Origin: Candidatus Chloroploca mongolica
GTDB lineage: Bacteria > Chloroflexota > Chloroflexia > Chloroflexales > Chloroflexaceae
Reading direction: 5' to 3'
Length of the DNA stretch: 64,000 bases
NCBI RefSeq assembly: GCF_004762035.2
Contig: NZ_SIJK02000034.1
Location: 1-64,000 of the forward strand
Position 1 is the stretch's first letter, and every line of letters begins with the position of its first letter. Below the pieces are notes generated by a model. The model saw only the letters and a program-made list of their open reading frames with translations. It ran no database searches and was not told the DNA's origin. Position numbers and translations under genes: made by a program. Below, piece by piece: positions 1 through 64,000 of the stretch.

Positions 1-540
1 GTCAACCGGCGGCGGGGTGGCGTCTTTGCGCGGGCGTCCGGGTTTCCGCTTGGGGGCTGGTTCGACCGGCGGCGGGGTGGCGTCCGGCACGCTGGCCGGT
101 TCACCACGAGCACGAAACAGTTGGGCCACCTGGATGGGAAACGAACGCCGCTGCTTCACACTGATCAGCGACAGCGTGAAGAAGGCCAGGCCCGGCACCG
201 GTTTGCCCGCCAGACTGGAAAAGAAACGGTCGAGGCCGTGGGTCTGTTTCCCCGCTTTGCTCACGACCGTCTCATCGCCGCCGACGAGGTACACGTCGTC
301 CGGGTCATGCAGGTGCGTGCGAAAAAAGACCCAAAACAGCAGCTCCCAGGGCAGCACGGTGGCAAAAAAGCGTTGGATGGTGCGGTAGCTGCCGCCGGTG
401 CTCGACCAGCGCGCCATGCCCTGCATCGTCACCCGACCCGTCATCGCGAGGATGGCCTGGCTGATCCGGCTCAACTGCCGAATGGTCGTCAGCCGCACGA
501 ACGGTGCCAGACAGACCAAGAGTGTGATAGGATTGCGCAT
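1..540 (-). CDS. IS transposase, N-terminal part (cut by window edge)
   Basis: Read on the minus strand from an ATG at 540, a frame stays open for 180 codons to the window edge. The protein starts MRNPITLLVCLAPFVRL and contains a GGDETVVSKAGKQTHG segment around residues 88-103, whose Asp fits the first acidic residue of a DDE catalytic triad, and a basic RKPGRPRKD stretch near the edge, typical of some IS4/IS701-like transposases. A DDE transposase would catalyse cut-and-paste movement of its IS. The rest of the catalytic core lies outside the window, so the exact family and intactness are unknown. All plus-strand open frames over this stretch are shadows of it. Confidence 0.72.
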   Translation of the reverse strand, partial: MRNPITLLVCLAPFVRLTTIRQLSRISQAILAMTGRVTMQGMARWSSTGGSYRTIQRFFATVLPWELLFWVFFRTHLHDPDDVYLVGGDETVVSKAGKQTHGLDRFFSSLAGKPVPGLAFFTLSLISVKQRRSFPIQVAQLFRARGEPASVPDATPPPVEPAPKRKPGRPRKDATPPPVD

Positions 541-708
541 GGGCTTTTGTTGTTTCGTCGTTGGTTTTGGTTTATCACCCCAACGATACGACAAAAGCCC
601 GTTGTGCGCGACTCTTCAGGCGGCACGGCTCACCCGGCGACGATAGTACCGCACGGATGTTTGGTTGTTAAAGGGCCAGCGAGGTGGTCATTTTGGCGAG
701 GGTATTGA
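1..708 (-). mobile_element. Insertion sequence, one end (partial)
   Basis: The transposase frame begins at 540 on the minus strand. About 150 bp of non-coding sequence follows to a possible element end near 690-708, where a 19-bp sequence (attttggcgagggtattga) lies. The same 19 bp recurs at 823-841. The outer boundary is inferred from that repeat and from the change to AT-rich DNA just after it. The other end is outside the window. Confidence 0.45.
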
Positions 709-841
709 AGTATAAAAAATATATCTGGAAAACCCGGATCGGGTATTATTTGACCTTGGTAGGCACACGGACAAGCCGTTTGGGTGATCGTACTGCGCTA
801 TCTGCCTATCCGGTATCGGGGGATTTTGGCGAGGGTATTGA
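690..841. repeat. 19-bp direct repeat pair at IS/accessory boundary
   Basis: The sequence attttggcgagggtattga occurs at 690-708 and again, identically, at 823-841, 133 bp apart. It lies between the transposase and the AT-rich ATPase genes. It could be an IS terminal sequence plus a solo copy left by an earlier event. The 541-938 intergenic stretch holds nothing else I can identify. Confidence 0.6.
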
Positions 842-938
842 TTAAAGGCTTTTGTTTTGATATAATTAAACGTGATCTCTATGTGATTTGCAAATTGCTT
901 TAGAGTAATTTACTCATGCAAGATTTTATGGTGAATTC

Positions 939-3791
939 ATGAATAATATATCAATTCTTACACTTGAGCAGGCTGCAGAATATCTTCAAATTCCTTCAGC
1001 AGATTTATATCATGAACTAGAGTCAGGAAACCTTCCGGGTCGTAAAATTGCAGGTCAGTGGCGTATCAGACGGGAGACTCTAGATGATTTCCTGTCTCAA
1101 TTTGAGTCGTCAAGTCAATTACGAAATAAACAAGAAGTTGACGCGTCAGACACGCCCGCACAGGCTGTCCAAGATTCTACTACTACACTTGACACCAGTA
1201 CTCCTAGCGTCGAAGATGGTGAAGAAAATAGTACAAGTACCGAAAACCTTGCAAGTAGACTCACTTCAACAATTAGTTTATCAGAATCAGAATCAGCATA
1301 CTCACCCAGGCAAGACAACTCAGTTCAACAATTATTGCCAAGTGCATCTGACCCTAACAGGCTCATTGCAAGAGTATTCAGCTATAACATTGACCAAGGT
1401 TTTGGATACGCAAAAACAATTGATAATAAAACTATCTTCATTGATGCAAAATATCTATTATCGAAGTACCCCACTCCTTTTCCAGGGGAAATCGTCGAAT
1501 TTGAGTGGCAACTTTCAAGAAAGGGACATCCCCAACCAAGAGCAATCAGAGTATTGACCAAAGAAGAAGTTGATGATAAAGCGATGACCACACAGAAAGT
1601 CGTGGAAGATAGTTCTATAGAGCATACTGAAACAACTGACACTGATACTTCCGAGACCTCGCTGCCTATTGAAACTCGAGTCCCTCGTATCTTATCAGTA
1701 ACACCTCGCCCTTCGTTCAGAAACATTAACGGTACGAGAGAAGCACAGTCCCTTTACCAAAAAGCAGCGTTGGCCAATACTGAAGGAAGGTATGATGAGG
1801 CTCGCAGACTTTTCAAGAAAGCCCTGGAAGTTGGTGCAGGAATGCAAGCATATCAGGCGTTTGCAAAATTGGAGCGTGAAAAAGGTCATAGACTAGAGGC
1901 AATTCGTATTCTTAGGCAAGCTATTGATTTGTTTCCAAATCAAGCCAGTTTGTATGTCATGTATGGCCAGATAGAACGTAACAGCCGAAATAATCAACGA
2001 GCTGAGGAAATCTTTCGAAATGGCTTACATCATGTCCCACATGATGTCGGATTGCGCATGGGATTAGCACAAACCCTTGTACAAATAGGATCGGAAAAAT
2101 CTCTGGATGAGGCTGGAGTATTGTTTGCTCAATTAGAACGAGAAAGAAAGATGAACAAAAGTGACGGACTTTATCAGAGATTTCAATTCCTCAAACGTAA
2201 CCCAAGAGCAAATCAGGTTTACGATTTTTTTCAGACAGTAGCTGGTATGAGAGTTGGTATTGCAGGTCAGAAAGACCTTCCCTATCACATAACTGATATC
2301 GTTGTTGAAACTGACAATCAAGAATTAGAAGAATCTTTTGGTTTATCGGGCGGAATTCTTGTACGCTGTTTCCAAAGGCCAGCTCGACAGGCAGAGATTG
2401 TGAACCTTAAAGACTACATTTCAAGACTCAGGAATAATGAACTAGTTGGATTAAGAGAGGGCCGAGAGGTGGTATTGAACCGCTCACTAGCCTTTGTTGC
2501 TGTACCTGAAACGAGCAATGTCAGAGATCAGATTATGAGTATTCTCAGCGAAAGTAGCGAGGCGATTGTTCCCATAGATGACGCCGTTCTGAGTACCAGG
2601 AGTCCCGAAAGTGCGCTCAGTACGCTTCGAGACCTTTTGGGTCAGTATCTTGGTCAGAGGGATCTATATAACAGCACTGGTCCTGTATATGGCGTCCCGG
2701 GTCGACGCTTTTTCGGAAGGGAAAGGTTATTGGTTCAACTTGCAGATGACGTAAACAGAGGGCAATTCATTGGTATATATGGTCTCCGAAAAATGGGAAA
2801 AACGTCTCTAGTATATCAACTTCGTGACGAAAAATTGAGCAGTGAAGTTGTCGCATATGTTGATCTTCAGGCGAGCAGTTCACAATTTACAGGTAATCTT
2901 GATCCTGTTTACTATGAAATCGAGAGGGATTTGTATAGTAAATTGTTAACAAAAGACTTTAGCACCGCGAGTATTTTGAAACTGGGACAATATGAAAGAT
3001 TTACCGACATTCCTAAAGATATCACAAGTGTGTCATTAGTCTTTGCAGAGGATATTCGCCTAATATTGGATAGATTAGCCCAGAATAAGATTACAAGTTT
3101 TCGGCGAGTAGTAATTGTATTAGATGAGCTTGAGCGAATTTTACCGGTTTCAGGTCAGACAGTTATTCAAGGATATATTGACTTCTTCGGCTTAATTCGT
3201 GGTTTAATGCAAACTGAACGATACCGAGGTTTGTTGTCCAGTGTTGTTGTTGCAGCTAATGCAAGCATAAGCGAGCGTGGTTACTGGGGTGATCGTGAGA
3301 ACCCTGTATTTGCACTATATAAAACAGTATTTCTGCCCCCATTCACCATGGAAGAGTGTAGTGAGATGGTCAAGACTCTCGGTAGAGGCATGAGTGTCCG
3401 ATGGGATGATGGTGCTATTGCAGCAGTTTTTTTTGAAACTGGAGGACATCCTTTCTTGACTCGTCTCTTTTGCAGCCGAATCATCCAGAACCATCGATCT
3501 CGGCCACTCTTAGTGACCGTTGATATGGTGCAGGAACATGTACGCTCATTTATTCGTTCTGACAGTGATAAGCTTGAGCAGATTACAGAAATTCTGCATA
3601 GGAACTTTCCAGAGGAAGAGCAATCTCTGCTTCAGATAGCATTGGATGAAGCACCTAATAATCTAGAAGACGAGTCGCTCCGGCACCTTTTGGGTTATCA
3701 CCTTATCCAGCCAGAAGGTAATACGTACAAAGTCACCTTAAACCTGTTGAGAAGGTGGCTAAGGCGACGCGCAGGAGTAAAGGACGAATGA
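939..3791 (+). CDS. Multidomain STAND-like ATPase with HTH, cold-shock-like and TPR domains
   Basis: 950 aa. Residues 1-55 are an excisionase/MerR-type helix-turn-helix (TLEQAAEYLQI...GRKIAGQWRIRRETLDDF is the characteristic pattern). After a Ser/Thr-rich linker, residues ~141-205 resemble a cold-shock/OB fold (GFGYAKTIDNKTIFIDAKY). TPR-like helices lie at ~270-370, and ~427-555 is a domain I do not recognise. From ~590 there is a P-loop ATPase: FFGRE, Walker A GLRKMGKTSL (~615), Walker B VVIVLDELE (~725) and a late TGGHPFL motif (~830), all as in STAND/AAA_35-type ATPases. It overlaps the next gene by ATGA, so the two are probably made together. The DNA is much more AT-rich than the core genome, which suggests transfer. 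A role as a sensor or defence ATPase is inference. Confidence 0.7.
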   Translation: MNNISILTLEQAAEYLQIPSADLYHELESGNLPGRKIAGQWRIRRETLDDFLSQFESSSQLRNKQEVDASDTPAQAVQDSTTTLDTSTPSVEDGEENSTSTENLASRLTSTISLSESESAYSPRQDNSVQQLLPSASDPNRLIARVFSYNIDQGFGYAKTIDNKTIFIDAKYLLSKYPTPFPGEIVEFEWQLSRKGHPQPRAIRVLTKEEVDDKAMTTQKVVEDSSIEHTETTDTDTSETSLPIETRVPRILSVTPRPSFRNINGTREAQSLYQKAALANTEGRYDEARRLFKKALEVGAGMQAYQAFAKLEREKGHRLEAIRILRQAIDLFPNQASLYVMYGQIERNSRNNQRAEEIFRNGLHHVPHDVGLRMGLAQTLVQIGSEKSLDEAGVLFAQLERERKMNKSDGLYQRFQFLKRNPRANQVYDFFQTVAGMRVGIAGQKDLPYHITDIVVETDNQELEESFGLSGGILVRCFQRPARQAEIVNLKDYISRLRNNELVGLREGREVVLNRSLAFVAVPETSNVRDQIMSILSESSEAIVPIDDAVLSTRSPESALSTLRDLLGQYLGQRDLYNSTGPVYGVPGRRFFGRERLLVQLADDVNRGQFIGIYGLRKMGKTSLVYQLRDEKLSSEVVAYVDLQASSSQFTGNLDPVYYEIERDLYSKLLTKDFSTASILKLGQYERFTDIPKDITSVSLVFAEDIRLILDRLAQNKITSFRRVVIVLDELERILPVSGQTVIQGYIDFFGLIRGLMQTERYRGLLSSVVVAANASISERGYWGDRENPVFALYKTVFLPPFTMEECSEMVKTLGRGMSVRWDDGAIAAVFFETGGHPFLTRLFCSRIIQNHRSRPLLVTVDMVQEHVRSFIRSDSDKLEQITEILHRNFPEEEQSLLQIALDEAPNNLEDESLRHLLGYHLIQPEGNTYKVTLNLLRRWLRRRAGVKDE

Positions 3792-5329
3792 GCAATCCAT
3801 ATTCGTGGAATTCAGTGAACCCAACACTTTTCTACGGTCAGGATCGTATAGATCTGCTTATAGACATGATAGACGGACTTACAGGAAGTCCAAGATCTTC
3901 TTTTGGTGTTACTGGAAGCCGTAGAATCGGCAAGACAACTTTACTCAGACGGCTGGAACAAGATCTGTCAAGTGGACACGAGCAATGGAAATCAGGTGGA
4001 GTGATCACCATCCCGATATACATTGATGGGTTAGTGTTGCCCAGACCATTAAGCCCAGGGTATTTATGGTACTTTATCTTAAGTGAAATTACATTAAAAT
4101 TAAGATCAAATAACACTTGTGCATCCTGTGAACTTGACTTTGCTGGTTTTAAGCAATATTTGCAGCCAGTATTATCAGAACTATCAGAACGCCCTCGCGT
4201 GATTGTATTATTTGATGAAGTAGAACCAATAATGATACATGATTGGTCAGGAGGCTTTTTTGCTCAATGGCGAGCCATGTTAAGCAACTCCCCCGGAATG
4301 AGCGAGTTTTTTACCGCAGTTTTCGCTGGAGCACGTGAAATGACTGAACTTCAGCGAGATGTAGGTTCACCACTTAAAGACATCCTTGAATGGCGGGTAC
4401 TACGTACCTTCGATTTCGAGGATTCATGCTTAATGATGCAGGATCCTATGGGAATCACTTGGTCAGATGAATTCCTCCAATTTGCCTACCAGCAGACTGG
4501 TGGACATCCTATGCTTCTACAATATGCGATGCAAAAAGTAATCTCTCAGACAAAAGATCCAGATAAAGCTGTTTCTGTACTCAATCAGGCTATTCAGAAG
4601 TTCAGTATTAATCGATCCTGGCACTTTGAAGAATGGTTCAATAGGTATTGCACTCCAACTGCGCGGAGAATATACTCAATGATGCCCGAAGATGGAACTG
4701 CAATACCTTTGAGAGATATTGTACGAGAGTTTGGCGTGTCAGAAGCAAATGCAGCAACTGAAATCCTTCAACATGTCGGTATTGTTGTTAGTGAAGACGA
4801 CGGCATGCTCTTCCGATATTCCGGAGAGATGTTTCGAAATTGGTTCCGGAAATACGGTTCAGTTGAAGACACAATAGAACATGATCATGCGGTATACTTA
4901 CGGCTTGCAAGAGTACAATCAGAGCACGATCTTGCAGAGAAATACCTTACAGCTTGGAAAACTTGTCAGGCAAGCCTCCCAAACTATTCAGGTGCGGTTA
5001 GCGAGATACGAGATACCTTTACTCTTGTTCTACAAGCACTTGCACCGGATGAGCAGGTGAAGGGGGCTACAGATTTCAAACCGGAGCCAGGACAAACCCG
5101 TCCTACACGACGGCAGAAAGTCAGATATCTGGCAAGGGAACGCTACAACAAAATCACTGCAGCAGAGATTGAGAACGATACGAATTTGTTTGAAGTGCTG
5201 CTTTCTGAGTTGGCAGTCAATGCATATAATGCGGCTTCTGCACTTACACACACAAGCGCAACTCGCGAAAGTGCTTTTGAGATTCTCAAGAGATGGGATA
5301 CTATCCTTAAGCGTTTATTACCAGAATAG
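3788..5329 (+). CDS. P-loop ATPase, partner of the preceding ATPase
   Basis: 513 aa from the ATG at 3788, which overlaps the TGA of the upstream gene (ATGA). An upstream in-frame ATG at 3755 lies inside that gene and is less likely. Walker A is GSRRIGKTTLL (~residue 44), Walker B VIVLFDEVEPI (~138), and TGGHPMLLQ (~237) parallels the motif in the upstream protein. The two proteins therefore share an ATPase core, but this one lacks the HTH, cold-shock and TPR parts. The region after ~290 reads like a winged-helix followed by a helical tail of unknown function. The stop is ~125 bp before the first attC-like site. Function unknown; co-expression with the upstream ATPase suggests a hetero-oligomer. 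Confidence 0.68.
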   Translation: MSNPYSWNSVNPTLFYGQDRIDLLIDMIDGLTGSPRSSFGVTGSRRIGKTTLLRRLEQDLSSGHEQWKSGGVITIPIYIDGLVLPRPLSPGYLWYFILSEITLKLRSNNTCASCELDFAGFKQYLQPVLSELSERPRVIVLFDEVEPIMIHDWSGGFFAQWRAMLSNSPGMSEFFTAVFAGAREMTELQRDVGSPLKDILEWRVLRTFDFEDSCLMMQDPMGITWSDEFLQFAYQQTGGHPMLLQYAMQKVISQTKDPDKAVSVLNQAIQKFSINRSWHFEEWFNRYCTPTARRIYSMMPEDGTAIPLRDIVREFGVSEANAATEILQHVGIVVSEDDGMLFRYSGEMFRNWFRKYGSVEDTIEHDHAVYLRLARVQSEHDLAEKYLTAWKTCQASLPNYSGAVSEIRDTFTLVLQALAPDEQVKGATDFKPEPGQTRPTRRQKVRYLARERYNKITAAEIENDTNLFEVLLSELAVNAYNAASALTHTSATRESAFEILKRWDTILKRLLPE

Positions 5330-5454
5330 TTTATCTCCTACAAAAGAATACGAGTATAGACTATCATAACAAAGAATATGTACGGAAAGCATAAAAATAC
5401 AAATATTATTAATCTTGATGAACATATAAAATCACTGCGCTATTCATACCCGCC

Positions 5455-5585
5455 GCCCAACATGGCTCGCAGCAGACGCCGCTGGCGCGTCCTTGAACCT
5501 AGCGGTTTCTATCACGTCGTCGCGTGCCGAGTCTCATCGCGATCCACATGCCCGCCAGCGGCGCCGCTGAAGCCCGACGTTGGGC
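5455..5585 (+). repeat. attC-like site A
   Basis: 131 bp. Starts GCCCAAC (5455-5461), ends GTTGGGC (5579-5585), which are exact reverse complements. The inner arms gccgctggcg and cgccagcggc also pair. It lies 125 bp after the ATPase pair, so that pair could itself be a large cassette. Confidence 0.7.
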
Positions 5586-5711
5586 CCAATCAGGGTGTCC
5601 TTTTGGGCGCAGATACGTTCGGTTCTTCGGAAGCGAGCGAAACTGATATGCTACAATAGGCGGAGAAGGATGCGGGATCGCGTGAACGATGTGGTAGACG
5701 GGAGGATCTTC

Positions 5712-5942
5712 ATGGACAAAAATTGGAAGCACCTCACGGCGGTGGAGTCCCACCCAGATATTGTGAGTGGCGCATGGGTTTTTCGCGGGACGCGCGTTCC
5801 GGTGGCCGCGTTGTTTGAAAATCTGCGCGATGGTGCGACGATTGATCAATTCTTGGAGTGGTTTCCGGGTGTCCACCGACAAGATGTCGAAGCCGTGCTC
5901 GATTATGAAGTTGCGATTTTGAGTGTACCGGCAGCCGCATGA
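5712..5942 (+). CDS. DUF433 antitoxin-like protein
   Basis: 76 aa, starting MDKNWKHLTAVESHPDIVSG at the ATG at 5712, six bases after a GGAGG. The GTRVPV motif and the pattern FENLRDGATIDQFLEWFPG are typical of DUF433 (VapB-like winged-helix antitoxins). Such proteins usually neutralise a PIN-like DUF5615 partner, and the start of one follows here with a 4-bp ATGA overlap. The antitoxin looks full length. DUF433 proteins usually autoregulate their operon; I do not see an obvious operator. Confidence 0.8.
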   Translation: MDKNWKHLTAVESHPDIVSGAWVFRGTRVPVAALFENLRDGATIDQFLEWFPGVHRQDVEAVLDYEVAILSVPAAA

Positions 5943-6109
5943 AGGTTCTTTTTGATCAAGGCACCCCGGTTCCGCTCCGCCGGTATCTTCCCGATCATAC
6001 GATCACGACGGCGTACGAGCAAGGATGGGCGAGTCTGAAAAATGGACAACTGCTTGCAGAAGCAGAATTGGCCGGTATCGATATTGCATCGTCCGCTCCG
6101 GCATCCAGG
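5939..6109 (+). pseudogene. DUF5615 PIN-like toxin, truncated after about 50 residues
   Basis: The start MKVLFDQGTPVPLRRYLPDH matches the N-terminus of DUF5615 PIN-like proteins, with the first acidic residue in LFDQG. After about residue 50 (LLAEAELAGIDI) the family similarity ends where the next attC-like site begins at 6110. The frame stays open into the repeat to 6307 but codes for nothing recognisable there. The remaining PIN acidic residues are missing, so nuclease activity is not expected. It is coupled to the DUF433 gene by ATGA. The toxin half was probably lost by recombination at the attC boundary. Confidence 0.7.
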
Positions 6110-6245
6110 GCCCAACAACGCCTTGTCCACGGACGCCGCTGGCGCGGCCATGACCTGGGCGCGAGTTTGGCCCGTGGGTGTCGTTCAACTGCCGGTGGCG
6201 ATTGCTCGAACCTGCCAGCGGCGCCGGTAAAGGCGGGCGTTGGGC
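6110..6245 (+). repeat. attC-like site B
   Basis: 136 bp, GCCCAAC at 6110-6116 and GTTGGGC at 6239-6245, exact reverse complements. The inner arms gacgccgctggcgcg and ctgccagcggcgcc pair, with a variable centre. It directly abuts the truncated DUF5615 gene. Confidence 0.7.
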
Positions 6246-6357
6246 GGCAACCCATAACCCCTGCGACGATTTTCCTCGCACCATCCCCACGATCACCAAA
6301 CGGTTGATAGCCTACCTGTGAAGCGCTTGCGCTTGCTGCGAGACAGAGGATGAACAG

Positions 6358-6597
6358 ATGACACTTACCATCGAACACGTCGCGGTTCCACGTGCCGCCG
6401 ACCAGCACGGAGTGATACGTGTCGGTGGCACGCGCGTTACGCTCGACACCGTGGTTGCTGCGTTTCGAGATCGTGGCATACCAACAGCGCAAGGACATCG
6501 GCTTCTCAACCGCAAGCCGGAGGACGGTGGATCGCATATAATAGTGAGCGACATGGACGATGCGAAGGGAGGGCATGATGGTACCCATATCGCTTGA
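6358..6597 (+). pseudogene. DUF433 antitoxin remnant
   Basis: Starts MTLTIEHVAVPRAADQHG with an AGAGGA ribosome site. Residues 1-40 follow DUF433 (GVIRVGGTRVTLDTVVAAFR), but from about residue 41 the sequence no longer resembles the family and the usual GATPEEI-type helix is absent. The downstream DNA instead carries the promoter region and start of a vapB-like gene. It looks like a fusion of a 5' DUF433 fragment with the next cassette. Also possible: a functional short variant, but the DNA-binding part would be incomplete. Confidence 0.55.
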
Positions 6598-6805
6598 GCA
6601 CGAAATCTTGACGACACTGGCCAAGCTCGCCCCAGCGCAACAACGCCAGGTGCTTGACTTCGTACGTTTCCTGCCCCTGACGCCAGCGGGAGTCACCGGC
6701 CAAAGTCTGCTCACCTTTGCAGGCACCATTCAGGCTCATGACCTGACGCAAATGCAGCACCCGATTGATACCGATTGCGAACAGGTCAATGTTAATGAGT
6801 GGTAG
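6578..6805 (+). CDS. VapB/DUF2281-like antitoxin
   Basis: 75 aa from MVPISLEHEILTTLAKLAP; ATGs at 6575 and 6578 follow a GGGAGGG. The pattern LAPAQQRQVLDFVRFL is characteristic of DUF2281-type antitoxins, which pair with PIN-domain VapC toxins. The gene overlaps the PIN gene that follows. A TATAAT at 6537-6542 could be its -10 box, which would make this cassette self-expressed. The antitoxin appears complete although its toxin is not. Confidence 0.62.
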   Translation: MVPISLEHEILTTLAKLAPAQQRQVLDFVRFLPLTPAGVTGQSLLTFAGTIQAHDLTQMQHPIDTDCEQVNVNEW

Positions 6806-7028
6806 CTACCTGCCTGATACCAATGTGGTCATTGCGTTGTTCGCCAATAATCCGGCGGTCATCGCCCAACTCGCGGTTGCACGCAATGTCTTTACCGCCA
6901 GTATTGTGCTTGGCGAATTGTACTATGGTGCACTTCATTCTGACCAAGTGGTGGCAAACACGGCCCGTGTTTCCACATTTGCCAGCAAAAACGTGGTTCT
7001 TTCCTGTGGCGAATCGGGGCTTTTTTGA
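6795..7028 (+). pseudogene. VapC-type PIN toxin, 3'-truncated
   Basis: 77 aa from the ATG at 6795 (an alternative ATG is at 6789), overlapping the antitoxin. The start MSGSYLPDTNVVIALFANNP has the first PIN Asp in DTN, and ASIVLGELYYGA gives the conserved Glu. After FASKNVVLSCG the frame runs into attC-like DNA and stops. VapC proteins are normally ~130 aa; the C-terminal acidic residues are gone, so RNase activity is unlikely. The breakpoint is inside an attC copy (see the neighbouring partial site), not at its outer end. Confidence 0.7.
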
Positions 7029-7105
7029 AAGTCAGAATCACGATCAGTGGCGTCCCAATCTTCAGTGTGGCACTTTCGCCGACGGCTGATGCGCGGGCGT
7101 TAGCC
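6998..7105 (+). repeat. Partial attC-like site C fused to vapC
   Basis: From about 6998-7010 the DNA (ggcgaatcggggctttttt) matches the interior of attC-like site H at 11484 onward. It continues to a right arm gacggctgatgcgcg and a GTTAGCC end at 7099-7105. The left third with its RYYYAAC heptamer is missing and replaced by vapC coding sequence. Confidence 0.6.
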
Positions 7106-7169
7106 CGCTCGCTCAAACGCCGTGCGACAATTATTCTCGTATCCATGAGCACCAGGAGGAACTACTACC

Positions 7170-8027
7170 ATGCGTCAACTCTCTGACACGTTCAAAAATA
7201 CCTTACAGCACGGGTTTCTCCGTGGTCTTACTACAACAGTGCAGCAGGATAAAGATCTCGATCTCCATATTCGTGACAACTATATCAATGTTTACTATAA
7301 AGGCAATGCACTCCTCAAACTGACTGAAAAGCAAAAAACACGGTATCAGGTAGAAATCCATGCGAAGTTTCTTGAGAAGTCCCCAATACCCGACCTCATT
7401 GATGAGGACACGACTCAGCACTTTCTTACCCAAATACCACGTCTCAAAGCGGCCATCTCTCAACATGGTAAATCATCTCTTGAGATTGAATATGAGCAAC
7501 TGATCATTCGTGCTAACAACCGTGAGCCAAGAAATACGGTAGAGTACTTTATTGTCGATCGGCAGTATGCGATCAATGACGCTCGATTTGATCTGACCGG
7601 AATATTTTGGAGTAGAACGCACCGAAAGATCGGCCAACAAGTGAACCCATGCCTGATGGAAGTTAAGTTTGCACTCAACACGGATATTAAGGAAATACAC
7701 CTGCAAATACAGCAATATTACCACTATATTAAACATAAAAGCATGCATATTTCCAAAGAAATCGAAACGTTATTTCACCAAAAGCTTGATTTGGGCTTAT
7801 ATGAACAAGGTGATGAACGATTGAAAATGATGAGAACGCTCACCGTTTCACCAAATATCGATGATTTTTACTTCCTGATCATCCTTGTTGATTACAACCC
7901 TTACAGCAAATTATTACCAATCGAAGAACTAAAAAGGTTATCATTCTCCAATCAAATCAGAATCCAGTATAGTGGATTTGCCATGTGGGAACGCAATATC
8001 CAAGCATTCGAACCATACTCCCCCTAG
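7170..8027 (+). CDS. PD-(D/E)XK-like nuclease cassette protein
   Basis: 285 aa, starting MRQLSDTFKNTLQHGFLRG, with AGGAGG about 15 bases upstream. I do not recognise a named family. Around residues 137-190 the order RFDLTGIFW ... CLMEVKFAL ... IHLQIQQYYHYI fits a PD-(D/E)XK nuclease core: Asp, then E-x-K on a beta strand, then a helix with Gln. The protein is AT-rich compared with its neighbours and stands alone in its cassette, ending 2 bp before attC-like site D. It could be a restriction-like or defence nuclease; that is inference from the fold pattern only. Confidence 0.6.
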   Translation: MRQLSDTFKNTLQHGFLRGLTTTVQQDKDLDLHIRDNYINVYYKGNALLKLTEKQKTRYQVEIHAKFLEKSPIPDLIDEDTTQHFLTQIPRLKAAISQHGKSSLEIEYEQLIIRANNREPRNTVEYFIVDRQYAINDARFDLTGIFWSRTHRKIGQQVNPCLMEVKFALNTDIKEIHLQIQQYYHYIKHKSMHISKEIETLFHQKLDLGLYEQGDERLKMMRTLTVSPNIDDFYFLIILVDYNPYSKLLPIEELKRLSFSNQIRIQYSGFAMWERNIQAFEPYSP

Positions 8028-8029
8028 CG

Positions 8030-8146
8030 GGCTAACAAGCGCATGCAGCACGACCGGCGGGATCGGGGCGAAGAAGCAGCAAAACGGCAGGACAAATCTA
8101 CGGAAGCTGTGCTCCCCACCGACATCTGACGCTCAGGCCGTTCGGC
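8030..8146 (+). repeat. attC-like site D
   Basis: 117 bp, from GGCTAAC (8030-8036) to GTTCGGC (8140-8146). The arms pair imperfectly (aagcgcatgcag... against ...ctgacgctcaggcc). The same pair of heptamers is found at site F. It starts 2 bp after the stop of the nuclease gene. Confidence 0.6.
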
Positions 8147-8196
8147 GGCGCAATGCGAGACCTTCTGGCGGCCGTCATCCACAGCAACGAACATAC

Positions 8197-8373
8197 ATGC
8201 GCCCCAACCAACTGGCGCGTTGGGAGTTACGTGCTGGTCAGGATCGCATTTTTTATGATGTCATGCTTGAAGCTACGGTTGTTTCCATGCTTGCTGTTGG
8301 CTACAAGGATGGCAATCGGCTCTCTATGCGTAAAGCCGCTGAGGATAGCGATTTTCGCGGTGGTCGGTTAGCA
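8197..8373 (+). pseudogene. ParE/RelE-family toxin, 5'-truncated remnant
   Basis: In the frame beginning at the ATG at 8197, residues such as LARWELRAGQDRIFYDV and MLAVGYKDGNRLSM match the C-terminal strands of ParE/RelE toxins (WELR-DYRVFYDV-AVGHKEGNRLY pattern). The N-terminal helices are absent; attC-like site D ends only 50 bp upstream. Similarity ends near 8373, although the frame continues to 8487. A broken toxin is the most likely reading. A new short protein cannot be excluded. Confidence 0.6.
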
Positions 8374-8419
8374 ATAATGCCTGCAGCAGACTTGCGCGTA
8401 CCATGCGCACGTCGTATAC

Positions 8420-8436
8420 TACGTGTACTACACGTA
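8420..8436. promoter_or_regulatory. Palindromic operator candidate before mazE
   Basis: TACGTGTA-C-TACACGTA is a perfect 8+1+8 bp palindrome, flanked on both sides by gtatac (8414-8419 and 8434-8439). It lies 23 bp before the mazE start. Toxin-antitoxin operons are usually autoregulated at such sites. TATACT-like hexamers at its edges could be -10 boxes. Confidence 0.55.
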
Positions 8437-8458
8437 TACTCATTGCGCGGAGGGCATC

Positions 8459-8689
8459 ATGCAAAGAAAATTGACCATTACCCTTGATGAAGATGTGTAC
8501 GAAGGGCTCCATAAGGTCATCGGACGACGCAAGATTAGCCAGTTTATCGAAGCGCTCGTCCGACCGCATGTAACCATCACTGAGCTTGAGGCGGGCTATG
8601 CCGCGATGGCGGCTGACGAGGAACGCGAGACCGAAGCCCTGGAATGGAGTGAGGCGCTGATCGGAGACCACGCGCATGAAACGCGGTGA
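8459..8689 (+). CDS. MazE-like antitoxin
   Basis: 76 aa from the ATG at 8459, after GGAGG at 8449-8453. It begins MQRKLTITLDEDVYEGLHKV, a ribbon-helix-helix pattern, with an acidic C-terminal half (MAADEERETEALEW) that would wrap the toxin. It overlaps the MazF gene by 14 bp. As the DNA-binding partner it probably represses the operon at the palindrome just upstream. This is the only toxin-antitoxin pair in the array in which both members look intact. Confidence 0.8.
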   Translation: MQRKLTITLDEDVYEGLHKVIGRRKISQFIEALVRPHVTITELEAGYAAMAADEERETEALEWSEALIGDHAHETR

Positions 8690-8999
8690 GGTATGGTGGG
8701 TCAATTTTGACCCCTCGGTCGGCGGCGAGATCCAAAAAGAGCGACCTGCGGTTATCGTGAGCAACGATATTGCCAATCGGCTTCTCAATCGCCTGCAAGT
8801 CGTGCCGCTCTCGACGAAAGTCGACCGCTTATATCCCAGCGAAGCGTATGTGACCATCAATGGGGTGCAGCAGAAAGCGATGGCGGATCAACTGACGACG
8901 GTGAGTAAACAGCGGCTGACCAATCAGCTTGGGAAGCTCTCCAAAGCCGATCTGCACGCGGTCGAGCGGGTCATCAAGATACAGCTCAATCTGTCATAA
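8676..8999 (+). CDS. MazF/PemK family endoribonuclease toxin
   Basis: 107 aa, the usual MazF length. The start MKRGEVWWVNFDPSVGGEIQ and the following KERPAVIVSND contain the conserved Arg and Pro of the PemK/MazF fold, followed by VVPLSTK and QLTTVSKQRL. MazF cleaves single-stranded RNA at short motifs and is inhibited by the antitoxin encoded just upstream. The start lies inside the mazE frame, which couples translation. An attC-like site follows at 9170 after 170 bp without a recognisable gene. Confidence 0.9.
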   Translation: MKRGEVWWVNFDPSVGGEIQKERPAVIVSNDIANRLLNRLQVVPLSTKVDRLYPSEAYVTINGVQQKAMADQLTTVSKQRLTNQLGKLSKADLHAVERVIKIQLNLS

Positions 9000-9169
9000 A
9001 GGACGAGCCGGACGCTCTCCACTGGTAACGCCCAGGCTGCAACCCAAGCGCCAGCCGCGTTGGGAAGCGCAGCGTCTTCGCGTGCGCGCCCGTCCGCGCC
9101 GGCGCACGCAGATGCAGGCCCGTCGTCCATTAGTACGCCCAAAAGCCGATGCTCTTTCCCCAACCAGCC
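9000..9169. other. Gene-free stretch with GC-rich hairpins
   Basis: 170 bp between mazF and attC-like site E. It contains a short hairpin (cccaa...ttggg, 9042-9063) and a GC-rich one (gtgcgcgcc...ggcgcac, ~9080-9110). These may be the remains of another attC, but neither has both heptamers in the right order. No gene seen. Confidence 0.35.
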
Positions 9170-9301
9170 GCCCAACACCGCATGCACTTGACGCCGTTGG
9201 CGCGGCCTCCAACCTGGGCGCAACTCACGCCGCCGCCAGCGTCCCCATGCTCGTCGTGATCTTCGACCCACCAGCGGCGTGGCTCAGCGGGATCGTTGGG
9301 T
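9170..9301 (+). repeat. attC-like site E
   Basis: 132 bp, GCCCAAC at 9170-9176 and GTTGGGT at 9295-9301. Inner arms acgccgttggcg and ccagcggcgt pair. Matches RYYYAAC and GTTRRRY exactly. Confidence 0.68.
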
Positions 9302-9416
9302 GACCTATCAAACGCCGCCACCTGGAGAAGCGTCCCGATCGCACAGACGTTCGCTGCCACGACTATTGCTCTATGGTACAATAGCCGTAGTGATATCGTC
9401 GTCGCGGAGGAAAGCT

Positions 9417-9791
9417 ATGACGAATACAGCGATGCGTGATCACACAACCGTGGTGCGGACAAGCCGTGGTCTCTCAATTGCCGGCACACGGATTACCTTA
9501 TATAGTATTCTGGATTATGTCCATGCGGGATGGCCAGCCAAATTGATCCGTGACCGGCTGAACCTCACTGATCAGCAAATAACCGACGCATTGGACTATA
9601 TCGCCACCAATCAATCTGAGGTTGAAGCCGAGTACCAGCAGGTGCTCCGCGACGCGGAAGAGGTTCGGCACTATTGGGAGGAACAGAATCGCGAGCGCCT
9701 GGCTGCTATCGCTGCACTGCCCCCCAAACCGGAACAGGCTGCCATACGGGCCAAGTTGGCGGCAGCCAAAGCGAAACTCAACCAGCAATGA
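9417..9791 (+). CDS. DUF433 antitoxin-like protein with coiled-coil tail
   Basis: 124 aa from the ATG at 9417, after GGAGG at 9406-9410. The motif TSRGLSIAGTRITLYSILDY followed by GWPAKLIRDRLNLT is DUF433. Residues ~65-124 form a long charged Ala/Glu/Lys-rich helix, longer than in the 5712 homologue. The stop overlaps the ATG of the next gene (ATGA), as usual for DUF433/DUF5615-like pairs. TACAAT at 9377-9382 preceded by TGG may be an extended -10 promoter inside the cassette. Likely an antitoxin and DNA-binding repressor. Confidence 0.78.
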   Translation: MTNTAMRDHTTVVRTSRGLSIAGTRITLYSILDYVHAGWPAKLIRDRLNLTDQQITDALDYIATNQSEVEAEYQQVLRDAEEVRHYWEEQNRERLAAIAALPPKPEQAAIRAKLAAAKAKLNQQ

Positions 9792-9970
9792 TCACGGTGT
9801 TGGTTGACCATAATGAGGAGCGTACGTCCACCACACTCCCGGTGAGTACGATTGGGAGTCTGGATCGCCTTGACGAACAAGCGTATCGCGAACATTGTGC
9901 CACGCGCCTGGTGGAAATCGCGTTGGATTTGGATGCATACGCCGGAGTAACGCGATTATTCATCCCGTAA
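9788..9970 (+). pseudogene. Toxin-like partner of DUF433, internally deleted
   Basis: 60 aa. The start MITVLVDHN and the end (TIGSLDRLDEQAYREHCA, then LVEIALDLDAYAGVTRLFIP) match the two ends of a ~150-aa PIN-like protein that I recall beside DUF433 genes in Cyanobacteria and Chloroflexota. The middle, with most acidic residues, is missing; EERTSTTLP sits at the junction. The frame is kept, so a short protein could still be made. Activity is unlikely. The length comparison is from memory and not an alignment. Confidence 0.55.
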
Positions 9971-9986
9971 AACCTGGGGCGTGGCA

Positions 9987-10112
9987 GGCTAACATCGCGT
10001 TCCAGCCGACCGGCTGGATCGGGGCGATTTTCGCAGCCAGAAGCGGAGAAAACGCTATACTGATCTATGAATGTTGTACTCCCAGCCGACGGCTGAACGC
10101 TGGTCGTTCGGC
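9987..10112 (+). repeat. attC-like site F
   Basis: 126 bp, GGCTAAC at 9987-9993 and GTTCGGC at 10106-10112. Inner arms cgcgttccagcc and ggctgaacgctgg pair well. Lies 17 bp after the preceding stop. Confidence 0.66.
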
Positions 10113-10200
10113 GGCACAGTGTGAGCACCTCGCGAATTGGACTCGTGCTCTTGGCGCCAGACGGCGAGCGGCTCATCGCGTATCGCGAACGGAGGACACC

Positions 10201-10758
10201 ATGGGACTCTTGACCTTCAGTATCAACGTCACCCTGGACGGCTGCGTCGACCACCAGGAAGGAATCGCCGACGACGAGACACATGCCTTCTTCACCCGCC
10301 TCATGGACGAGGGCGGGGCGATGCTGTGGGGCCGTGTCACCTACGAACTGATGGAGAGCTACTGGCCAGCGGTCGCCCGCGGCGACGCGGAGGCACCGCC
10401 GGCGCTGCGCGAGTGGGCGGTCAAGCTGGAGGCCAAGCCGAAGTACGTGGTGTCCTCGACGCGAAAGGACTTCCCCTGGACTAACAGCCACCACATCGCC
10501 GGCAACCTGCGCACGGGCGTACAGACGCTCAAGGACGCGACCCCGAACGGCGTGCTCCTCGGTAGCAGCAAGCTCGCGACCGAACTGGACCGGCTGGATC
10601 TCATCGACGAGTACCAGGTACTCGTCCACCCCAGGATCGCCGGCCACGGCCCGACCCTGTACGAGCGTGGGCTGCCCAGCACGCGACGGCTCGAGTTGAT
10701 CTCGGCGAAGCCACTCCGCAGCGGCGCGGTCGCCATGCACTACCGGCGCGCGCGCTGA
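10201..10758 (+). CDS. Dihydrofolate reductase family protein (RibD C-terminal-like)
   Basis: 185 aa from the ATG at 10201, directly after GGAGGACACC. The N-terminus MGLLTFSINVTLDGCVD, the MLWGRVTYELMESYW segment and the later NGVLLGSSKLATELDRLDLIDEY are typical of the small RibD-C/DHFR-fold reductases (NAD(P)H-binding). The true substrate is unknown in most of these proteins, and folate reduction should not be assumed. The gene is notably GC-rich with C/G-ending codons, unlike its neighbours and closer to actinobacterial usage. It stands alone in its cassette, between attC-like sites F and G. Confidence 0.82.
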   Translation: MGLLTFSINVTLDGCVDHQEGIADDETHAFFTRLMDEGGAMLWGRVTYELMESYWPAVARGDAEAPPALREWAVKLEAKPKYVVSSTRKDFPWTNSHHIAGNLRTGVQTLKDATPNGVLLGSSKLATELDRLDLIDEYQVLVHPRIAGHGPTLYERGLPSTRRLELISAKPLRSGAVAMHYRRAR

Positions 10759-10777
10759 CTCGGAGATGGGGCATGTC

Positions 10778-10847
10778 GCCTAACAACGCGCTGTACTCGG
10801 ACGGGCCTCGCGTTGCTCGGCCCGCCGGTGAGCGCAAGCCGTTCGGC
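10778..10847 (+). repeat. attC-like site G (short)
   Basis: 70 bp, GCCTAAC at 10778-10784 and GTTCGGC at 10841-10847. Arms gcgctgtactcggacgggcc and ggcccgccggtgagcgc fold into a hairpin. The shortest site, close to the classical ~60-bp element. Confidence 0.68.
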
Positions 10848-10994
10848 GGCAGCCCATCAATGCCTGACTCTCAATGATGGTGCCGTATACGACCTTGCCC
10901 TTCCTGTCACGTTCAGTCCATCGATGGTGCTCATGCATGGTCCCATGGTTCCGTGCTTTCCACCCACGTGCTCTCCTTGTGATGGTGCCACCTG

Positions 10995-11228
10995 ATGAGC
11001 GGGCTGCGAACAGGAGGCGACAATCTCACTTTGCAGCACCCCTATCGGTCGTTGGGCCACATTCACGCCGCCTTGGCCGACGAGTGGGATCATCAGGAGG
11101 AACGCGATCAGGCTATCGCCCGTCGGCGGGAACGCGTTGAGGAACTGCGCCGCATGACTCCGCCCGCGCCCGTGATCGCACGCCGCACAGCACCGCGCTC
11201 ACCCCCATGCCGCTCAAACTATCCATAG
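10995..11228 (+). CDS. Small hypothetical protein, possible antitoxin
   Basis: 77 aa with an uncertain start, as there is no clear ribosome site. The central part (HIHAALADEWDHQEERDQ, then RRERVEELRRM) is highly charged and helical. Its 3' end overlaps the start of a DUF5615-like toxin remnant at 11207, the arrangement of a toxin-antitoxin pair. I do not recognise the family. The 150 bp before it (10848-10994) hold no recognisable gene. Confidence 0.4.
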   Translation: MSGLRTGGDNLTLQHPYRSLGHIHAALADEWDHQEERDQAIARRRERVEELRRMTPPAPVIARRTAPRSPPCRSNYP

Positions 11229-11324
11229 ATCATCATGTGCACGCTGGGCTTACGCCTGCGACAGGTGGATGTCCTCACGGCCTCCAAAGACCGCAATGTG
11301 TTCAGGATTTGGAAGTGATTGCGG
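11207..11324 (+). pseudogene. DUF5615 PIN-like toxin remnant with frameshift
   Basis: The ATG at 11207 gives MPLKLSIDHHVHA, and after a change of frame near 11246 the sequence continues GLRLRQVDVLTASKDRNV. Together these match the N-terminal third of DUF5615 (an N-terminal Asp, then GLRLRGVDVLTA). The +1/-2 frame change plus the loss of the rest make it a pseudogene. The family call rests on pattern memory. Confidence 0.55.
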
Positions 11325-11451
11325 CAGTCGGGCGCGAAGCAAACGTTGTGGATCGGGTTATCGATCTTCCACTGGAACACGCCATGGATCGGTAATCGCC
11401 TATCCAGAAGATTCAGCAATAGTTTTCGTTATAAACCATAACTCGGCTGCC

Positions 11452-11572
11452 GCCGAACAAGCGCATGCAGCCCGACCGGCGAATCGGGGCTTTTTTGAAA
11501 ACCAGATTCAGCCCGGGCGTGGTTCCAATTCAGCACGTGGTGTTCGCCGACGGCTTATGCTTGCCGTTGGGC
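11452..11572 (+). repeat. attC-like site H
   Basis: 121 bp, GCCGAAC at 11452-11458 and GTTGGGC at 11566-11572. Arms aagcgcatgcagcccgacc and gacggcttatgctt pair. Its interior (cggcgaatcggggctttttt) recurs at the vapC breakpoint at ~6998. Confidence 0.68.
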
Positions 11573-11755
11573 GGCAAAGCTCCCTCAAAATCAAGAAGAA
11601 TCAAAAACATTACATAAAGAGTTGTGCCATCTATAAGCGTCACTTTTTGGCATTAGAAAGCCAAAAAGTCAAATCGCGAACATGACATGAAGCGGTCAGT
11701 TATGGTATACTGCCTCTCTCATGAACATGATCAAACCCATGAAAGGAATCGGGTG

Positions 11756-11986
11756 ATGACCATCCTCGTTGATATTACAGAGGCACAAAAGCGCTTTCTC
11801 GAAATTATCCACGCTGCTGAGCAGGGAGAAGCGGTCATTATCACAAAAAATGCACATCCGGTGGTGCATATTGTTGCGGCACCTCCGTTCAAACACCGAC
11901 CAACCTTTGGGAGTGCACGCGGGTTGATGACCATCGCTGAAGATTTTGATGCGCCACTCGACGACTTTCGTGCGTATCAGCCATGA
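11756..11986 (+). CDS. Phd/YefM-type antitoxin
   Basis: 76 aa from the ATG at 11756, after AAAGGAA at 11742-11748. MTILVDITEAQKRFLEIIHA and EGEAVIITKNAHPVVHIV are the N-terminal DNA-binding fold of Phd/YefM antitoxins. The C-terminal part (GLMTIAEDFDAPLDDFRAY) is the usual toxin-binding tail ending in a PIN-partner motif. It overlaps the VapC remnant by ATGA. Full length and probably functional as a repressor. Confidence 0.85.
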   Translation: MTILVDITEAQKRFLEIIHAAEQGEAVIITKNAHPVVHIVAAPPFKHRPTFGSARGLMTIAEDFDAPLDDFRAYQP

Positions 11987-12171
11987 AACTCCTGTTGGAT
12001 ACACATACGTTCCTCTGGTTCACGGCATCCCTTCCTTTTCATCATCGTGATCCGTTTGATCGCATGCTGATTGCACAATCATTGACGGAAAACATTCCGA
12101 TTGTGAGTGGAGATGCCGTCTTTGATGCCTATGGTGTTATCCGGTTATGGGATCCCCATCACACACCTTGA
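11983..12171 (+). pseudogene. VapC PIN toxin with in-frame internal deletion
   Basis: 62 aa instead of ~130. The start MKLLLDTHTFLWFTAS is the PIN N-terminus with its first Asp, and LPFHHRDPFDRMLIAQ followed by PIVSGDAVFDAYGV is the C-terminal half with the conserved RDPFDR. About 65 residues between them are missing, including the second acidic site. The frame is intact, so the deletion looks clean. Paired by ATGA with the intact Phd-type antitoxin. Confidence 0.75.
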
Positions 12172-12239
12172 GAAAGAAACCCTTATAGCTGGTTTGTCGG
12201 GAGGAGATGACCCGACGGTGCTTGCATGGGCAGCGCAGG

Positions 12240-12280
12240 TTTGATGCCGCCTGCGGCGCATCTGAAGCCCGGCGCTGGGC
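12240..12280 (+). repeat. Degenerate right half of an attC-like site (I)
   Basis: The stretch gccgcctgcggcgcatctgaagcccggcgctgggc resembles the right arm of site A (gcgccgctgaagcccgacgttgggc), but the terminal heptamer reads GCTGGGC and no left heptamer is found upstream. Confidence 0.4.
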
Positions 12281-12304
12281 ATGACGCATGACACGAGAGT
12301 ATCT

Positions 12305-13030
12305 ATGACGCTCGAAGCATCACAAAGCAAGCGACTCGACCGCGTATGGCTGGCGTTTCTGATGATTGCAGGGGGTGCCTTGAGCGCGTTTCTTGCAACG
12401 AGCGTCTTCGACGCGACCGTCTCCCTTTCTGGCATTCTGTGCGTTGGGCTGATCGCGATTGGTCGCCGTGAGGGATACCTCGTCGGTCTCTACAACAGCC
12501 TCTCCTACTCCATTTTGGCCTACAACAACGGCCTCTTTGGCGAAGTCTATCTCAATCTGCTTTTCTTCGTCCCAACGGGCGTCATTGGTTATGTGCTCTG
12601 GTCGCGCCACACGAGCCAGGACAGGACTGTGGAGATGAGGCAACTTGGCTGGCCGCAGCGGTTTACCATCGGAGCTATCTGCATTGCGTGTACCGTGGGA
12701 CTTGGGTTGCTCCTAGGGCTGAACCCGCGCCAAAACACACCCTTCATTGATGCCTCCACGAATGTGCTGTCCATTGTGGCGACATTCCTGATGATGTGGC
12801 GCTACAAGGAACAGTGGTTGCTCTACATCCTGCTCAACCTTGTCACCATCGTCATGTGGTTGCTGCGCTTTATGGCCGGGGGCGCAGCAGGAGACTTGAT
12901 GATCATGATGTGGTCACTCTTTTTGTTGAATGCGTTGTTTGGGTCTTGGCGATGGCACATGGGGGCAAAGAGCGCAATGCCAGCGAAAGCTGGTGTGAAT
13001 ACCGAGGTAGGAACATGCGACGTGGTCTAA
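12305..13030 (+). CDS. pnuC: Nicotinamide riboside transporter PnuC
   Basis: 241 aa from the ATG at 12305 (an in-frame ATG at 12281 is also possible). It is strongly hydrophobic with about seven membrane segments, and shows PnuC features: SLSYSILAYNNGLFGEVYLN, a GYVLWSRH stretch and late MMWRYKEQWLLYILLN with the aromatic-rich cluster. PnuC is a facilitator for nicotinamide riboside across the inner membrane. Its 3' end overlaps nadR, whose product traps the substrate by phosphorylation, which strongly supports the call. A cassette for NAD salvage. Confidence 0.85.
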   Translation: MTLEASQSKRLDRVWLAFLMIAGGALSAFLATSVFDATVSLSGILCVGLIAIGRREGYLVGLYNSLSYSILAYNNGLFGEVYLNLLFFVPTGVIGYVLWSRHTSQDRTVEMRQLGWPQRFTIGAICIACTVGLGLLLGLNPRQNTPFIDASTNVLSIVATFLMMWRYKEQWLLYILLNLVTIVMWLLRFMAGGAAGDLMIMMWSLFLLNALFGSWRWHMGAKSAMPAKAGVNTEVGTCDVV

Positions 13031-14013
13031 CGCTCGGCAAGTTTGCCCCCTTCCACCGGGGGCACCAGATGCTTATCGAGACCGCTTTGTCCGAGGTGGA
13101 CGAACTGGTCGTCATGGTTTACGCCACCGACGTGATCAACGTGCCGCTCCAGGTTCGCGCCGGATGGATCCACGCGTTGTACCCGACGCTCCGGATCATC
13201 GAGGCATGGGACGGTCCAAGCGGCTACGGTACCACTCCGGAGATCGTTCGTGAACAGGAAAACTACATTCTCAAGAAGCTCAACGGACTGCGCATTACCC
13301 ATTTCTACTCCAGCGAGTTCTACGGAGACCACGTCAGCCAGGCTCTTGGTGCAATCGACCGCAGGATCGACGAGGCACGCTTGACCGTGCCCATCAGCGG
13401 GACGGCGCTCCGCGAGGACTACTTTGCGGGCCGGCAATACCTCGACCCTCTCGTGTATGCTGACCTGATCACGAAAGTCTGCTTTCTGGGCGCACCCTCG
13501 ACAGGCAAGACAACCCTCGCCAGCACGATGGCTGAACAGCACAAGACCGTGTGGATGCCGGAGTACGGGGCAGACTATTGGCGGGAGCACCAGGTTGATC
13601 GGCGCATCACGCTGGAGCAGTTTGAAGCGATCGCACCAGAACATAACAGCAGAGAGGATACGCTGACGCGACAGTCCCGAACGTACCTCTTTTGCGACAC
13701 AAACCCCATGACAACATATGTCTTCGCGAAGGACTACCATGGCACCGCCGGTCCGGTTCTGACCCGCCTGGCAAAGGAAGCGGAGAAACGGTATGACGTA
13801 TTCTTCCTTTGCGACACGGATATTCCCTATGCCGACACATGGGATCGTAGTGGAGATCAGAAGAGAAAGTGGTTTCAAGACCAGATCGTCGGCGACCTAG
13901 CCGAGCGGCAGGTACCCTTCTTTCGAGTCCGTGGCACGCTCGAAGAACGAGTCGCGCAGGTAAACGATGTCCTTCGACGGCATCGTAAATTCGGCAACGT
14001 GCTGGATATCTAG
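13015..14013 (+). CDS. nadR: NadR: NMN adenylyltransferase / ribosylnicotinamide kinase
   Basis: 332 aa from the ATG at 13015, which overlaps the end of pnuC by 16 bp. Residues 1-170 form the nucleotidyltransferase domain: GKFAPFHRGHQMLI contains the HxGH-type motif and ISGTALRED the ISSTxxR-type motif. From ~155 the kinase domain carries Walker A GAPSTGKTTLA. There is no N-terminal HTH, unlike the enterobacterial NadR, so it should be an enzyme and not a repressor. It phosphorylates nicotinamide riboside imported by PnuC and makes NAD from the NMN. Confidence 0.92.
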   Translation: MRRGLTLGKFAPFHRGHQMLIETALSEVDELVVMVYATDVINVPLQVRAGWIHALYPTLRIIEAWDGPSGYGTTPEIVREQENYILKKLNGLRITHFYSSEFYGDHVSQALGAIDRRIDEARLTVPISGTALREDYFAGRQYLDPLVYADLITKVCFLGAPSTGKTTLASTMAEQHKTVWMPEYGADYWREHQVDRRITLEQFEAIAPEHNSREDTLTRQSRTYLFCDTNPMTTYVFAKDYHGTAGPVLTRLAKEAEKRYDVFFLCDTDIPYADTWDRSGDQKRKWFQDQIVGDLAERQVPFFRVRGTLEERVAQVNDVLRRHRKFGNVLDI

Positions 14014-14021
14014 ACGCCCAG

Positions 14022-14442
14022 GTTTATCACGGAGGCCTTCCCGTCTTCGGATTCCCCACCGGATCCCAGCAGACAATGATCATTGAGGGTCAGCTCATCG
14101 AGGCCCAGTGATTTCGAGCGCAACCGCCTCGAGCTGCACCCGGAGAACGCGGATCCTTACGACGTGCTTCTCGGTCGCCTGGGTGCGCAACGCCTCGACC
14201 AGCAGGGGCGCGACTGGAAGAGCTTCCCGCGCATCGGTTCAGGCACTGCCATCCCCCGCCCCGACTGCCGCACCTTCCCCGAAACCGGCTTCCGCGTCTG
14301 CCGAGCCCTGCTGGACTACTACACCAGCCACGGCTTGAGCCTCCCCGGCCAGCCAGGCCTGAGCTTCGACGAGAGTCTGGCCCTCTTTGGGCTGCCCTTG
14401 AGCGACGAGCGGTTCGAGCGGCTCAGCGACGGGCGCACCTAG
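14022..14442 (+). pseudogene. Fragment of a Chloroflexota extracellular repeat-domain protein, frameshifted
   Basis: Translated pieces read HGGLPVFGFPTGSQQ, then after a frame change near 14108 FERNRLELHPENADPYDVLL, and later CRTFPETGFRVC and LSFDESLALFGLPLSDE. From memory these are the recurring motifs of a domain repeated in secreted Chloroflexota proteins (VFGFP, QWFERARFEHHPE, CxxFxETGHxVC, ESLALFGLP). There is no start, no signal peptide, one frame change, and the fragment stops soon after. A dead fragment is the best reading. The 14443-14657 stretch after it carries a promoter and a GTTCGGC heptamer at 14469-14475 that may be an attC relic. Confidence 0.5.
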
Positions 14443-14523
14443 ACTGCGGGGATGCGATCCATTTCGTAGTTCGGCGGCGTGTTGAGCGATGGTTTCTATC
14501 AGAACATATGTATCATGAAAGAC

Positions 14524-14552
14524 TTGACACCTTGTTAGAGAAGACCTAAACT
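14524..14552 (+). promoter_or_regulatory. Sigma70-type promoter before the Uma2 gene
   Basis: TTGACA (14524-14529), 17-bp spacer, TAAACT (14547-14552). It lies ~105 bp before the Uma2 start, so the cassette gene would have its own promoter. Confidence 0.55.
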
Positions 14553-14657
14553 ATGAGAGCAACGCGAAGGAGACGATAGAAGGAGGCAATAGAACGAAAA
14601 ATATCGCGTCGTCGTTCATTTCCCACAAGATGCATCTTCTTATTAACGAGGGTATAT

Positions 14658-15278
14658 ATGGCAACAAGAAAACAGAGGATCCAACGGGGAACTACCAGGA
14701 TCTCGGTACCCAAAGAACCGATCTGGCGTCTTCAAGTGCATCAATATCAAGAGATGATTCGAAGCGGTATCTTGACCGACGATGATCCTGTGGAGTTATT
14801 AGAAGGATGGTTGGTGACAAAAATGCCGAAAAATCCACCTCACCGTGTCACCACCCAAATAACTCGCGAGACCCTTGCGCATCTCATTCCCTCTGGCTGG
14901 TATGTGGATGATCAGGAACCAATTACAACGAAAGACAGCGAACCGGAACCAGATATTGTCATTATTCAAGGTGATCGTCGAGATTACCTCGCTAGGCACC
15001 CCTATGCTGACGAAGTAGCGCTTGTCGTTGAAGTTGCTGATACAACCCTTCAACGCGATCGCACCAGTAAGAAACGCTTATATGCACGGGCCGGAATTCC
15101 AATCTACTGGATTATTAATCTTCCAGAGCGAAAAATCGAGGTGTACACAAAACCGCTCAGTAACGCGGAAGAACCAGATTACCAAGAAAAACAAGAATAT
15201 TCCCCCACTGACACTATTCCTGTCATTCTCAACAATCAGATAATTGATACAATTCTTGTGGAAACGCTCTTTCCATAA
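14658..15278 (+). CDS. Uma2 family PD-(D/E)XK endonuclease-like protein
   Basis: 206 aa, starting MATRKQRIQRGTTRISVPKE. The core motifs are those of Uma2 (PF05685): YQEMIRSGILTDDDPVELL, the PEPDIVIIQGD segment with the catalytic Asp, and VALVVEVADTTLQRDR with the E-x-(x) acidic strand followed by KKRLYARAGIPIYWIINL. The family is abundant in Cyanobacteria and Chloroflexota; its function is not settled although the fold is that of nucleases. Lower GC than the core. It precedes a decayed attC-like site and is probably the last cassette. Confidence 0.88.
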   Translation: MATRKQRIQRGTTRISVPKEPIWRLQVHQYQEMIRSGILTDDDPVELLEGWLVTKMPKNPPHRVTTQITRETLAHLIPSGWYVDDQEPITTKDSEPEPDIVIIQGDRRDYLARHPYADEVALVVEVADTTLQRDRTSKKRLYARAGIPIYWIINLPERKIEVYTKPLSNAEEPDYQEKQEYSPTDTIPVILNNQIIDTILVETLFP

Positions 15279-15280
15279 AC

Positions 15281-15421
15281 GCCCCCGAGCACCGCTGTGC
15301 AGCCTGACGCCGCTGGCGCGTGGATCAACCTGGGCGCGATCTTGGAACGTTCGTATCAGTTTGATCCGCGTCTCGTTCAAGAATTGCTGCCAGCGGTGCC
15401 GCTGAAGCCCGGAGGTTATAC
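15281..15421 (+). repeat. Degenerate attC-like palindrome (J)
   Basis: Core arms tgacgccgctggcgcg (15305-15320) and gctgccagcggtgccgctg (15386-15404) pair, and ctgaagcccggaggttat parallels the right arms of sites A and I, but neither end heptamer fits the consensus. Last site of the array. Confidence 0.45.
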
Positions 15422-15719
15422 GACGTGAGACCGTACTTCATATCGCTGATCGCAGGAGCACTTTGTCTGCCCCTCACATTTTGGCCCACACGCTATGGAT
15501 CGATCACGATCTCGATATCGACGATCGTGGCTGTGGCGATTCTCAGCCAGATGTGCGCGTGGCCGTCGCGATCTCTCTGGGTCACTACCCTTTGCGCCTT
15601 TGCGCCTTTGCGTCAAAAGCGAGGATGCGTAGCTGGCACGGGTGTGGGTGGGTAAGCGTTCAGCTTTCTCACGTTACGTGAGATCCGATTCTCTTCTCAC
15701 GTTACGCGCGTCCCGACAC
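15422..15719. other. Gene-free stretch with dispersed and local repeats
   Basis: No supported gene. It contains one copy of the CGCAAAGG-type dispersed repeat (15588-15615). It also has a hairpin tctcacg-tta-cgtgaga (15667-15683) whose first 13 bases (ttctcacgttacg, 15666-15678) recur at 15694-15706. The hairpin sits just past the 3' end of radC and may help end its transcript. Confidence 0.5.
15588..15615 (-). repeat. Dispersed CGCAAAGG-type repeat, copy 1
   Basis: Three tandem units of cctttgcg ending cgtca; reverse complement tgacgcaaaggcgcaaagg. The same motif recurs between the homoaconitase genes (52411) and after lysY (56239). Confidence 0.7.
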
Positions 15720-16418
15720 TCACGTGGGAAACCCTAACCCTCGCTCGCGCATGCTGACATAACGCCCGCGTCCGATGACCAGATGGTCCAGGACTTCGCA
15801 GTCAAGGAGTTTGCCGGCTTCGACGATTTGCCGCGTAACGAGGATGTCTTCGGGGGAGGGCGAAGGGTCGCCGGACGGATGATTGTGCGCAAGAATGAGT
15901 GCGGCGCTGTTGCGCCGGATGGCTTCTTTGAAGACTTCGCCGACGCGGATCATGGCACTGTTCACCGAGCCAATGTAGATCGTGGTGATCTGTTGCACCC
16001 GATTTTTGGTGTCGAGCAAGACGGCGCGTAGGTGCTCCTGGTCGAGGTGGCTCATTTCGAGCATCAAGAGCGAGGCGGCGTCGGCGGGTGATTTGATTTG
16101 GAAGCGGGTGTCTGGCCCGGTGAGCAAGAGGCGTCGTCCGATTTCGAGCGAGGCTTTGACGGTGGCGGCTTTCGCGGCACCAAACCCGCGCCGTTGACAG
16201 AGATCGTTATATTCTATGCGCAACAGACCCGGCCAGCCTTCGCATTCCACCAGGGTTTGCTGCGCAAGTTGCAGGACGTTGAAGCCGGGGATGCCGACGC
16301 GCAACAATATCGCCAAGAGTTCGGCGTCACTCAGCGCCGTCGGCCCCAGTTGCGCCAGCCGCTCGCGGGGCTGATCCGTTTGGGGCAATTCTTTCATGCG
16401 TAGCCGATACTGATCCAT
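15720..16418 (-). CDS. radC: RadC/DUF2466 family JAMM protein
   Basis: 232 aa from the ATG at 16418 ([20 protein letters not shown]); a longer frame to 16445 has no better start. Residues ~25-90 hold the helical UPF0758 N-terminal region ([17 protein letters not shown]). The C-terminal half carries the JAB1/MPN metal site: [19 protein letters not shown] gives the HxHx(7)D ligands, with the Glu in RVGEVFKEA. RadC proteins are predicted metalloproteases or hydrolases; the old link to DNA repair was withdrawn in E. coli. Single gene, upstream of which a strong terminator closes the previous operon. Confidence 0.9.
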
Positions 16419-16541
16419 AGTCTCTTTCCGATGCAGTGAGCGCACGGCTTTGCGCCTTGTTTATGTACCGCATTGGTTAGCTTATGGATACGGGGGAAGG
16501 GAGGTTTTGTGGGGCCTGCGGCCCTCATGAAGGTTTCTTGC

Positions 16542-16574
16542 ACTGAAAAAACCAGCGTAGCTGGTTTTTTCAGT
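16542..16574 (-). terminator. Strong intrinsic terminator, both directions possible
   Basis: Perfect 15-bp stem actgaaaaaaccagc / gctggttttttcagt with loop GTA. The T6 tract in the 3' arm serves either strand. It lies 5 bp after the stop of the FAD oxidoreductase gene. Confidence 0.9.
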
Positions 16575-16578
16575 CAAC

Positions 16579-17622
16579 CTACATCCTGCTCATGATCCGT
16601 TGTGCAGCCCGCCAGCCACTTTCAATTGCGAGGTGAACCCGCCCCAGCCCTTGTTCGCCATCTCCCGCCACATAGATGCCTGCCCGTCCTGCGCTGGCTG
16701 CCGCCAGGTATGGTGTGCTGGCAAGCGCGTAGCGCCAACGGTGGACATCGACCCACAGGGGAGAACCCAGGTTCGTGCCGATTAAGCCGCAGACCATCGC
16801 GTGAACCTGGGCCAGTGGGGTTGGGAGTTCTTCTTCTTCGCCGTACTGCCCTTTCATCAGGGCGTCCCAGTAGGCTGCACTCCAGGTTGGCCCCATCTGC
16901 GCGAGAATCAGCCCGTATGGTGCCGGGGCGCGTCCGGGTTTGCAGTGCTCGCAGGCAAGCCAGGCTATGGCATGCTGTCGATCGGTATTGATCAGCGCGT
17001 ACCAGGGTTTTTGTGGGCGTTGCGGGTAGGCCAGCGCGATCGAAAGGCACATCCGATAACTGGCGGGGGCCAGGCTATCAAGGAGTTCGCGCTTGACCGC
17101 AGGCTCGATGGCGCTTGTCGCCAGCATATGGGCTGTCTGTGGTGCTGGCGGCGTCAAGAGCACGGTCTGGTATGGACCAAAGGCCCCGCCTGAGCTGTCT
17201 ACCAGATCGTACCCAGCGCCCACCCGTCGCAACGAGGCGATGGTTACCTCGGTGCGCAAGGGGAGCCCGCGAGCAAGATATTTGGCGAGCGTGCTGTTGC
17301 CGCCCGGCCAGACCCATTTGGGCTCGGCGTTCATTGCGGGATCGCCGGGAGTGACCCGCCCCTGGGCGTCGAATGTCCAGACCGGGGCCGTCAGATCTTC
17401 GGCACCCCCAACTGCTTGTACCAGACTCAACAGTTCAGCCGTTGGTGCCTTGACTACCTGCGCTCCGTGGTCAAGCCGAAAGAGCCCGACGGTGCATGAA
17501 GCGACACGTCCACCGGGCCCGCGACTCTTCTCAAAGACAGTGACACTCTGCCCGGCCTGCTGCAAGGCCTGCCCTGCGGCTAAGCCTGCTACCCCTGCAC
17601 CAACAATTGCGATATCAGCCAT
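16579..17622 (-). CDS. NAD(P)/FAD-dependent oxidoreductase, renalase-like
   Basis: 347 aa. The start MADIAIVGAGVAGLAAGQAL is a GxGxxG dinucleotide-binding fold, followed by FEKSRGPGGRVASC, the ExxxxxGGR signature of the amine-oxidase/renalase group. The late IYVAGDGEQGLGRVHLAIES is the second FAD motif (GD). At ~340 residues it is the size of bacterial renalase-like oxidases and lacks membrane segments. Substrate unknown; reduced nicotinamide isomers or a tetrapyrrole/carotenoid intermediate are possible, the latter only by context of a phototroph. It follows the M16 peptidase gene by 11 bp and ends at a strong terminator. Confidence 0.82.
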   Translation of the reverse strand: MADIAIVGAGVAGLAAGQALQQAGQSVTVFEKSRGPGGRVASCTVGLFRLDHGAQVVKAPTAELLSLVQAVGGAEDLTAPVWTFDAQGRVTPGDPAMNAEPKWVWPGGNSTLAKYLARGLPLRTEVTIASLRRVGAGYDLVDSSGGAFGPYQTVLLTPPAPQTAHMLATSAIEPAVKRELLDSLAPASYRMCLSIALAYPQRPQKPWYALINTDRQHAIAWLACEHCKPGRAPAPYGLILAQMGPTWSAAYWDALMKGQYGEEEELPTPLAQVHAMVCGLIGTNLGSPLWVDVHRWRYALASTPYLAAASAGRAGIYVAGDGEQGLGRVHLAIESGWRAAQRIMSRM

Positions 17623-17633
17623 AGATTTGCCCG

Positions 17634-18911
17634 CTAAATTCCTTCGGTGATCATTGCTTCGAGATCAAGGGCATCGTCATCGGCATACGGGCCAATGACG
17701 GCCAGGTGGAGTCCGTCGCTGCGGAGGAGCCGCTGTGCTACGCGTTGCACATCATTGAGGGTGACCTGTTCAACCTCGGCAATGACTTGCTCGACTGGCA
17801 TCACATGTCCGTAGCGCAGTAGATGTGCCCCGTTGCGCGAGGCTACCGACCAGGTGTCTTCGAGCGAAAGCAGTAAACCGCCTTTCACCTGCTCTTTGAT
17901 CATTTCCAACTCAGGCTGGGTGACGCCTCCGCGTACCAGGTCGCGCAGGGTGTCAAGCACCAGCACGACGGCATCGCGCAAGGCGTCCGGCTCAACGCTG
18001 CCATACATCACCCATGTCCCACTATCCGAGAGATCGTTGTGGTATGAGCCGACATGGTAGGCGAGGGCGTGTTCTTCGCGGAGGATCTGAAAGAGACGGG
18101 AAGACATGCCCCCGCCAAGAATCGAGTCGAGTACCTGGAGTGCGCGGCGGTCGGGATCGTTATAGGCGAGACCGGGGAGGCCGAGACAGAAGTTGCCTTG
18201 CTCGCAGTCACGACTGAGCAGCGTCAGACGGGGGCCGGATAGCGGGATCGGGCGTGGCTGAGGAGGGATGTGCGAACCCGGCGGCAAGCTATCAAAGGCT
18301 GCATTGATCGCGTCTACGACCTTATCACGCTGAAGATTGCCTGCCACCGAGATGACCATGTTGGCCCGGTTGTAGTGCCGTTGCCAGAAGGTGGTCAGAT
18401 CAGCCCGGGTGAGCATGCTCACCGTCTCGACGCTGCCGGCAATATCGCGCCCCAGGGCGCTTCCTGTCCACATGGTCTGCTGGAGCAACTCGTGAACCCA
18501 GTCGCCCGGGGCATCCTGCAGACCGCGTAACTCTTCGATGATGACGCGGCGTTCTTTTTCCAGTTCCTGGAGATCAAAGAGTGGGCGAAGAAGCATTTCG
18601 CCCAGAACGTCAAGCGCTCGATGCATATGCAGGGTCGCGACTTTGGCATAATAGACGGTTGACTCGTATGCGGTTGAAGCATTGAGCATCCCGCCTACCC
18701 CCTCGACGGCCTGGGAAATCATGCGTGCGTTCGGATAGCGGCGCGTCCCCTTAAAGAGCATATGCTCAATAAAGTGGGCCGCACCACTATGTACTGGAGG
18801 CTCGTGGCGCGCACCGGCGGCCACAAAGCATCCAATCGATACAGAATAGGTGTGCGGCAACGGTTCAATGAGGATACGGAGGCCGCTCGGGGAGGTAATC
18901 AGCTCTGGCAT
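17634..18911 (-). CDS. M16 family zinc peptidase
   Basis: 425 aa from the ATG at 18911 (MPELITSPSGLRILIEPLPH); a GTG at 18929 is in frame but no ribosome site decides. AAHFIEHMLFKGTRRYP carries the inverted HxxEH zinc motif, with the third Glu expected in the downstream VIIEELRG. Length, the YAKVATLHMHRALDVLGEML region and the C-terminal half fit processing-peptidase-like M16B proteins. Probably a soluble or peripheral peptidase that degrades or processes small peptides. First gene of a two-gene unit with the FAD oxidoreductase. Confidence 0.92.
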   Translation of the reverse strand: MPELITSPSGLRILIEPLPHTYSVSIGCFVAAGARHEPPVHSGAAHFIEHMLFKGTRRYPNARMISQAVEGVGGMLNASTAYESTVYYAKVATLHMHRALDVLGEMLLRPLFDLQELEKERRVIIEELRGLQDAPGDWVHELLQQTMWTGSALGRDIAGSVETVSMLTRADLTTFWQRHYNRANMVISVAGNLQRDKVVDAINAAFDSLPPGSHIPPQPRPIPLSGPRLTLLSRDCEQGNFCLGLPGLAYNDPDRRALQVLDSILGGGMSSRLFQILREEHALAYHVGSYHNDLSDSGTWVMYGSVEPDALRDAVVLVLDTLRDLVRGGVTQPELEMIKEQVKGGLLLSLEDTWSVASRNGAHLLRYGHVMPVEQVIAEVEQVTLNDVQRVAQRLLRSDGLHLAVIGPYADDDALDLEAMITEGI

Positions 18912-18963
18912 AGCCAGGAAGGATACCACATTTGCCTCTGTTTTGGGGGCTTTTTGTCCCGAA

Positions 18964-19022
18964 GAGGGTGCGCAAGTGACCGAACAGCCGCGAAGTTGGT
19001 TTTCTGTGGCTTGCGCACCCTC
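18964..19022. terminator. 13-bp inverted repeat between amylosucrase and M16 genes
   Basis: gagggtgcgcaag (18964-18976) and cttgcgcaccctc (19010-19022) are exact reverse complements with a 33-base loop. There is no T tract on the minus strand directly after it, so it is a possible terminator or mRNA-stabilising hairpin. Confidence 0.45.
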
Positions 19023-19034
19023 CTCGGTTGTGGC

Positions 19035-20987
19035 TTACACGCGTTCGAGCCAGAAAAATTGATAGGCTTCCACGCTAAGCGTCCCGCTCGCCTCGATGTC
19101 GTTGCCACTCACGAGGTCGCGGAAGCGGTAGCCTGAACCATGTAGGCGCAAGAGATTGGCCTCTAGTTGCTGCGGAAGTTCACTCATATTGGCAATGATG
19201 ACGAGACGTGACCCTTTGTGCCGCCGTACGTAGCCGAGCAGATGGGCGTTGCCAGTGGCAAAGATCTCCAGGTGCATGCCGGCCAGGGCGGGTTGCGTTT
19301 TGCGCATGGCTATGAGCCGTTGCAACTCGTGGAAGATCTTGCCCTCTGGCAATTCCGGGTCGCGCCAGCGGGCGTGTGCATCCCAGTTGAACTGTACGCG
19401 GTGGATCCAGCGGCTATCGTCGGCCTGGGCTGGATCGTACAGGTAGTCATAGTTGTTGAGGGTCGCCACTTCGTCACCCAGGTAGATCAGCGGCATGCCG
19501 CCTGCACTCAAGATGATGCTGTGCAACAACAGGATGCGTCGCACGGCCAGATCGATCAGGCGCAGATCGCGTTGCTGCATCGCTGCTTCGAGGCCCGCCA
19601 GTGACGCCAGCGTTCCACTGATGCGGGCGTCACCCGTGGTGGGGTTGGCCTGAAAAGGAACGCCGCGGGCAAAAGATGCCGGGTGGTTGCCGGTGTAGAA
19701 GGCGTTGAGAAACTGACGATGCCCCCACGGATCGATCTGCAATGAACGTGCATCGTCATCATCAAATGTCCACCCAATATCATCGTGACCACGCAGATAA
19801 TTAACCCAACTGCATCCCTCGGCAATGCGCCAGCGGGTGCTCAGTGAATGCGCCAGCAGCCGCACCTCCCGCGTCGCCAGCGCCTCCCAGCAGAGTGCCA
19901 TCAGCAATGGGTTGTACGAGAGTTGCGCTTCACCCTGGTCAATGTATTTGACCACTTCGTCGGGGTGGACAATCGCCTCTGATTTGAAGAGCAGCGCTGG
20001 ACAAGCGATGCGGGTCAACGCATTGTAGGCCTGAATGATCTTGTGGGCCTCGGGCTGATTTTCGCAGTTGGTGCCGAGACGTTTCCACACAAAGGCGACT
20101 GCATCAAGACGCAGCACTTCGACCCCGACATTCGCCAAAAAGAGCAATTCTTCACCCATAACCCGAAAGACTTCGGGATTGGCATAGTTGAGATCCCATT
20201 GGAAGCTGTTAAAGGTCGTCCAGATCCAGCGGCCCATCGCCTCGTCCCAGGTGAAATTGCCCCGCCGCACCGTCGGAAAGATCTCGCGGAGCGTCAGGTC
20301 ATACTGGTCGGGGATTGTGCGATCAGGGAAGATGAAGTAAAACTGTTCGTAGCGCGCTTCACCGGCCCGCGCTCGTTGGGCCCATTTGTGCTCGTCAGAG
20401 GTATGGTTAAAGACAAAATCAACGACGAGGCTGATGCCTTGCTCGCGTAACGTGTCGGCGAGTTCGGCCAGTTCCTCCATTGTGCCCAGTTCAGGCTGCA
20501 CGGTGCGATAGCTGCTCACGGCATAGCCGCCATCATTCTTGCCTTCCGGGGCCAGAAAGAGGGGCATGAGGTGAAGATAGGTGATGCCAAGCTGTTTCAG
20601 ATAGGGCAGGCGCTCGCGCAGACCGGTGAGCGTCCCGGCAAAGAGATCAACATAGAGCACTGCGCCAACCATGGTCTGCTGCTGAAACCAGGTTGGCTCA
20701 GCTTCACGCGCTTCATCAAGTACGCGCAAGGCCGGTCGCCGTGACGCCCAGGCGCGGGCTGTACTCAAGAGAATCGCTTCGAGGTGATAGAAAAAGTCGT
20801 ACTGCTGCCCATAGAGATCAAGCAGGAGTTCGAAGAGACGAGGCCATTCCCGTTTCAGTCGGGCCTCGAACCGGGTATATCCGGTCGGGTCGTGGCGGCG
20901 TGCCGCTTCCAGTTCAGCCGATATCCGCGGCAAGAGCCGTTCTAGCGAAAGGGTCGCCTCGGTGCGTAACCATTCACGTGTGTTCAT
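19035..20987 (-). CDS. Amylosucrase-like GH13 glycoside hydrolase
   Basis: 650 aa, the length of amylosucrases (GH13_4). The helical N-terminal domain (~1-90) is followed by the TIM barrel: YLHLMPLF, VVDFVFNHTSDEH, VEVLRLDAVAFVWK with the nucleophile Asp, LLFKSEAIV with the acid/base Glu, and LRGHDDIGWTFDD. Amylosucrase transfers glucose from sucrose to an alpha-glucan or another acceptor. The ATG overlaps the stop of the enoyl-reductase gene (ATGA), so it is the last gene of the Pfa operon. That position is unusual and suggests that it may glycosylate a product, or is simply co-regulated. Sucrose specificity is inferred from similarity. Confidence 0.82.
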   Translation of the reverse strand: MNTREWLRTEATLSLERLLPRISAELEAARRHDPTGYTRFEARLKREWPRLFELLLDLYGQQYDFFYHLEAILLSTARAWASRRPALRVLDEAREAEPTWFQQQTMVGAVLYVDLFAGTLTGLRERLPYLKQLGITYLHLMPLFLAPEGKNDGGYAVSSYRTVQPELGTMEELAELADTLREQGISLVVDFVFNHTSDEHKWAQRARAGEARYEQFYFIFPDRTIPDQYDLTLREIFPTVRRGNFTWDEAMGRWIWTTFNSFQWDLNYANPEVFRVMGEELLFLANVGVEVLRLDAVAFVWKRLGTNCENQPEAHKIIQAYNALTRIACPALLFKSEAIVHPDEVVKYIDQGEAQLSYNPLLMALCWEALATREVRLLAHSLSTRWRIAEGCSWVNYLRGHDDIGWTFDDDDARSLQIDPWGHRQFLNAFYTGNHPASFARGVPFQANPTTGDARISGTLASLAGLEAAMQQRDLRLIDLAVRRILLLHSIILSAGGMPLIYLGDEVATLNNYDYLYDPAQADDSRWIHRVQFNWDAHARWRDPELPEGKIFHELQRLIAMRKTQPALAGMHLEIFATGNAHLLGYVRRHKGSRLVIIANMSELPQQLEANLLRLHGSGYRFRDLVSGNDIEASGTLSVEAYQFFWLERV

Positions 20988-22630
20988 AAGGAGCCCCTTT
21001 GGTCAGGACGATAGCCAGTCAATGCTCCGGGGAGCGCGATGCCATAGGCTTGGAGTTGTTGCAAGCGGGCCAGGTAAGCGGCCCCGGTCATCATCTGGAC
21101 GCCAACATCGGCGACGCGCCGTGCGGTATAAGGTTCAAGATAGGTGCCGCGCACCCAGTCGTTGAAGGCCCCCATCGCCGGCCCACACCAGATCTGGTAA
21201 TCGAGTTCACGCCCTGATTCGCCACTATTTGACCAGCGCGACGAGAGGCCCAGGTACCAGCGGAAGACCAGGGCCATTTTGCGGCGTGGGTTGTCGGCAG
21301 CGCGCTGCAGTTGCGCCGGGTCGCGGGCGGCAAAAAAATGTTCGGTCTCTTGCCAGATGGCCGCGAGTGGCTTGCGAAAGATCTGCCGTTCGAGTTGTTC
21401 GCGCTCGGGGGCGCTGATCGCGTCGAGCGAGTCGTATTTCTGGTAGAGTTCGTAGAGTTTCTGGGCGCGCATCGGGAAGAAGGTGCCGCGTTTCAGCACC
21501 TGTAGCTTCACGCCGAGTTCAAACATATCGGCAGCCGGGGCCATCGTGACATCTGCCATGCCTGCCTCGGCCAGCAACTTGCGGGTGTGGGCCGAGGCCC
21601 CGGCCTCAACGCAGGCCTGGTTGATTGAGCCGGTGACGAGATAGGCTGCGCCCATCATCAATGCGCCCAGGGCTGCCTCGGGGGTGCCAATGCCGCCGCC
21701 CGCACCTACCCGTACTATGTCCGGGTAGCCCTGTTCAGCCTGGATCGTGTCGCGTAGGGCCAGGATCGACGGCAGCAAACAGACCAGCGGGCGATTGTCG
21801 GTGTGCCCGCCCGAGTCGGCTTCAACCGTGATGTCGTCGGCCATTGGCACATATGCGGCCAGTTCAGCCTGGAGCGGCGTGATCACTCCGGCTTCGACGA
21901 GCGGTTGCAGCAGAGCCGGTGGAGCCGGGCGCATAAAGGGTTCGGCGACCTCGCGCCGCGAGATCTTGGCAATCACGCGATTGTCGGCCTGTATTCTCCC
22001 GTCGGGTTGGCGTCGCAGTCCGGCCACTCGATAGGCGACAATATGTGGGGTCAGACTCAAAAAAGCCGAGGCTTCGACCGTTCGCACGCCGTGCCGCAGG
22101 TAGAGTTCGACTGCATGCCGTTCCAGCGCCTCTTCGCTCGGGCTATGGATAAGGTTGAAGGCATACGGGCCATGCGGCAGTTCGGCCTGGATCCGGGCAA
22201 TGGTCGCCTCAATGACACTTGGCACAAGCCCGGCCGCCCCAAACGAGCCAAGCATGCCGGCCTTGCCGAGCGCAATCACCAGTTCGGCTGACGCAATCCC
22301 GTTCGCCATGGCTCCGGCCATATAGGCATAACGCAACCCGTGGGTTGCCCGAAACGCCGCTGCCCCGAGGTGCTCAGGCAGCGACGGGGGCAGCCAGCCA
22401 AGCAACTCACCCTCAACCGGCCCGCCGCCTTGTCCAGCCTGACCTGCGTTCGTCAGTCCGATCTGACCATCAATGCGCACCACAAAACATGGCTGGGCAA
22501 GCTCAGACAGAACGGCACGACACCCGGCAACATCAACATACACTGCCTGAGGCGGGCCACTCCAACGCGGTCGCGCATACGGTTGATCGCGCTCGATCCT
22601 GAGCGCGTGGGCTTCGACTCCTGGTGTCAT
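20984..22630 (-). CDS. pfaD: PfaD-type enoyl reductase of a PUFA-like synthase
   Basis: 548 aa, as PfaD proteins. After a ~100-residue N-terminal part, the FMN-binding TIM barrel shows AYMAGAMANGIASAELVIAL, then DITVEADSGGHTDNRPLVCL, then VRVGAGGGIGTPEAALGALM and the GAAYLVTGSINQACVEAG stretch, all typical of nitropropane-dioxygenase-like trans-acting enoyl reductases. In Pfa systems it reduces the enoyl-ACP double bond in chosen cycles, so partly saturated chains form. The start overlaps the stop of the KS-CLF-AT-DH gene by 4 bp. No transmembrane segments. Homologous to Pfa1 of myxobacteria. Confidence 0.92.
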   Translation of the reverse strand: MTPGVEAHALRIERDQPYARPRWSGPPQAVYVDVAGCRAVLSELAQPCFVVRIDGQIGLTNAGQAGQGGGPVEGELLGWLPPSLPEHLGAAAFRATHGLRYAYMAGAMANGIASAELVIALGKAGMLGSFGAAGLVPSVIEATIARIQAELPHGPYAFNLIHSPSEEALERHAVELYLRHGVRTVEASAFLSLTPHIVAYRVAGLRRQPDGRIQADNRVIAKISRREVAEPFMRPAPPALLQPLVEAGVITPLQAELAAYVPMADDITVEADSGGHTDNRPLVCLLPSILALRDTIQAEQGYPDIVRVGAGGGIGTPEAALGALMMGAAYLVTGSINQACVEAGASAHTRKLLAEAGMADVTMAPAADMFELGVKLQVLKRGTFFPMRAQKLYELYQKYDSLDAISAPEREQLERQIFRKPLAAIWQETEHFFAARDPAQLQRAADNPRRKMALVFRWYLGLSSRWSNSGESGRELDYQIWCGPAMGAFNDWVRGTYLEPYTARRVADVGVQMMTGAAYLARLQQLQAYGIALPGALTGYRPDQRGSL

Positions 22631-25600
22631 TGCTCACTTCCTGTCGCTGCATTGATCGCAATCCCCAGATCCTTCACCTCGTAAATCCGCAGGCCATCCC
22701 GCCAGAGACTCGCGTTGGCGACGATGACGATCGCTGGGCCTCGCCGTTCGATTCGGGTGATGTGCGCCTCTAGGCTCATCAGGCCGGTTGCGGGGATGAT
22801 CTGGCCGCGGTATTTCCAGACGGTGCGCTGATCAATGGCTGGGGCAAAATGTGGCGCTGGTAATTCGCGCCCCAGGCCATAAAAGAGCGCGTATGCTTGC
22901 ACGGCTTCGATGATCGCCTCGACGCCAAGCGAGCCGGGCATCACCGGGTCGCTGTAGAAGTGACACGGGAAGAACCAACTCGTTGGATCGACCCGTTTTT
23001 CACCATAGATGTAGCCCGCCCCGTGCGTGCCCCCTTCTGGCATCACGAGCACCCGGTCGAGCAGGTTCAGTTGACCGCCTGCCAGTCGTTCGTGCGGTCG
23101 CCCTGGCGGTGCCGTAAAGAGTGGGTGGCGGTCGCCGCGCAGATCCAGTTCGGTGCATCTCGCTTCGTTGCCACTGGTGACATACCAAGGGTGGGTTGTC
23201 TTGCCCCCGTCAAGTCCGGTCTGGTTGGCGAGCACGCTTTTGCTGAAGAAGCCGAAGGCCGCGTCACCAACATAAAAATCGCTGCCGTCCACACTCAAGC
23301 CAAACTCGAAGGTCTGGATGATAATGCCGGCGATCGCATTCGATTTGCGCAAGGTCGCCCGGCTTGTGATCCGTTTGCCCCGCAGATCCACCTCGCGTAA
23401 CAGATGCCCGCTGCCATCCAGGTTCCGGAAGTAGAAGTCTTGCTCGGGGTCGGACAGGGTTGAGCCGAGCGCTGTCGTGAGGAAGCCACACGGTTGCAGT
23501 CCGATCTCCATCAAGACGGAATAGGGGGTGGTTGGGTAGCTGTTGCGATGGTAGAACCATGGATTGATCGGCACGTCGTACTCGCCGATCAGGGACGCGC
23601 CGTCGCGCAGTTCGCCGCGCTGCCCCTCGAGCTGCACGATACGGCTGAGTAGTTGCAAGTCGCCATTGGGGTTGCGCGGGGTGCGTCGTCCCTCGAAGAT
23701 GGCGTAGTCGGGGCCAAAACAGGCGACCATCGAGCCGGTGGTGAAGTTCTGCAGGTGCGTTTCGTTGTACGCCACTGGTTCGTTGTGCGCCGGATGTTCC
23801 GCGATGCGCGGCGGCGTGAGCCGGGGGTTCTTTTCGGCAAGCTTCAGCGCTAGATCCTTGAAGCGGACGACAATGCGCCCTTCCAAAATCACATCAATAT
23901 TCGCATATGCATATGGCTCTGGTTCAACCCCGAGCGCCGTGACCTCCATCCGATAGATCAGCGTGCTGGTGATTGGTGTCACCTGGCCCCGGCAGCGCAC
24001 CACCTGCGCCACTTCGGGCACCGGCTGGAAGCGTGCGTCAAAGGTGTAGGTTTGCAGGCCCAGGAAGAGCATGTAGATCTGGAGCAACTGGCTACAGCCT
24101 TCGGCCATCAGCGAACCCGCCATCACCTGATCATCCGAGAAATGGCACGGGAAGAACCAGCTTTCGGGGGTGAGATCCTGTTCGCCAATGACGAGACCAA
24201 GACCCCAGTCGCCGCCGTGCGGGTCAATGGAGGCAATGCGACTCAGCATCAACATCTGGCGTATCGGTAGCCGCAACGAAGCATTGCGCCCACCCTGGGC
24301 ATAGCTTGGGCCAAAACAGGCTTCCAGGTTCCCTGCAATCAACTGATCGAGATCGCCCTCGCTCAACGAGCGGCGACTGCTTTGCAACGGTGGCACAAAG
24401 ATCTGTTTGACTGCCTGACGGCGCTGTTCGAGATCTTCTTTCGAGTCGACGACCCCGCGCCCATGGTCAAGTTCGCTATCAGTGAAGAACCCGGCGCAGC
24501 CGCCGTCCATCTTGAGCACCATCCGTGTGCCGACGAAACATTCGTAGCTGAAAAAGAAGAGCAGCGTATCGCCACTGCGCGCAAACGAGTTGATCGAAAT
24601 ATCGTAGCGCAGCGTCTCGCCTTCTTTCGGCAGGTCATCAAGGAAGGTCAGTGTGCAGTCAAGCAACCGGTAGACGCGCTCGCCGCGACACTCAAAATCA
24701 ATGCCCAGGTAGCTGATCAACAACAGGTCGCATTGGCCCGACTCGACCGCCACCGCCGTCGGCGCTTGCCCATCGACGCTGTACCAGGCATCGGGTGGAA
24801 TATCATATTCAGTGGTAATTTTTGAAGGCTGGAAAGATCCGCACGTGGCCTCGAGTTGGGTTACGCGACTGACGAGCAGATACGGCGGCAACGGCAACCG
24901 TACCCTCCGATGATACTGGTCAATACTGGCATAGGCTGGCCCAAAAACCTTGGCAATCGAGCCACCGGCAAATTCCAGCAAGGCCGCCTCGTCCCAGATC
25001 ACTGGCACCGCTGGTTTTGCTTCCTCTGCGGCAACAACCCCATTCTCCGAGGGCGTGACGCTGAGCGGCGGCGTCGCATCCGGCTGCCGGGACAACCGCT
25101 CACCATACGCACGCAGCAACGCATGCCGCTCGGCCAACCACGCCTGATGTCGCTCAATTACATTCACGTGCTCATCCTCCGCGCCTCCGCGCCCCTGCGC
25201 CTCTGCGTTAAAAACTTCCGGATCATCCTCCGCGCCCCTGCGCCCCTGCGCCTCTGCGTTAAAAAACTCCGGCACGACTCCCCGTACGCCCTTCCCCCCG
25301 AGCGCAATCCACTTCACCAGACTACGCCCAGCCACTTCATCGCGCCTCACCGGCAGCAGCGGCGTCAGATCAAGCGCAACCCGCTGGCTCTGCAGACGCG
25401 CAAGCAGGGTCAACAGATTCGTTGCATCATCGCTGCCCTGACGATTCACCGCGACGGCGAGGTGCGGTTGCCCCGCGAGGATCGTGCCAATCCAGCGGCT
25501 ACATGCATTGGCCGGCCCGGCCTCGATGAAGATCCTGGCCCCATCAGCGTACACCTGACGCACCAGCCGTGGGAAATCGACGGGCTCGCAGGTCGCCCGG

Positions 25601-28600
25601 GCGATGTTGTGGGCAATCACATTCGCCTCAAGCACCGTCGGGCGCATCGTCGCCGCACTATAAAAACGAATCCCCGGCACATGAACCGTGGTGACGTGAT
25701 TCAGTTCGACCAGCAGGTCGTACTCCGAGCGTATCGCCGGGCAGTGGATCGCCGTGTTGAAGGGCGCCTGAAACGCTTCACAGCCCAGGTCGGCAATGAT
25801 CGCCCGAACCGTTGCTGGCTCGCCAGCAATGACCACTTCGTCGGGTGTGTTGATGTGGGTCAAGAAGGCGCGCTGCTCGCCACGGAGCCGCACTTCCGCC
25901 TGGGTTGCGTTGACGCGGGCGGTGTAGATGCTCCAGCATGGCTCATCACCCGCCGGATCGAGGCCAAAATAGGCGCGTACGGCCTCGTGGCATCCCGCCA
26001 GTCGTCGCGTAAAGAGTGGCAATTGGCGGAGTTTCGCCAGCGCCGCCTCACTCGCTTGCCACGCCCCCATCGCCCAGAGCATGCTCGCTTCGCCCATGCT
26101 GTAACCAAAGGCTGCGGCAGGGCGGAGCTTGAAATACTCACGCAACACCGTCGTAAAGAGCAGCGTAAAGGCCAGGCTTGTCTGCACCATTCCGGGGGGA
26201 TCGCTGCGCAACACTGCCTTGGCCTGATCGAGCTCGTTTTGTCCAGGGAGGCCCCGGTAGCGCGGGTAGAGGCGTGTCGCACCAATCAGCTCGGGCACAT
26301 CACGCACCAGTGCGCCGAGGCGTTCGTGCAACCCCGGGAAGAGTTGCAACAGATCGCGCCCGAGCCCTGGGTAGGCGCTGAAGGCCCCTGGGTAGACAAA
26401 GGCAACCTCGGCGTGCGGGCCGAGCGGCTGCGGGGTGAAATAGCTGCCGAGCGGCGTTTCCCAGGTTTGCCCGGTCGCAAACGCTTCGGCAAGGCCACGT
26501 TCGGCAAAGCCCACTTCGCGCAGCAACTCGTTGGTTGTGCGCGCCAGCAGGCTCACACTGTAACGGGCCTCGGGACGCGCCTGACTGGTGCGCAAAGCCT
26601 GCTCCGCGATCGCCTCCAGCGCCGTGCCTGCTTCAAGGGTCTGTTTCAGCGCCGCCAGGGCTTCGTGCAGTTCAGTCTGATGATCGCCAACCAGGGGCAC
26701 AAGCCAAATGCGGGTGCGCCGGGCAATAGTTGAAAGCTCGCGCTCACGCGTTCCGTCGGTCGCCTCGACGAGCACCAGATGGCTAGCGCACCCGTCGCTC
26801 CCGCGATGGCTGATCGCAGCGCGCCGTCGTTCTCCAGGCCCGGTGAGCCAGGGGCGCGTTGCTTCGGGCAGATAGAAGGCTGTGGCCGCCAGATGCGCGG
26901 CTGAAGGCAGACTGGCCCCCGTCGTCACCGCCGGCACATAGCGTCCGTGCAGCACAAGTGCCGTGCGGATCAAGGCGACCATGCCACTCACCGCGCCTGT
27001 CTGCCCTACCTGCGCCTGGGCCGAGCCAAGCGCACATAAAGCGTCGTGGCCCGGCCTTGATCCTTGGTAGACCGTGTTTAACCCGTCGAGTTCACTCGCC
27101 GCAAGCTGATGCCCATCCAGGTACCCAATGCTTGCCGGGGTGACATGGGCGGTCTCCAGCGCCAGACGAGCGGCCGTCTCCAGCGCCTGGCGATCTGGCT
27201 CGTGCGGCAAGACCGAGCGGGTGCGCCCGGCGGACGAACTGAGCGCAATCGCCTCGATGGTGGCATAGGCAGGCGCGTGTCCGGCGGCCTCGGCACGTTT
27301 GAGCACCACGGCACCTGCGCCTTCGCCCGGATGCAGTGTCTCGGTAGCGCGTAGCGGATCAAGCAAGATCCGTTCAATTCCTCCCGCCAGATCCACTGCC
27401 GCAACCACGACTGCTGCAAGGTCACCGTCGGCAAGCAGGGTTTGCGCCGTTTCCAGCGCTCGTGTCGCCGAACTCTCGTCAGCCGAGAGGGTGAAGGCCG
27501 GCCCGCTGAGATCCCAGAGCGCCGCGACCCGACAGGCCATGATGTTGCCGATGAAGCTGATATACTGATTGACCTGGGCGCGTGGATGCAGCGCGTCTTT
27601 CAGGCTCGTCGCGAGGTGTTGCGCTTCTTCTGGCGAGAGGTGCAGGCCCATGCGTTCGCAGAGACGCGGCAATTGCCAGGTCAGATCCTGACGCCCGCGC
27701 AATTGATGGATCGCAGCTTCGGCTTCCATTGCGACGATCACCGCGACGTGCGCGCCACGCTCGATCTGGGCATCGCGTAACGCACCATCGGCGACGCGCA
27801 GCAGCAAGAGTTGCTGCGCCAGCGGTTGATCCGTCGCATCGGGCGGAATCTTGGCCCGCAAAAAGTCAAACGCAAAGCCCTGGAGGTACGCGCCGTCTGG
27901 TGCGCTGCCTCCAGGCAAGCCAAAGTGACTCGCCAGGGCCGGATTCGTCTCGTGCGCGTGCCAGCGCTCTGGTGGCAGCGGATATTTCGCTGCTTCGCCC
28001 GCATATGTGCCCTGATCAAAGGCGCTAAGATCTTCGTATGGCCCGAGGCAGACATCCATGCCAATGATTGCCAGAGGCATCTGCGTTGCCTGGCTTTTGT
28101 CGGTCGCTTCCCTCAACCCTTGCCCAGCGGCGGGGGTAAGGTAGGCGGTGTTGGTAACGTGCTCGCCGTTGCCTTCCAGAATGAGATGGGCATTCGTACC
28201 GCCAAACCCAAACGCACTGATGCCCGCCCTCCGCGGCCCGGGTTGCTCCGGCCATGGCGTCAGGCCGCGCACAATGCCTGCACCGCCAACCGTGCCTCCC
28301 TGCGAAACAAGCGGCTCGTTGATGCCGATGGTCGGCGGTAGTTGATTGTGCGCCATGCTCAACACAACCTTGAGCAAGCCCGCCATGCCTGCGGCGGTCA
28401 ACAGGTGCCCAAAATTTGATTTGACCGAGCCAAGCCAGGGCGCGGCCCCATAGGCCCCGAAAAAACGCTCCATGCTGTTGAGTTCAACAATGTCGCCGAC
28501 CGGTGTTCCCGTCGCGTGGCACTCGACATAACGAATGGTTGCTGGCGAGACACCCGCCGAAGCGTAGGCTCGCTCAAAGGCGAGGTGCTGCCCTTTGGGA

Positions 28601-29529
28601 TTGGGCACGAGCAGGTGTTTGCCGGCCCCGTCGTTCGAAAGCCCGATGCCCTGGATGATGCCGTAGATCCGGTCGCCGTCGCGCACGGCATCGGCGTGCC
28701 GTTTGAGCACCACCATGCCCGCGCCCTCGCCCGAGGTCAGGCCCTTCGAGGCGCGGTCAAGCGGGCGACTCGCGCCTCCTTCGGGCGGATAGGCCTGGAA
28801 GATCGAGAAGCCCGTATGCACAAAGAGCGGATCGGCGCAACTCACTGCCCCGGCCAGCATCAGGTCGGCCTGACCCGACGCCAGACAGTCGCAGGCAAAT
28901 TTGAGCGCATAGAGCGACGATGCGCACGCGGCATCAAGCGCGTAGTGAACGCTGCCAAGCCCACAGGCCCGGGCGATCAGACTGGCCGGTTGCCCCGAGA
29001 TGCGCCCGTTCAGCGGGTTGGACGTGCTGCCCTCGGACAACGGCGGCAGTTCGTCCAGTTTCACCGGTCTCCCCCCGAGCGCATCACGCAGCACGTCGGC
29101 AACCGCACTGGTGTAGAGCGGCGCGATCAGCCGGTGCGACGAGTGCGTCGGGAACGACAGGTTGCCCAGGATCACGCCACACCGGGCGAGCTCCGCCTCG
29201 TCACCCAGGTAGCCACTATCGCGTAACGCTTGCCGAGCCACCTCGAGTGACCAGGTGTAGAGCGGATCAAGTCCCTCCAGCATCGCTGCGGGCAGCGCAA
29301 AGCCGTGCGGGTCAAAACTGAAATCACGCACGAAGCCCCCCCGCGCATACGCAAACCCATCGGCATGGTGGCGGGTAGGGTCAAAGAAAAAGGACGGGTC
29401 AACCCCGAGTTCTGTTGCGGTCAGCAGCGATGTTCCATCCACTCCCGCCGCCAACTTGCGCCAGAATGCTTCGGGCGCGGGTGCCCCTGGAAAGAGGCAG
29501 CCCAGACCAATGATCGCAACTGGTTCCAC
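22627..29529 (-). CDS. pfaC: PUFA-type synthase subunit KS-CLF-AT-DH-DH (PfaC/Pfa3-like)
   Basis: 2300 aa from a GTG at 29529 with TGAGGA upstream. KS (1-~450): DAACASSLYALKFA has the active Cys, VECHATGTPVGD and VKSNFGHL the two His. Chain-length factor (~485-925): the Cys position reads SADESSATRAL, so it cannot condense. AT (~1040-1360): FGYSMGEASMLWAMG. Four hot-dog folds follow. Two have the DH His in FFPCHFSDDQVMAG and FFPCHFYSDPVMPG; the other two look inactive. The KS-CLF-AT-DH-DH order is that of myxobacterial Pfa3, here without the acyltransferase tail. Residues ~1420-1455 include a 51-bp tandem repeat. Makes, with its neighbours, a long polyunsaturated or partly reduced acyl chain. 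Confidence 0.9.
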   Translation of the reverse strand: MEPVAIIGLGCLFPGAPAPEAFWRKLAAGVDGTSLLTATELGVDPSFFFDPTRHHADGFAYARGGFVRDFSFDPHGFALPAAMLEGLDPLYTWSLEVARQALRDSGYLGDEAELARCGVILGNLSFPTHSSHRLIAPLYTSAVADVLRDALGGRPVKLDELPPLSEGSTSNPLNGRISGQPASLIARACGLGSVHYALDAACASSLYALKFACDCLASGQADLMLAGAVSCADPLFVHTGFSIFQAYPPEGGASRPLDRASKGLTSGEGAGMVVLKRHADAVRDGDRIYGIIQGIGLSNDGAGKHLLVPNPKGQHLAFERAYASAGVSPATIRYVECHATGTPVGDIVELNSMERFFGAYGAAPWLGSVKSNFGHLLTAAGMAGLLKVVLSMAHNQLPPTIGINEPLVSQGGTVGGAGIVRGLTPWPEQPGPRRAGISAFGFGGTNAHLILEGNGEHVTNTAYLTPAAGQGLREATDKSQATQMPLAIIGMDVCLGPYEDLSAFDQGTYAGEAAKYPLPPERWHAHETNPALASHFGLPGGSAPDGAYLQGFAFDFLRAKIPPDATDQPLAQQLLLLRVADGALRDAQIERGAHVAVIVAMEAEAAIHQLRGRQDLTWQLPRLCERMGLHLSPEEAQHLATSLKDALHPRAQVNQYISFIGNIMACRVAALWDLSGPAFTLSADESSATRALETAQTLLADGDLAAVVVAAVDLAGGIERILLDPLRATETLHPGEGAGAVVLKRAEAAGHAPAYATIEAIALSSSAGRTRSVLPHEPDRQALETAARLALETAHVTPASIGYLDGHQLAASELDGLNTVYQGSRPGHDALCALGSAQAQVGQTGAVSGMVALIRTALVLHGRYVPAVTTGASLPSAAHLAATAFYLPEATRPWLTGPGERRRAAISHRGSDGCASHLVLVEATDGTRERELSTIARRTRIWLVPLVGDHQTELHEALAALKQTLEAGTALEAIAEQALRTSQARPEARYSVSLLARTTNELLREVGFAERGLAEAFATGQTWETPLGSYFTPQPLGPHAEVAFVYPGAFSAYPGLGRDLLQLFPGLHERLGALVRDVPELIGATRLYPRYRGLPGQNELDQAKAVLRSDPPGMVQTSLAFTLLFTTVLREYFKLRPAAAFGYSMGEASMLWAMGAWQASEAALAKLRQLPLFTRRLAGCHEAVRAYFGLDPAGDEPCWSIYTARVNATQAEVRLRGEQRAFLTHINTPDEVVIAGEPATVRAIIADLGCEAFQAPFNTAIHCPAIRSEYDLLVELNHVTTVHVPGIRFYSAATMRPTVLEANVIAHNIARATCEPVDFPRLVRQVYADGARIFIEAGPANACSRWIGTILAGQPHLAVAVNRQGSDDATNLLTLLARLQSQRVALDLTPLLPVRRDEVAGRSLVKWIALGGKGVRGVVPEFFNAEAQGRRGAEDDPEVFNAEAQGRGGAEDEHVNVIERHQAWLAERHALLRAYGERLSRQPDATPPLSVTPSENGVVAAEEAKPAVPVIWDEAALLEFAGGSIAKVFGPAYASIDQYHRRVRLPLPPYLLVSRVTQLEATCGSFQPSKITTEYDIPPDAWYSVDGQAPTAVAVESGQCDLLLISYLGIDFECRGERVYRLLDCTLTFLDDLPKEGETLRYDISINSFARSGDTLLFFFSYECFVGTRMVLKMDGGCAGFFTDSELDHGRGVVDSKEDLEQRRQAVKQIFVPPLQSSRRSLSEGDLDQLIAGNLEACFGPSYAQGGRNASLRLPIRQMLMLSRIASIDPHGGDWGLGLVIGEQDLTPESWFFPCHFSDDQVMAGSLMAEGCSQLLQIYMLFLGLQTYTFDARFQPVPEVAQVVRCRGQVTPITSTLIYRMEVTALGVEPEPYAYANIDVILEGRIVVRFKDLALKLAEKNPRLTPPRIAEHPAHNEPVAYNETHLQNFTTGSMVACFGPDYAIFEGRRTPRNPNGDLQLLSRIVQLEGQRGELRDGASLIGEYDVPINPWFYHRNSYPTTPYSVLMEIGLQPCGFLTTALGSTLSDPEQDFYFRNLDGSGHLLREVDLRGKRITSRATLRKSNAIAGIIIQTFEFGLSVDGSDFYVGDAAFGFFSKSVLANQTGLDGGKTTHPWYVTSGNEARCTELDLRGDRHPLFTAPPGRPHERLAGGQLNLLDRVLVMPEGGTHGAGYIYGEKRVDPTSWFFPCHFYSDPVMPGSLGVEAIIEAVQAYALFYGLGRELPAPHFAPAIDQRTVWKYRGQIIPATGLMSLEAHITRIERRGPAIVIVANASLWRDGLRIYEVKDLGIAINAATGSEQ
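25173..25272 (-). repeat. 51-bp tandem repeat inside the PKS gene (NAEAQGRGGAE linker)
   Basis: catcctccgcgcc...ctgcgttaaaaac occurs from 25173 and again from 25224, period 51 bp (17 codons), so the frame is kept. On the coding strand each unit reads FNAEAQGR-GAED, the translation of a dispersed ctctgcgttaaa-type repeat common in several phyla. It lies in the linker between AT and DH, where an insertion is tolerated. Confidence 0.8.
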
Positions 29530-29565
29530 GTTAGATCCTCACTGCACCTTGGCAAAACAAGACTC

Positions 29566-31305
29566 CTACTCTTTGCGCAAGGCAAAGAGGCGGTCGAGTT
29601 GATGACTCACGGCAAATTCGGCCCCGTGCATCGCAAGCAGCACCTGCCCAGCGGCATCAAAGGCGGTGATGTCGGCACTCAGGCGCAATTCGTTGCTCGC
29701 AGAGGGTGTCAGGGTTAGATAGAACGGCTGCTCAAACGCAAGCGGCCGGTAGTGTGCAAGCCTGGCCCAGCCGAGCGGCAGGCTGGCCGCATTGTGGCGC
29801 TGGCGAATCCAGACCAACCCGGCCTGCAAGAGCGCGTCCGCGACGTAGGCGTTGAAGGTTTCGGCGCGAAACTGGCCCTGCGCCGCCAGACTCACCGCAG
29901 GCAACTGGCACCGCAGCACGAGCCGGTCATCGTTTTGCGGCACGACGCATTGGATGCTCTGCAGCAATGGCCCGTGAAAGAGCGTGCCATCGCGATAGAG
30001 CCGTGCGCCGTCAATGCACGTATCTTCCCCAGGCCCAACCACTCCCGGTTCCGGGGGGGCAAGCTGTTTTCGCCCAAGTTCGATGGTCGCACGATAGTGA
30101 AACCGTGGTTTGCCTGCGCTTGTCTTGCTCGCGATCACGGCATCTAGCCGCAACACACCCTCGGTTTCATCCTTGAATGTTTCACGCAACTCAAGTTGAT
30201 ACGCGGGGGCGAGGTGCTCATCAAAGATAATGCCTTTCAAGACCTGGAAGGCGTCGCACCGGCGCAGATGGTAGCCGGGGTAGAGTTGCGCACAGCCATC
30301 GCTCATCCAACTTGCTGCAGCAGTGGCTGGCAGCACAGCGTGCAGGCCGATCATATGGTCGCGCAGGAAGGGATTCGCTGTTTCGGTCAACTGCCTGTGC
30401 AGGCGATAGGTCCGCAGCGTTTGATCAAGCGGAGCCGGTGCCGGCAACATCGGGCTGCCCACCAGCAGTTGCACCGTCGCCTCGGGTCGGGCCAGTTGCT
30501 CAACAAGTACCGCGACGCCGCCATCAACGGGAATCACCGCGATCTGCCGTTGCGCAAAGAGCGCTTTGATCGCCGGTGTTACCATGCCCCCGTCCCACGG
30601 CCCCCAGTTGAGCGACAGCACCCGGCACGCTGGATGATCGCGTTGCAACTGGTAGGCCGCCTTATTGAGGATCTCGTTGGCGAGCGCATAATCGGTCTGG
30701 CCAAGGTTGCCAAAGAAGCCAGCCCCCGAAGAGAAGAGCACAAGGTAGCGCAGTTGGGCTGGCGGAAGAACGGTGAGCAGACTCTGCAACCCCATGATTT
30801 TGGGGCCATAGACGGCGTCAAAGTCGGCCCCGGTCTTTTGCTCGATGCGTTTATCGGCGAGTGCGCCGGCCCCGTGGATGAGCCCGGTGATGCTCGCAGG
30901 ATCGACGCCCGCCTGACGCAGTGCCGCTCGTAGGCCCTCGTGATCAGTGACATCGGCGCTCACATAGACTGCCGTGCCACCTGTCGCACGGATAGCCTGC
31001 AACGTCGCTTCGATCTCTTCGCACGCCCTGATCTCCCGCCAGATCCGCTGGATCGTCGCTGGCAACGCGCGTTCACCCTGCTTGGTCAGCAGATGCGCAA
31101 TGCGTTGCTTGAGCGTCGCGTCGTCCATCCCCGGCTCAACCCAGGCGGGCACCGGCGTGAGCGTCGTACGCCCAAGCAACACAAACTGGCACCGAAAGCG
31201 GTGTGCCATCCCGATGACACATGCCGCCGTAATGCCCCGCGCCCCACCGCTGACCAGAAAGGTTGTTGTTGAGTCAATTGGCACACTTGTTACTGTGTCA
31301 ATCAT
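29566..31305 (-). CDS. PUFA-type synthase KR-DH subunit (second half of PfaA)
   Basis: 579 aa from the ATG at 31305, overlapping the stop of the upstream gene; a GTG at 31308 is the alternative start. Residues ~12-270 are the catalytic half of a ketoreductase: FLVSGGARGITAACV binds NADPH, SADVTD, GLIHGAGALADKRI, LVLFSSGAGFFGNLGQTDYA with Ser/Tyr and NWGPWDGGM. From ~300 a PfaA-type DH-like hot-dog starts: NPFLRDHMIGLHAVLPATAA holds the His. In ordinary PfaA, KR and DH follow the ACPs in one chain. Here the structural half of KR ends the previous protein, so the two proteins must associate. The gap of 36 bp to the next gene carries its ribosome site. Confidence 0.88.
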   Translation of the reverse strand: MIDTVTSVPIDSTTTFLVSGGARGITAACVIGMAHRFRCQFVLLGRTTLTPVPAWVEPGMDDATLKQRIAHLLTKQGERALPATIQRIWREIRACEEIEATLQAIRATGGTAVYVSADVTDHEGLRAALRQAGVDPASITGLIHGAGALADKRIEQKTGADFDAVYGPKIMGLQSLLTVLPPAQLRYLVLFSSGAGFFGNLGQTDYALANEILNKAAYQLQRDHPACRVLSLNWGPWDGGMVTPAIKALFAQRQIAVIPVDGGVAVLVEQLARPEATVQLLVGSPMLPAPAPLDQTLRTYRLHRQLTETANPFLRDHMIGLHAVLPATAAASWMSDGCAQLYPGYHLRRCDAFQVLKGIIFDEHLAPAYQLELRETFKDETEGVLRLDAVIASKTSAGKPRFHYRATIELGRKQLAPPEPGVVGPGEDTCIDGARLYRDGTLFHGPLLQSIQCVVPQNDDRLVLRCQLPAVSLAAQGQFRAETFNAYVADALLQAGLVWIRQRHNAASLPLGWARLAHYRPLAFEQPFYLTLTPSASNELRLSADITAFDAAGQVLLAMHGAEFAVSHQLDRLFALRKE

Positions 31306-34300
31306 CACACATCACCTATGGGAAGATCGGCCCCAAGGGTGACCCGGCCCTGATACCCATACCCAACCTCAACAAGACGCTGATCGGGATCATGCATCTC
31401 GCCGAGCACGAGGCCAACGATCTGTTCGGCTTCGTAGGCCGGATGCACGTCCAATGCTCGACAAAAGACCGTCGGCCACTCTTGCCGCAGGCTCTTGACC
31501 AGCCCAAAGAGACCACCACCGACCGGACTGATCGGCTGGCGCATACTGGTGCCCAGTTCACCATCAAGTCTCGTCAGTGTCACAAAGAAGGCCCGGCTTG
31601 CCTGACTTGCTGCGACCAACGAGGCTTTGAGTTGCCCGGCGGCCAGGAAGACGTGGCGCACAAGCTGATGCTCAATTGCACTGAAGAGTTGCCCAGTGGC
31701 CAGTGGTTGCTCGGCCTGCGGATGCAGGTGGATCAGACCGCAGATCGGTCCATAACTCTCGGCCAGCGCATGCAGGGTCTGGTTCAGGTGCGCTTCACTC
31801 ATATCGGGCAGCACGACCCGCGCAATGCCACGCGGCAGTGGCGCATGCGTACCTGCAACTGCCGTCGGGAGCCGTAGCACCACCGGTTGCCATCCACGCT
31901 CGGCCAGGGCTTGCGCCAGCATCCCCGGCACACTGCTGCCATCATCCGTAATCACACAACTCCAGCCATCCACCGGGGCTAGCTCGAGCATATCAGGCAT
32001 CGGCAGCTGTACCAACCGTGGCGGCGCAGAGGGTACCGTCGGCACAGGCGCAGGCACCGCGCTGAGGGCCGGGGCGGGCAGCGCACTCCCTCCCCCCGCG
32101 TGGGGGAGGGCCGGGGTGGGGGGCGTACTCCCATTCACCGTCTGATGCAGGTGCTCAACCACCTGCCCAAGGGTGCGCAACTCAGCAAGCTCCTCAGGTG
32201 CGAGGCGCGGCAGCGCAAACCGGCTCTGCATCGTGCCAAGAATATCAACCCGCTTAATCGAGTCGATCCCGAGGTCGGACTCCATATCCATCGCGAGTTC
32301 GAGCGTCTCGTAGGGATACCCGGTCTTCTCACTCACGACAGTCAGCAGCCCCTCAATCAGTTCCGGACTAAGCGGCGCAACGGTGCCGCTTGTCCCACTC
32401 CCTCCCCCCAGTGGAGGGAGGGCCGGGGCGGGGGGCTGGGCAACAGCCGTCGGTGGCGACACCGGCGGCGCAAAGGCCGGCGCAGGGGCAACAGCAGCCG
32501 GGGGCGGCACCGGCGGCGCAAAGGCAGGCGCAGGCAGCGCACTCCCTCCCGCGTGGGGGAGGGCCGGGGTGGGGGGGACACTCCCACGCACCGTCTGATG
32601 CAGGTGCTCAACCACCTGCCCAAGGGTGCGCAACTCGGCAAGCTCCTCAGGCGCCAGGCGCGGCAGCGCAAACCGGTTCTGCATCGTGCCAAGAATATCA
32701 ACCCGCTTAATCGAGTCGATCCCGAGGTCGGACTCCATATCCATCGCGAGTTCGAGCGTCTCGTAGGGATACCCGGTCTTCTCACTCACGACAGTCAGCA
32801 ACCCCTCAATGAGTTCCGGACTGAGCGTCGGTACCGGGTTGCTAGCTCCCTTCTTCGCCTCGGGTGGTGCAACAGCCGTTGGTGGCGACACCGGCGGCGC
32901 AAAGGCCGGCGCAGGGGCAACAGCCGTTGGTGGCGACACCGGCGGTGCAAAGGCCGGCGCAGGGGCAACAGCAGCCGGGGGTGGCACCGGCGGCGCAAAG
33001 GCCGGTGCAGGCAGCGCACTCCCTCCCCCCGCGTGGGGGAGGGCCGGGGTGGGGGGCACCACACTCCCTCCCCCCTGGTGGGGGAGGGCCGGGGTGGGGG
33101 GGACCACACTCCCTCCCCCCGCGTGGGGGAGGGCCGGGGTGGGGGGGACACTCCCACGCGCCGTCTGATGCAGGTGCTCGACAACCTGCCCAAGGGTGCG
33201 CAACTCAGCAAGTTCCTCAGGTGCCAGACGCGGCAGCGCAAACCGGCTCTGCATCGTGCCAAGAATATCAACCCGCTTGATCGAATCAATGCCGAGGTCG
33301 GACTCCATATCCATCGCGAGTTCGAGCGTCTCGTAAGGATACCCGGTCTTCTCACTCACGACAGTCAGCAACCCCTCAATGAGTTCCGGACTAAGCGTCG
33401 GTGCCGGGCTTGCCGCCTTCTTGGCCTCGGGTGCTGCAACAGCCGTTGGTGGCGACACCGGCGGCGTAAAGGCCGGCGCAGGAGCAACAGCCGTCGGTGG
33501 CGGCACTGGCGGCGCAAAGGCCGGCGCAGGAGCAACAGCCGTCGGTGGTGGCACTGGCGGCGCAAAGGCCGGCGCAGGAGCAACAGCCGTCGGTGGTGGC
33601 ACTGGCGGCGCAAAGGCCGGCGCAGGGGCAACCGCAGCCGGTGGCGGCACCGGCGGCGCAAAGGCCGGCGCAGGCAGGGCACTCCCTCCGAGGGCCGGGG
33701 CGGGGAGCACCACACTCCCTCCCCCCGCGTGGGGGAGGGCCGGGGTGGGGGGCGGCGTCCCCGCGTGGGGGAGGGCCGGGGTGGGGGGCACCCCACTCCC
33801 TCCCCCCTGGTGGGGGAGGGCCGGGGTGGGGGGCGGTGCGGGGGGCGGCGCATTGCCGCTTACGTGCTCAATCAGCCCGAGCAATCCGTTCGCATAGGCC
33901 GACTGTTGGGCGAGGAATTGCTCGTGGATGCGCAAGGTTTCACGTTGCATGGCGTGGATCGCCGCGAGATCTTCCTGGGTCTGTGGGGTCTTCTGCTCAG
34001 GTGCCTGGAGCAAGAGCCGGGTGTAATCCAATTGATAGTTGAGAAATTGCTGGTGAACCTGAAGCAGATCGCGTTGATGGTTCAACAAACGTGCCACAAG
34101 ATCGCCAGGGGCAAGCGTGTTTTGTTCGTGCGAACCGTTCTGTGAAAGCGACTGAGGGTTCATCTGTATATCTGTTTGCATTCCTATACCGTTAGGATAA
34201 GCTGATACCGGTTGTTCTGTCTGGAGCAGGGGCTTCGTTGCGGTTGCCTTTTCCGCTGCGACAGGCGTCACGTGGGCAACGGCGTTCTCAAACGCGGTGC

Positions 34301-37151
34301 GCGTCGCCTCACTGACATAGCTCGCGCCACTCAGGCGCACCCGTAGCCCTTTGCGTTTGCCCACAGGCGTTGGCGCTGGTGGCCGTTGGTACCCGTCAAT
34401 CCCGCGCATTGGCACCCCGAGGACGCGCAGTTGCACGGCGGCCTCGCGGAGTTGACGGTCGCTGTCCTGTTTCCGCTGTGGGTTCAGCGCAATTGCGACA
34501 TGGGGCCGATCATGCAGGATCGTCTTGACCAGATTGGTAAGGATGTTGCGCGGGCCACATTCTACAAAGATGGTGCCTCCAGCCGCGTAGATCTGTTCGA
34601 TCTGCTGTAAGAAGTAGACCGGTTGCAGCAACTGGTCGGCGAGCATCGCCTGCATTGCCTCGGGTTGATGGGGGTAGGGTTGCGCTGTCGCATTCGCGTA
34701 GACCGGGATCTGGGGTGGGTTGAACGCGGTTTTGCGAATGGCCTGGCTAAATGGCCCATGCGCATGGCTCACCAGGGGCGTGTGAAACGCTGCTGCGACG
34801 GGCAAGAGCGTGGCGGTGTGTCCTGCGGCCTGGGCAAGTTGATGCACCTGGGCGATCGCCGCATGAGGGCCAGCGAGCACAACCTGGTCGCGTGCGTTGA
34901 GATTGGCGATCATCACCCCGGGCACCTGTGCTATCAAGCCTTGCACGACTGCGATATCGGCGGCAACGGCCAGCATCGTGCCGGCATCAAACGATGGATC
35001 ATCAGGCGGCGCCATGGCGCGTCCACGGGCATGCATCAGCCTGAAGAACGCCGCATCGTCAAGCGCCCCCGCTGCCCAGAGGGCGGTCAGTTCGCCAAAG
35101 CTATGCCCCGCCGCAAACGCGGGCCGCAAGCCAGCCTCGCGTAGCAGCCGAAACAAGCCGGCACTCACCGCACCAATGGCTGGTTGGGCGTAGGCCGTCT
35201 GCTGCAACTGGGCATCTTGACGCGCCTCTTCCTGGGGGGTAAAGACCGGGGAAGGAAAAAGAACCTCGGCTAGCGACGGGCGTACCGCGCCTCCCGCTGC
35301 ATTCGCTTCGCCAAGGAGCGTGCGCAACAGCGGAAAGTTGAGCATGACCTCGCGCCCCATCTCGCGGTACTGCGAACCTTGCCCCGGAAAGAGCGCCACA
35401 ACCCGCCCCTCGGTCGCCATCCCAACGCGTTGATACCAGACCCCGCGTGGATGCTGCAGGCGCTCGGCGTCGGGTTGCTCGCGCAGGAGTGGCATGATCC
35501 GCTGGAGTTGCTCGCACGCTTCGCCAGGATGTTCGGCAACAAAGCCGAGGCGGGCATACGCCGGGGGCAAAACGATCGTCTGACTTGTCTCGGCGAGTTC
35601 GGCAAAAACCTGGGTGGCTTCTGATCCAGCGAGGGCTTCGGCGAGGTTCGTGCAGGTGGCCAGCAGTTCCACCGGGGTGGCCGCACTGATCAGGATCTCG
35701 CGGGCGGTCTGGTGGATACGATAGGGTTGCTGCTGCTCGGCTTCGTACTCTTCCAGCACCACATGAAAATTGGTGCCCCCAAAGCCAAAGGCACTCACCC
35801 CGGCGCGGCGCGGCGCGCCATCGGGCCTGCGCAGCCACGGGCGCGGGCGTGTATTGACATAAAGCGGCGAGCCATCAAGGCCGAACTTTGGATTGGGTTG
35901 GATCACATTGATTGTTGGGGGCAGAACCTTGTGGTGCAACGCGAGCGTGGCCTTGATCATCCCCGCCGCCCCAGCGGCCGCTTTCGTATGGCCGATCTGC
36001 GACTTGACGCTGCCGAGTGCGATCTGCTCCTGGCCAGCGTTGGCGCTCCCAAAGACTTCACGCAAGGCCGTCACCTCGCAGAGATCGCCGGCGACCGTGC
36101 CAGTCCCGTGGGCTTCGATCAATCCGACGGTCGCAGGATCAACCTCGGCCAGTTCGTACGCACGGCGCAACGCCCGTACCTGACCTTCAGCCCTGGGTGC
36201 ATAAATGCTCCGGTACCGACCATCGCTTGACGACCCGATGCCACGGATCAGCGCATAGATGCGGTCGCCGTCGCGCTCGGCATCTGAGAGCCGTTTGAGC
36301 ACCAGCATCCCGATGCCCTCGCCAACCATCATCCCGTCGGACGCAGCATCAAATGGCCGTACCATGTTGCTGCGTGAAAAAGCCGGGGTTTTGCTAAAAC
36401 AGAGGTACATAAAAGGTGAATTATCGGTATCCACCCCACCGGTCAGCATCATATCGCAACGATGTGCACTCAGTTCACTGATCGCCATCTGCAACGCACT
36501 GAGTGACGACGCACAGGCCGCATCGGTGACACAATTGATGCCACCCAGGTCAAAACGATTAGCGATCCGCCCGGCAATCACATTGCCGAGCATCCCTGGG
36601 AACGAATTCTCTTCCCACCGAATATAGGCCAGTTTGATCTTCTCAACCGCCGCGTTGATGATCTCATCGCCCAGCCCGCAACTGCGCAAGGCCCGTTCCC
36701 AGACAGGGTATTGCAGGCGCGCGATCAGTGGCGTCATTAATTTTTGCCCACCGCCAATGCCGAGCACCACCCCGGTACGCCCGAAATCGTAGCCGCGCCC
36801 CTCACCATAGCCAGCATCGTCAAACGCCTGACGCGCGGCAACCAGGGCCAGCAACTGCGAGACATCCGTCACTTCGAGAATATTGGGTGGCAGGCCAAAT
36901 TCGAGGGGGTTAAAATCAAGGTCAGGTAAAAAACCGCCCCGGCGCGAATAGGTCTTGTCGGGAACTGTCGGGTCAGGATCGTAATAATCCTCCAACTTCC
37001 AACGCGAGGGAGGCACATCCGTGATGCTATCACGTTCGCGCAGGATATTATCCCAATAGGTGGTCACATCATGCGCCTGGGGGAAGAACGAAGCCAAACC
37101 GATAATCGCGATTGGCTCCATCCTCGCCGAACGCGCAGAAGAAGAGTGCAT
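31305..37151 (-). CDS. pfaA: PUFA-type synthase KS-MAT-3xACP subunit (first part of PfaA)
   Basis: 1948 aa from the ATG at 37151, five bases after GAGGAAAG. KS (~11-460): TDAACASSLSALQM, EAHGTGTVAGD, KSQIGHTKAAAG. MAT (~590-890): LFPGQGSQYREMG and AAGHSFGELTALWAAG. Three nearly identical acyl-carrier domains follow (coding ~33.2-33.4, 32.6-32.8 and 32.15-32.37 kb), each with DLGIDSIKRVDIL, whose Ser takes phosphopantetheine. Linkers are Ala/Pro-rich with PPTPALPHAGGGS units. The last ~240 residues are the non-catalytic half of a ketoreductase; the catalytic half is in the next gene. Start of the five-gene operon. No phosphopantetheinyl transferase is seen in the window. Confidence 0.92.
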   Translation of the reverse strand: MHSSSARSARMEPIAIIGLASFFPQAHDVTTYWDNILRERDSITDVPPSRWKLEDYYDPDPTVPDKTYSRRGGFLPDLDFNPLEFGLPPNILEVTDVSQLLALVAARQAFDDAGYGEGRGYDFGRTGVVLGIGGGQKLMTPLIARLQYPVWERALRSCGLGDEIINAAVEKIKLAYIRWEENSFPGMLGNVIAGRIANRFDLGGINCVTDAACASSLSALQMAISELSAHRCDMMLTGGVDTDNSPFMYLCFSKTPAFSRSNMVRPFDAASDGMMVGEGIGMLVLKRLSDAERDGDRIYALIRGIGSSSDGRYRSIYAPRAEGQVRALRRAYELAEVDPATVGLIEAHGTGTVAGDLCEVTALREVFGSANAGQEQIALGSVKSQIGHTKAAAGAAGMIKATLALHHKVLPPTINVIQPNPKFGLDGSPLYVNTRPRPWLRRPDGAPRRAGVSAFGFGGTNFHVVLEEYEAEQQQPYRIHQTAREILISAATPVELLATCTNLAEALAGSEATQVFAELAETSQTIVLPPAYARLGFVAEHPGEACEQLQRIMPLLREQPDAERLQHPRGVWYQRVGMATEGRVVALFPGQGSQYREMGREVMLNFPLLRTLLGEANAAGGAVRPSLAEVLFPSPVFTPQEEARQDAQLQQTAYAQPAIGAVSAGLFRLLREAGLRPAFAAGHSFGELTALWAAGALDDAAFFRLMHARGRAMAPPDDPSFDAGTMLAVAADIAVVQGLIAQVPGVMIANLNARDQVVLAGPHAAIAQVHQLAQAAGHTATLLPVAAAFHTPLVSHAHGPFSQAIRKTAFNPPQIPVYANATAQPYPHQPEAMQAMLADQLLQPVYFLQQIEQIYAAGGTIFVECGPRNILTNLVKTILHDRPHVAIALNPQRKQDSDRQLREAAVQLRVLGVPMRGIDGYQRPPAPTPVGKRKGLRVRLSGASYVSEATRTAFENAVAHVTPVAAEKATATKPLLQTEQPVSAYPNGIGMQTDIQMNPQSLSQNGSHEQNTLAPGDLVARLLNHQRDLLQVHQQFLNYQLDYTRLLLQAPEQKTPQTQEDLAAIHAMQRETLRIHEQFLAQQSAYANGLLGLIEHVSGNAPPPAPPPTPALPHQGGGSGVPPTPALPHAGTPPPTPALPHAGGGSVVLPAPALGGSALPAPAFAPPVPPPAAVAPAPAFAPPVPPPTAVAPAPAFAPPVPPPTAVAPAPAFAPPVPPPTAVAPAPAFTPPVSPPTAVAAPEAKKAASPAPTLSPELIEGLLTVVSEKTGYPYETLELAMDMESDLGIDSIKRVDILGTMQSRFALPRLAPEELAELRTLGQVVEHLHQTARGSVPPTPALPHAGGGSVVPPTPALPHQGGGSVVPPTPALPHAGGGSALPAPAFAPPVPPPAAVAPAPAFAPPVSPPTAVAPAPAFAPPVSPPTAVAPPEAKKGASNPVPTLSPELIEGLLTVVSEKTGYPYETLELAMDMESDLGIDSIKRVDILGTMQNRFALPRLAPEELAELRTLGQVVEHLHQTVRGSVPPTPALPHAGGSALPAPAFAPPVPPPAAVAPAPAFAPPVSPPTAVAQPPAPALPPLGGGSGTSGTVAPLSPELIEGLLTVVSEKTGYPYETLELAMDMESDLGIDSIKRVDILGTMQSRFALPRLAPEELAELRTLGQVVEHLHQTVNGSTPPTPALPHAGGGSALPAPALSAVPAPVPTVPSAPPRLVQLPMPDMLELAPVDGWSCVITDDGSSVPGMLAQALAERGWQPVVLRLPTAVAGTHAPLPRGIARVVLPDMSEAHLNQTLHALAESYGPICGLIHLHPQAEQPLATGQLFSAIEHQLVRHVFLAAGQLKASLVAASQASRAFFVTLTRLDGELGTSMRQPISPVGGGLFGLVKSLRQEWPTVFCRALDVHPAYEAEQIVGLVLGEMHDPDQRLVEVGYGYQGRVTLGADLPIGDV
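32040..33860 (-). repeat. Nested repeats: three ACP units and repeat-derived linkers
   Basis: Three ~240-bp ACP units are more than 90% alike by eye. Between them lie copies of ggtggcgacaccggcggcgcaaaggcc (coding APAFAPPV-PPTAV) and eight copies of a GC-rich palindrome ctccctcc-gcgtggggga-gggccggggtg (coding PPTPALPHAGGGS), plus one variant. The palindrome is of the type found as dispersed intergenic elements. Confidence 0.85.
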
Positions 37152-37203
37152 ACGCTTTCCTCAAAAGCCGGAATCGATGCGTGGCGATCGCGCACGCGGT
37201 TGC

Positions 37204-37231
37204 ATTATAACCGTTCCTGCAACAATTGTTG
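37204..37231 (-). promoter_or_regulatory. Pfa operon promoter with a palindromic operator
   Basis: On the minus strand a TATAAT -10 box (37204-37209) is preceded after 10 bp by CAACAATTGTTG (37220-37231), a perfect 12-bp palindrome lying in the -35 region where no good TTGACA is seen. It suggests control by a dimeric regulator. The operon start is 53 bp further. Confidence 0.55.
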
Positions 37232-37272
37232 TTTATGAAGAGTTAAAGGACATCCACTGAATCTCGCGCTTC

Positions 37273-37339
37273 ACTTACCAGATTCTTAACACCCTCTTAA
37301 TAAAATCTCTCTGGCGCCTTAACAGAGGCAGCGTAGAAT
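37273..37339 (+). promoter_or_regulatory. Pho box and promoter of the pst operon
   Basis: Heptamers ACTTACC (37273), TCTTAAC (37284), TCTTAAT (37295), a degenerate TCTCTCT (37306) and CCTTAAC (37317) follow each other with an exact 11-bp period. This agrees with CTTAAC-type Pho boxes bound by PhoB/SphR regulators. TAGAAT (37334-37339) 10 bp further is the likely -10 box, the standard layout of PhoB-activated promoters lacking a -35. Confidence 0.72.
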
Positions 37340-37487
37340 GGCTGCGGTGTCACAGTTTGCAGGATCAAGCTATATGAACCCACCAAGACGTGTTGACTAG
37401 GATGAATCTCGCTCATCCTGGTTTTTGGTGTGACTTGTAACTTGTGACCCACCTGTGTGTCTCGTTCAATCAGGAGGATTGACAAGT

Positions 37488-39467
37488 ATGGCCCCGAATT
37501 TCAGACGCCTTATGCCGCTTTTTATGATGTTGGCCCTGCTACTGCCGATTCTGGTTGCCTGTGGTGGTGCCCCTGCGGCAACCCCTACCGACGCCCCAGT
37601 TGCGCAGGCGACAGATGCCCCCGCCGCGACAGCGGTGCCCGAACCAACGGCCGTTCCCGCGCCAACGGCTGAGCCAACAGCTGAGCCAACGGTTGCCCCC
37701 GAGCCGACGACCCCACCAGCGGGCGATGTTATTGAGTTGCCCGAAGTGAATCCGGCCGATTACAGTGGCGACATTATCATCGCCGGTTCGTCGACGGTCT
37801 TCCCGCTGACCGAGCGGATGGCCGAGTTGTTCATCGAAGATGGCTTCACCGGCCAGATCACGATTGACAGCATTGGCTCGGGGGCGGGCTACGAGCGCTT
37901 CTGCACCGCAGCTGAAAGCGATATTGCCAATGCCTCGCGGCCGATCCGTGACACTGAACTGGCTGCCTGTGAGACGAGTGGCCGCCCGGCCCTCGAGTTC
38001 CGCGTTGGCACCGATGCACTGGCCGTGGTCGTCTCGACCGAGAACGATTTCATCACCAATGCCACGGTCGAGGAACTGGCCGCGATCTTTGGTACCGCAA
38101 CCAACTGGTCAGACGTGAACCCGAGTTGGCCGAACGAGCCCATCCAGCGCTTCATTCCGGGTACCGATAGTGGCACCTTTGACTACTTTGTGGAAGAAGT
38201 CTTTGAGGAAGACCCGGCCGTGATGTTGAGTGCCAGCAATACGCAGTTGAGCGAGGATGACAACGTGCTGGTGCAGGGCATCCTGGGTAGCCCGTATGCG
38301 ATTGGCTTCTTTGGCTACGCCTACTACGAAGAGAATGCGAGTCGGCTGAATATTCTCGATATCGATGGGGTCGAGCCGACTGCCGAGAGCACCGAGGATG
38401 GCAGCTATCCGCTGGCCCGTCCGCTCTTCATCTTCTCGGCGGCCAACATCATGGCCGAGAAGCCTCAGGTGGCCGCCTTTATCAACTACTACCTCACCTT
38501 CGTTGGTGATGAGGTTATTGATGTCGGCTACTTCCCCGCGAGCGTGAACGCCATTAATGCCGCCAAGAACCGCTGGCTTCAGGCAACTGGTGGCGAGGTT
38601 GAGCCAATCGCGCTGCCCGAAGTGAATCCGGCCGATTACAGTGGCGACATTATCATCGCCGGTTCGTCGACGGTCTTCCCGCTGACCGAGCGGATGGCCG
38701 AGTTGTTCATCGAAGATGGCTTCACCGGCCAGATCACGATTGACAGCATTGGCTCGGGGGCGGGCTACGAGCGCTTCTGCACCGCAGCTGAAAGCGATAT
38801 TGCCAATGCCTCGCGGCCGATCCGTGACACTGAACTGGCTGCCTGTGAGACGAGTGGCCGCCCGGCCCTCGAGTTCCGCGTTGGCACCGATGCACTGGCC
38901 GTGGTCGTCTCGACCGAGAACGATTTCATCACCAATGCCACGGTCGAGGAACTGGCCGCGATCTTTGGTACCGCAACCAACTGGTCAGACGTGAACCCGA
39001 GTTGGCCGAACGAGCCCATCCAGCGCTTCATTCCGGGTACCGATAGTGGCACCTTTGACTACTTTGTGGAAGAAGTCTTTGAGGAAGACCCGGCCGTGAT
39101 GTTGAGTGCCAGCAATACGCAGTTGAGCGAGGATGACAACGTGCTGGTGCAGGGCATCCTGGGTAGCCCGTATGCGATTGGCTTCTTTGGCTACGCCTAC
39201 TACGAAGAGAATGCGAGTCGGCTGAATATTCTCGATATCGATGGGGTCGAGCCGACTGCCGAGAGCACCGAGGATGGCAGCTATCCGCTGGCCCGTCCGC
39301 TCTTCATCTTCTCGGCGGCCAACATCATGGCCGAGAAGCCTCAGGTGGCCGCCTTTATCAACTACTACCTTACCTTCGTTGGTGATGAGGTCGTTGATGT
39401 CGGCTACTTCCCCGCCAGTGTCCGTGCAATCAACGCTGCCAAGACGAACTGGCTTGAGGCGAACTAG
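37488..39467 (+). CDS. pstS: PstS phosphate-binding lipoprotein with two fused copies
   Basis: 659 aa from the ATG at 37488, ten bases after AGGAGG; the in-frame upstream ATG at 37455 has none. The signal peptide MAPNFRRLMPLFMMLALLL ends in a lipobox LVAC. After a Thr/Ala/Pro linker come two PstS-like type 2 periplasmic binding domains (~85-375 and ~377-659), both starting LPEVNPADYSGDIIIAGSST, with phosphate ligands in AGSSTVFPLTE and IGSGAGYERF. The two 876-bp units are almost identical in DNA until near their ends. Normal PstS has one domain. It delivers phosphate to PstCAB and is preceded by a Pho box, so it is induced by phosphate starvation. Confidence 0.93.
   Translation: MAPNFRRLMPLFMMLALLLPILVACGGAPAATPTDAPVAQATDAPAATAVPEPTAVPAPTAEPTAEPTVAPEPTTPPAGDVIELPEVNPADYSGDIIIAGSSTVFPLTERMAELFIEDGFTGQITIDSIGSGAGYERFCTAAESDIANASRPIRDTELAACETSGRPALEFRVGTDALAVVVSTENDFITNATVEELAAIFGTATNWSDVNPSWPNEPIQRFIPGTDSGTFDYFVEEVFEEDPAVMLSASNTQLSEDDNVLVQGILGSPYAIGFFGYAYYEENASRLNILDIDGVEPTAESTEDGSYPLARPLFIFSAANIMAEKPQVAAFINYYLTFVGDEVIDVGYFPASVNAINAAKNRWLQATGGEVEPIALPEVNPADYSGDIIIAGSSTVFPLTERMAELFIEDGFTGQITIDSIGSGAGYERFCTAAESDIANASRPIRDTELAACETSGRPALEFRVGTDALAVVVSTENDFITNATVEELAAIFGTATNWSDVNPSWPNEPIQRFIPGTDSGTFDYFVEEVFEEDPAVMLSASNTQLSEDDNVLVQGILGSPYAIGFFGYAYYEENASRLNILDIDGVEPTAESTEDGSYPLARPLFIFSAANIMAEKPQVAAFINYYLTFVGDEVVDVGYFPASVRAINAAKTNWLEAN
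37738..39440 (+). repeat. 876-bp tandem duplication inside pstS
   Basis: tgcccgaagtgaatccggcc begins at 37738 and again at 38614, offset 876 bp (292 codons). The copies look identical for about 750 bp, then differ at silent and coding sites near the 3' end (for example ctcacc/cttacc, gttatt/gtcgtt). This argues for a true duplication kept alike by gene conversion. Confidence 0.92.
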
Positions 39468-39515
39468 TAGTTTGTCCAGATGTGACCTTCGTCGAGGATA
39501 CCAAACGTAACGGGT

Positions 39516-39540
39516 ATGGAGGGGCTACTCGCCCCTCCAT
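39516..39540 (+). terminator. Hairpin between pstS and pstC
   Basis: ATGGAGGGGC (39516-39525) and GCCCCTCCAT (39531-39540) form a perfect 10-bp stem with loop TACTC, without a T tract. It probably protects the pstS message or partially terminates, so that more PstS than transporter is made. A TATAAT at 39607-39612 could be a secondary promoter for pstC. Confidence 0.65.
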
Positions 39541-39679
39541 GTAATTTCAGGGCTTAAGAATACATCAGTTTGAATTGATATAAAACAAAAGATAGGCAAC
39601 CCGGTTTATAATACAGCTCGTACGAAGGCTTTTCAGACAGCTTCGCAGCAGCGGTAATCGGCTTACCAAGGAGGATTGC

Positions 39680-40645
39680 ATGGCGGATCAGCTCCGCGTC
39701 AACTCAGATCCGCGAGCGGCACTTGCCGGGGATGCGGTCAAACAGGTCGACCTGCGTAAACGTCCGCGTATTGGCGAAACAATTATTCAAACAATACTCT
39801 ACGCATGTGGATTTATATCTATTTTTACAACTATCGGCATTGTGTACGTACTTGGGCAGGAGTCGCTGCGCTTCTTTGCCAGCGACGAAGTGAGTCTGGT
39901 TGAATTTTTTACCAACACGGTCTGGCAGCCGGTCATTGGTGAATTTGGCATTTTACCCCTCGTCAATTCGACCATGATGGTGACGATTATTGCGTTGATG
40001 GTCGCGATTCCGCTGGGCCTGGCGATGGCGATCTATATGGCCGAATATGCCTCTGAGCGTGTGCGGGCCTTCCTCAAGCCGGTCATCGAGTTGCTGGCTG
40101 GTATTCCTACCGTGGTCTATGGCTTCTTTGCGCTCACTTTTGTTACCCCCTGGCTCCGCGAAATCTTTGGGCGTGATGTTGTCCAGATTTACAATGTCAT
40201 GTCGGCCGGTCTAGTTGTTGGCATTCTCATTACGCCGATTATCGCGACGCTGAGTGAAGATGCGCTCAGTGCCGTGCCGAGTGGCTTGCGTCAGGCGAGT
40301 CTTGGTCTTGGGGCAACCAAGTGGGAGACGGCCATTCGGGTGGTTGTGCCCGCCGCTTTCTCAGGCATTGTCGCGGCGAGCATTGTGGCAATGTCGCGGG
40401 CGATTGGCGAGACGATGGTCGTCGCCCTTGCGGCTGGCGCAAGCCCCCAGTTTACCTTCAATCCCTTTCTCCCGGCTGAGACAATGACCGGCCATATTGC
40501 TCGTATTTCAGGTGGCGACCTGAGCTATCAGACGATTGACTACAATAGCATCTTTGCCATTGGCCTGGTGCTCTTCTTTATGACGCTGACCTTGAACATT
40601 GTCAGCCGTATGATCGTGCGGCGCTTCCGGGAGGTTTACGAATAA
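39680..40645 (+). CDS. pstC: Phosphate ABC transporter permease PstC
   Basis: 321 aa, with AGGAGG 8 bases before the ATG. About six membrane segments. The permease signature is seen in [20 protein letters not shown] (EAA loop) and in [16 protein letters not shown]. It forms the inner-membrane channel with PstA. Stop and the pstA start share a base (TAATG), so translation is coupled. Follows pstS by 212 bp. Confidence 0.95.
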
Positions 40646-41976
40646 TGAGTGCTGAACCATTGACTCCGCTGTCTGCGTCAACTGGACGCCTGCCGCAAGG
40701 TGAAGAGGTCAAGCAAAATGTTGCCTCGCGTCAGCAACGTGGCAAACTCTGGCAGGCTAGCCTGCTCTTTAGTGTCTTTGTGGGCCTGCTCGTTCTGCTG
40801 CTGCTGGCCTGGAATATTGTCAATGATGCCTTTGGCGGCATTGCGGTGCAAGAGGCTGTTGAGGTTGAGGCATTGACCGGTGGACGGGAATTGGAAGAGT
40901 TGGCGCAACCTGAACTGGTCGCTATTCTTGAGGAAAATCTGCGTTCCCGTGTCTTACGCAATCTCAATCGCGAACAGCCGCTTGCTGAACGCGATGCCGA
41001 AAACCTGATCGAGGTTATCCTGTTCGAAATTATCAAGCCCGAGGTTGTAGCGACGTTTAGTCTGTATGACTACCTCTTCAACCGGGCTGAGATTGAAGCA
41101 CAACTGGCCCAGGATTTCCCCCGCGCCGAGTTGGAGTTCAAGAGTTGGTTGCGTTGGGATTTCATCGTGAATCCGATGTCGAGCAACCCGATCTTTGCCG
41201 GGGTGCGCACAGCCCTGCTCGGGACACTCTGGTTGCTGGTGCTGACTATTCTGATCTCGTTTCCCCTTGGTCTCGGTGCGGCGATCTACCTTGAGGAGTA
41301 TCAAAGCGATAAGATCTTTGATGAGCGCAAACCTGTTGGTCGCTTCTTCAACCGCGTCATCGAGCGTAGTACCAGTATTATCAGTACCAATATCTATAAT
41401 CTTTCTGGGGTGCCATCGATTATCTATGGCATGCTCGGGTTAGCGATCTTTGTCCGTGCGCTCGAGGCCTTTACGAGCGGTAGTTTTTTTGGGGCCAATG
41501 AAGGGACAACGGCCAACGGGCGCACGATCATTTCGGCAGCCCTGACGATGTCGCTGCTGGTGCTTCCGGTCGTGATCATCAGTTCGCAAGAGGCGATCAA
41601 GGCCGTGCCAAGCACGCTGCGCCAGGCGAGCCTCGGCCTCGGGGCGACCAAGTGGCAGACGATCTGGAAGATTGTGTTGCCCAATGCGCTCCCCGGTATT
41701 CTGACCGGCACGATCCTCGCAATTTCACGGGCGATTGGTGAAACGGCCCCTCTGATTGTCGTGGGAGCCTCAACCTTCATTGTTACCGATCCGACTAGTA
41801 TCTTTTCGAAGTTTACCGTGTTGCCAATCCAGATCTATAACTGGACCTCGCGACCTCAGGATGAGTTTCGGGCGATTGCGGCGGCAGCGATTATTACGTT
41901 GTTGATTTTGCTGCTTTCGCTGAATGCCACGGCAATTCTGCTCAGAAATTATCTGCGCTCTAGGAGGGTGTCCTAA
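40645..41976 (+). CDS. pstA: Phosphate ABC transporter permease PstA, enlarged
   Basis: 443 aa, about 150 longer than usual PstA. The first membrane segment ([17 protein letters not shown]) is followed by a charged insertion of ~110 residues ([17 protein letters not shown] to [16 protein letters not shown]) that should lie outside the membrane. A second, short insertion follows [15 protein letters not shown]. The permease core is ordinary: [20 protein letters not shown] and [17 protein letters not shown]. The insertion could contact the unusual double PstS. Operon with pstC and pstB. Confidence 0.93.
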
Positions 41977-41978
41977 CT

Positions 41979-42794
41979 ATGGCGATGAAGGCAATTGACC
42001 CACAGTACACTGCCGATACCAAATACGCGCTTGAGGTTCGTAATGTCGATATCTATTACAGCGCCTTTCGTGCGGTGAAAAATTGCAGCTTTGGCATGGA
42101 GCGCAACAAGATTACGGCGCTCATTGGCCCGTCAGGATGCGGCAAGAGCACCGTGTTGCGCTCGCTCAACCGGATGAACGATCTAATCGCTGGGGCACGC
42201 ACCGAGGGTGAGGTGCTCTATCGTGGGCAGAATCTCTATGACCCCGACATTGACGCTGTCCAGGTGCGCCGCAGCATTGGCATGGTCTTCCAGAAGGCTA
42301 ATCCGTTCCCCAAGTCGATCTACGATAATATCGCCTATGGTCCGCGCGTCAATGGCTGGAAGGGTTCGAAAGCCGAAATGGACGAACTGGTCGAGCGGGC
42401 GCTGCGTGGGGCTGTCCTTTGGGATGAAGTCAAGGATGATCTGAAGAAGAGTGGCCTGGCGATTTCGGGTGGGCAGCAGCAGCGCCTTTGCATTGCGCGC
42501 GCGCTCGCCGTCGAGCCCGAGGTGATCCTGATGGATGAGCCCTGCTCGGCGCTTGACCCGATCTCGACCCTGAAGATCGAGGAGTTGATGTTCGAGTTGC
42601 GCCAGCGCTACTCGATTGTCATTGTCACGCATAACATGCAGCAGGCCGCGCGCGCTTCAGATAATACGGTCTTTTTCCTGATGGATAAAGAAGACCGGGC
42701 CGGCCAGATTGTCGAATATGGTCCCACCGAGCAGATCTTCCAGAGCCCCAAAGACGAACGTACCGAGCAGTATATCTCGGGCCGTTTCGGCTAA
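41979..42794 (+). CDS. pstB: Phosphate ABC transporter ATPase PstB
   Basis: 271 aa, 2 bp after pstA, with AGGAGG upstream. Walker [11 protein letters not shown]-loop [11 protein letters not shown], signature [15 protein letters not shown], Walker [14 protein letters not shown], and the switch His in [13 protein letters not shown]; the [10 protein letters not shown] region is typical of PstB. It powers import of phosphate through PstCA. A strong hairpin follows 15 bp after the stop. No phoU is present here. Confidence 0.97.
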
Positions 42795-42809
42795 ACCATA
42801 GCTTTAGGT

Positions 42810-42852
42810 GGACGCAAAAACACGCAAGCATCGCTGGCGTGTTTTTGTGTCC
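42810..42852 (+). terminator. Intrinsic terminator of the pst operon
   Basis: ggacgcaaaaacacgc (42810-42825) pairs with gcgtgtttttgtgtcc (42837-42852) over 16 bp with one G-T pair and an 11-base loop; a T5 tract lies in the arm. It can serve the convergent Uma2 gene too. Confidence 0.85.
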
Positions 42853-42864
42853 AGTTAGGATTCA

Positions 42865-43473
42865 TCACGCAAACAGATCGCGTAGCAGATAGTGAAAGCC
42901 TGGCAAGATGCCACGCCCATCGAGCGCATCAGTTGAGCGATAAATATGGAAGGGTTGGTCTGGCGCATACGCTTGGACTTCCTGTTGCTCGGGGTAGACA
43001 AGCCAAAGCAGACGGGTGCCAGTACGCAGATAATCACTCACTTTTTCGGCAATGCTCCTGGCGGTCTCTGAAGGCGAGATGATCTCAATCACGAGATCCG
43101 GTGCAAGGGGGAGAAAGGCCGGTGCATCTGCGGGAATCCGTTCCGCTGCGACAAAGGCCACATCGGGGGCGCGAATCGTTAATGGTGCATCCTCAAGCAC
43201 AAAACCTGTGTCACCCGAAAAGACTTCGCCGAGAGGATGAGCTTCCAGATATTTGCCAATTGCTACAATGAGCCGTACTTCCAGCCGTCCATGACGATGA
43301 CTTGCCGGGCTCATGCGTCGCAGCTCCCCTCGTATCAGTTCGTACTGATAGCGGTCGTCATGAGAGACCCCCAGGAGGTCACCGCTTGTCCAGGTGTGAC
43401 GATGAGGTGGCTCAATGATGGTATAGGCATTGCTGGGAGGTGATGGAGCGAGCGATGGTGTTTCCGTTGCCAT
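42865..43473 (-). CDS. Uma2 family PD-(D/E)XK endonuclease-like protein
   Basis: 202 aa from the ATG at 43473 (MATETPSLAPSPPSNAYTII). The longer frame to 43569 would run into the tRNA gene and is rejected. Uma2 pattern: TSGDLLGVSHDDRYQYELI, then RRMSPASHRHGRLEVRLIVA, then RAPDVAFVAAERIP with the catalytic Asp and DLVIEIISPSETARSIAEKV with the Glu. Function unknown. Second member of the family in this window, not clearly close to the cassette-borne one at 14658. Confidence 0.88.
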   Translation of the reverse strand: MATETPSLAPSPPSNAYTIIEPPHRHTWTSGDLLGVSHDDRYQYELIRGELRRMSPASHRHGRLEVRLIVAIGKYLEAHPLGEVFSGDTGFVLEDAPLTIRAPDVAFVAAERIPADAPAFLPLAPDLVIEIISPSETARSIAEKVSDYLRTGTRLLWLVYPEQQEVQAYAPDQPFHIYRSTDALDGRGILPGFHYLLRDLFA

Positions 43474-43539
43474 CAATGACCTCGCTTTGTGCATCTGTGC
43501 GTCTGGTCTGCGTTGTGTTGGGGGAAAACGATGTAAAAC

Positions 43540-43616
<77 letters not shown>

Positions 43617-43652
43617 ACTCGGGTGAAAGTATACCTTACCCCTTGGGCGCTG

Positions 43653-44471
43653 TCAATCAAGCAGTTCAGCCGCTTCAATTTTGGTGATAGCAAACGTGCG
43701 CACATTTTGCCGCAATTCACAGAAGGCGCGCAAATAGAGCCCATTCGGCTCCTGGCTCAGGTAGATCGGACGCACCGTGCGTGCCGTCGGCTCGGGGGTG
43801 CTCATCGAGCGATAGACAATGCGCAGGGGGCGCTGTTCGGCGAGGGCTTGCGCGATCACTGGTGGCACTTCAGGCTCGGGGGTTTCGGGCCGCAAGCCGC
43901 GTTCGAGCCTGAACGTATCACTCAAGGTGGTGATACCCTCGGCCTCCATCAAGCCACGGAGGTGGTGAAAGAGCGCACGCAGGGCAATGACATCGTCCAT
44001 TGCCCGATGGGTCGGCATTGGTAGCTGCAAGGCGATTGTCAGCGCCTTGAGCCCATACGAAGGGCGCCGCAAGAGGCGACGGGCCAGAGGCAGCGTGTCG
44101 ATCCCTGGCCCATTGAGGACTGGCCGCCCGATCTGGGCCATCTCGAAGCTCAGGAAGGCGCGATCAAAGGCGAGGTTATGCGCCACGAGGATCGCCCCTT
44201 GGGCAAAAGCTTCGATCTGCGGGGCCACGCTCGCGAACGAGGCTGCCTCGGCTAATTCGGCATCATTGAGCCCATTCACCGCTGCGGATCCAGGATCGAG
44301 CGGGCGGCCAGGATCGATCAGGCATGCGAAGCGCTCTTGTTCCTGGCCGTTCTCTTCGCGCAATAGGGCCACTTCGCAGACCCGATGACCGGCCCCAAGG
44401 CTGAGGCCTGTCGTTTCGAGATCGAGGAAGAGCAGCGGCACCTCTTGCAGTGGTCTGTTCAGGTCATACAT
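43653..44471 (-). CDS. DEDDh exonuclease fused to a WYL domain
   Basis: 272 aa from the ATG at 44471 (MYDLNRPLQEVPLLFLDLET). The TTG-started longer frame would overlap the upstream gene. Residues ~12-170 are a DnaQ-type 3'-5' exonuclease: LFLDLETTGLS (ExoI, D and E), ILVAHNLAFDRAFL (ExoII, D), and THRAMDDVIAL (ExoIII, H and D), so all four metal ligands and the His are there. Residues ~200-270 (LRIVYRSMSTPEPTARTVRP to LRQNVRTFAITKI) are a WYL-type ligand-sensing domain. The fusion suggests a nuclease controlled by a nucleic-acid or nucleotide ligand. It lies 2 bp after the SH3 gene. Confidence 0.85.
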   Translation of the reverse strand: MYDLNRPLQEVPLLFLDLETTGLSLGAGHRVCEVALLREENGQEQERFACLIDPGRPLDPGSAAVNGLNDAELAEAASFASVAPQIEAFAQGAILVAHNLAFDRAFLSFEMAQIGRPVLNGPGIDTLPLARRLLRRPSYGLKALTIALQLPMPTHRAMDDVIALRALFHHLRGLMEAEGITTLSDTFRLERGLRPETPEPEVPPVIAQALAEQRPLRIVYRSMSTPEPTARTVRPIYLSQEPNGLYLRAFCELRQNVRTFAITKIEAAELLD

Positions 44472-44472
44472 C

Positions 44473-45720
44473 CTATTCAACAACTGGCACCGCCGCTGCT
44501 ACCTCATCGGGAATGCCCAGCAGATTTGCCGCCACCCAGCCTGAGACGTCACGTAGGGTTGTCACCTCGTACCAGTCGCCTGCGGCTGTTTTCCGTGTCA
44601 GTGCTACCACTTCGTTGCGGGTGACCTGATCCACCACGGCGCTCGACGTAATGGCCTCGGCATAGACCGCACCATCAACAAAGACCGAGACAACATTGGC
44701 GACCGGCACGTCGGTGCCAGATGGCACATTGAGCAGGGTTGCCGAAACCCAGCCAACCTCATCGCGTTCGGTACGCACGCGATACCACGCACCATTGGGC
44801 GTTCGTTCGAGCAGTTGCACCTGCTCACCTCCGTTGACGCCCCCAATGACATTATCGGCAAGCGCGGGCAAGCGCCGCACATTGCCACCATTCGTAACCC
44901 CTACCGGAAGCCCTGTTGGTAGTTCAGGCTCTGGCGTTGCCTCGGGTTCAGGTTCAGGTTCTGGCGTTGCCTCAGTTTCGGGGGTGGCCGTTGGTGCCGG
45001 TGTCGCGGTGGGCACTGGTGTCGGTGGGGTCGCCACCGTGCGCCCAAAGAAACTGTCGGCAATCCCGCTAATCTCAGGGGTCAGCAACTCGCCTGGTTCG
45101 CTGACGAGGCCTTCAGCGGTGAGCAGAACGACGGTATAGCTGCGTCCCTCGACCGGTTGCGGGGCCTCGGGGGCGCGTTGGATCGTCAATTCGACCCGAT
45201 TGCGCCGGATGGCACCGCTCGCTTGCTCAGGATTGAACCAGCCAAAAGCTTCACCATCTTCACGCATCTCAGCCTGAATGAGGATGCCATCATCAATCCC
45301 CGTCGTTTCGCCAACAACCACGACCGTCAGCGGCTCGGCGCGTACTACCGAGGCACTCCGCACCACTAGGGTGACCGGCACCGGCGTGGGCGGCAGTGCG
45401 GTCTGGGAGCCGCCAGGTAAGAGCAGCAAAATCAGCGCCAGCAGACCAAGGATGACGAGAAGAGGCACGAGTAGCAAGAGTATTTTACCGGCTGGTGAGA
45501 GACGCGCAAACCGATCACGCCAACCCTTTGGTTCTTCATCAAGCGGCACAGCCGTATAATCAACCGGCGGCCCGAGCTCGGGAGGGGCTACTTGCTCATC
45601 AGGTGCTGCGGCTATACGCCTGCGTCGCATCAGTATCAGCACCGCAACAAGTACAAGCACAACCACCACGATCACGCCAATGACCACTGGTGTCTGCAAT
45701 CCACTGAGCAGATTTTGCAT
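44473..45720 (-). CDS. Membrane protein with C-terminal SH3 domains
   Basis: 415 aa. Two membrane segments (VIGVIVVVVLVLVAVLIL at ~14-31 and ILLLLVPLLVILGLLALILL at ~79-98) flank a short cytosolic loop. An outer part of ~130 residues resembles an Ig-like fold. An acidic/Thr/Pro spacer (~235-270, TPVPTATPAPTATPETEA) leads to two bacterial SH3 domains (~275-335 and ~345-410), each with the GWVSA/GWVAANLL pattern. SH3b domains usually bind peptidoglycan or peptides. Chloroflexota have many proteins of this design. The role is unknown. Confidence 0.78.
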   Translation of the reverse strand: MQNLLSGLQTPVVIGVIVVVVLVLVAVLILMRRRRIAAAPDEQVAPPELGPPVDYTAVPLDEEPKGWRDRFARLSPAGKILLLLVPLLVILGLLALILLLLPGGSQTALPPTPVPVTLVVRSASVVRAEPLTVVVVGETTGIDDGILIQAEMREDGEAFGWFNPEQASGAIRRNRVELTIQRAPEAPQPVEGRSYTVVLLTAEGLVSEPGELLTPEISGIADSFFGRTVATPPTPVPTATPAPTATPETEATPEPEPEPEATPEPELPTGLPVGVTNGGNVRRLPALADNVIGGVNGGEQVQLLERTPNGAWYRVRTERDEVGWVSATLLNVPSGTDVPVANVVSVFVDGAVYAEAITSSAVVDQVTRNEVVALTRKTAAGDWYEVTTLRDVSGWVAANLLGIPDEVAAAVPVVE

Positions 45721-45804
45721 GAGTGTTCTAATGTCCCTTCGTCAAACTGCCTACCTCAGGCTTTTGTGTACCATGATATGACAACGGGCGCTCTTCTGCA
45801 AGCA

Positions 45805-45813
45805 TGGTATAAT
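45805..45813 (+). promoter_or_regulatory. Extended -10 promoter of metG
   Basis: TGGTATAAT is an extended -10 (TG-N-TATAAT) 66 bp before the metG start. No good -35 hexamer at the proper distance, as usual for extended -10 promoters. Confidence 0.6.
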
Positions 45814-45878
45814 TGAACGAGCATTTGTGCGCAGTTCTCGCTCAAAAAAGTGCACAATGTGTTGTTTGGAGGTAGTGA

Positions 45879-47684
45879 ATGGGTGAGCATATTCTGGTTG
45901 CTGTTGCCTGGCCCTATGCCAACGGCCCCCGCCATATTGGGCACGTTGCAGGGTTTGGGGTTCCGTCCGATATTTTTGCCCGCTATCATCGGCTCAAGGG
46001 CAATTATGTATTGATGGTCTCTGGTACCGATGAACACGGTACCCCGATTACGCTTGCTGCTGATAAAGAAGGTGTGACGCCCCAGGTCATCGCCGATCGC
46101 TATAGCCAGATCATCGGCGATGACCTCTATCATCTGGGTTTGAGTTACGACACTTTTACGCGGACGACGACGCTCAACCATTATCGGGTTACCCAGGATA
46201 TCTTCAAGACCCTCTATGAAAAGGGCTATATTCTCCGTCAAGAGACGCTCGGGGCCTTTTCGGCCTCTACCGGCCGTACCTTGCCCGATCGCTACATCGA
46301 GGGAACCTGCCCGATCTGTGGCTATCACGATGCTCGTGGCGATCAGTGCGATAACTGTGGTCATCAGCTTGATCCCATTGATTTGATCAACCCTCGCTCG
46401 AAGATCGATGGTCAACCCCCTGTTTTTAAAGAGACCGAGCAGTTTTTCCTCGATCTGCCGGTCTTTGCCGATCGTTTGCAAAAATGGATCACCCGCCAGA
46501 CCCACTGGCGTCCCAATGTACGGAGTTTTTCGCTCAATTTTATCAAAGAGCTGAAGCCCCGGCCAATTACGCGTGATCTCGATTGGGGGGTGCCGATCCC
46601 GTTGCCCGAGTATGCTGGCCGCGACGACAAAAAGATCTATGTCTGGTTTGATGCGGTGATTGGCTATCTCTCGGCTAGTATCGAATGGGCGAAGAACCGT
46701 GGTACGCCTGATGCATGGCGTGATTGGTGGCAGAATCGCCGCGCCCGTCACTACTATTTCATGGGCAAAGATAATATCGTCTTTCACTCGGTGATCTGGC
46801 CTTCGCAATTGATGGGCTATTTTAGCGATGGGTTTTATGCCGGTAGTGCGGCCGGGGCCTTTGCCGAGGTGCCGTTGCAGTTGCCCCACAATATTGTCAG
46901 TAGTGAGTTTCTGACGATGGAGGGCAAGAAGTTTAGCAGTAGTCGCGGTGTCGTGATCTATGTCAATGATGTCTTGAGCCGCTATGATTCCGATGCGCTG
47001 CGCTATTTTCTGGCCATCGCTGGCCCCGAAAATCAAGATACTGATTTTACCTGGTCCGAGTTTGTGCGCCGGAATAACGATGAACTCGTCGCAACCTGGG
47101 GCAATCTGGTCAACCGGACGTTGACCAATGTTTATAAGAATTTTGGGGTTGTCCCTGACCCCGAGACGTTGACGGAAGGCGATCACGCGCTGATCACGAC
47201 CATTGAAGGTGGGTTTGTTACCTGTGGTGAGGCGATTGAGCAGGCTCGTTTTAAGAGCGCGATTAGTGAGGCGATGCGCTTGGCGGCCCTTGTTAACACC
47301 TATTTGAGTGAACAGGAACCGTGGAAAGTGATCAAGCAAGATCGGGCGCGAGCCGCCACGATCTGGTATGTTGCGCTGCATTGTGTTGATCAACTCAAGT
47401 TGCTCTTTACGCCTTTTCTGCCCTTTAGCAGTCAGCGCCTCCACGAGTACCTGGGCTATGATGGCTTTATCGCGGGGCCGCTTGAGTTCCGCGAGTACAC
47501 CGAAGAGCATGGCACGTCCCATCGGGTGCTCACCGGTGACTATGAGTCCTGGATTGGGCGCTGGGAGCCGTCGCTGTTGCCGGTGGGGCAGCAACTTCGT
47601 GAGCCAGCCCCGCTCTTCAAGAAACTTGATGAGCAGGTGGTCGAGGATGAACTGGCGCGCCTGATGGGAACGCTGCGTTCATAG
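45879..47684 (+). CDS. metG: Methionyl-tRNA synthetase
   Basis: 601 aa. GGAGG lies ten bases before the start. The catalytic domain has [14 protein letters not shown] (HIGH), GTDEHGTPI and the zinc knuckle [18 protein letters not shown] (~147-164). GKKFSSSRG (~350) is the KMSKS-loop equivalent, and the anticodon-binding helices contain [12 protein letters not shown]. There is no C-terminal EMAP-like domain, so it is the short archaeal-like form. Loads methionine onto tRNA-Met. A minus-strand frame of 612 aa over it is a shadow. Confidence 0.97.
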
Positions 47685-47697
47685 TTGGGAGAGTCGT

Positions 47698-48267
47698 ATG
47701 AAGCTTAGAGTTGCTCTACTTGGAATTTTCTTTGCCCTCACCTTGCTGCTGCTGCCTGGCCTTGCGCAGGCGCAGGGGCAGGGTGTCGTGTCGGGCACGC
47801 TTACCTATCGTGATCGCAGCGCGTTGCCGCCCAATGCGGTCGTGACGGTGCAGATTGCCGAAGTGCGCCCTGGCGTCATGCCCCAGGTTATTGCGGAACA
47901 GCGCTTTACGAGCAATAATGCCCAGCCGCCTTTCCGCTACACGATTGGCTATGATCCGGCACGTATTGACCCCAATGCACAGTATACGGTTCAGTCAAAT
48001 ATTACGGTCGGTGGTCAGGTACGCTATACCACCAATCAGATCGTGCCGGTGATTACCCGTGGTGCCCCAACGATGGGGGTTACGCTGAACCTGGTGCTTG
48101 TTGGGCAACTGCCCGAGGCGAGCAGCGGGTCTGCTCTGCTGCTCTTTGGTTGGGTTGCCCTTGCCGGTGCTGGGGTGGCTGCCTTCGGGCGCAAGGCCTT
48201 GCGCAGGGATCTGAGGTCGCCTCAGCTACGGGTTGGCCCACGCAAACTTCCCGATACTGCCGCTTAG
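47698..48267 (+). CDS. Exported YbaY/YscW-like protein with C-terminal anchor
   Basis: 189 aa, 13 bp after metG. The signal peptide (MKLRVALLGIFFALTLLLLP ending AQAQ) is followed by a YbaY/YscW beta-sandwich (~25-140): GVVSGTLTYRDRSALPPNAV, then VIAEQRF and ARIDPNAQYTVQSNI. The late ALLLFGWVALAGAGVAAFG is a membrane anchor with basic residues after it. YbaY-like proteins are small envelope proteins of unknown role. The last 42 bp overlap the convergent lipoprotein gene. Confidence 0.78.
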   Translation: MKLRVALLGIFFALTLLLLPGLAQAQGQGVVSGTLTYRDRSALPPNAVVTVQIAEVRPGVMPQVIAEQRFTSNNAQPPFRYTIGYDPARIDPNAQYTVQSNITVGGQVRYTTNQIVPVITRGAPTMGVTLNLVLVGQLPEASSGSALLLFGWVALAGAGVAAFGRKALRRDLRSPQLRVGPRKLPDTAA

Positions 48268-49434
48268 GAGCTCAACTGACTCGCCCGCCCCATTGATGCC
48301 GAGCGGCTGCCAGATGATCGTTCGGTTGGCCCCGGCCGCTGGCTGCCCAATGATCATCCCGCTGCCGTCGGGCGCCCACAGCGCCCCATCGTAGCTACTC
48401 TCGATTGGTCGTGGCAGTAGGGCGCTCACTGTGCTGTCCGGGGCCAACCGCTGCGGCATGAACTGTGGCACGATCTCAGCAGTACTTTCGGCGACGAGGA
48501 CGTAGATACCGTCGGCCAGTTCGCGTGGGCTCAGGGCCTGATCGACCGATTCGCCGGTCGGGATGAGTGGCTGCTGCTCACCACGTGCTAGCTCCAACCG
48601 CCAGAGCGGCGGGGTAGGCGGACCGATTGCAGCACCATTGGCGCACAGGACGCTGGTGCCGTCCCGTCCCCAGACTGGCACGACGCAGAGCGGCTCTACG
48701 CCCAGGGGCAGCAGGTCGCGGGTCTGCCCGCTGCCCGTATCGTACAGCGCCAGGCCGGTCGCGCCAATGTCACCGCTGGGGCCGTCGGCTCCCATGTTCA
48801 TCGTACTGCGCAGCAGCAACTGGCTCGCATCCGGTGACCAGGCCAGCGGCTGGTAATGGGTGCCCGGTGTGGTGTCGCTCAGCGGGTCGCTGGCGGCGAC
48901 CAGCAGCATCGGGTCGCTGCCAGCGGCGGGAAAGCTCCACACGCCGGGCCGAAGAGCACCGCCAGTGGCGTCCGTGGTATCGAACAACATCCCGGCCTGC
49001 ACGCTACCGTCGGCCGCAATGCTCACCCCGCGGATCACGCCGCGTGCGAGTTCTGTGCGGCCGCTGCCGTCGGCGCTCGTGCGGATGAGGGTCGTGTCGA
49101 TTCCGTCGGCGATGGTGAGGTAGGCCAGCACATCGCTGGTGGGAGCGACGACAAAGTCGATGATCAGCGCCTGCTCGTCGGCCACCGTCACGCTGGTCGT
49201 CCCGTCCACTTCGAGCCGAGCGATGTCATTCTCGTCGCTGATGAACAGCAGGGCTGCCGGCAGCACGCCCACTGCCTCTGGGGTGTCGGTTGGCGCGGCG
49301 GGGGCAGTCGTCGGCTCGGCAGATGCCACTGGCGTGGCTGGGGCGGACGGACTGGACGGCTGGCCGCATGCCACGAGCGCGAGGGTGAGCGTGAGCGTGA
49401 TCACCAGGGCCATGGCCGAGCGTAAGATGGTCAT
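48226..49434 (-). CDS. Lipoprotein with TolB/WD40-like propeller
   Basis: 402 aa with a lipoprotein signal (ITLTLTLALVAC, Cys at ~23), then an Ala/Pro/Thr linker. Residues ~60-400 contain repeated blades: SDVLAYLTIADGIDT, LAWSPDASQLLLRS, ALYDTGSG, GALWAPDGSGMIIG. These are the signature of TolB/WD40-type beta propellers. It is attached to the outside of the membrane and probably acts as a binding scaffold. AAGGAG lies ~7 bases before the ATG. Its promoter region faces that of the lysine operon. Confidence 0.78.
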   Translation of the reverse strand: MTILRSAMALVITLTLTLALVACGQPSSPSAPATPVASAEPTTAPAAPTDTPEAVGVLPAALLFISDENDIARLEVDGTTSVTVADEQALIIDFVVAPTSDVLAYLTIADGIDTTLIRTSADGSGRTELARGVIRGVSIAADGSVQAGMLFDTTDATGGALRPGVWSFPAAGSDPMLLVAASDPLSDTTPGTHYQPLAWSPDASQLLLRSTMNMGADGPSGDIGATGLALYDTGSGQTRDLLPLGVEPLCVVPVWGRDGTSVLCANGAAIGPPTPPLWRLELARGEQQPLIPTGESVDQALSPRELADGIYVLVAESTAEIVPQFMPQRLAPDSTVSALLPRPIESSYDGALWAPDGSGMIIGQPAAGANRTIIWQPLGINGAGESVELLSGSIGKFAWANP

Positions 49435-49535
49435 AGACGTGGCTCCTTGAGGGTGTTGCTGGGGCTAGGATGCCCGTAGTGGTAGTCGAGTCGTTGGCCT
49501 AGGAGTGCGCAGTGAGCATACTATACCACAAGCAA

Positions 49536-49607
49536 AGCTTCCGGGAAGCGTGGTGTTTCGGCACGTCGGTGCGCCATGACATCTTTGCGCAGAGCTTCCC
49601 GGAAGCT
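49536..49607. repeat. Two GC-rich palindromes between the lipoprotein and lysine genes
   Basis: AGCTTCCGGGAAGCG (49536-49550) and AGCTTCCCGGAAGCT (49593-49607) are nearly the same palindrome in two forms, 57 bp apart. They also pair with each other. The second ends 12 bp before the lysine -35 box. They could be operators, or the two ends of a small repeat element. Confidence 0.5.
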
Positions 49608-49619
49608 GTTTTGGGTACG

Positions 49620-49648
49620 TTGACAATCCTCCATATCTGTGCTATGCT
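49620..49648 (+). promoter_or_regulatory. Strong sigma70 promoter of the lysine operon
   Basis: TTGACA (49620-49625), 17-bp spacer, TATGCT (49643-49648). It is the best promoter in the window by consensus. Transcription should start near 49655, ~37 bases before the leader peptide. Confidence 0.82.
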
Positions 49649-49691
49649 CTCGCGGTGTGTTGACTCGGTTGATTGTCGCGCTCAAGAAAGT

Positions 49692-49766
49692 ATGTTTGTG
49701 CCAATGTCCCTCAACTTCACAAAGCAGCTCAAGCGGGTGAAGAAGCCAGCCTTCCGGTCTGGTTAG
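49692..49766 (+). CDS. Lysine leader peptide
   Basis: 24 codons: MFVPMSLNFTKQLKRVKKPA then FRSG. It has four Lys codons in eight positions, the last two in tandem (49740-49745), and one Arg between. An inner ATG at 49704 is an alternative start. The ribosome site is weak (AAGAAAG). The last codons CGG TCT GGT form the antiterminator strand. Position between promoter and terminator in front of lysine genes fits a ribosome-mediated attenuator. Confidence 0.75.
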   Translation: MFVPMSLNFTKQLKRVKKPAFRSG

Positions 49767-49831
49767 CACCGCCTGCACGCGAGTGGAAGTGTAGGCCCGG
49801 CGCACCAGACCGATGGTGCGCCGGGTTTTTT
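49755..49831 (+). promoter_or_regulatory. Transcription attenuator (antiterminator/terminator)
   Basis: Terminator: CCCGGCGCACCA (49796-49807), loop GACCGA, TGGTGCGCCGGG (49814-49825), then T6. Antiterminator: CGGTCTGGT (49755-49763, end of the leader peptide) is complementary to ACCAGACCG (49804-49812), which holds part of the 5' arm and the loop. Both cannot form together. With enough lysine the ribosome reaches the stop codon, covers 49755-49763 and termination follows. Confidence 0.78.
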
Positions 49832-49854
49832 GTGTGTTCTTGAAGGAGAAGTCT

Positions 49855-49965
49855 GTGAAACAGTTCAAGCCGTCTGTCGTTGCCTATACGCCACGCTATC
49901 GCCGCCCGGAGTTGTTTGGAGCCTGTCAAGTGAGACAAGGAAGCACATTCTATGCAGTCGCATGA
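49855..49965 (+). CDS. Short ORF overlapping the homocitrate synthase start
   Basis: 36 codons from a GTG with a strong AAGGAG (49843-49848) six bases upstream: VKQFKPSVVAYTPRYRRPEL, then a short tail. The stop lies 14 bp inside the next gene, in another frame. It has no family I know and is basic and aromatic-rich. It may only serve to couple translation to homocitrate synthase, or encode a small protein. Confidence 0.45.
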   Translation: MKQFKPSVVAYTPRYRRPELFGACQVRQGSTFYAVA

Positions 49966-51079
49966 TCGGCCGTTGCTGGTTGATACGACGCTGCGCGAGG
50001 GTGAGCAGTTTGCGACTGCCCACTTTAGTAGCAGTCAGCGCCTCGCGATTGCCGAGGCTCTTGATGCCTTTGGGGTTGAGTATATCGAGCTGACTTCGCC
50101 CGCTGCTTCGCCGCAGAGTGCCCGCGACCTCGAAGTGATTGCCCGCCGTGGTTTGCGCGCTCGCATTGCAACTCACGTTCGCTGCCACCTTGATGATGCC
50201 CGCCTTGCCATTGAACATGGCGCCCAGGCTGTCCACCTGCTCTATGCTACCTCTGAACCACTGCGCCAGGCCAGCCATGGCCGGAGCCTCGACCAGATTG
50301 TCGAGGAGGCACGTGTGGTGATTGCGTACCTCCGTCAGTTTCCTGTTGAAATTCGCTTCTCTGCCGAGGATACCTTCCGCACCGATCTCCCCAGTCTGCT
50401 GCGGGTCTATCAGGCGGTCGCCGAACTCGGGGTACACCGGGTTGGCCTCGCGGATACGGTCGGCATTGCTACCCCGCGCCAGGTCTATGCGACGGTCGCT
50501 GAGGTGCGCGCTGCGGTGAATTGTGATATCGAGTTTCACGGTCACAATGATGCTGGCTGCGCCGTTGCCAATGCCTTCTGTGCGTTCGAAGGCGGTGCGA
50601 CGCACCTCGATGTGACGGTGCTTGGCATTGGTGAACGCAATGGTATTGCGTCGCTTGCCGGCATGGTTGCCCGTATGGCCTCGCTCGATCCGCAGATGGT
50701 TGCCCATTACGATGTGGCAATGTTGCCTGAACTTGATCGCATGGTTGCCGAGATGGTTGGGGTGACGGTGCCCTTTGACGCCCCGATTTCGAGCCCCTTC
50801 GCGTTCCACCACAAGGCCGGCCTGCATACCAAGGCGGTGATCAATGATCCGCGGAGCTACGAGGTGCTTGACCCGGCGCGCTTTGGACGTGCGCGCACGG
50901 TTGCGGTCGCCCATCGCCTGGTTGGTTGGCACGCGGTGGCCGAACGCGCCCGTGAGTTGGGCATCTATCTCAGCGAGTCGGCGGCTCGTCAGGCTGCCAC
51001 TCGGATCAAGACTATCGGCGATGACCACGAATTGAATAGTACTACCGTTGATGAAATTCTCTATGAATATGCGGAGTAG
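49952..51079 (+). CDS. hcs: Homocitrate synthase
   Basis: 375 aa, the size of Thermus homocitrate synthase and shorter than 2-isopropylmalate synthase, as the C-terminal leucine-binding domain is missing. LLVDTTLREGEQFA is the HMGL-like motif with the metal Asp, EFHGHNDAGCAVANAF gives the metal His pair, and the late HHKAGLHTKA is a second HMGL element. It condenses 2-oxoglutarate with acetyl-CoA, the first step of the alpha-aminoadipate route. Assignment over isopropylmalate or citramalate synthase is by length and by the LysW/LysX/LysY genes downstream. AAGGAAG precedes the ATG. Confidence 0.9.
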   Translation: MQSHDRPLLVDTTLREGEQFATAHFSSSQRLAIAEALDAFGVEYIELTSPAASPQSARDLEVIARRGLRARIATHVRCHLDDARLAIEHGAQAVHLLYATSEPLRQASHGRSLDQIVEEARVVIAYLRQFPVEIRFSAEDTFRTDLPSLLRVYQAVAELGVHRVGLADTVGIATPRQVYATVAEVRAAVNCDIEFHGHNDAGCAVANAFCAFEGGATHLDVTVLGIGERNGIASLAGMVARMASLDPQMVAHYDVAMLPELDRMVAEMVGVTVPFDAPISSPFAFHHKAGLHTKAVINDPRSYEVLDPARFGRARTVAVAHRLVGWHAVAERARELGIYLSESAARQAATRIKTIGDDHELNSTTVDEILYEYAE

Positions 51080-51083
51080 CCTG

Positions 51084-52376
51084 ATGCAGACGTTGAGTGA
51101 GCAGATCTTGAGCCGGGCAGCGGGACGCACGGTGATGGCAGGCGAGGTGGTGACGGTCGATGTAGATCTCGTGATGATGCACGATAGCCTCTCGCCGAGC
51201 ATTATTCGGGTGTTGCACGAGGAGTTGGGGGCAGAACGGGTGTGGGATCCCGAACGAGTGGCGGTGGTGATTGACCATGTTGCCCCTGCGGCGAGTGTGC
51301 AGACTGCCGAGAAGCAGGCCGACGTGCGTCGCTGGGTGAAGAGTCAGGGTATCCGCCATCTCTTTGATGTGGGACGTGGCATTTCGCATCCGGTGCTGGT
51401 CGAAGAGGGTCTGGCGCGCCCCGGGATGGTGATTGTCGGCAGTGATAGTCACAGTACCGCCTATGGCTGTGTCGCCGCTTTTGGCACGGGCATGGGCACC
51501 ACCGATATTGCGCTTGCGGCGGCGACTGGGCGCACCTGGTTCCGCGTGCCCGAGACGGTCCTTGTGCGCGCCGAGGGTCGCTTTCGCCCCGGTGTGGGCG
51601 CCAAAGACCTGGCGTTGTATGCCACTCGTCTGTTGCGGGCCGATGGCGCAACCTATGCGGCCGTCGAGTGGCACGGGGTGGAGTTTTTGTCCATTATGGA
51701 GCGAATGACGCTTGCGACGCTCTCGATTGAGGTCGGGGCCAAGGCGGGCATTGTGCCTCCGGTCTTTGCTGATCCAGGCGCGATCATGCCCCCGGCCCGC
51801 GCCGAGGTGCGTCGTCCCGCCTTGCAGCCTGACTTTTTGCAGGTACAAGAGGGTGCCCGCTACAGCCAGGTGTTGACGGTTGACCTGGATCGCCTCGAGC
51901 CGCAGATCAGCGCCCCGCATACGGTTGATAATGTCGCCGATTTGAGCGAACTTGGCCGCGTTGCGATTGATGTGGTCTACCTTGGCACGTGTACAAATGG
52001 GCATTACGAAGATATGGCTGCCGCCGCACGAATTCTGCGCGGTCGTCGGCTGGCCCCTGGTATGCGCATGCTCGTGGTTCCCGCAAGTGCGCAGGCGCTG
52101 CAGCGCGCTACCGCCGATGGCACCCTGATGACGCTGCTTGAGGCCGGCGCAACGATTGGCACCCCTGGCTGCGGCGCATGCATTGGTCGGCACATGGGCG
52201 TGCTCGCCCCCGGCGAGGTGTGTCTCTTTACCGGGAACCGCAATTTCCGCGGACGGATGGGGAGCCCGCAGGCCAATATTTACCTGGCCTCGCCCGAAGT
52301 GGCCGCCGCAACGGCCTTGACCGGCTATCTTACCCATCCTCAGGAGGTCGAGGCGAGTCTTCCGTCGCAGGTCTAA
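51084..52376 (+). CDS. lysT: Homoaconitase large subunit
   Basis: 430 aa from the ATG at 51084 (MQTLSEQILSRAAGRTVMAG) with CGGAG seven bases before. Longer starts lie inside hcs. It is a LeuC/aconitase-type protein: VGSDSHSTAYGCVAAFG, VVYLGTCTNGHYEDM and TPGCGACIGRHMG supply the three Cys for the 4Fe-4S cluster, and LFTGNRNFRGRMG the substrate-binding end. It dehydrates homocitrate and adds water to homoaconitate, as a complex with the small subunit. The operon places it in the lysine pathway; isopropylmalate isomerase is the alternative. Confidence 0.9.
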   Translation: MQTLSEQILSRAAGRTVMAGEVVTVDVDLVMMHDSLSPSIIRVLHEELGAERVWDPERVAVVIDHVAPAASVQTAEKQADVRRWVKSQGIRHLFDVGRGISHPVLVEEGLARPGMVIVGSDSHSTAYGCVAAFGTGMGTTDIALAAATGRTWFRVPETVLVRAEGRFRPGVGAKDLALYATRLLRADGATYAAVEWHGVEFLSIMERMTLATLSIEVGAKAGIVPPVFADPGAIMPPARAEVRRPALQPDFLQVQEGARYSQVLTVDLDRLEPQISAPHTVDNVADLSELGRVAIDVVYLGTCTNGHYEDMAAAARILRGRRLAPGMRMLVVPASAQALQRATADGTLMTLLEAGATIGTPGCGACIGRHMGVLAPGEVCLFTGNRNFRGRMGSPQANIYLASPEVAAATALTGYLTHPQEVEASLPSQV

Positions 52377-52404
52377 GACCAATACCTTGCAAATAAGGCG
52401 GCTC

Positions 52405-52475
52405 TTTTGGCGCAAAGGCGCAAAGGTTTTTGCGTAGGTGAGCTTAACTCTTCGCGTCTTCGCGTGAGCTTATTT
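52405..52475 (+). repeat. Dispersed CGCAAAGG-type repeat, copy 2
   Basis: ttttggcgcaaaggcgcaaagg (52405-52426) followed by tgagctta-like direct repeats around cttcgcgtcttcgcg. It fills the gap between the two homoaconitase genes, which otherwise would be adjacent. Confidence 0.65.
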
Positions 52476-52535
52476 GAAACGTATTGGGCCTAAGGCCATT
52501 TCAGCAGCTAAGGCAGAGAAGAAAAGGAGATCGTG

Positions 52536-53036
52536 ATGGCTCGTGTCTGGATCTTTGGTCAGGATATCAATACCGATCAGATTGTGCCGGGACGTTATGC
52601 GCCCTATATGCTCAAGAACGAAGCCGATCTGCGCAACTATCCGTTTGTTGAGCACCGGCCCGATTTTGCGCCGGGGGTGCAGCCGGGGGATCTGATCGTG
52701 GCCGGCAATAATTTTGGGTGTGGCAGTTCGCGTGAGTATGCGCCACTCGCGTTGCGCCTGGTTGGTGTGGGCGCGATTGTGGCCCCGCTCTTTGCGCGCA
52801 TCTTTTTTCGCAATGCGCTCAACCTTGGCATTCCCTGTTTTACCGCCGATCTGACGTCAACCCTGCGTGATGGGCAAGAGGTCGAGTTGCGGCTGGAAGA
52901 GGGTTTGATCGTCACGGATGAGGGTCAGCACATTCAGTTGCCCCCGCCACCGGCCTTTTTGCGCGACGTCTGGGCTGCCGGGGGCATTGTGCCGTTCTAT
53001 CGTCAGTATGGGCGCTTTCCTGGTGAGGCCAGGTGA
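52536..53036 (+). CDS. lysU: Homoaconitase small subunit
   Basis: 166 aa from the ATG at 52536, six bases after AGGAG; the GTG directly before it is less likely. FGQDINTDQIVPGRYAPY and NNFGCGSSREYAPLALR are signatures of LeuD/aconitase swivel domains, then FARIFFRNALNLGIP. It forms the substrate pocket on the large subunit. LeuD-type small subunits differ in the loop after NTDQI (YLR in LeuD, YLE/RY variants in homoaconitase), consistent with the lysine role but not proof. Confidence 0.9.
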   Translation: MARVWIFGQDINTDQIVPGRYAPYMLKNEADLRNYPFVEHRPDFAPGVQPGDLIVAGNNFGCGSSREYAPLALRLVGVGAIVAPLFARIFFRNALNLGIPCFTADLTSTLRDGQEVELRLEEGLIVTDEGQHIQLPPPPAFLRDVWAAGGIVPFYRQYGRFPGEAR

Positions 53037-53053
53037 GAGAGGGGAAGCATCCT

Positions 53054-54055
53054 ATGCAGATTTGTGTGATCCCTGGTGATGGCATTGGGCCCGAGGTGCT
53101 TGGGGCTGCCGTGTGCGTGCTGCAAGCCCTGGTGCCTGAGGTGGTGTTGCACGAGGCTGACGCAGGCTGGAGCACTTTCGAGCAGCAGGGGGCGGCGTTA
53201 CCGGCGGCAACGCTCGCGGCGGCGCGTGCGGTTGATGCGATCCTTTTTGGTGCGGTGGCCTCACCGAGTCATAGCGTGCCGGGCTATCGGAGCCCGATTG
53301 TCCAGTTGCGCCGTGAGCTCGATCTCTATGCTAATATTCGCCCAGTGGTTGGCTTGCCAGGCCGCACGCCCGTCGATCTGGTGGTGGTGCGCGAAAATAC
53401 CGAGGGCCTCTATGCTGGCCGTGAGCGGCTGGAGGATGAGGGGGCTACGGCGATTGCCGAGCGGGTGGTGACCCGTCGGGCCAGCCAGCGCATTGTACAG
53501 ATCGCGTGTGAACTGGCGCGGCAGCGTGCCAGCGAGCGGGGTCGTCCAGGACGGGTGACGATCGTCCATAAAGCCAATGTCTTGCGGGTGAGTGATGGGC
53601 TCTTTCGGGAAACCGCGCTGGAGGTAACGCGAGCCTTTCCCGACCTGGTCATCGAAGAGCAACTGGTTGATGTCGCGGCGATGCGCCTTGCGCAGAGCCC
53701 GGAACGCTTTGATGTGGTGGTTACAACCAATCTTTTTGGCGACATCCTCTCGGATGTGGCCTGCATCCACGGCGGCGGGCTTGGTCTGGCCGCCTCGTCC
53801 AATCTTGGTGATCGCCAGGCGCTCTTCGAGCCGGTTCACGGGGCGGCACCTGACATTGCTGGTCAGGGCATCGCGAATCCTCTGGCGGCCATCACCTGCG
53901 TGGCCCTGTTGTTGACCCGGCAAGGCTATCGTGAGCAAGCAACGCGGCTGCGCAACGCCATCCGGCAGGTGCAGCACGATGGCCCGCATACCCCTGATCT
54001 GGGCGGAACAGCGCGGACTGAGCTGGTGACGCAAGCGGTGATGAGCTTATTGTAG
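53054..54055 (+). CDS. hicdh: Homoisocitrate dehydrogenase
   Basis: 333 aa from the ATG at 53054 (MQICVIPGDGIGPEVLGAAV), preceded by GAGGGG. A GTG at 53033 is in frame but overlaps lysU. Beta-decarboxylating dehydrogenase family: VRENTEGLYAGRE, the HKANVLR loop with the catalytic Lys, DVVVTTNLFGDILSDVA for metal and Asp ligands, and EPVHGAAPDIAGQGIANPLA for NAD. It oxidises homoisocitrate to 2-oxoadipate. Isopropylmalate and isocitrate dehydrogenases are close relatives; the operon decides. Confidence 0.92.
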   Translation: MQICVIPGDGIGPEVLGAAVCVLQALVPEVVLHEADAGWSTFEQQGAALPAATLAAARAVDAILFGAVASPSHSVPGYRSPIVQLRRELDLYANIRPVVGLPGRTPVDLVVVRENTEGLYAGRERLEDEGATAIAERVVTRRASQRIVQIACELARQRASERGRPGRVTIVHKANVLRVSDGLFRETALEVTRAFPDLVIEEQLVDVAAMRLAQSPERFDVVVTTNLFGDILSDVACIHGGGLGLAASSNLGDRQALFEPVHGAAPDIAGQGIANPLAAITCVALLLTRQGYREQATRLRNAIRQVQHDGPHTPDLGGTARTELVTQAVMSLL

Positions 54056-54119
54056 GTCGTATTGTTCTTGAGGGGCCGGATGTCTGGCCTCAGTTTTTCT
54101 AGCGATGAATGAGGAGATC

Positions 54120-54287
54120 ATGGAAGCAATCTGTCCTGAGTGTGGTGCAACGGTGGAACTACCCGCAGATACGATGACGAGTGAGATTGTGGTTTGTCCC
54201 GAGTGTGGCGCCGAGCTTGAGGTGATCAGCCTCGATCCGCCGACGCTGGCCCTGGCCCCCGAGGTCGAAGAAGACTGGGGCGAATAA
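54120..54287 (+). CDS. lysW: LysW amino-group carrier protein
   Basis: 55 aa from the ATG at 54120 ([20 protein letters not shown]), close to the length of Thermus LysW. An ATG at 54105 would add five residues. Two CxxC pairs (CPECGATV and [10 protein letters not shown]) bind zinc, and the protein ends EDWGE, whose last Glu is the attachment point of alpha-aminoadipate. It carries the intermediate through the enzymes and protects its amino group. It is very acidic, as needed to dock with LysX and LysY. Confidence 0.97.
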
Positions 54288-54322
54288 CCGCCAGTATGGC
54301 ACATTTGCAAGGAGAATCTCGT

Positions 54323-55174
54323 ATGCGTATCGGGGTGTTATGTTCACGGATTCGGGCCGAAGAGAAGTTGCTCTTTGGCGAATTGGAGCGGCGCGGGCTG
54401 GCGTATACCCGCATTGACGATCGCGAGCAGATCTTTGACCTGCATCAACGCGAGTATCCGTATGATGTTGTGCTCGAGCGCTGTATTCAGCATAGCCGGG
54501 CTGTCTATATGCTCAAGTTGTTGAACGACGCCGGTGTGCCGACCGTCAATACCTTTCATGTTGCCACGGTCTGTGGTGACAAAATGCTGACCACCCAGGC
54601 GCTGGTGCATGCCGAAGTGCCGACGCCGGGTTGTCGTCTCGCCTTTACCCCCGAGAGCGCTATCGCGGCCATCGAAGCGATGGGCTATCCGGTGGTGCTC
54701 AAGCCAGTCGTTGGCTCGTGGGGGCGCATGGTCAGCAAGATTAATGATCGTGATGCTGCCGAGGCCGTTCTGGAACATCGGGATGTACTGGGCAATTATC
54801 AGCACTCGATCTTTTATATTCAGGAATATATTGACAAACCGGGGCGCGATATTCGCTCGTTTGTCGTGGGTGATGAGTGCATCGGGGCGATTTATCGGGC
54901 CAGCGAGCACTGGATTACCAATACCGCCCGCGGCGGCATTGCGACCAATTGCCCGGTCACGCCCGAAATTGCCGACTTGAGTGTTCGTGCGGCGCATGCC
55001 GTTGGCGGTGGGGTCGTGGCGATCGATCTGTTGGAGACCGGTGATGGGCGCCTGCTCGTCAATGAAGTCAACTATACGATGGAATTCCGCAATTCAATTG
55101 AGACGACCGGGGTTGATATCCCGGCGCGCATCATTGACTATGTGGTGGCTGTCGGGCGAGGAGCAAGCGTATGA
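54323..55174 (+). CDS. lysX: LysX: alpha-aminoadipate-LysW ligase
   Basis: 283 aa from the ATG at 54323 ([20 protein letters not shown]), nine bases after AAGGAG. It is an ATP-grasp enzyme: [20 protein letters not shown] (nucleotide-binding Lys), [17 protein letters not shown], and [20 protein letters not shown] with the metal-binding Glu/Asn. It joins the Glu at the end of LysW to the amino group of alpha-aminoadipate. The stop overlaps lysY (ATGA). LysZ, LysJ and LysK are needed downstream and are not in this window. Confidence 0.96.
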
Positions 55175-56208
55175 CCTTGCGCGTGAGTGTCGTAGGGGCA
55201 AGCGGCTATGTCGGTGGCGAACTGCTTCGCTTGCTCTTATGGCACCCCGAAGTGGCGGTGATCCAGGCGACGAGCGGGCGTAACGCGGGCCGTTACCTTC
55301 ATCAAGTGCATCCCAACTTGCGTGGACGCAGCAAAGTGCAGTTTGTGCATCCTGATCGACTTGAACCGTGCGATCTCCTCTTTCTTGCGCTGCCTCATGG
55401 CGAGGCAGCGCAGGCGATCGAGCGGTACGCGGGGCTGGCCCCCAGGCTGATCGACTGCTCGGCGGATTTTCGCCTGCGCGACCCGGCGGTCTATGCCCGC
55501 TGGTATCGCGAAGAACATCCGGCCCCGGCCTGGCTCGACCGCTTTGTCTATGGCCTGCCCGAAGTGAGCCGTGAGGCGCTGCGGGGCGTGAACTATGCCA
55601 GCGGGGTCGGCTGCAATGCGACCGCGACCAACCTGGCCCTGCTACCACTGGTGCAGGCCGGGTTGGTTGATGAGCAGCGCCCCGTGATCGTCGAGATCAA
55701 AGTTGGCTCGTCTGAGGGAGGGGCCACATCGAGTGAGAGTAGTCACCATCCTGAGCGCGCCGGAGCGGTGCGCTCGTTTGCCCCGGTGGGCCATCGCCAC
55801 ACCGCCGAGGTCGAAATGGTCACGGGTCTGACCAATGTCCATCTCTCGGTTACCTCGGTTGAACTGGTGCGCGGTGCGCTCGCCACGGCGCATGTCTTTG
55901 CGAACCGTCCCGTCACCGAAAAAGATCTCTGGCAAGCGTACCGGGCCTTTGCGGCGACGCAGCCGTTTGTGCGGATCGTGAAAGAACGCCAGGGCATCTA
56001 TCGTTATCCCGAACCAAAGATCCTGGCGGGGAGCAATTTTGCCGATATCGGCTTTACCCTTGATGAGACAACCGGGCGCATCGTCAGCATCTGCGCCCTC
56101 GATAACCTGATGAAAGGGGCGGCAGGCAGTGCCGTTCAGTGCATGAACCTGATGGCGGGGTTTGTCGAAACCGAGGGCCTGGATTTCCCCGGGCTTCACC
56201 CGATCTAA
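55171..56208 (+). CDS. lysY: LysY: LysW-gamma-L-alpha-aminoadipyl phosphate reductase
   Basis: 345 aa, starting [20 protein letters not shown] with the NADP-binding GxSGYxG motif. The catalytic Cys lies in [15 protein letters not shown]; ArgC proteins usually have GCYPT here, while LysY proteins have GCNAT-like sequences, which supports Lys[15 protein letters not shown] holds the catalytic His. It reduces the LysW-bound acyl phosphate to a semialdehyde. Last gene of the lysine operon. It may also take part in arginine synthesis, as in some bacteria with a single LysY/ArgC. Confidence 0.93.
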
Positions 56209-56238
56209 GGAGTCTGTCAACGAAGCTTCCCGATGATT

Positions 56239-56266
56239 TGACGCAAAGGCGCAAAGGCGCAAAGGG
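56239..56266 (+). repeat. Dispersed CGCAAAGG-type repeat, copy 3
   Basis: tgacgcaaaggcgcaaaggc continuing with gcaaaggg: three tandem units, 30 bp after lysY. Confidence 0.7.
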
Positions 56267-56316
56267 TGTTCAGAGTGTATCGAGACGCCACATATGCGAC
56301 GGATGGCTGTGCGTGG

Positions 56317-56351
56317 CCTGGGAGCGCGGGCGGCCCGCCCGCGCTCCCAGG
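56317..56351 (+). terminator. GC-rich hairpin after the lysine operon
   Basis: cctgggagcgcgggc (56317-56331) and gcccgcgctcccagg (56337-56351) form a perfect 15-bp stem with loop GGCCC. There is no T tract. It has the look of a dispersed REP-like palindrome and may act as a 3' barrier for the lysine mRNA. The 56209-56437 stretch has no gene. Confidence 0.6.
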
Positions 56352-56437
56352 CTCGCAACCGTGGCATGCTGAGCGCTTGGGTGCCCCCATTTGCATGGTT
56401 CAGCCCCCCAAAATATGCAGTCACTACCCAATATGCA

Positions 56438-56466
56438 TTGCCTCTTTGCCCTCCTGTCACTATAAT
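56438..56466 (+). promoter_or_regulatory. Promoter of the kinase operon
   Basis: TTGCCT (56438-56443), 17-bp spacer, TATAAT (56461-56466). Lies 62 bp before the start of the kinase gene. Confidence 0.7.
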
Positions 56467-56527
56467 AGACACAAGTACACACCAGGGATGGCTCGAACAT
56501 GCTTTTTGCCAGTCAGCGAGGAACAGA

Positions 56528-58561
56528 ATGGGACTGATAAAAAAAGTCGGCACCCGAGGACTCGCCTCTTCGTCATCGCACGAGCAAACAACGCAACCAG
56601 CGGAAGCTATCGATAGCTTGCCGACGGATCTGGCGCAGGGTGGCGATACGCGCATCAATCTTGGCCAGCCGCAACCTACACCAGTCGATCAGTCTAGCCG
56701 GGATGCAGCTGAAGCACCGATGCATATGCTGTCACCTGGCAGCACGCTGCAAGAGCGCTATCAGATCATTGCACCGCTGGGCGTTGGCGGCATGAGTGTG
56801 GTCTATCGTGGTCGCGATCTGCGTTTCAAAGATGTGGCGCGCTACTGTGCGATCAAAGAGATGTCGCAGTCAGCCTCCGACTCGCATACGCGCTTGCTCA
56901 ATTTAAAGAATTTTCAGCGTGAGGCTGGCCTACTGGCAACGCTTCAGCATCCGGCGATTCCCAAAGTCTACGACTTTTTTGAAGAGCATAATCGTGTCTA
57001 TCTGGTGCTGGAACTGGTTGATGGCAAAGACCTTGAAGCCGTGCTCGATGAAGCTCGTGCCCCGCTTGATGAGCTTCGCGTCGCACGCTGGGCGATCCAG
57101 ATCTGCGATGTGCTGCACTATATTCACCATCATCAGCCCGAAACAATCGTCTTTCGGGATATGAAGCCATCGAATGTGATGGTGGATAGCAATGAGCGCA
57201 TTGTGCTGATCGACTTTGGGATTGCCCGTAATTTGAATCGCAGCGATCGCAAAGGGACGATGATTGGCACCGAAGGCTATTCGCCACCCGAGCAGTATCG
57301 TGGTCTTGCCGAGCCAGTTGGCGATCTGTATGCGCTTGGGGCAACGCTCCACCACCTGTTGACGGCTTCGGATCCGCGCCTTGAGACGCCATTTACGTTC
57401 CAGGATCGGCCCATGCGCCAGTTCAATCCAAAGCTCTCCCCCGAGATGGAACGGATTGTCGTGAAGGCGCTTGAGTATGAGATGGAGGCACGTTGGCAGA
57501 GCGCGGAAGAGATGAAGCAGGCGCTGATGGCGATCCCGGGGGTTGTGGCGGGTGAACGGGTTGTGGTGCCCACGATGCCAGCCGTGATCAAGGCGGCGGC
57601 CCAGACCGAGCTAGTCTGGAAATTTACCTGTGAAGATGAGTTGCGTTCGTCGCCCTGCGTCAGCGCGGGTACGGTTTTTATCGGCTGCTACGACACCAAT
57701 ATTTATGCCGTTGACGCCAGGCGGGGTGAGTTTCGCTGGAAATATGCCACCGAAGGCGGGATTAATTCTTCTCCAGCAGTCTGGGACGATAATGTCATTA
57801 TTGGCTCGGAGGATGGTGGGGTCTATTGCCTTGATGTGCGCCGGGGTGCGTTGCGCTGGACGTGCCGTACCGACAAGCCCATTCGCTCCTCGCCGCGGGT
57901 CGAGGATCGCGTTATCTTTGTTGGCTCGGATGATCAGCACATCTATGCGCTTGATGGCCTCCGTGGTTCAATCATCTGGAAATATCGTACCTGGAATCCG
58001 ATTCGTTCATCAGCATGTATCCAGGATGACGTCATCTTCATCGGCGGTGATGATGGCTGTGTCTATGCCCTTGATGCCCGGAGTGGGGCGGTTCGCTGGA
58101 AGCAGCGTACCCAGCAACCAGTGCGCTCTTCGCCGGTGTTTGCCGAGGGCCTGGTGATCGTTGGCTCGCTTGATCAGAATATCTATGGCCTGGATGCCGC
58201 AGGTGGGTGGCCGGCCTGGCGGTTTCGTACCGGCCACTATGTGAACTCTTCGCCGTATGTTGCTGGGACACGTGTTTTTGTCGGCGGTGTTGATGGGCTA
58301 CTCTATGCGTTGGATGTGAAAACTGGTCGCGTTGCCTGGAAATTTGAAGTCGGAAATCAGATTACCTCTTCACCACGCGTTGCCAACGGTCGTGTCTATG
58401 TGGGTGGGGTGGATGGCTATGTTTATTGTGTAGATGCCAACAATGGTACGTTGATCTGGAAATACAAGACCGAGGCCGCAGTTGTTTCATCGCCCTTTAT
58501 CCACGATGGAATCGTCTATATTGGTTCACTTGATTATAATCTGTATGCATTGAAGGCGTAG
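56528..58561 (+). CDS. Ser/Thr protein kinase with PQQ-type propeller
   Basis: 677 aa from the ATG at 56528 with GAGGAA upstream; the frame is open further 5' but runs through the promoter. Kinase domain (~75-345): PLGVGGMSVVYRGRD (G loop), YCAIKEMSQ (Lys), VFRDMKPSNVMVDS (catalytic Asp; Phe replaces His of HRD, as in several Chloroflexota kinases), LIDFGIARNL (DFG). From ~385 seven or so blades of ~40 residues follow, each with WKY-RT and SSP-V-VG-DG-YALD, a PQQ-like beta propeller. No membrane segment separates them, so the propeller is probably cytosolic. First gene of a kinase/phosphatase/VWA/FHA operon. Confidence 0.93.
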   Translation: MGLIKKVGTRGLASSSSHEQTTQPAEAIDSLPTDLAQGGDTRINLGQPQPTPVDQSSRDAAEAPMHMLSPGSTLQERYQIIAPLGVGGMSVVYRGRDLRFKDVARYCAIKEMSQSASDSHTRLLNLKNFQREAGLLATLQHPAIPKVYDFFEEHNRVYLVLELVDGKDLEAVLDEARAPLDELRVARWAIQICDVLHYIHHHQPETIVFRDMKPSNVMVDSNERIVLIDFGIARNLNRSDRKGTMIGTEGYSPPEQYRGLAEPVGDLYALGATLHHLLTASDPRLETPFTFQDRPMRQFNPKLSPEMERIVVKALEYEMEARWQSAEEMKQALMAIPGVVAGERVVVPTMPAVIKAAAQTELVWKFTCEDELRSSPCVSAGTVFIGCYDTNIYAVDARRGEFRWKYATEGGINSSPAVWDDNVIIGSEDGGVYCLDVRRGALRWTCRTDKPIRSSPRVEDRVIFVGSDDQHIYALDGLRGSIIWKYRTWNPIRSSACIQDDVIFIGGDDGCVYALDARSGAVRWKQRTQQPVRSSPVFAEGLVIVGSLDQNIYGLDAAGGWPAWRFRTGHYVNSSPYVAGTRVFVGGVDGLLYALDVKTGRVAWKFEVGNQITSSPRVANGRVYVGGVDGYVYCVDANNGTLIWKYKTEAAVVSSPFIHDGIVYIGSLDYNLYALKA

Positions 58562-58564
58562 CCC

Positions 58565-59371
58565 ATGAATGCCTCTCCTTCTCTCCCACAGGGCCTTGCG
58601 GCAACGGCGTTGCGTGATATTGGCCAGATCCGTGAGATCAACCAGGACAGTGTGTTTGCGCTGTTGTTGACCTTGCCCCGCGAAGGAGGTGATGTCGCGG
58701 TCGGGCTCTTTCTGGTGGCTGATGGGATGGGTGGCCACGAGGGTGGTGAAATTGCTAGTCGCCTTGCAGTGCGTACCGTTGTCGAGCATATGCTCAGCCG
58801 GTTGGTGATGCCGATTCTTGATGACCAGATGAGTGAGGCGATCCAGCCGCTGCTGATTGGTGCTCTGGAAGCCGCAAATCAGTTGATCTGGTCTGAAGCC
58901 CGTCGCTTCGGGACGGATATGGGCACAACCTGTACCGCTGCGCTGCTCGTTGGTACCGGGCTCTATCTGGCTCACGTTGGCGATACGCGGGCGTATCTCT
59001 ATGGGCCAGAAGGATTGGCGCAGTTGACGACCGACCATTCGGCGGTTGGACGTCTGATTGAGTTGGGCCAACTTGAGTTGGAGGCGGCCCGTGAACATCC
59101 GTTGCGCAATCAACTCTATCGTACAATTGGGCAACAGCCCGAGGTCAAGGTTGATTTTCTCTATCAACCGCTTGGAACAGGCTCTCATCTGCTCCTCTGT
59201 TCCGATGGGCTCTGGGGGATGCTTGATGATGCAACGATCGCCGCGACGCTTCAGGCCAGTGTGTGGCCCCACCAGGCATGTCAGGCGTTGATTGACCAGG
59301 CTAATCAGGCTGGTGGCGAAGATAATATTTCGGCTGTTGTGGTGACCTTGCCGAAAGTAGATGCACTATGA
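58565..59371 (+). CDS. PP2C family Ser/Thr phosphatase
   Basis: 268 aa, 3 bp after the kinase stop. All PP2C motifs are there: REINQDSVFA, VADGMGGHEGGEIAS, MGTTCTAALLVGTGLYLAHV, VGDTRAYLYG, LLLCSDGLWGML and GGEDNISAVVV, giving the Asp residues for two metals. It should remove the phosphates added by the neighbouring kinase. Its stop overlaps the VWA gene start (ATGA). Confidence 0.96.
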   Translation: MNASPSLPQGLAATALRDIGQIREINQDSVFALLLTLPREGGDVAVGLFLVADGMGGHEGGEIASRLAVRTVVEHMLSRLVMPILDDQMSEAIQPLLIGALEAANQLIWSEARRFGTDMGTTCTAALLVGTGLYLAHVGDTRAYLYGPEGLAQLTTDHSAVGRLIELGQLELEAAREHPLRNQLYRTIGQQPEVKVDFLYQPLGTGSHLLLCSDGLWGMLDDATIAATLQASVWPHQACQALIDQANQAGGEDNISAVVVTLPKVDAL

Positions 59372-60630
59372 GCAATGTGATTCAGCTTGAGGCAACCCTC
59401 AGTCGTGCGGTTCTTCCCGAAAGCACCGAGCCGCAACTGGTCTATGCGTTGCTCGATATGCATGCCCTCGGTGGCACGGCTCCACTCTTGAAATTATCAT
59501 TGAATCTTTGTCTGGTTATCGATCGTAGTTCTTCAATGCGTGGTGAGCGGTTACAACAGGTGAAAGAGGGTGTTGCTCGCATTATTGATCTGTTGAGTGA
59601 GGATGACTATTTTAGCCTCGTCACCTTCAATGATCGCGCCGATGTGGTCGTCAATACACAGCGCGTTCGCAACAAGCAGGATCTCAAGCAGGCGGTGAAT
59701 CGGATTGAAGCCGCCGGTGGCACCGAGATGGCGACGGGCATGGCGATGGCCCTCCAGGAGGTTCAGAAGCCCGTGATGTTGCAGGGCGTTAGTCGAATTC
59801 TGCTTTTGACCGATGGCCGTACCTATGGCGATGAGGGGCGTTGTGTTGAACTGGCCCGCCGCGCCCAGGATCGCGGCATTGGGGTGACCGCGATGGGGAT
59901 TGGCACCGAGTGGAATGAGGATCTGCTCGAGACGATCGCCGCTCGTGAGAATAGCCGTACCCAGTACATTACGTCGGCCACGCAGATTAGCCAGGTCTTT
60001 GCCGATGAGGTCAAGCGGATGTCCTCGATCTTTGCCCAGGATCTCCGCTTTCAAGTCGAGTTGCGTCCGGGGGCTCTCTTGCGTTCACTCGACCGGGTGC
60101 GCCCTTATCTTACCTCGGTGCCGATTAGTGAAGACCGCGAGCATATCTGGACAGCGTCGCTTGGTGATTGGCCCAATACTGAACCGCAGGCGTTCTTGTT
60201 GGAGGTTGTCGTCCCTGTTTTGCGGCTGGGCGATCATCCGTTATTGCGCCTGCGCATCACCTACAATTTGCCTGGTTTGAGCCTCAAGGATCAGCATGCC
60301 CAATTGGTTTTGCGTATGAGTGTACGCAAGGCCGAGACTGTGCCCTATGAAGTGAATGCGACGGTCAAACAGTGGCTGGAACGGCTGGTAGCCTATCGCC
60401 TGCAGGCCAACGCATGGCAACAGGCTGAACAGGGCAATGCGACCCTCGCCAGCCAACGCTTGCAGATGGCTGGCTCGCGCTTGCTTGAAGCGGGCGAACT
60501 TGACCTGGCCCGTACAGTGCAGGAGGAAGCCACCCGTCTGGCTGAGTCTGGGCATGCGAGCGCGGAGGGGCGGAAGCGGATTAAGTATGGAACCCGCGGG
60601 TTGATGGGATCACCTGACGATACCAAGTAA
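59368..60630 (+). CDS. VWA domain protein
   Basis: 420 aa. Residues ~40-220 form a von Willebrand A domain: CLVIDRSSSMRGERL is the MIDAS DxSxS, GGTEMATGMAMAL the Thr and LLTDGRTYGDEG the Asp. The rest is a beta-rich part (~225-330) and a helical tail rich in Ala/Gln. No signal peptide, so it acts in the cytosol, probably as an adaptor or target of the kinase and phosphatase. The kinase-PP2C-VWA trio resembles the TerY-P triads associated with stress responses. Confidence 0.9.
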   Translation: MSNVIQLEATLSRAVLPESTEPQLVYALLDMHALGGTAPLLKLSLNLCLVIDRSSSMRGERLQQVKEGVARIIDLLSEDDYFSLVTFNDRADVVVNTQRVRNKQDLKQAVNRIEAAGGTEMATGMAMALQEVQKPVMLQGVSRILLLTDGRTYGDEGRCVELARRAQDRGIGVTAMGIGTEWNEDLLETIAARENSRTQYITSATQISQVFADEVKRMSSIFAQDLRFQVELRPGALLRSLDRVRPYLTSVPISEDREHIWTASLGDWPNTEPQAFLLEVVVPVLRLGDHPLLRLRITYNLPGLSLKDQHAQLVLRMSVRKAETVPYEVNATVKQWLERLVAYRLQANAWQQAEQGNATLASQRLQMAGSRLLEAGELDLARTVQEEATRLAESGHASAEGRKRIKYGTRGLMGSPDDTK

Positions 60631-60646
60631 TGCACTGGAGGCATCG

Positions 60647-61156
60647 ATGCAACAATGCTCAAACTGCCGGGCGCAACAACTTGATGGGACAATCTTTTGC
60701 TCGGAGTGTGGGGCGAGTCTGCTCGAAGGGGTGATGTTGCGGTCGGCAACGCCAGCGATGAATCGAACAGTTGCCTCCAACCAGGCTGCGGGTGGCTCAA
60801 CTCGGGCACCTGTGCGCCCAGCACACCATCATCGTACGCTGGTGCTCTTCGTCGGTCCGAGCGGGCGGCGCATCGAGCCAGGTCAGGCGACCCAGTTCTT
60901 GATTGGGCGCAAAGATCCTGAACGTGGCATTGATCCCGAAGTTGATCTTAGTCTTGATGGCGGCCTTGACGCCGGGGTTTCGCGTAGCCATGCGCTGCTG
61001 GTGCGCCGGGGTGCCGAGTATACCCTTGAGGATCTGGCGAGTGCCAATGGGACGTTTGTGAATGGCCGACGGCTTCCTCCTCAGGTGCCGACCAAGTTGC
61101 ATCCCGGTGACGAATTACTGTTTGGAACATTGACCGTGCGCTTTGCGCTTGAATAG
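60647..61156 (+). CDS. Zinc-ribbon FHA domain protein
   Basis: 169 aa. N-terminal zinc ribbon CSNCRAQQLDGTIFCSECG (~4-22), a flexible linker, then an FHA domain (~60-165) with FLIGRKDPE, VSRSHALLVRRGAEYTL and LEDLASANGTFVNGRRL, the R, SxxH and N residues for phosphothreonine binding. A likely reader of the kinase's output. GGAGG lies seven bases before the ATG. Confidence 0.93.
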   Translation: MQQCSNCRAQQLDGTIFCSECGASLLEGVMLRSATPAMNRTVASNQAAGGSTRAPVRPAHHHRTLVLFVGPSGRRIEPGQATQFLIGRKDPERGIDPEVDLSLDGGLDAGVSRSHALLVRRGAEYTLEDLASANGTFVNGRRLPPQVPTKLHPGDELLFGTLTVRFALE

Positions 61157-61165
61157 GAGCAGGGA

Positions 61166-61411
61166 GTGTCCAAGACCGTCATCCTCCACTTGACTGGCGA
61201 AGATCCCATTCTTGCCGATCTTGATGATGAACCTCAACCAACCGATCTCTTTCTAAAGGTCTCGAATATGCGCCGCCGCGACGGCAAGCCGGTACCTTAC
61301 CTGGCTGCCGGCGTGCAGGCGGTCATCTTTCCCTGGCATCGCATTACCTTTATCGAGTTGATGCCAAGTGAAGAAGAGCGTAGTTCGGTTGTTGATTTCT
61401 TCCGAAGTTGA
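61166..61411 (+). CDS. Small conserved protein of the kinase operon
   Basis: 81 aa from a GTG at 61166 with AGGAG six bases before. It begins MSKTVILHLTGEDPILADLD and includes RRRDGKPVPYLAAGVQAVIF. No membrane segment. I do not recognise a named family; the pattern is that of a small beta-rich accessory protein, and it is the last gene of the signalling operon. Confidence 0.7.
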   Translation: MSKTVILHLTGEDPILADLDDEPQPTDLFLKVSNMRRRDGKPVPYLAAGVQAVIFPWHRITFIELMPSEEERSSVVDFFRS

Positions 61412-61423
61412 CATAAACATTGA

Positions 61424-61454
61424 CCAACACAACCAACGACGCTGGTTGTGTTGG
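61424..61454. terminator. Hairpin between convergent kinase operon and bchH
   Basis: CCAACACAACCA (61424-61435) and TGGTTGTGTTGG (61443-61454) form a perfect 12-bp stem, loop ACGACGC. Without a long T tract, it probably ends both convergent transcripts. Confidence 0.7.
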
Positions 61455-61466
61455 CCGATCCTTCTG

Positions 61467-64000
61467 CTATCCAGTGACGCCTTCGAGGCGATCTTCCAGG
61501 TCGGCGTAGATGCCGCGCAGTTGATCGAGCGTGGCTTCGTCGGTTTCCCAGAAGCCGCGTTCACTTGCTTCGAGTAGCCGACGCGCCATACCGGCGGTGG
61601 CCTGCGGGTTGAGCCGGGCAAGTCGCTCGCGCATGGCCTCATCGAGCAGATAGGTTTCGGCAAAACCCTGGTAGACCCAGCCATCAACCGCGTCGGCCGT
61701 GGCACTCCAGCCGTAGGTGTTGCTCAGGCGGATTTCGATTTCGTGCGCACCTTCGTAGCCGTGCGCCAGCATGCCCTCGAACCATTTTGGGTTGAGCAGT
61801 TTGGCCCGGCTTTCGAGCCGTACCATTTGCGCAAGTGGGCGTACCCGTCCACTCCCTGGCCCGCTGAAGGCTTCGACTTCGGCGACCATCACGGTTGGGC
61901 GGCTCCCCGTGAGTTTCTCGACACTTTTGGTGACGCCACCCAGGTATTCGTAGTAGTGATCAACATCCGAGATGCCGGTCTCGACGCTATCGATGTTCTG
62001 GAAGGTAGCCTGGACGGTGCCGAGGGTCTGTTCGAGCAAGGGGCGGGCCTCGCGCCATTCGCCACTCGGCGTCATCGCGAAGCCTTTGCGTTCGAGGAAG
62101 ACTTCGCCGAGTTGGCCGTCGTCTTCCCAGGTGCTCTGCTCGACGACGTGGTTGACGTTCGCCCCGTAGCTACCGGGGGCATTCGAGAAGACGCGCGCGG
62201 CGGCTTCTTCCAGTTCGATGCCAAGCGTAGCGGCCTGCGCCAGGGCGTGTTTACGCACAAAATTGGCGTTGAGTGGCTCGTCGGCGGTGGCGGCAAGGCG
62301 CGCCGCTTTGTCAATGAGCATCGCCTGGTGCGCCATCAGGTCGCGGAAGATGCCGCTGACCGTGCAGACCACGTCGATCCGCGGGCGGCCCAGTTCTGCG
62401 AGGGGAATGAGGGTGACGTCGGCAATTTTGCCGAGTTCGTCGCTGATGGCCCGCGCCCCAAGCAGGGCTAACGCCTGGGCAACGCCTTCGCCGCCCGTCT
62501 TGATGTTGTCGGTGCCCCAGAGCACGAGGGCTACGGTTTCCGGTAGGCTGCCCTCGCTCTGGACGACGTTGGCGAGCAGTTCCTCGACACAGGCTGTGCC
62601 GGTGACCTGGGCCGCTTCCGACGGCATACGGTACGGGTCGAGCCCGTGGATGTTGCGGCCTGTCGGCACGACATCGGGGTTGCGTACTACGTCATTGCCG
62701 GGTGAGGGTGGGATATAGCCATTGCCGAGTGCTCGCATCAGGCCGGCAAGCTCGCCTTCGGTACGCAGGCGGGCGAGCAGGTCGTTGAGCATTGCCCAGA
62801 GCGCCGTGAGATTGGTGGAGGCGAGCTTGACGTCGCTGCTCAGCACCCGCTCGGCTGCTTCCGGGCCTTCCTCGACCAGGTGCTGGATCGTCTTGCGGCA
62901 CACATCGTCAATCGTGCGCCACTGCGCTTGCGCCTCAACATCGTGCGCGATACGTTCGCGGAGGGCGGCATACTCCAACCCCAGCGCCTGCGCCACCTGT
63001 TCGGGCAGCGTTGCGGCCCCGGCGGGACGTTGAAAGGTCGCCACAAGGTTCAGGATATCAACCAGTTCCTCGCCCGCCGGCGGCTTGCCGAGCACATGCA
63101 GCCCCACCGGGATGAGGCGCTGCTCGACCTGGAGCAACTCGTGGCTCAGGGCCGCGAGATAGGCTGCGGCCTCCTCGTCGGCAAGCATCTCATCTTCTGG
63201 TGTGCGCAGACCGATGCGCTCGGCCTGCGCGACAATGCTTGCGAGCAGGTTTGGATCGGGTTTGGTACGATAGCTCTCCAGGCTATCCTTGAGTTGCAGC
63301 AAGCCTTTGTAGAGACCAGCCTGTTGCACCGGCGGCACGAGGTAACTCACGAGCGTGGCAGCCCCGCGTCGTTTCGCAATCGTGCCTTCACTAGGATTAT
63401 TGACGCAGTAGTAGTAGATATTGGGCAGGTTGCCGAGCAAGCGGGTCGGCCAGCACGATGGCCCGAGGCCAGCCTGTTTGCCGGGCATAAATTCGAGCGC
63501 CCCGTGCGTTCCGATATGCACCACCGCATCGGCCCCAAAGACCCGGTCAAGCCAGGTATAGAAGGCCGCAAAGCCATGGTGGGGGGCAGCATCGCGGGCC
63601 ATCAACATCCGCATCGGATCACGCTCGTAGCCAAAAGTCGGCTGGATACCGATGAAGACATTGCCAAACTGCCGCCCCTGGATAAAGAGGCGTTTGCCAT
63701 CGCTGAGCAACTCACCGGGGGCCTGGCCCCAGTGCGGCTCGATCGCAACATACTCGGGAAAGAGGCGGCGGTACTCCTCCACATTCAGCATAGCACCAAC
63801 ATTTGCATCAGTGCCGTGGACAAGCGCCTTGCCCTCGACCACCATCCGTCGTAGCGCTTCAGCATCTTCCGGCAGATCGACGCTATAGCCTTCGGCCTTC
63901 ATCGTCTGGAGGAGCCGGAAGACACTGGCGAAGACATCGAGATAGGCGGCGGTACCAACGCTCCCGAGGTTCGGCGGATAGTTAAAGAGGACAAGCGCCA
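61467..64000 (-). CDS. bchH: Magnesium chelatase subunit H, C-terminal two thirds
   Basis: The frame runs off the right edge, giving about 844 of the usual ~1,250 residues. The first visible part, FNYPPNLGSVGTAAYLDVF, is the conserved BchH/CobN motif, followed by HIGTHGALEFMPGKQAGLGP and YYYCVNNPSEGTIAKRRGAA, both typical of BchH. BchH binds protoporphyrin IX and is the catalytic subunit for Mg insertion with BchI and BchD, the first step of bacteriochlorophyll synthesis. CobN (cobaltochelatase) is related, but the details favour BchH. Chloroflexales carry several bchH copies, so this may be one paralogue. An in-frame ATG at 63902 is internal, not the start. Confidence 0.92.
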   Translation of the reverse strand, partial: ALVLFNYPPNLGSVGTAAYLDVFASVFRLLQTMKAEGYSVDLPEDAEALRRMVVEGKALVHGTDANVGAMLNVEEYRRLFPEYVAIEPHWGQAPGELLSDGKRLFIQGRQFGNVFIGIQPTFGYERDPMRMLMARDAAPHHGFAAFYTWLDRVFGADAVVHIGTHGALEFMPGKQAGLGPSCWPTRLLGNLPNIYYYCVNNPSEGTIAKRRGAATLVSYLVPPVQQAGLYKGLLQLKDSLESYRTKPDPNLLASIVAQAERIGLRTPEDEMLADEEAAAYLAALSHELLQVEQRLIPVGLHVLGKPPAGEELVDILNLVATFQRPAGAATLPEQVAQALGLEYAALRERIAHDVEAQAQWRTIDDVCRKTIQHLVEEGPEAAERVLSSDVKLASTNLTALWAMLNDLLARLRTEGELAGLMRALGNGYIPPSPGNDVVRNPDVVPTGRNIHGLDPYRMPSEAAQVTGTACVEELLANVVQSEGSLPETVALVLWGTDNIKTGGEGVAQALALLGARAISDELGKIADVTLIPLAELGRPRIDVVCTVSGIFRDLMAHQAMLIDKAARLAATADEPLNANFVRKHALAQAATLGIELEEAAARVFSNAPGSYGANVNHVVEQSTWEDDGQLGEVFLERKGFAMTPSGEWREARPLLEQTLGTVQATFQNIDSVETGISDVDHYYEYLGGVTKSVEKLTGSRPTVMVAEVEAFSGPGSGRVRPLAQMVRLESRAKLLNPKWFEGMLAHGYEGAHEIEIRLSNTYGWSATADAVDGWVYQGFAETYLLDEAMRERLARLNPQATAGMARRLLEASERGFWETDEATLDQLRGIYADLEDRLEGVTG

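Follow-up and report, generated by a model that had tools for sequence, protein, structure and literature searches.

A probable lysine attenuator in Candidatus Chloroploca mongolica and its codon-swapped relatives across the Chloroflexota

The window analysed here, a 64,000-nucleotide stretch of contig NZ_SIJK02000034.1 from the photosynthetic bacterium Candidatus Chloroploca mongolica, carries a lysine operon in the order hcs-hacA-hacB-hicdh-lysW-lysX-lysY (Table 1). The gene upstream of the promoter is divergent, and the promoter and terminator therefore belong to the lysine operon. In the closest relatives, also Candidatus Chloroploca, a genome scan found hcs to be 98-99% identical. The lysine cluster closes with lysY, with no lysZ, lysJ or lysK after it (window 55171-58561); the next gene, judged by eye, encodes a Ser/Thr kinase with a PQQ-like repeat domain.

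The 701 bases searched contain a single consensus promoter (TTGACA/TATGCT, with TG preceding the -10 element), against 0.2 expected. The leader ORF has an ambiguous start (ATG at 49692 or 49704), and its translation itself has not been shown; four of its 24 codons are Lys, including the tandem AAGAAG. Between this ORF and hcs, the first structural gene, sits the terminator, with strands CCCGGCGCACCA (49796-49807) and TGGTGCGCCGGG (49814-49825) and T6 at 49826-49831. Regions 2 and 3 form an antiterminator of nine exact pairs, a length reached or exceeded in 27 of 20,000 trials in which the peptide-end segment was shuffled, and the leader folds more stably than its dinucleotide shuffles (z -2.5). 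Sequence and covariation analysis show that antiterminator helix and terminator are mutually exclusive, the bases they share being confined to the terminator loop and the four topmost bases of the 12-bp stem. Because this anatomy is conserved in relatives, we do not attribute it to chance.

Table 1. Positions of the leader elements, the second small ORF and the lysine genes in the window
Feature	Position	Strand	Remarks
Sigma-70-type promoter	49620-49648	+	-35 TTGACA 49620-49625; 17-nt spacer; extended -10 TATGCT 49643-49648
Leader peptide ORF	49692-49766	+	ATG to TAG, 24 codons, MFVPMSLNFTKQLKRVKKPAFRSG; orthologous Lys-rich leaders in relatives
Tandem Lys codons AAGAAG	49740-49745	+	Proposed stall site; tandem Lys recurrent in Chloroflexales hcs leaders
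Region 1	49746-49751	+	CCAGCC (most relatives CCGGAC); competitor for region 2; pairing over 30 leaders
Region 2	49755-49763	+	Antiterminator 5' strand CGGTCTGGT; inside end of leader ORF
Possible RNA polymerase pause site	49771-49775	+	GCCTG (most relatives GCTTG); function inferred
Hairpin between regions 2 and 3	49771-49796	+	GCCTGCAC (49771-49778) pairs with GTGTAGGC (49789-49796)
Intrinsic terminator	49796-49831	+	12-bp stem, 6-nt loop, T6
Region 3	49804-49812	+	Antiterminator 3' strand ACCAGACCG; terminator stem top plus loop
Second small ORF	49854-49964	+	VKQFKPSVVAYTPRYRRPELFGACQVRQGSTFYAVA; GTG start, AAGGAG upstream; overlaps hcs start; terminator on 5' side
Homocitrate synthase (hcs), first enzyme gene	49952-51079	+	TIGR02146 above cut-off
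Homoaconitase large subunit	51048-52376	+	True start probably 51084
Homoaconitase small subunit	52533-53036	+	NF010629
Homoisocitrate dehydrogenase-like	53033-54055	+	TIGR02088 just below cut-off
LysW carrier protein, 60 aa	54105-54287	+	CPECG motifs, sequence inspection
LysX ligase	54296-55174	+	TIGR02144 above cut-off
LysY (ArgC-like reductase)	55171-56208	+	TIGR01850, context

We compared the hcs genes and upstream DNA of 30 relatives from three families. A leader of the same type is present at all 30 lysine-pathway hcs loci, each with a leader ORF whose end closely resembles GGTCTGGTTAG and a terminator topped by CACCAGAC, and the promoter spacer is 17 nt in all 29 relatives with sequence covering the promoter. 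Lys codons in the relatives' leaders are AAG or AAA in a ratio of 84:16. Tandem Lys codons occur in 24 of the 28 scored Chloroflexales hcs leaders, and in 22 of the 28 they stand at a fixed distance of seven codons before the stop. A sequence-only reading of the locus had assigned the genes to LysW-type lysine synthesis and described the promoter, a 24-codon peptide with four Lys codons, a 12-bp stem with T6 and a 9-base antiterminator; the pathway assignment held (NCBIfam), as did the whole anatomy, all of it present in the sequence. It had also accepted that unconserved Lys codons and pairing would refute it; this was checked and is not the case, with tandem Lys, antiterminator, terminator and 17-nt-spaced promoter all recurring.

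Some relatives depart from the common layout. The start codon is 9 nt past the -10 element in L017-L019, L021 and L027, a distance from which we infer that their leader mRNA may be leaderless. The Chloroflexus-type leaders L017-L021 carry a degenerate, poor U-tract (GGGTCAATTGTTTG) behind the terminator stem.

In the alignment of the 30 leaders, the terminator covaries clearly, with 18 double-change cells (0 of 500 shuffles), and the antiterminator is paired in 95.8% of cells with two covarying pairs. The 1:2 hairpin is paired in 86-89% of cells in two registers; its covariation is weak, and it is weak in the window itself. For the hairpin between regions 2 and 3, paired in 78.8% of cells with both-side changes at three pairs, the support is moderate. 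An unguided RNAalifold analysis of 54 leaders (Lys, Arg and Gln) returned the GUCUGGU/ACCAGAC antiterminator as the sole consensus helix; here 96.8% of cells pair, with nine double changes (0 of 500 shuffles as high). Extension of the region 2-region 3 helix averaged 4.20 pairs within a leader versus 3.44 between leaders, a difference matched in 0 of 5000 permutations, likewise 0 of 5000 with one leader per genus. Kinship among leaders inflates covariation tests, and independent compensated cores were used as well: GGCUUGG/CCAGGCU (L009), GUCCGG/CCGGAC (L101) and GACUGG/CCAGUUC (L372, Acidobacteriota), with a covarying core change in L083 too.

Peptide conservation as the cause of GGT-CTG-G could be ruled out. 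In the Caldilineaceae the peptide ends in KPD and stops ahead of GUCUGG, and both GUCUGG and CCAGAC are still kept; selection thus acts on the RNA and not on Ser-Gly codons. Alternatively, the GUCUGG/CCAGAC core could mainly be a binding site for a trans-acting RNA or protein, such as an antiterminator or Nus-like factor, with the leader peptide merely coordinating. In its favour, Lys, Arg, Gln, Pro and Ala leaders all conserve the core far more than pairing demands, and the downstream GCUUG is conserved too. Against it, the core covaries where it is changed (in the four leaders just named), which favours pairing, and codon matching needs no factor; we regard this alternative as unlikely.

The common core (CCGGAC, GUCUGG, GCUUG, CCAGAC) with a terminator also precedes other genes throughout the Chloroflexota. 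A first covariance model (R1) found leaders in 78 of the 158 genomes of the class, with matches in further Chloroflexota groups including Caldilineaceae, Litorilinea and Leptolinea. A second model (R2), built from the 54 Lys, Arg and Gln leaders, found them in 65 of 400 genomes across the phylum and in 141 of 298 genomes of a second class. Genes downstream, identified with NCBIfam and Pfam, include argG, argJ, argC, proline--tRNA ligase, alanine--tRNA ligase, lysX and LysE-type translocators. Sensing codons match them: Lys with lysine genes, Arg with argG, argC and argJ, Pro with proS, Ala with alaS, and Gln with LysE-type transporters. Examples are MNPNPSPRLCRSTRSG before proS (L255), MLNVPFKHVNFAAAAQTASLVGIVA before alaS (L252) and MLPRRIRRSQPDDQSG, with AGG AGG codons, before argC (L312). 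The lysine leader precedes whichever lysine gene comes first, be it hcs, hacA, lysW or lysX.

Over 143 labelled leaders, an average of 3.58 codons in ten match the downstream gene, versus 1.75 with permuted labels (maximum of 5000 permutations, 2.22). Mean matches in ten are 3.68 for Lys (73 lysine-gene leaders), 3.89 for Arg, 2.89 for Pro, 3.0 for Ala and 3.1 for Gln, and non-Lys leaders alone score 3.47 versus 1.87 (maximum 2.50). The model covers the sensing codons by three bases at most, and the Pro and Ala leaders lie outside its training set. For LysE-type translocators the label Gln came from the leaders themselves, and the codon test is not independent for that class. It is very likely that the window element belongs to a family spread across the Chloroflexota, with a constant core and differing sensing codons, and this forms part of our main reading. 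In the genome of Candidatus Chloroploca mongolica, a pattern scan returned only the window copy, to which R2 adds a second attenuator before argG. This second copy lies at L226:262-353 (G000:C92:36761-36852) and carries Arg codons in MRLRRDRRTNFQSAFCPG.

To model switching we folded 41 leaders in ViennaRNA with masked ribosome footprints, the footprint being assumed. With the nascent RNA ending after region 3 and the ribosome at the sensing codons, the 2:3 helix has a median probability of 1.00, and antiterminator probability is near 1 in almost all 41 leaders under this modelled stall. With the ribosome moved on to the stop codon, its footprint masks region 2, and naked nascent RNA is split between 1:2 and 2:3. 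By coordinates and model folding the geometry fits, in that region 2 is left free by a stall and covered when translation ends at the stop codon. No switching was seen across the 41 leaders when each was folded whole at equilibrium: even with a stalled ribosome the terminator dominates the full-length fold (median P 0.94), and the switch must therefore be kinetic and cotranscriptional. A cotranscriptional decision is usual for attenuators; for the Chloroflexota leader it is an inference.

We conclude that the element is very likely (probability about 0.9) a ribosome-mediated transcription attenuator of the trp/his type that senses charged tRNA-Lys. Anatomy, conservation, covariation, codon-to-gene matching and stalled-state folding support this conclusion, and the trp/his-type model put forward in the sequence-only reading is to that extent supported by sequence. 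The stall, the kinetics, the pause site, the terminated transcript and the lysine response remain inferred, without transcript, reporter or ribosome-profiling data. Points against are the equilibrium dominance of the terminator, the limited stem disruption, the weak 1:2 covariation, the poor U-tracts of some relatives and the Gln leaders before LysE-type translocators, which run counter to simple starvation logic. On the attenuator model, RNA polymerase would start near 49655, followed by a ribosome that translates the Lys-rich leader. Under Lys-tRNA shortage this ribosome would stall with the second AAG in the A site, covering region 1 with its front edge at about 49755 and leaving region 2 free to pair with region 3 ahead of the synthesis of region 4; no terminator would form and the lysine operon would be transcribed. 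When Lys-tRNA is plentiful, a ribosome at the stop codon would cover region 2, the terminator would form and transcription would end near 49831. Without translation, the 1:2 hairpin could also hold region 2.

Two further alternatives are all but excluded. The first is a constitutive partial terminator behind an unregulated small ORF, with incidental Lys codons. It can draw on the dominance of the terminator in the equilibrium fold and on the absence of expression data, but it is opposed by the gene-matched codon enrichment, the antiterminator covariation and the fixed geometry between Lys codons and region 2. The second, a lysine riboswitch or T-box controlling the operon, would serve an equivalent function, and the leader does contain a terminator. 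However, the leader has no Rfam riboswitch or T-box match even at E 5 (lysine riboswitch RF00168 and T-box RF00230 included), for which reason we ruled this identity out, and its anatomy is explained by a codon-matched ORF with conserved pairing.

The attenuator may also include a pause site. GCUUG lies at a nearly fixed distance 3' of the 1:2 hairpin, with Pro and Ala leaders deviating in its position, and TG occurs at +12/+13 after GUCUGG in 86% of the 65 leaders of a first set and 49% of 65 later leaders, the latter selected with a model containing the GCUUG motif. In the window, U 49774 and G 49775 are 12 and 13 nt past the 1:2 hairpin. Hairpin-stabilized his and trp pauses have about 11 nt between hairpin and RNA 3' end, with Y-1 G+1. 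A pause at GCUU|G, between these two window bases, would hold RNA polymerase for the ribosome. This function is inferred without assay data, and we offer it only as a possibility.

Like the trp, his, leu, thr and phe attenuators of Proteobacteria, the leader combines a short ORF, tandem regulatory codons, exclusive 2:3 and 3:4 pairings and a terminator before the operon, with a less well supported 1:2 pairing as competitor, and the window leader has no match to the Rfam His, Leu, Thr, Trp or Phe leader covariance models. Proteobacterial attenuators are not known to share one sequence between operons, each operon having its own, whereas the Chloroflexota core is common to leaders for five amino acids; the Chloroflexota antiterminator also differs in lying mostly in the terminator loop. 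The hisS/hisZ leader peptides of Bacilli, which have no sequence similarity to proteobacterial leaders (Naville and Gautheret 2010, PMC2965389), likewise control aminoacyl-tRNA synthetase genes, as the proS and alaS leaders here would, but in another phylum and for another amino acid. Closest in versatility is the T-box riboswitch, a single scaffold that a codon change adapts to many amino acids and synthetase genes; it reads uncharged tRNA directly, whereas in the Chloroflexota leaders a translating ribosome would read the codons. The 2010 survey (PMC2965389) noted that, before its own Firmicutes finding, leader-peptide attenuation was known only in Proteobacteria and Actinobacteria, and a 2013 survey (PMC3766115) included five Chloroflexi and analysed Rfam motifs only. 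We found no description of attenuators in Chloroflexota in the open-access literature searched (subscription journals were outside the scope). The mechanism is of a known kind; a codon-swappable chassis across a phylum is likely to be new, there being no Rfam family and no paper in the literature searched.

Thermus thermophilus reportedly has a lysine leader peptide attenuator (Tsubouchi et al. 2005), which resembles the present one in its Lys-codon leader, terminator and AAA/LysW-type pathway and differs in lacking the GUCUGG/CCAGAC core. Thermus-type and Thermus-like loci carry the KK leader MLAR[AE]KKLGRRGVG with a different pairing sequence, and R2 found the Chloroflexota core in none of 111 Deinococcota genomes. 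The two leaders are thus unrelated in sequence, and homology was rejected; they may be convergent or may have diverged beyond recognition. Whether use of the mechanism is wide or convergent had been asked at the outset, and the existence of a Thermus-type KK leader, yet without sequence relation to the Chloroflexota core, is what bears on it. Missed at that stage was that the window leader belongs to a phylum-wide family also serving Arg-, Pro-, Ala- and Gln-linked genes.

In 199 Acidobacteriota genomes R2 gave six matches at E<=0.01, of which three or more are leaders of the Lys type at lysine operons: L370 is a true Lys leader before lysW/lysX, and the two matches ahead of hcs, L372 and L373, are degenerate leaders of the Lys type. 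L371 and L375 resemble chance matches, and L374 is unresolved. Acidobacteriota with a Lys attenuator before lysW/lysX or hcs are L370, L372, L373 and L338, one of them with the compensated core given above. In these cases operon and switch were probably acquired by horizontal transfer, unless the MAGs are misbinned.

A bolder reading, towards which we lean by a narrow margin, is that a single inherited chassis (region 1 CCGGAC, region 2 GUCUGG, hairpin-positioned pause GCUUG, region 3 CCAGAC, terminator) serves lysine, arginine, proline (proS), alanine (alaS) and glutamine-linked genes by codon swap only. The lysine operon and chassis would have passed to Acidobacteriota, and pairing would not be the only constraint on the core sequence, a second one coming, for instance, from a bound factor or from pausing of RNA polymerase. 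The general view is that leader-peptide attenuation arises anew operon by operon. A single scaffold that serves four or more amino acids with a clear codon match, and two aminoacyl-tRNA synthetase genes, throughout a phylum would be a ribosome-read counterpart of the T-box. The family allows regulons to be predicted from codons, suggests substrates for orphan transporters, and offers natural codon-swap experiments and a covariance model for an unlisted RNA family.

A second small ORF overlaps the hcs start. Its motif RPELFGxCQxR is present at 24 of the 30 hcs loci, and the family has 1684 synonymous versus 791 nonsynonymous codon differences (266 versus 2229 in the next frame). The ORF is under protein-level constraint, its role being undetermined; it might be an arrest peptide or a translational coupler. 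This constraint and the overlap with hcs would suit an ORF acting as the main regulator, for instance through an arrest motif RPELFGxCQ controlling hcs translation. Among the 30 loci, however, the ORF was not found in L026, and L028-L030, of other families, carry a different peptide; these loci keep the attenuator, and the terminator and antiterminator would be left unexplained. We hold a main role to be very unlikely; the ORF and the attenuator could act together.

Several leaders of the family stand before transport or synthetase genes. Gln-rich leaders precede LysE-type translocators in L088-L089, L092, L094, L096, L099, L103, L240-L247, L260 and L264, and Lys-rich ones do so in L079, L080, L084 and L087. 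Leaders with Gln, or in some genomes Lys, before exporters are unexpected under simple starvation logic, unless LysE-type proteins import or serve otherwise. Pro-rich leaders precede proS in L249, L254-L258, L262 and L265, often with a LOG-like gene between. Tandem pairs of Lys attenuators stand before lysine genes in L302 (G655:C10:2027 and 2441), L303 (G600:C43) and L314 (G505:C56).
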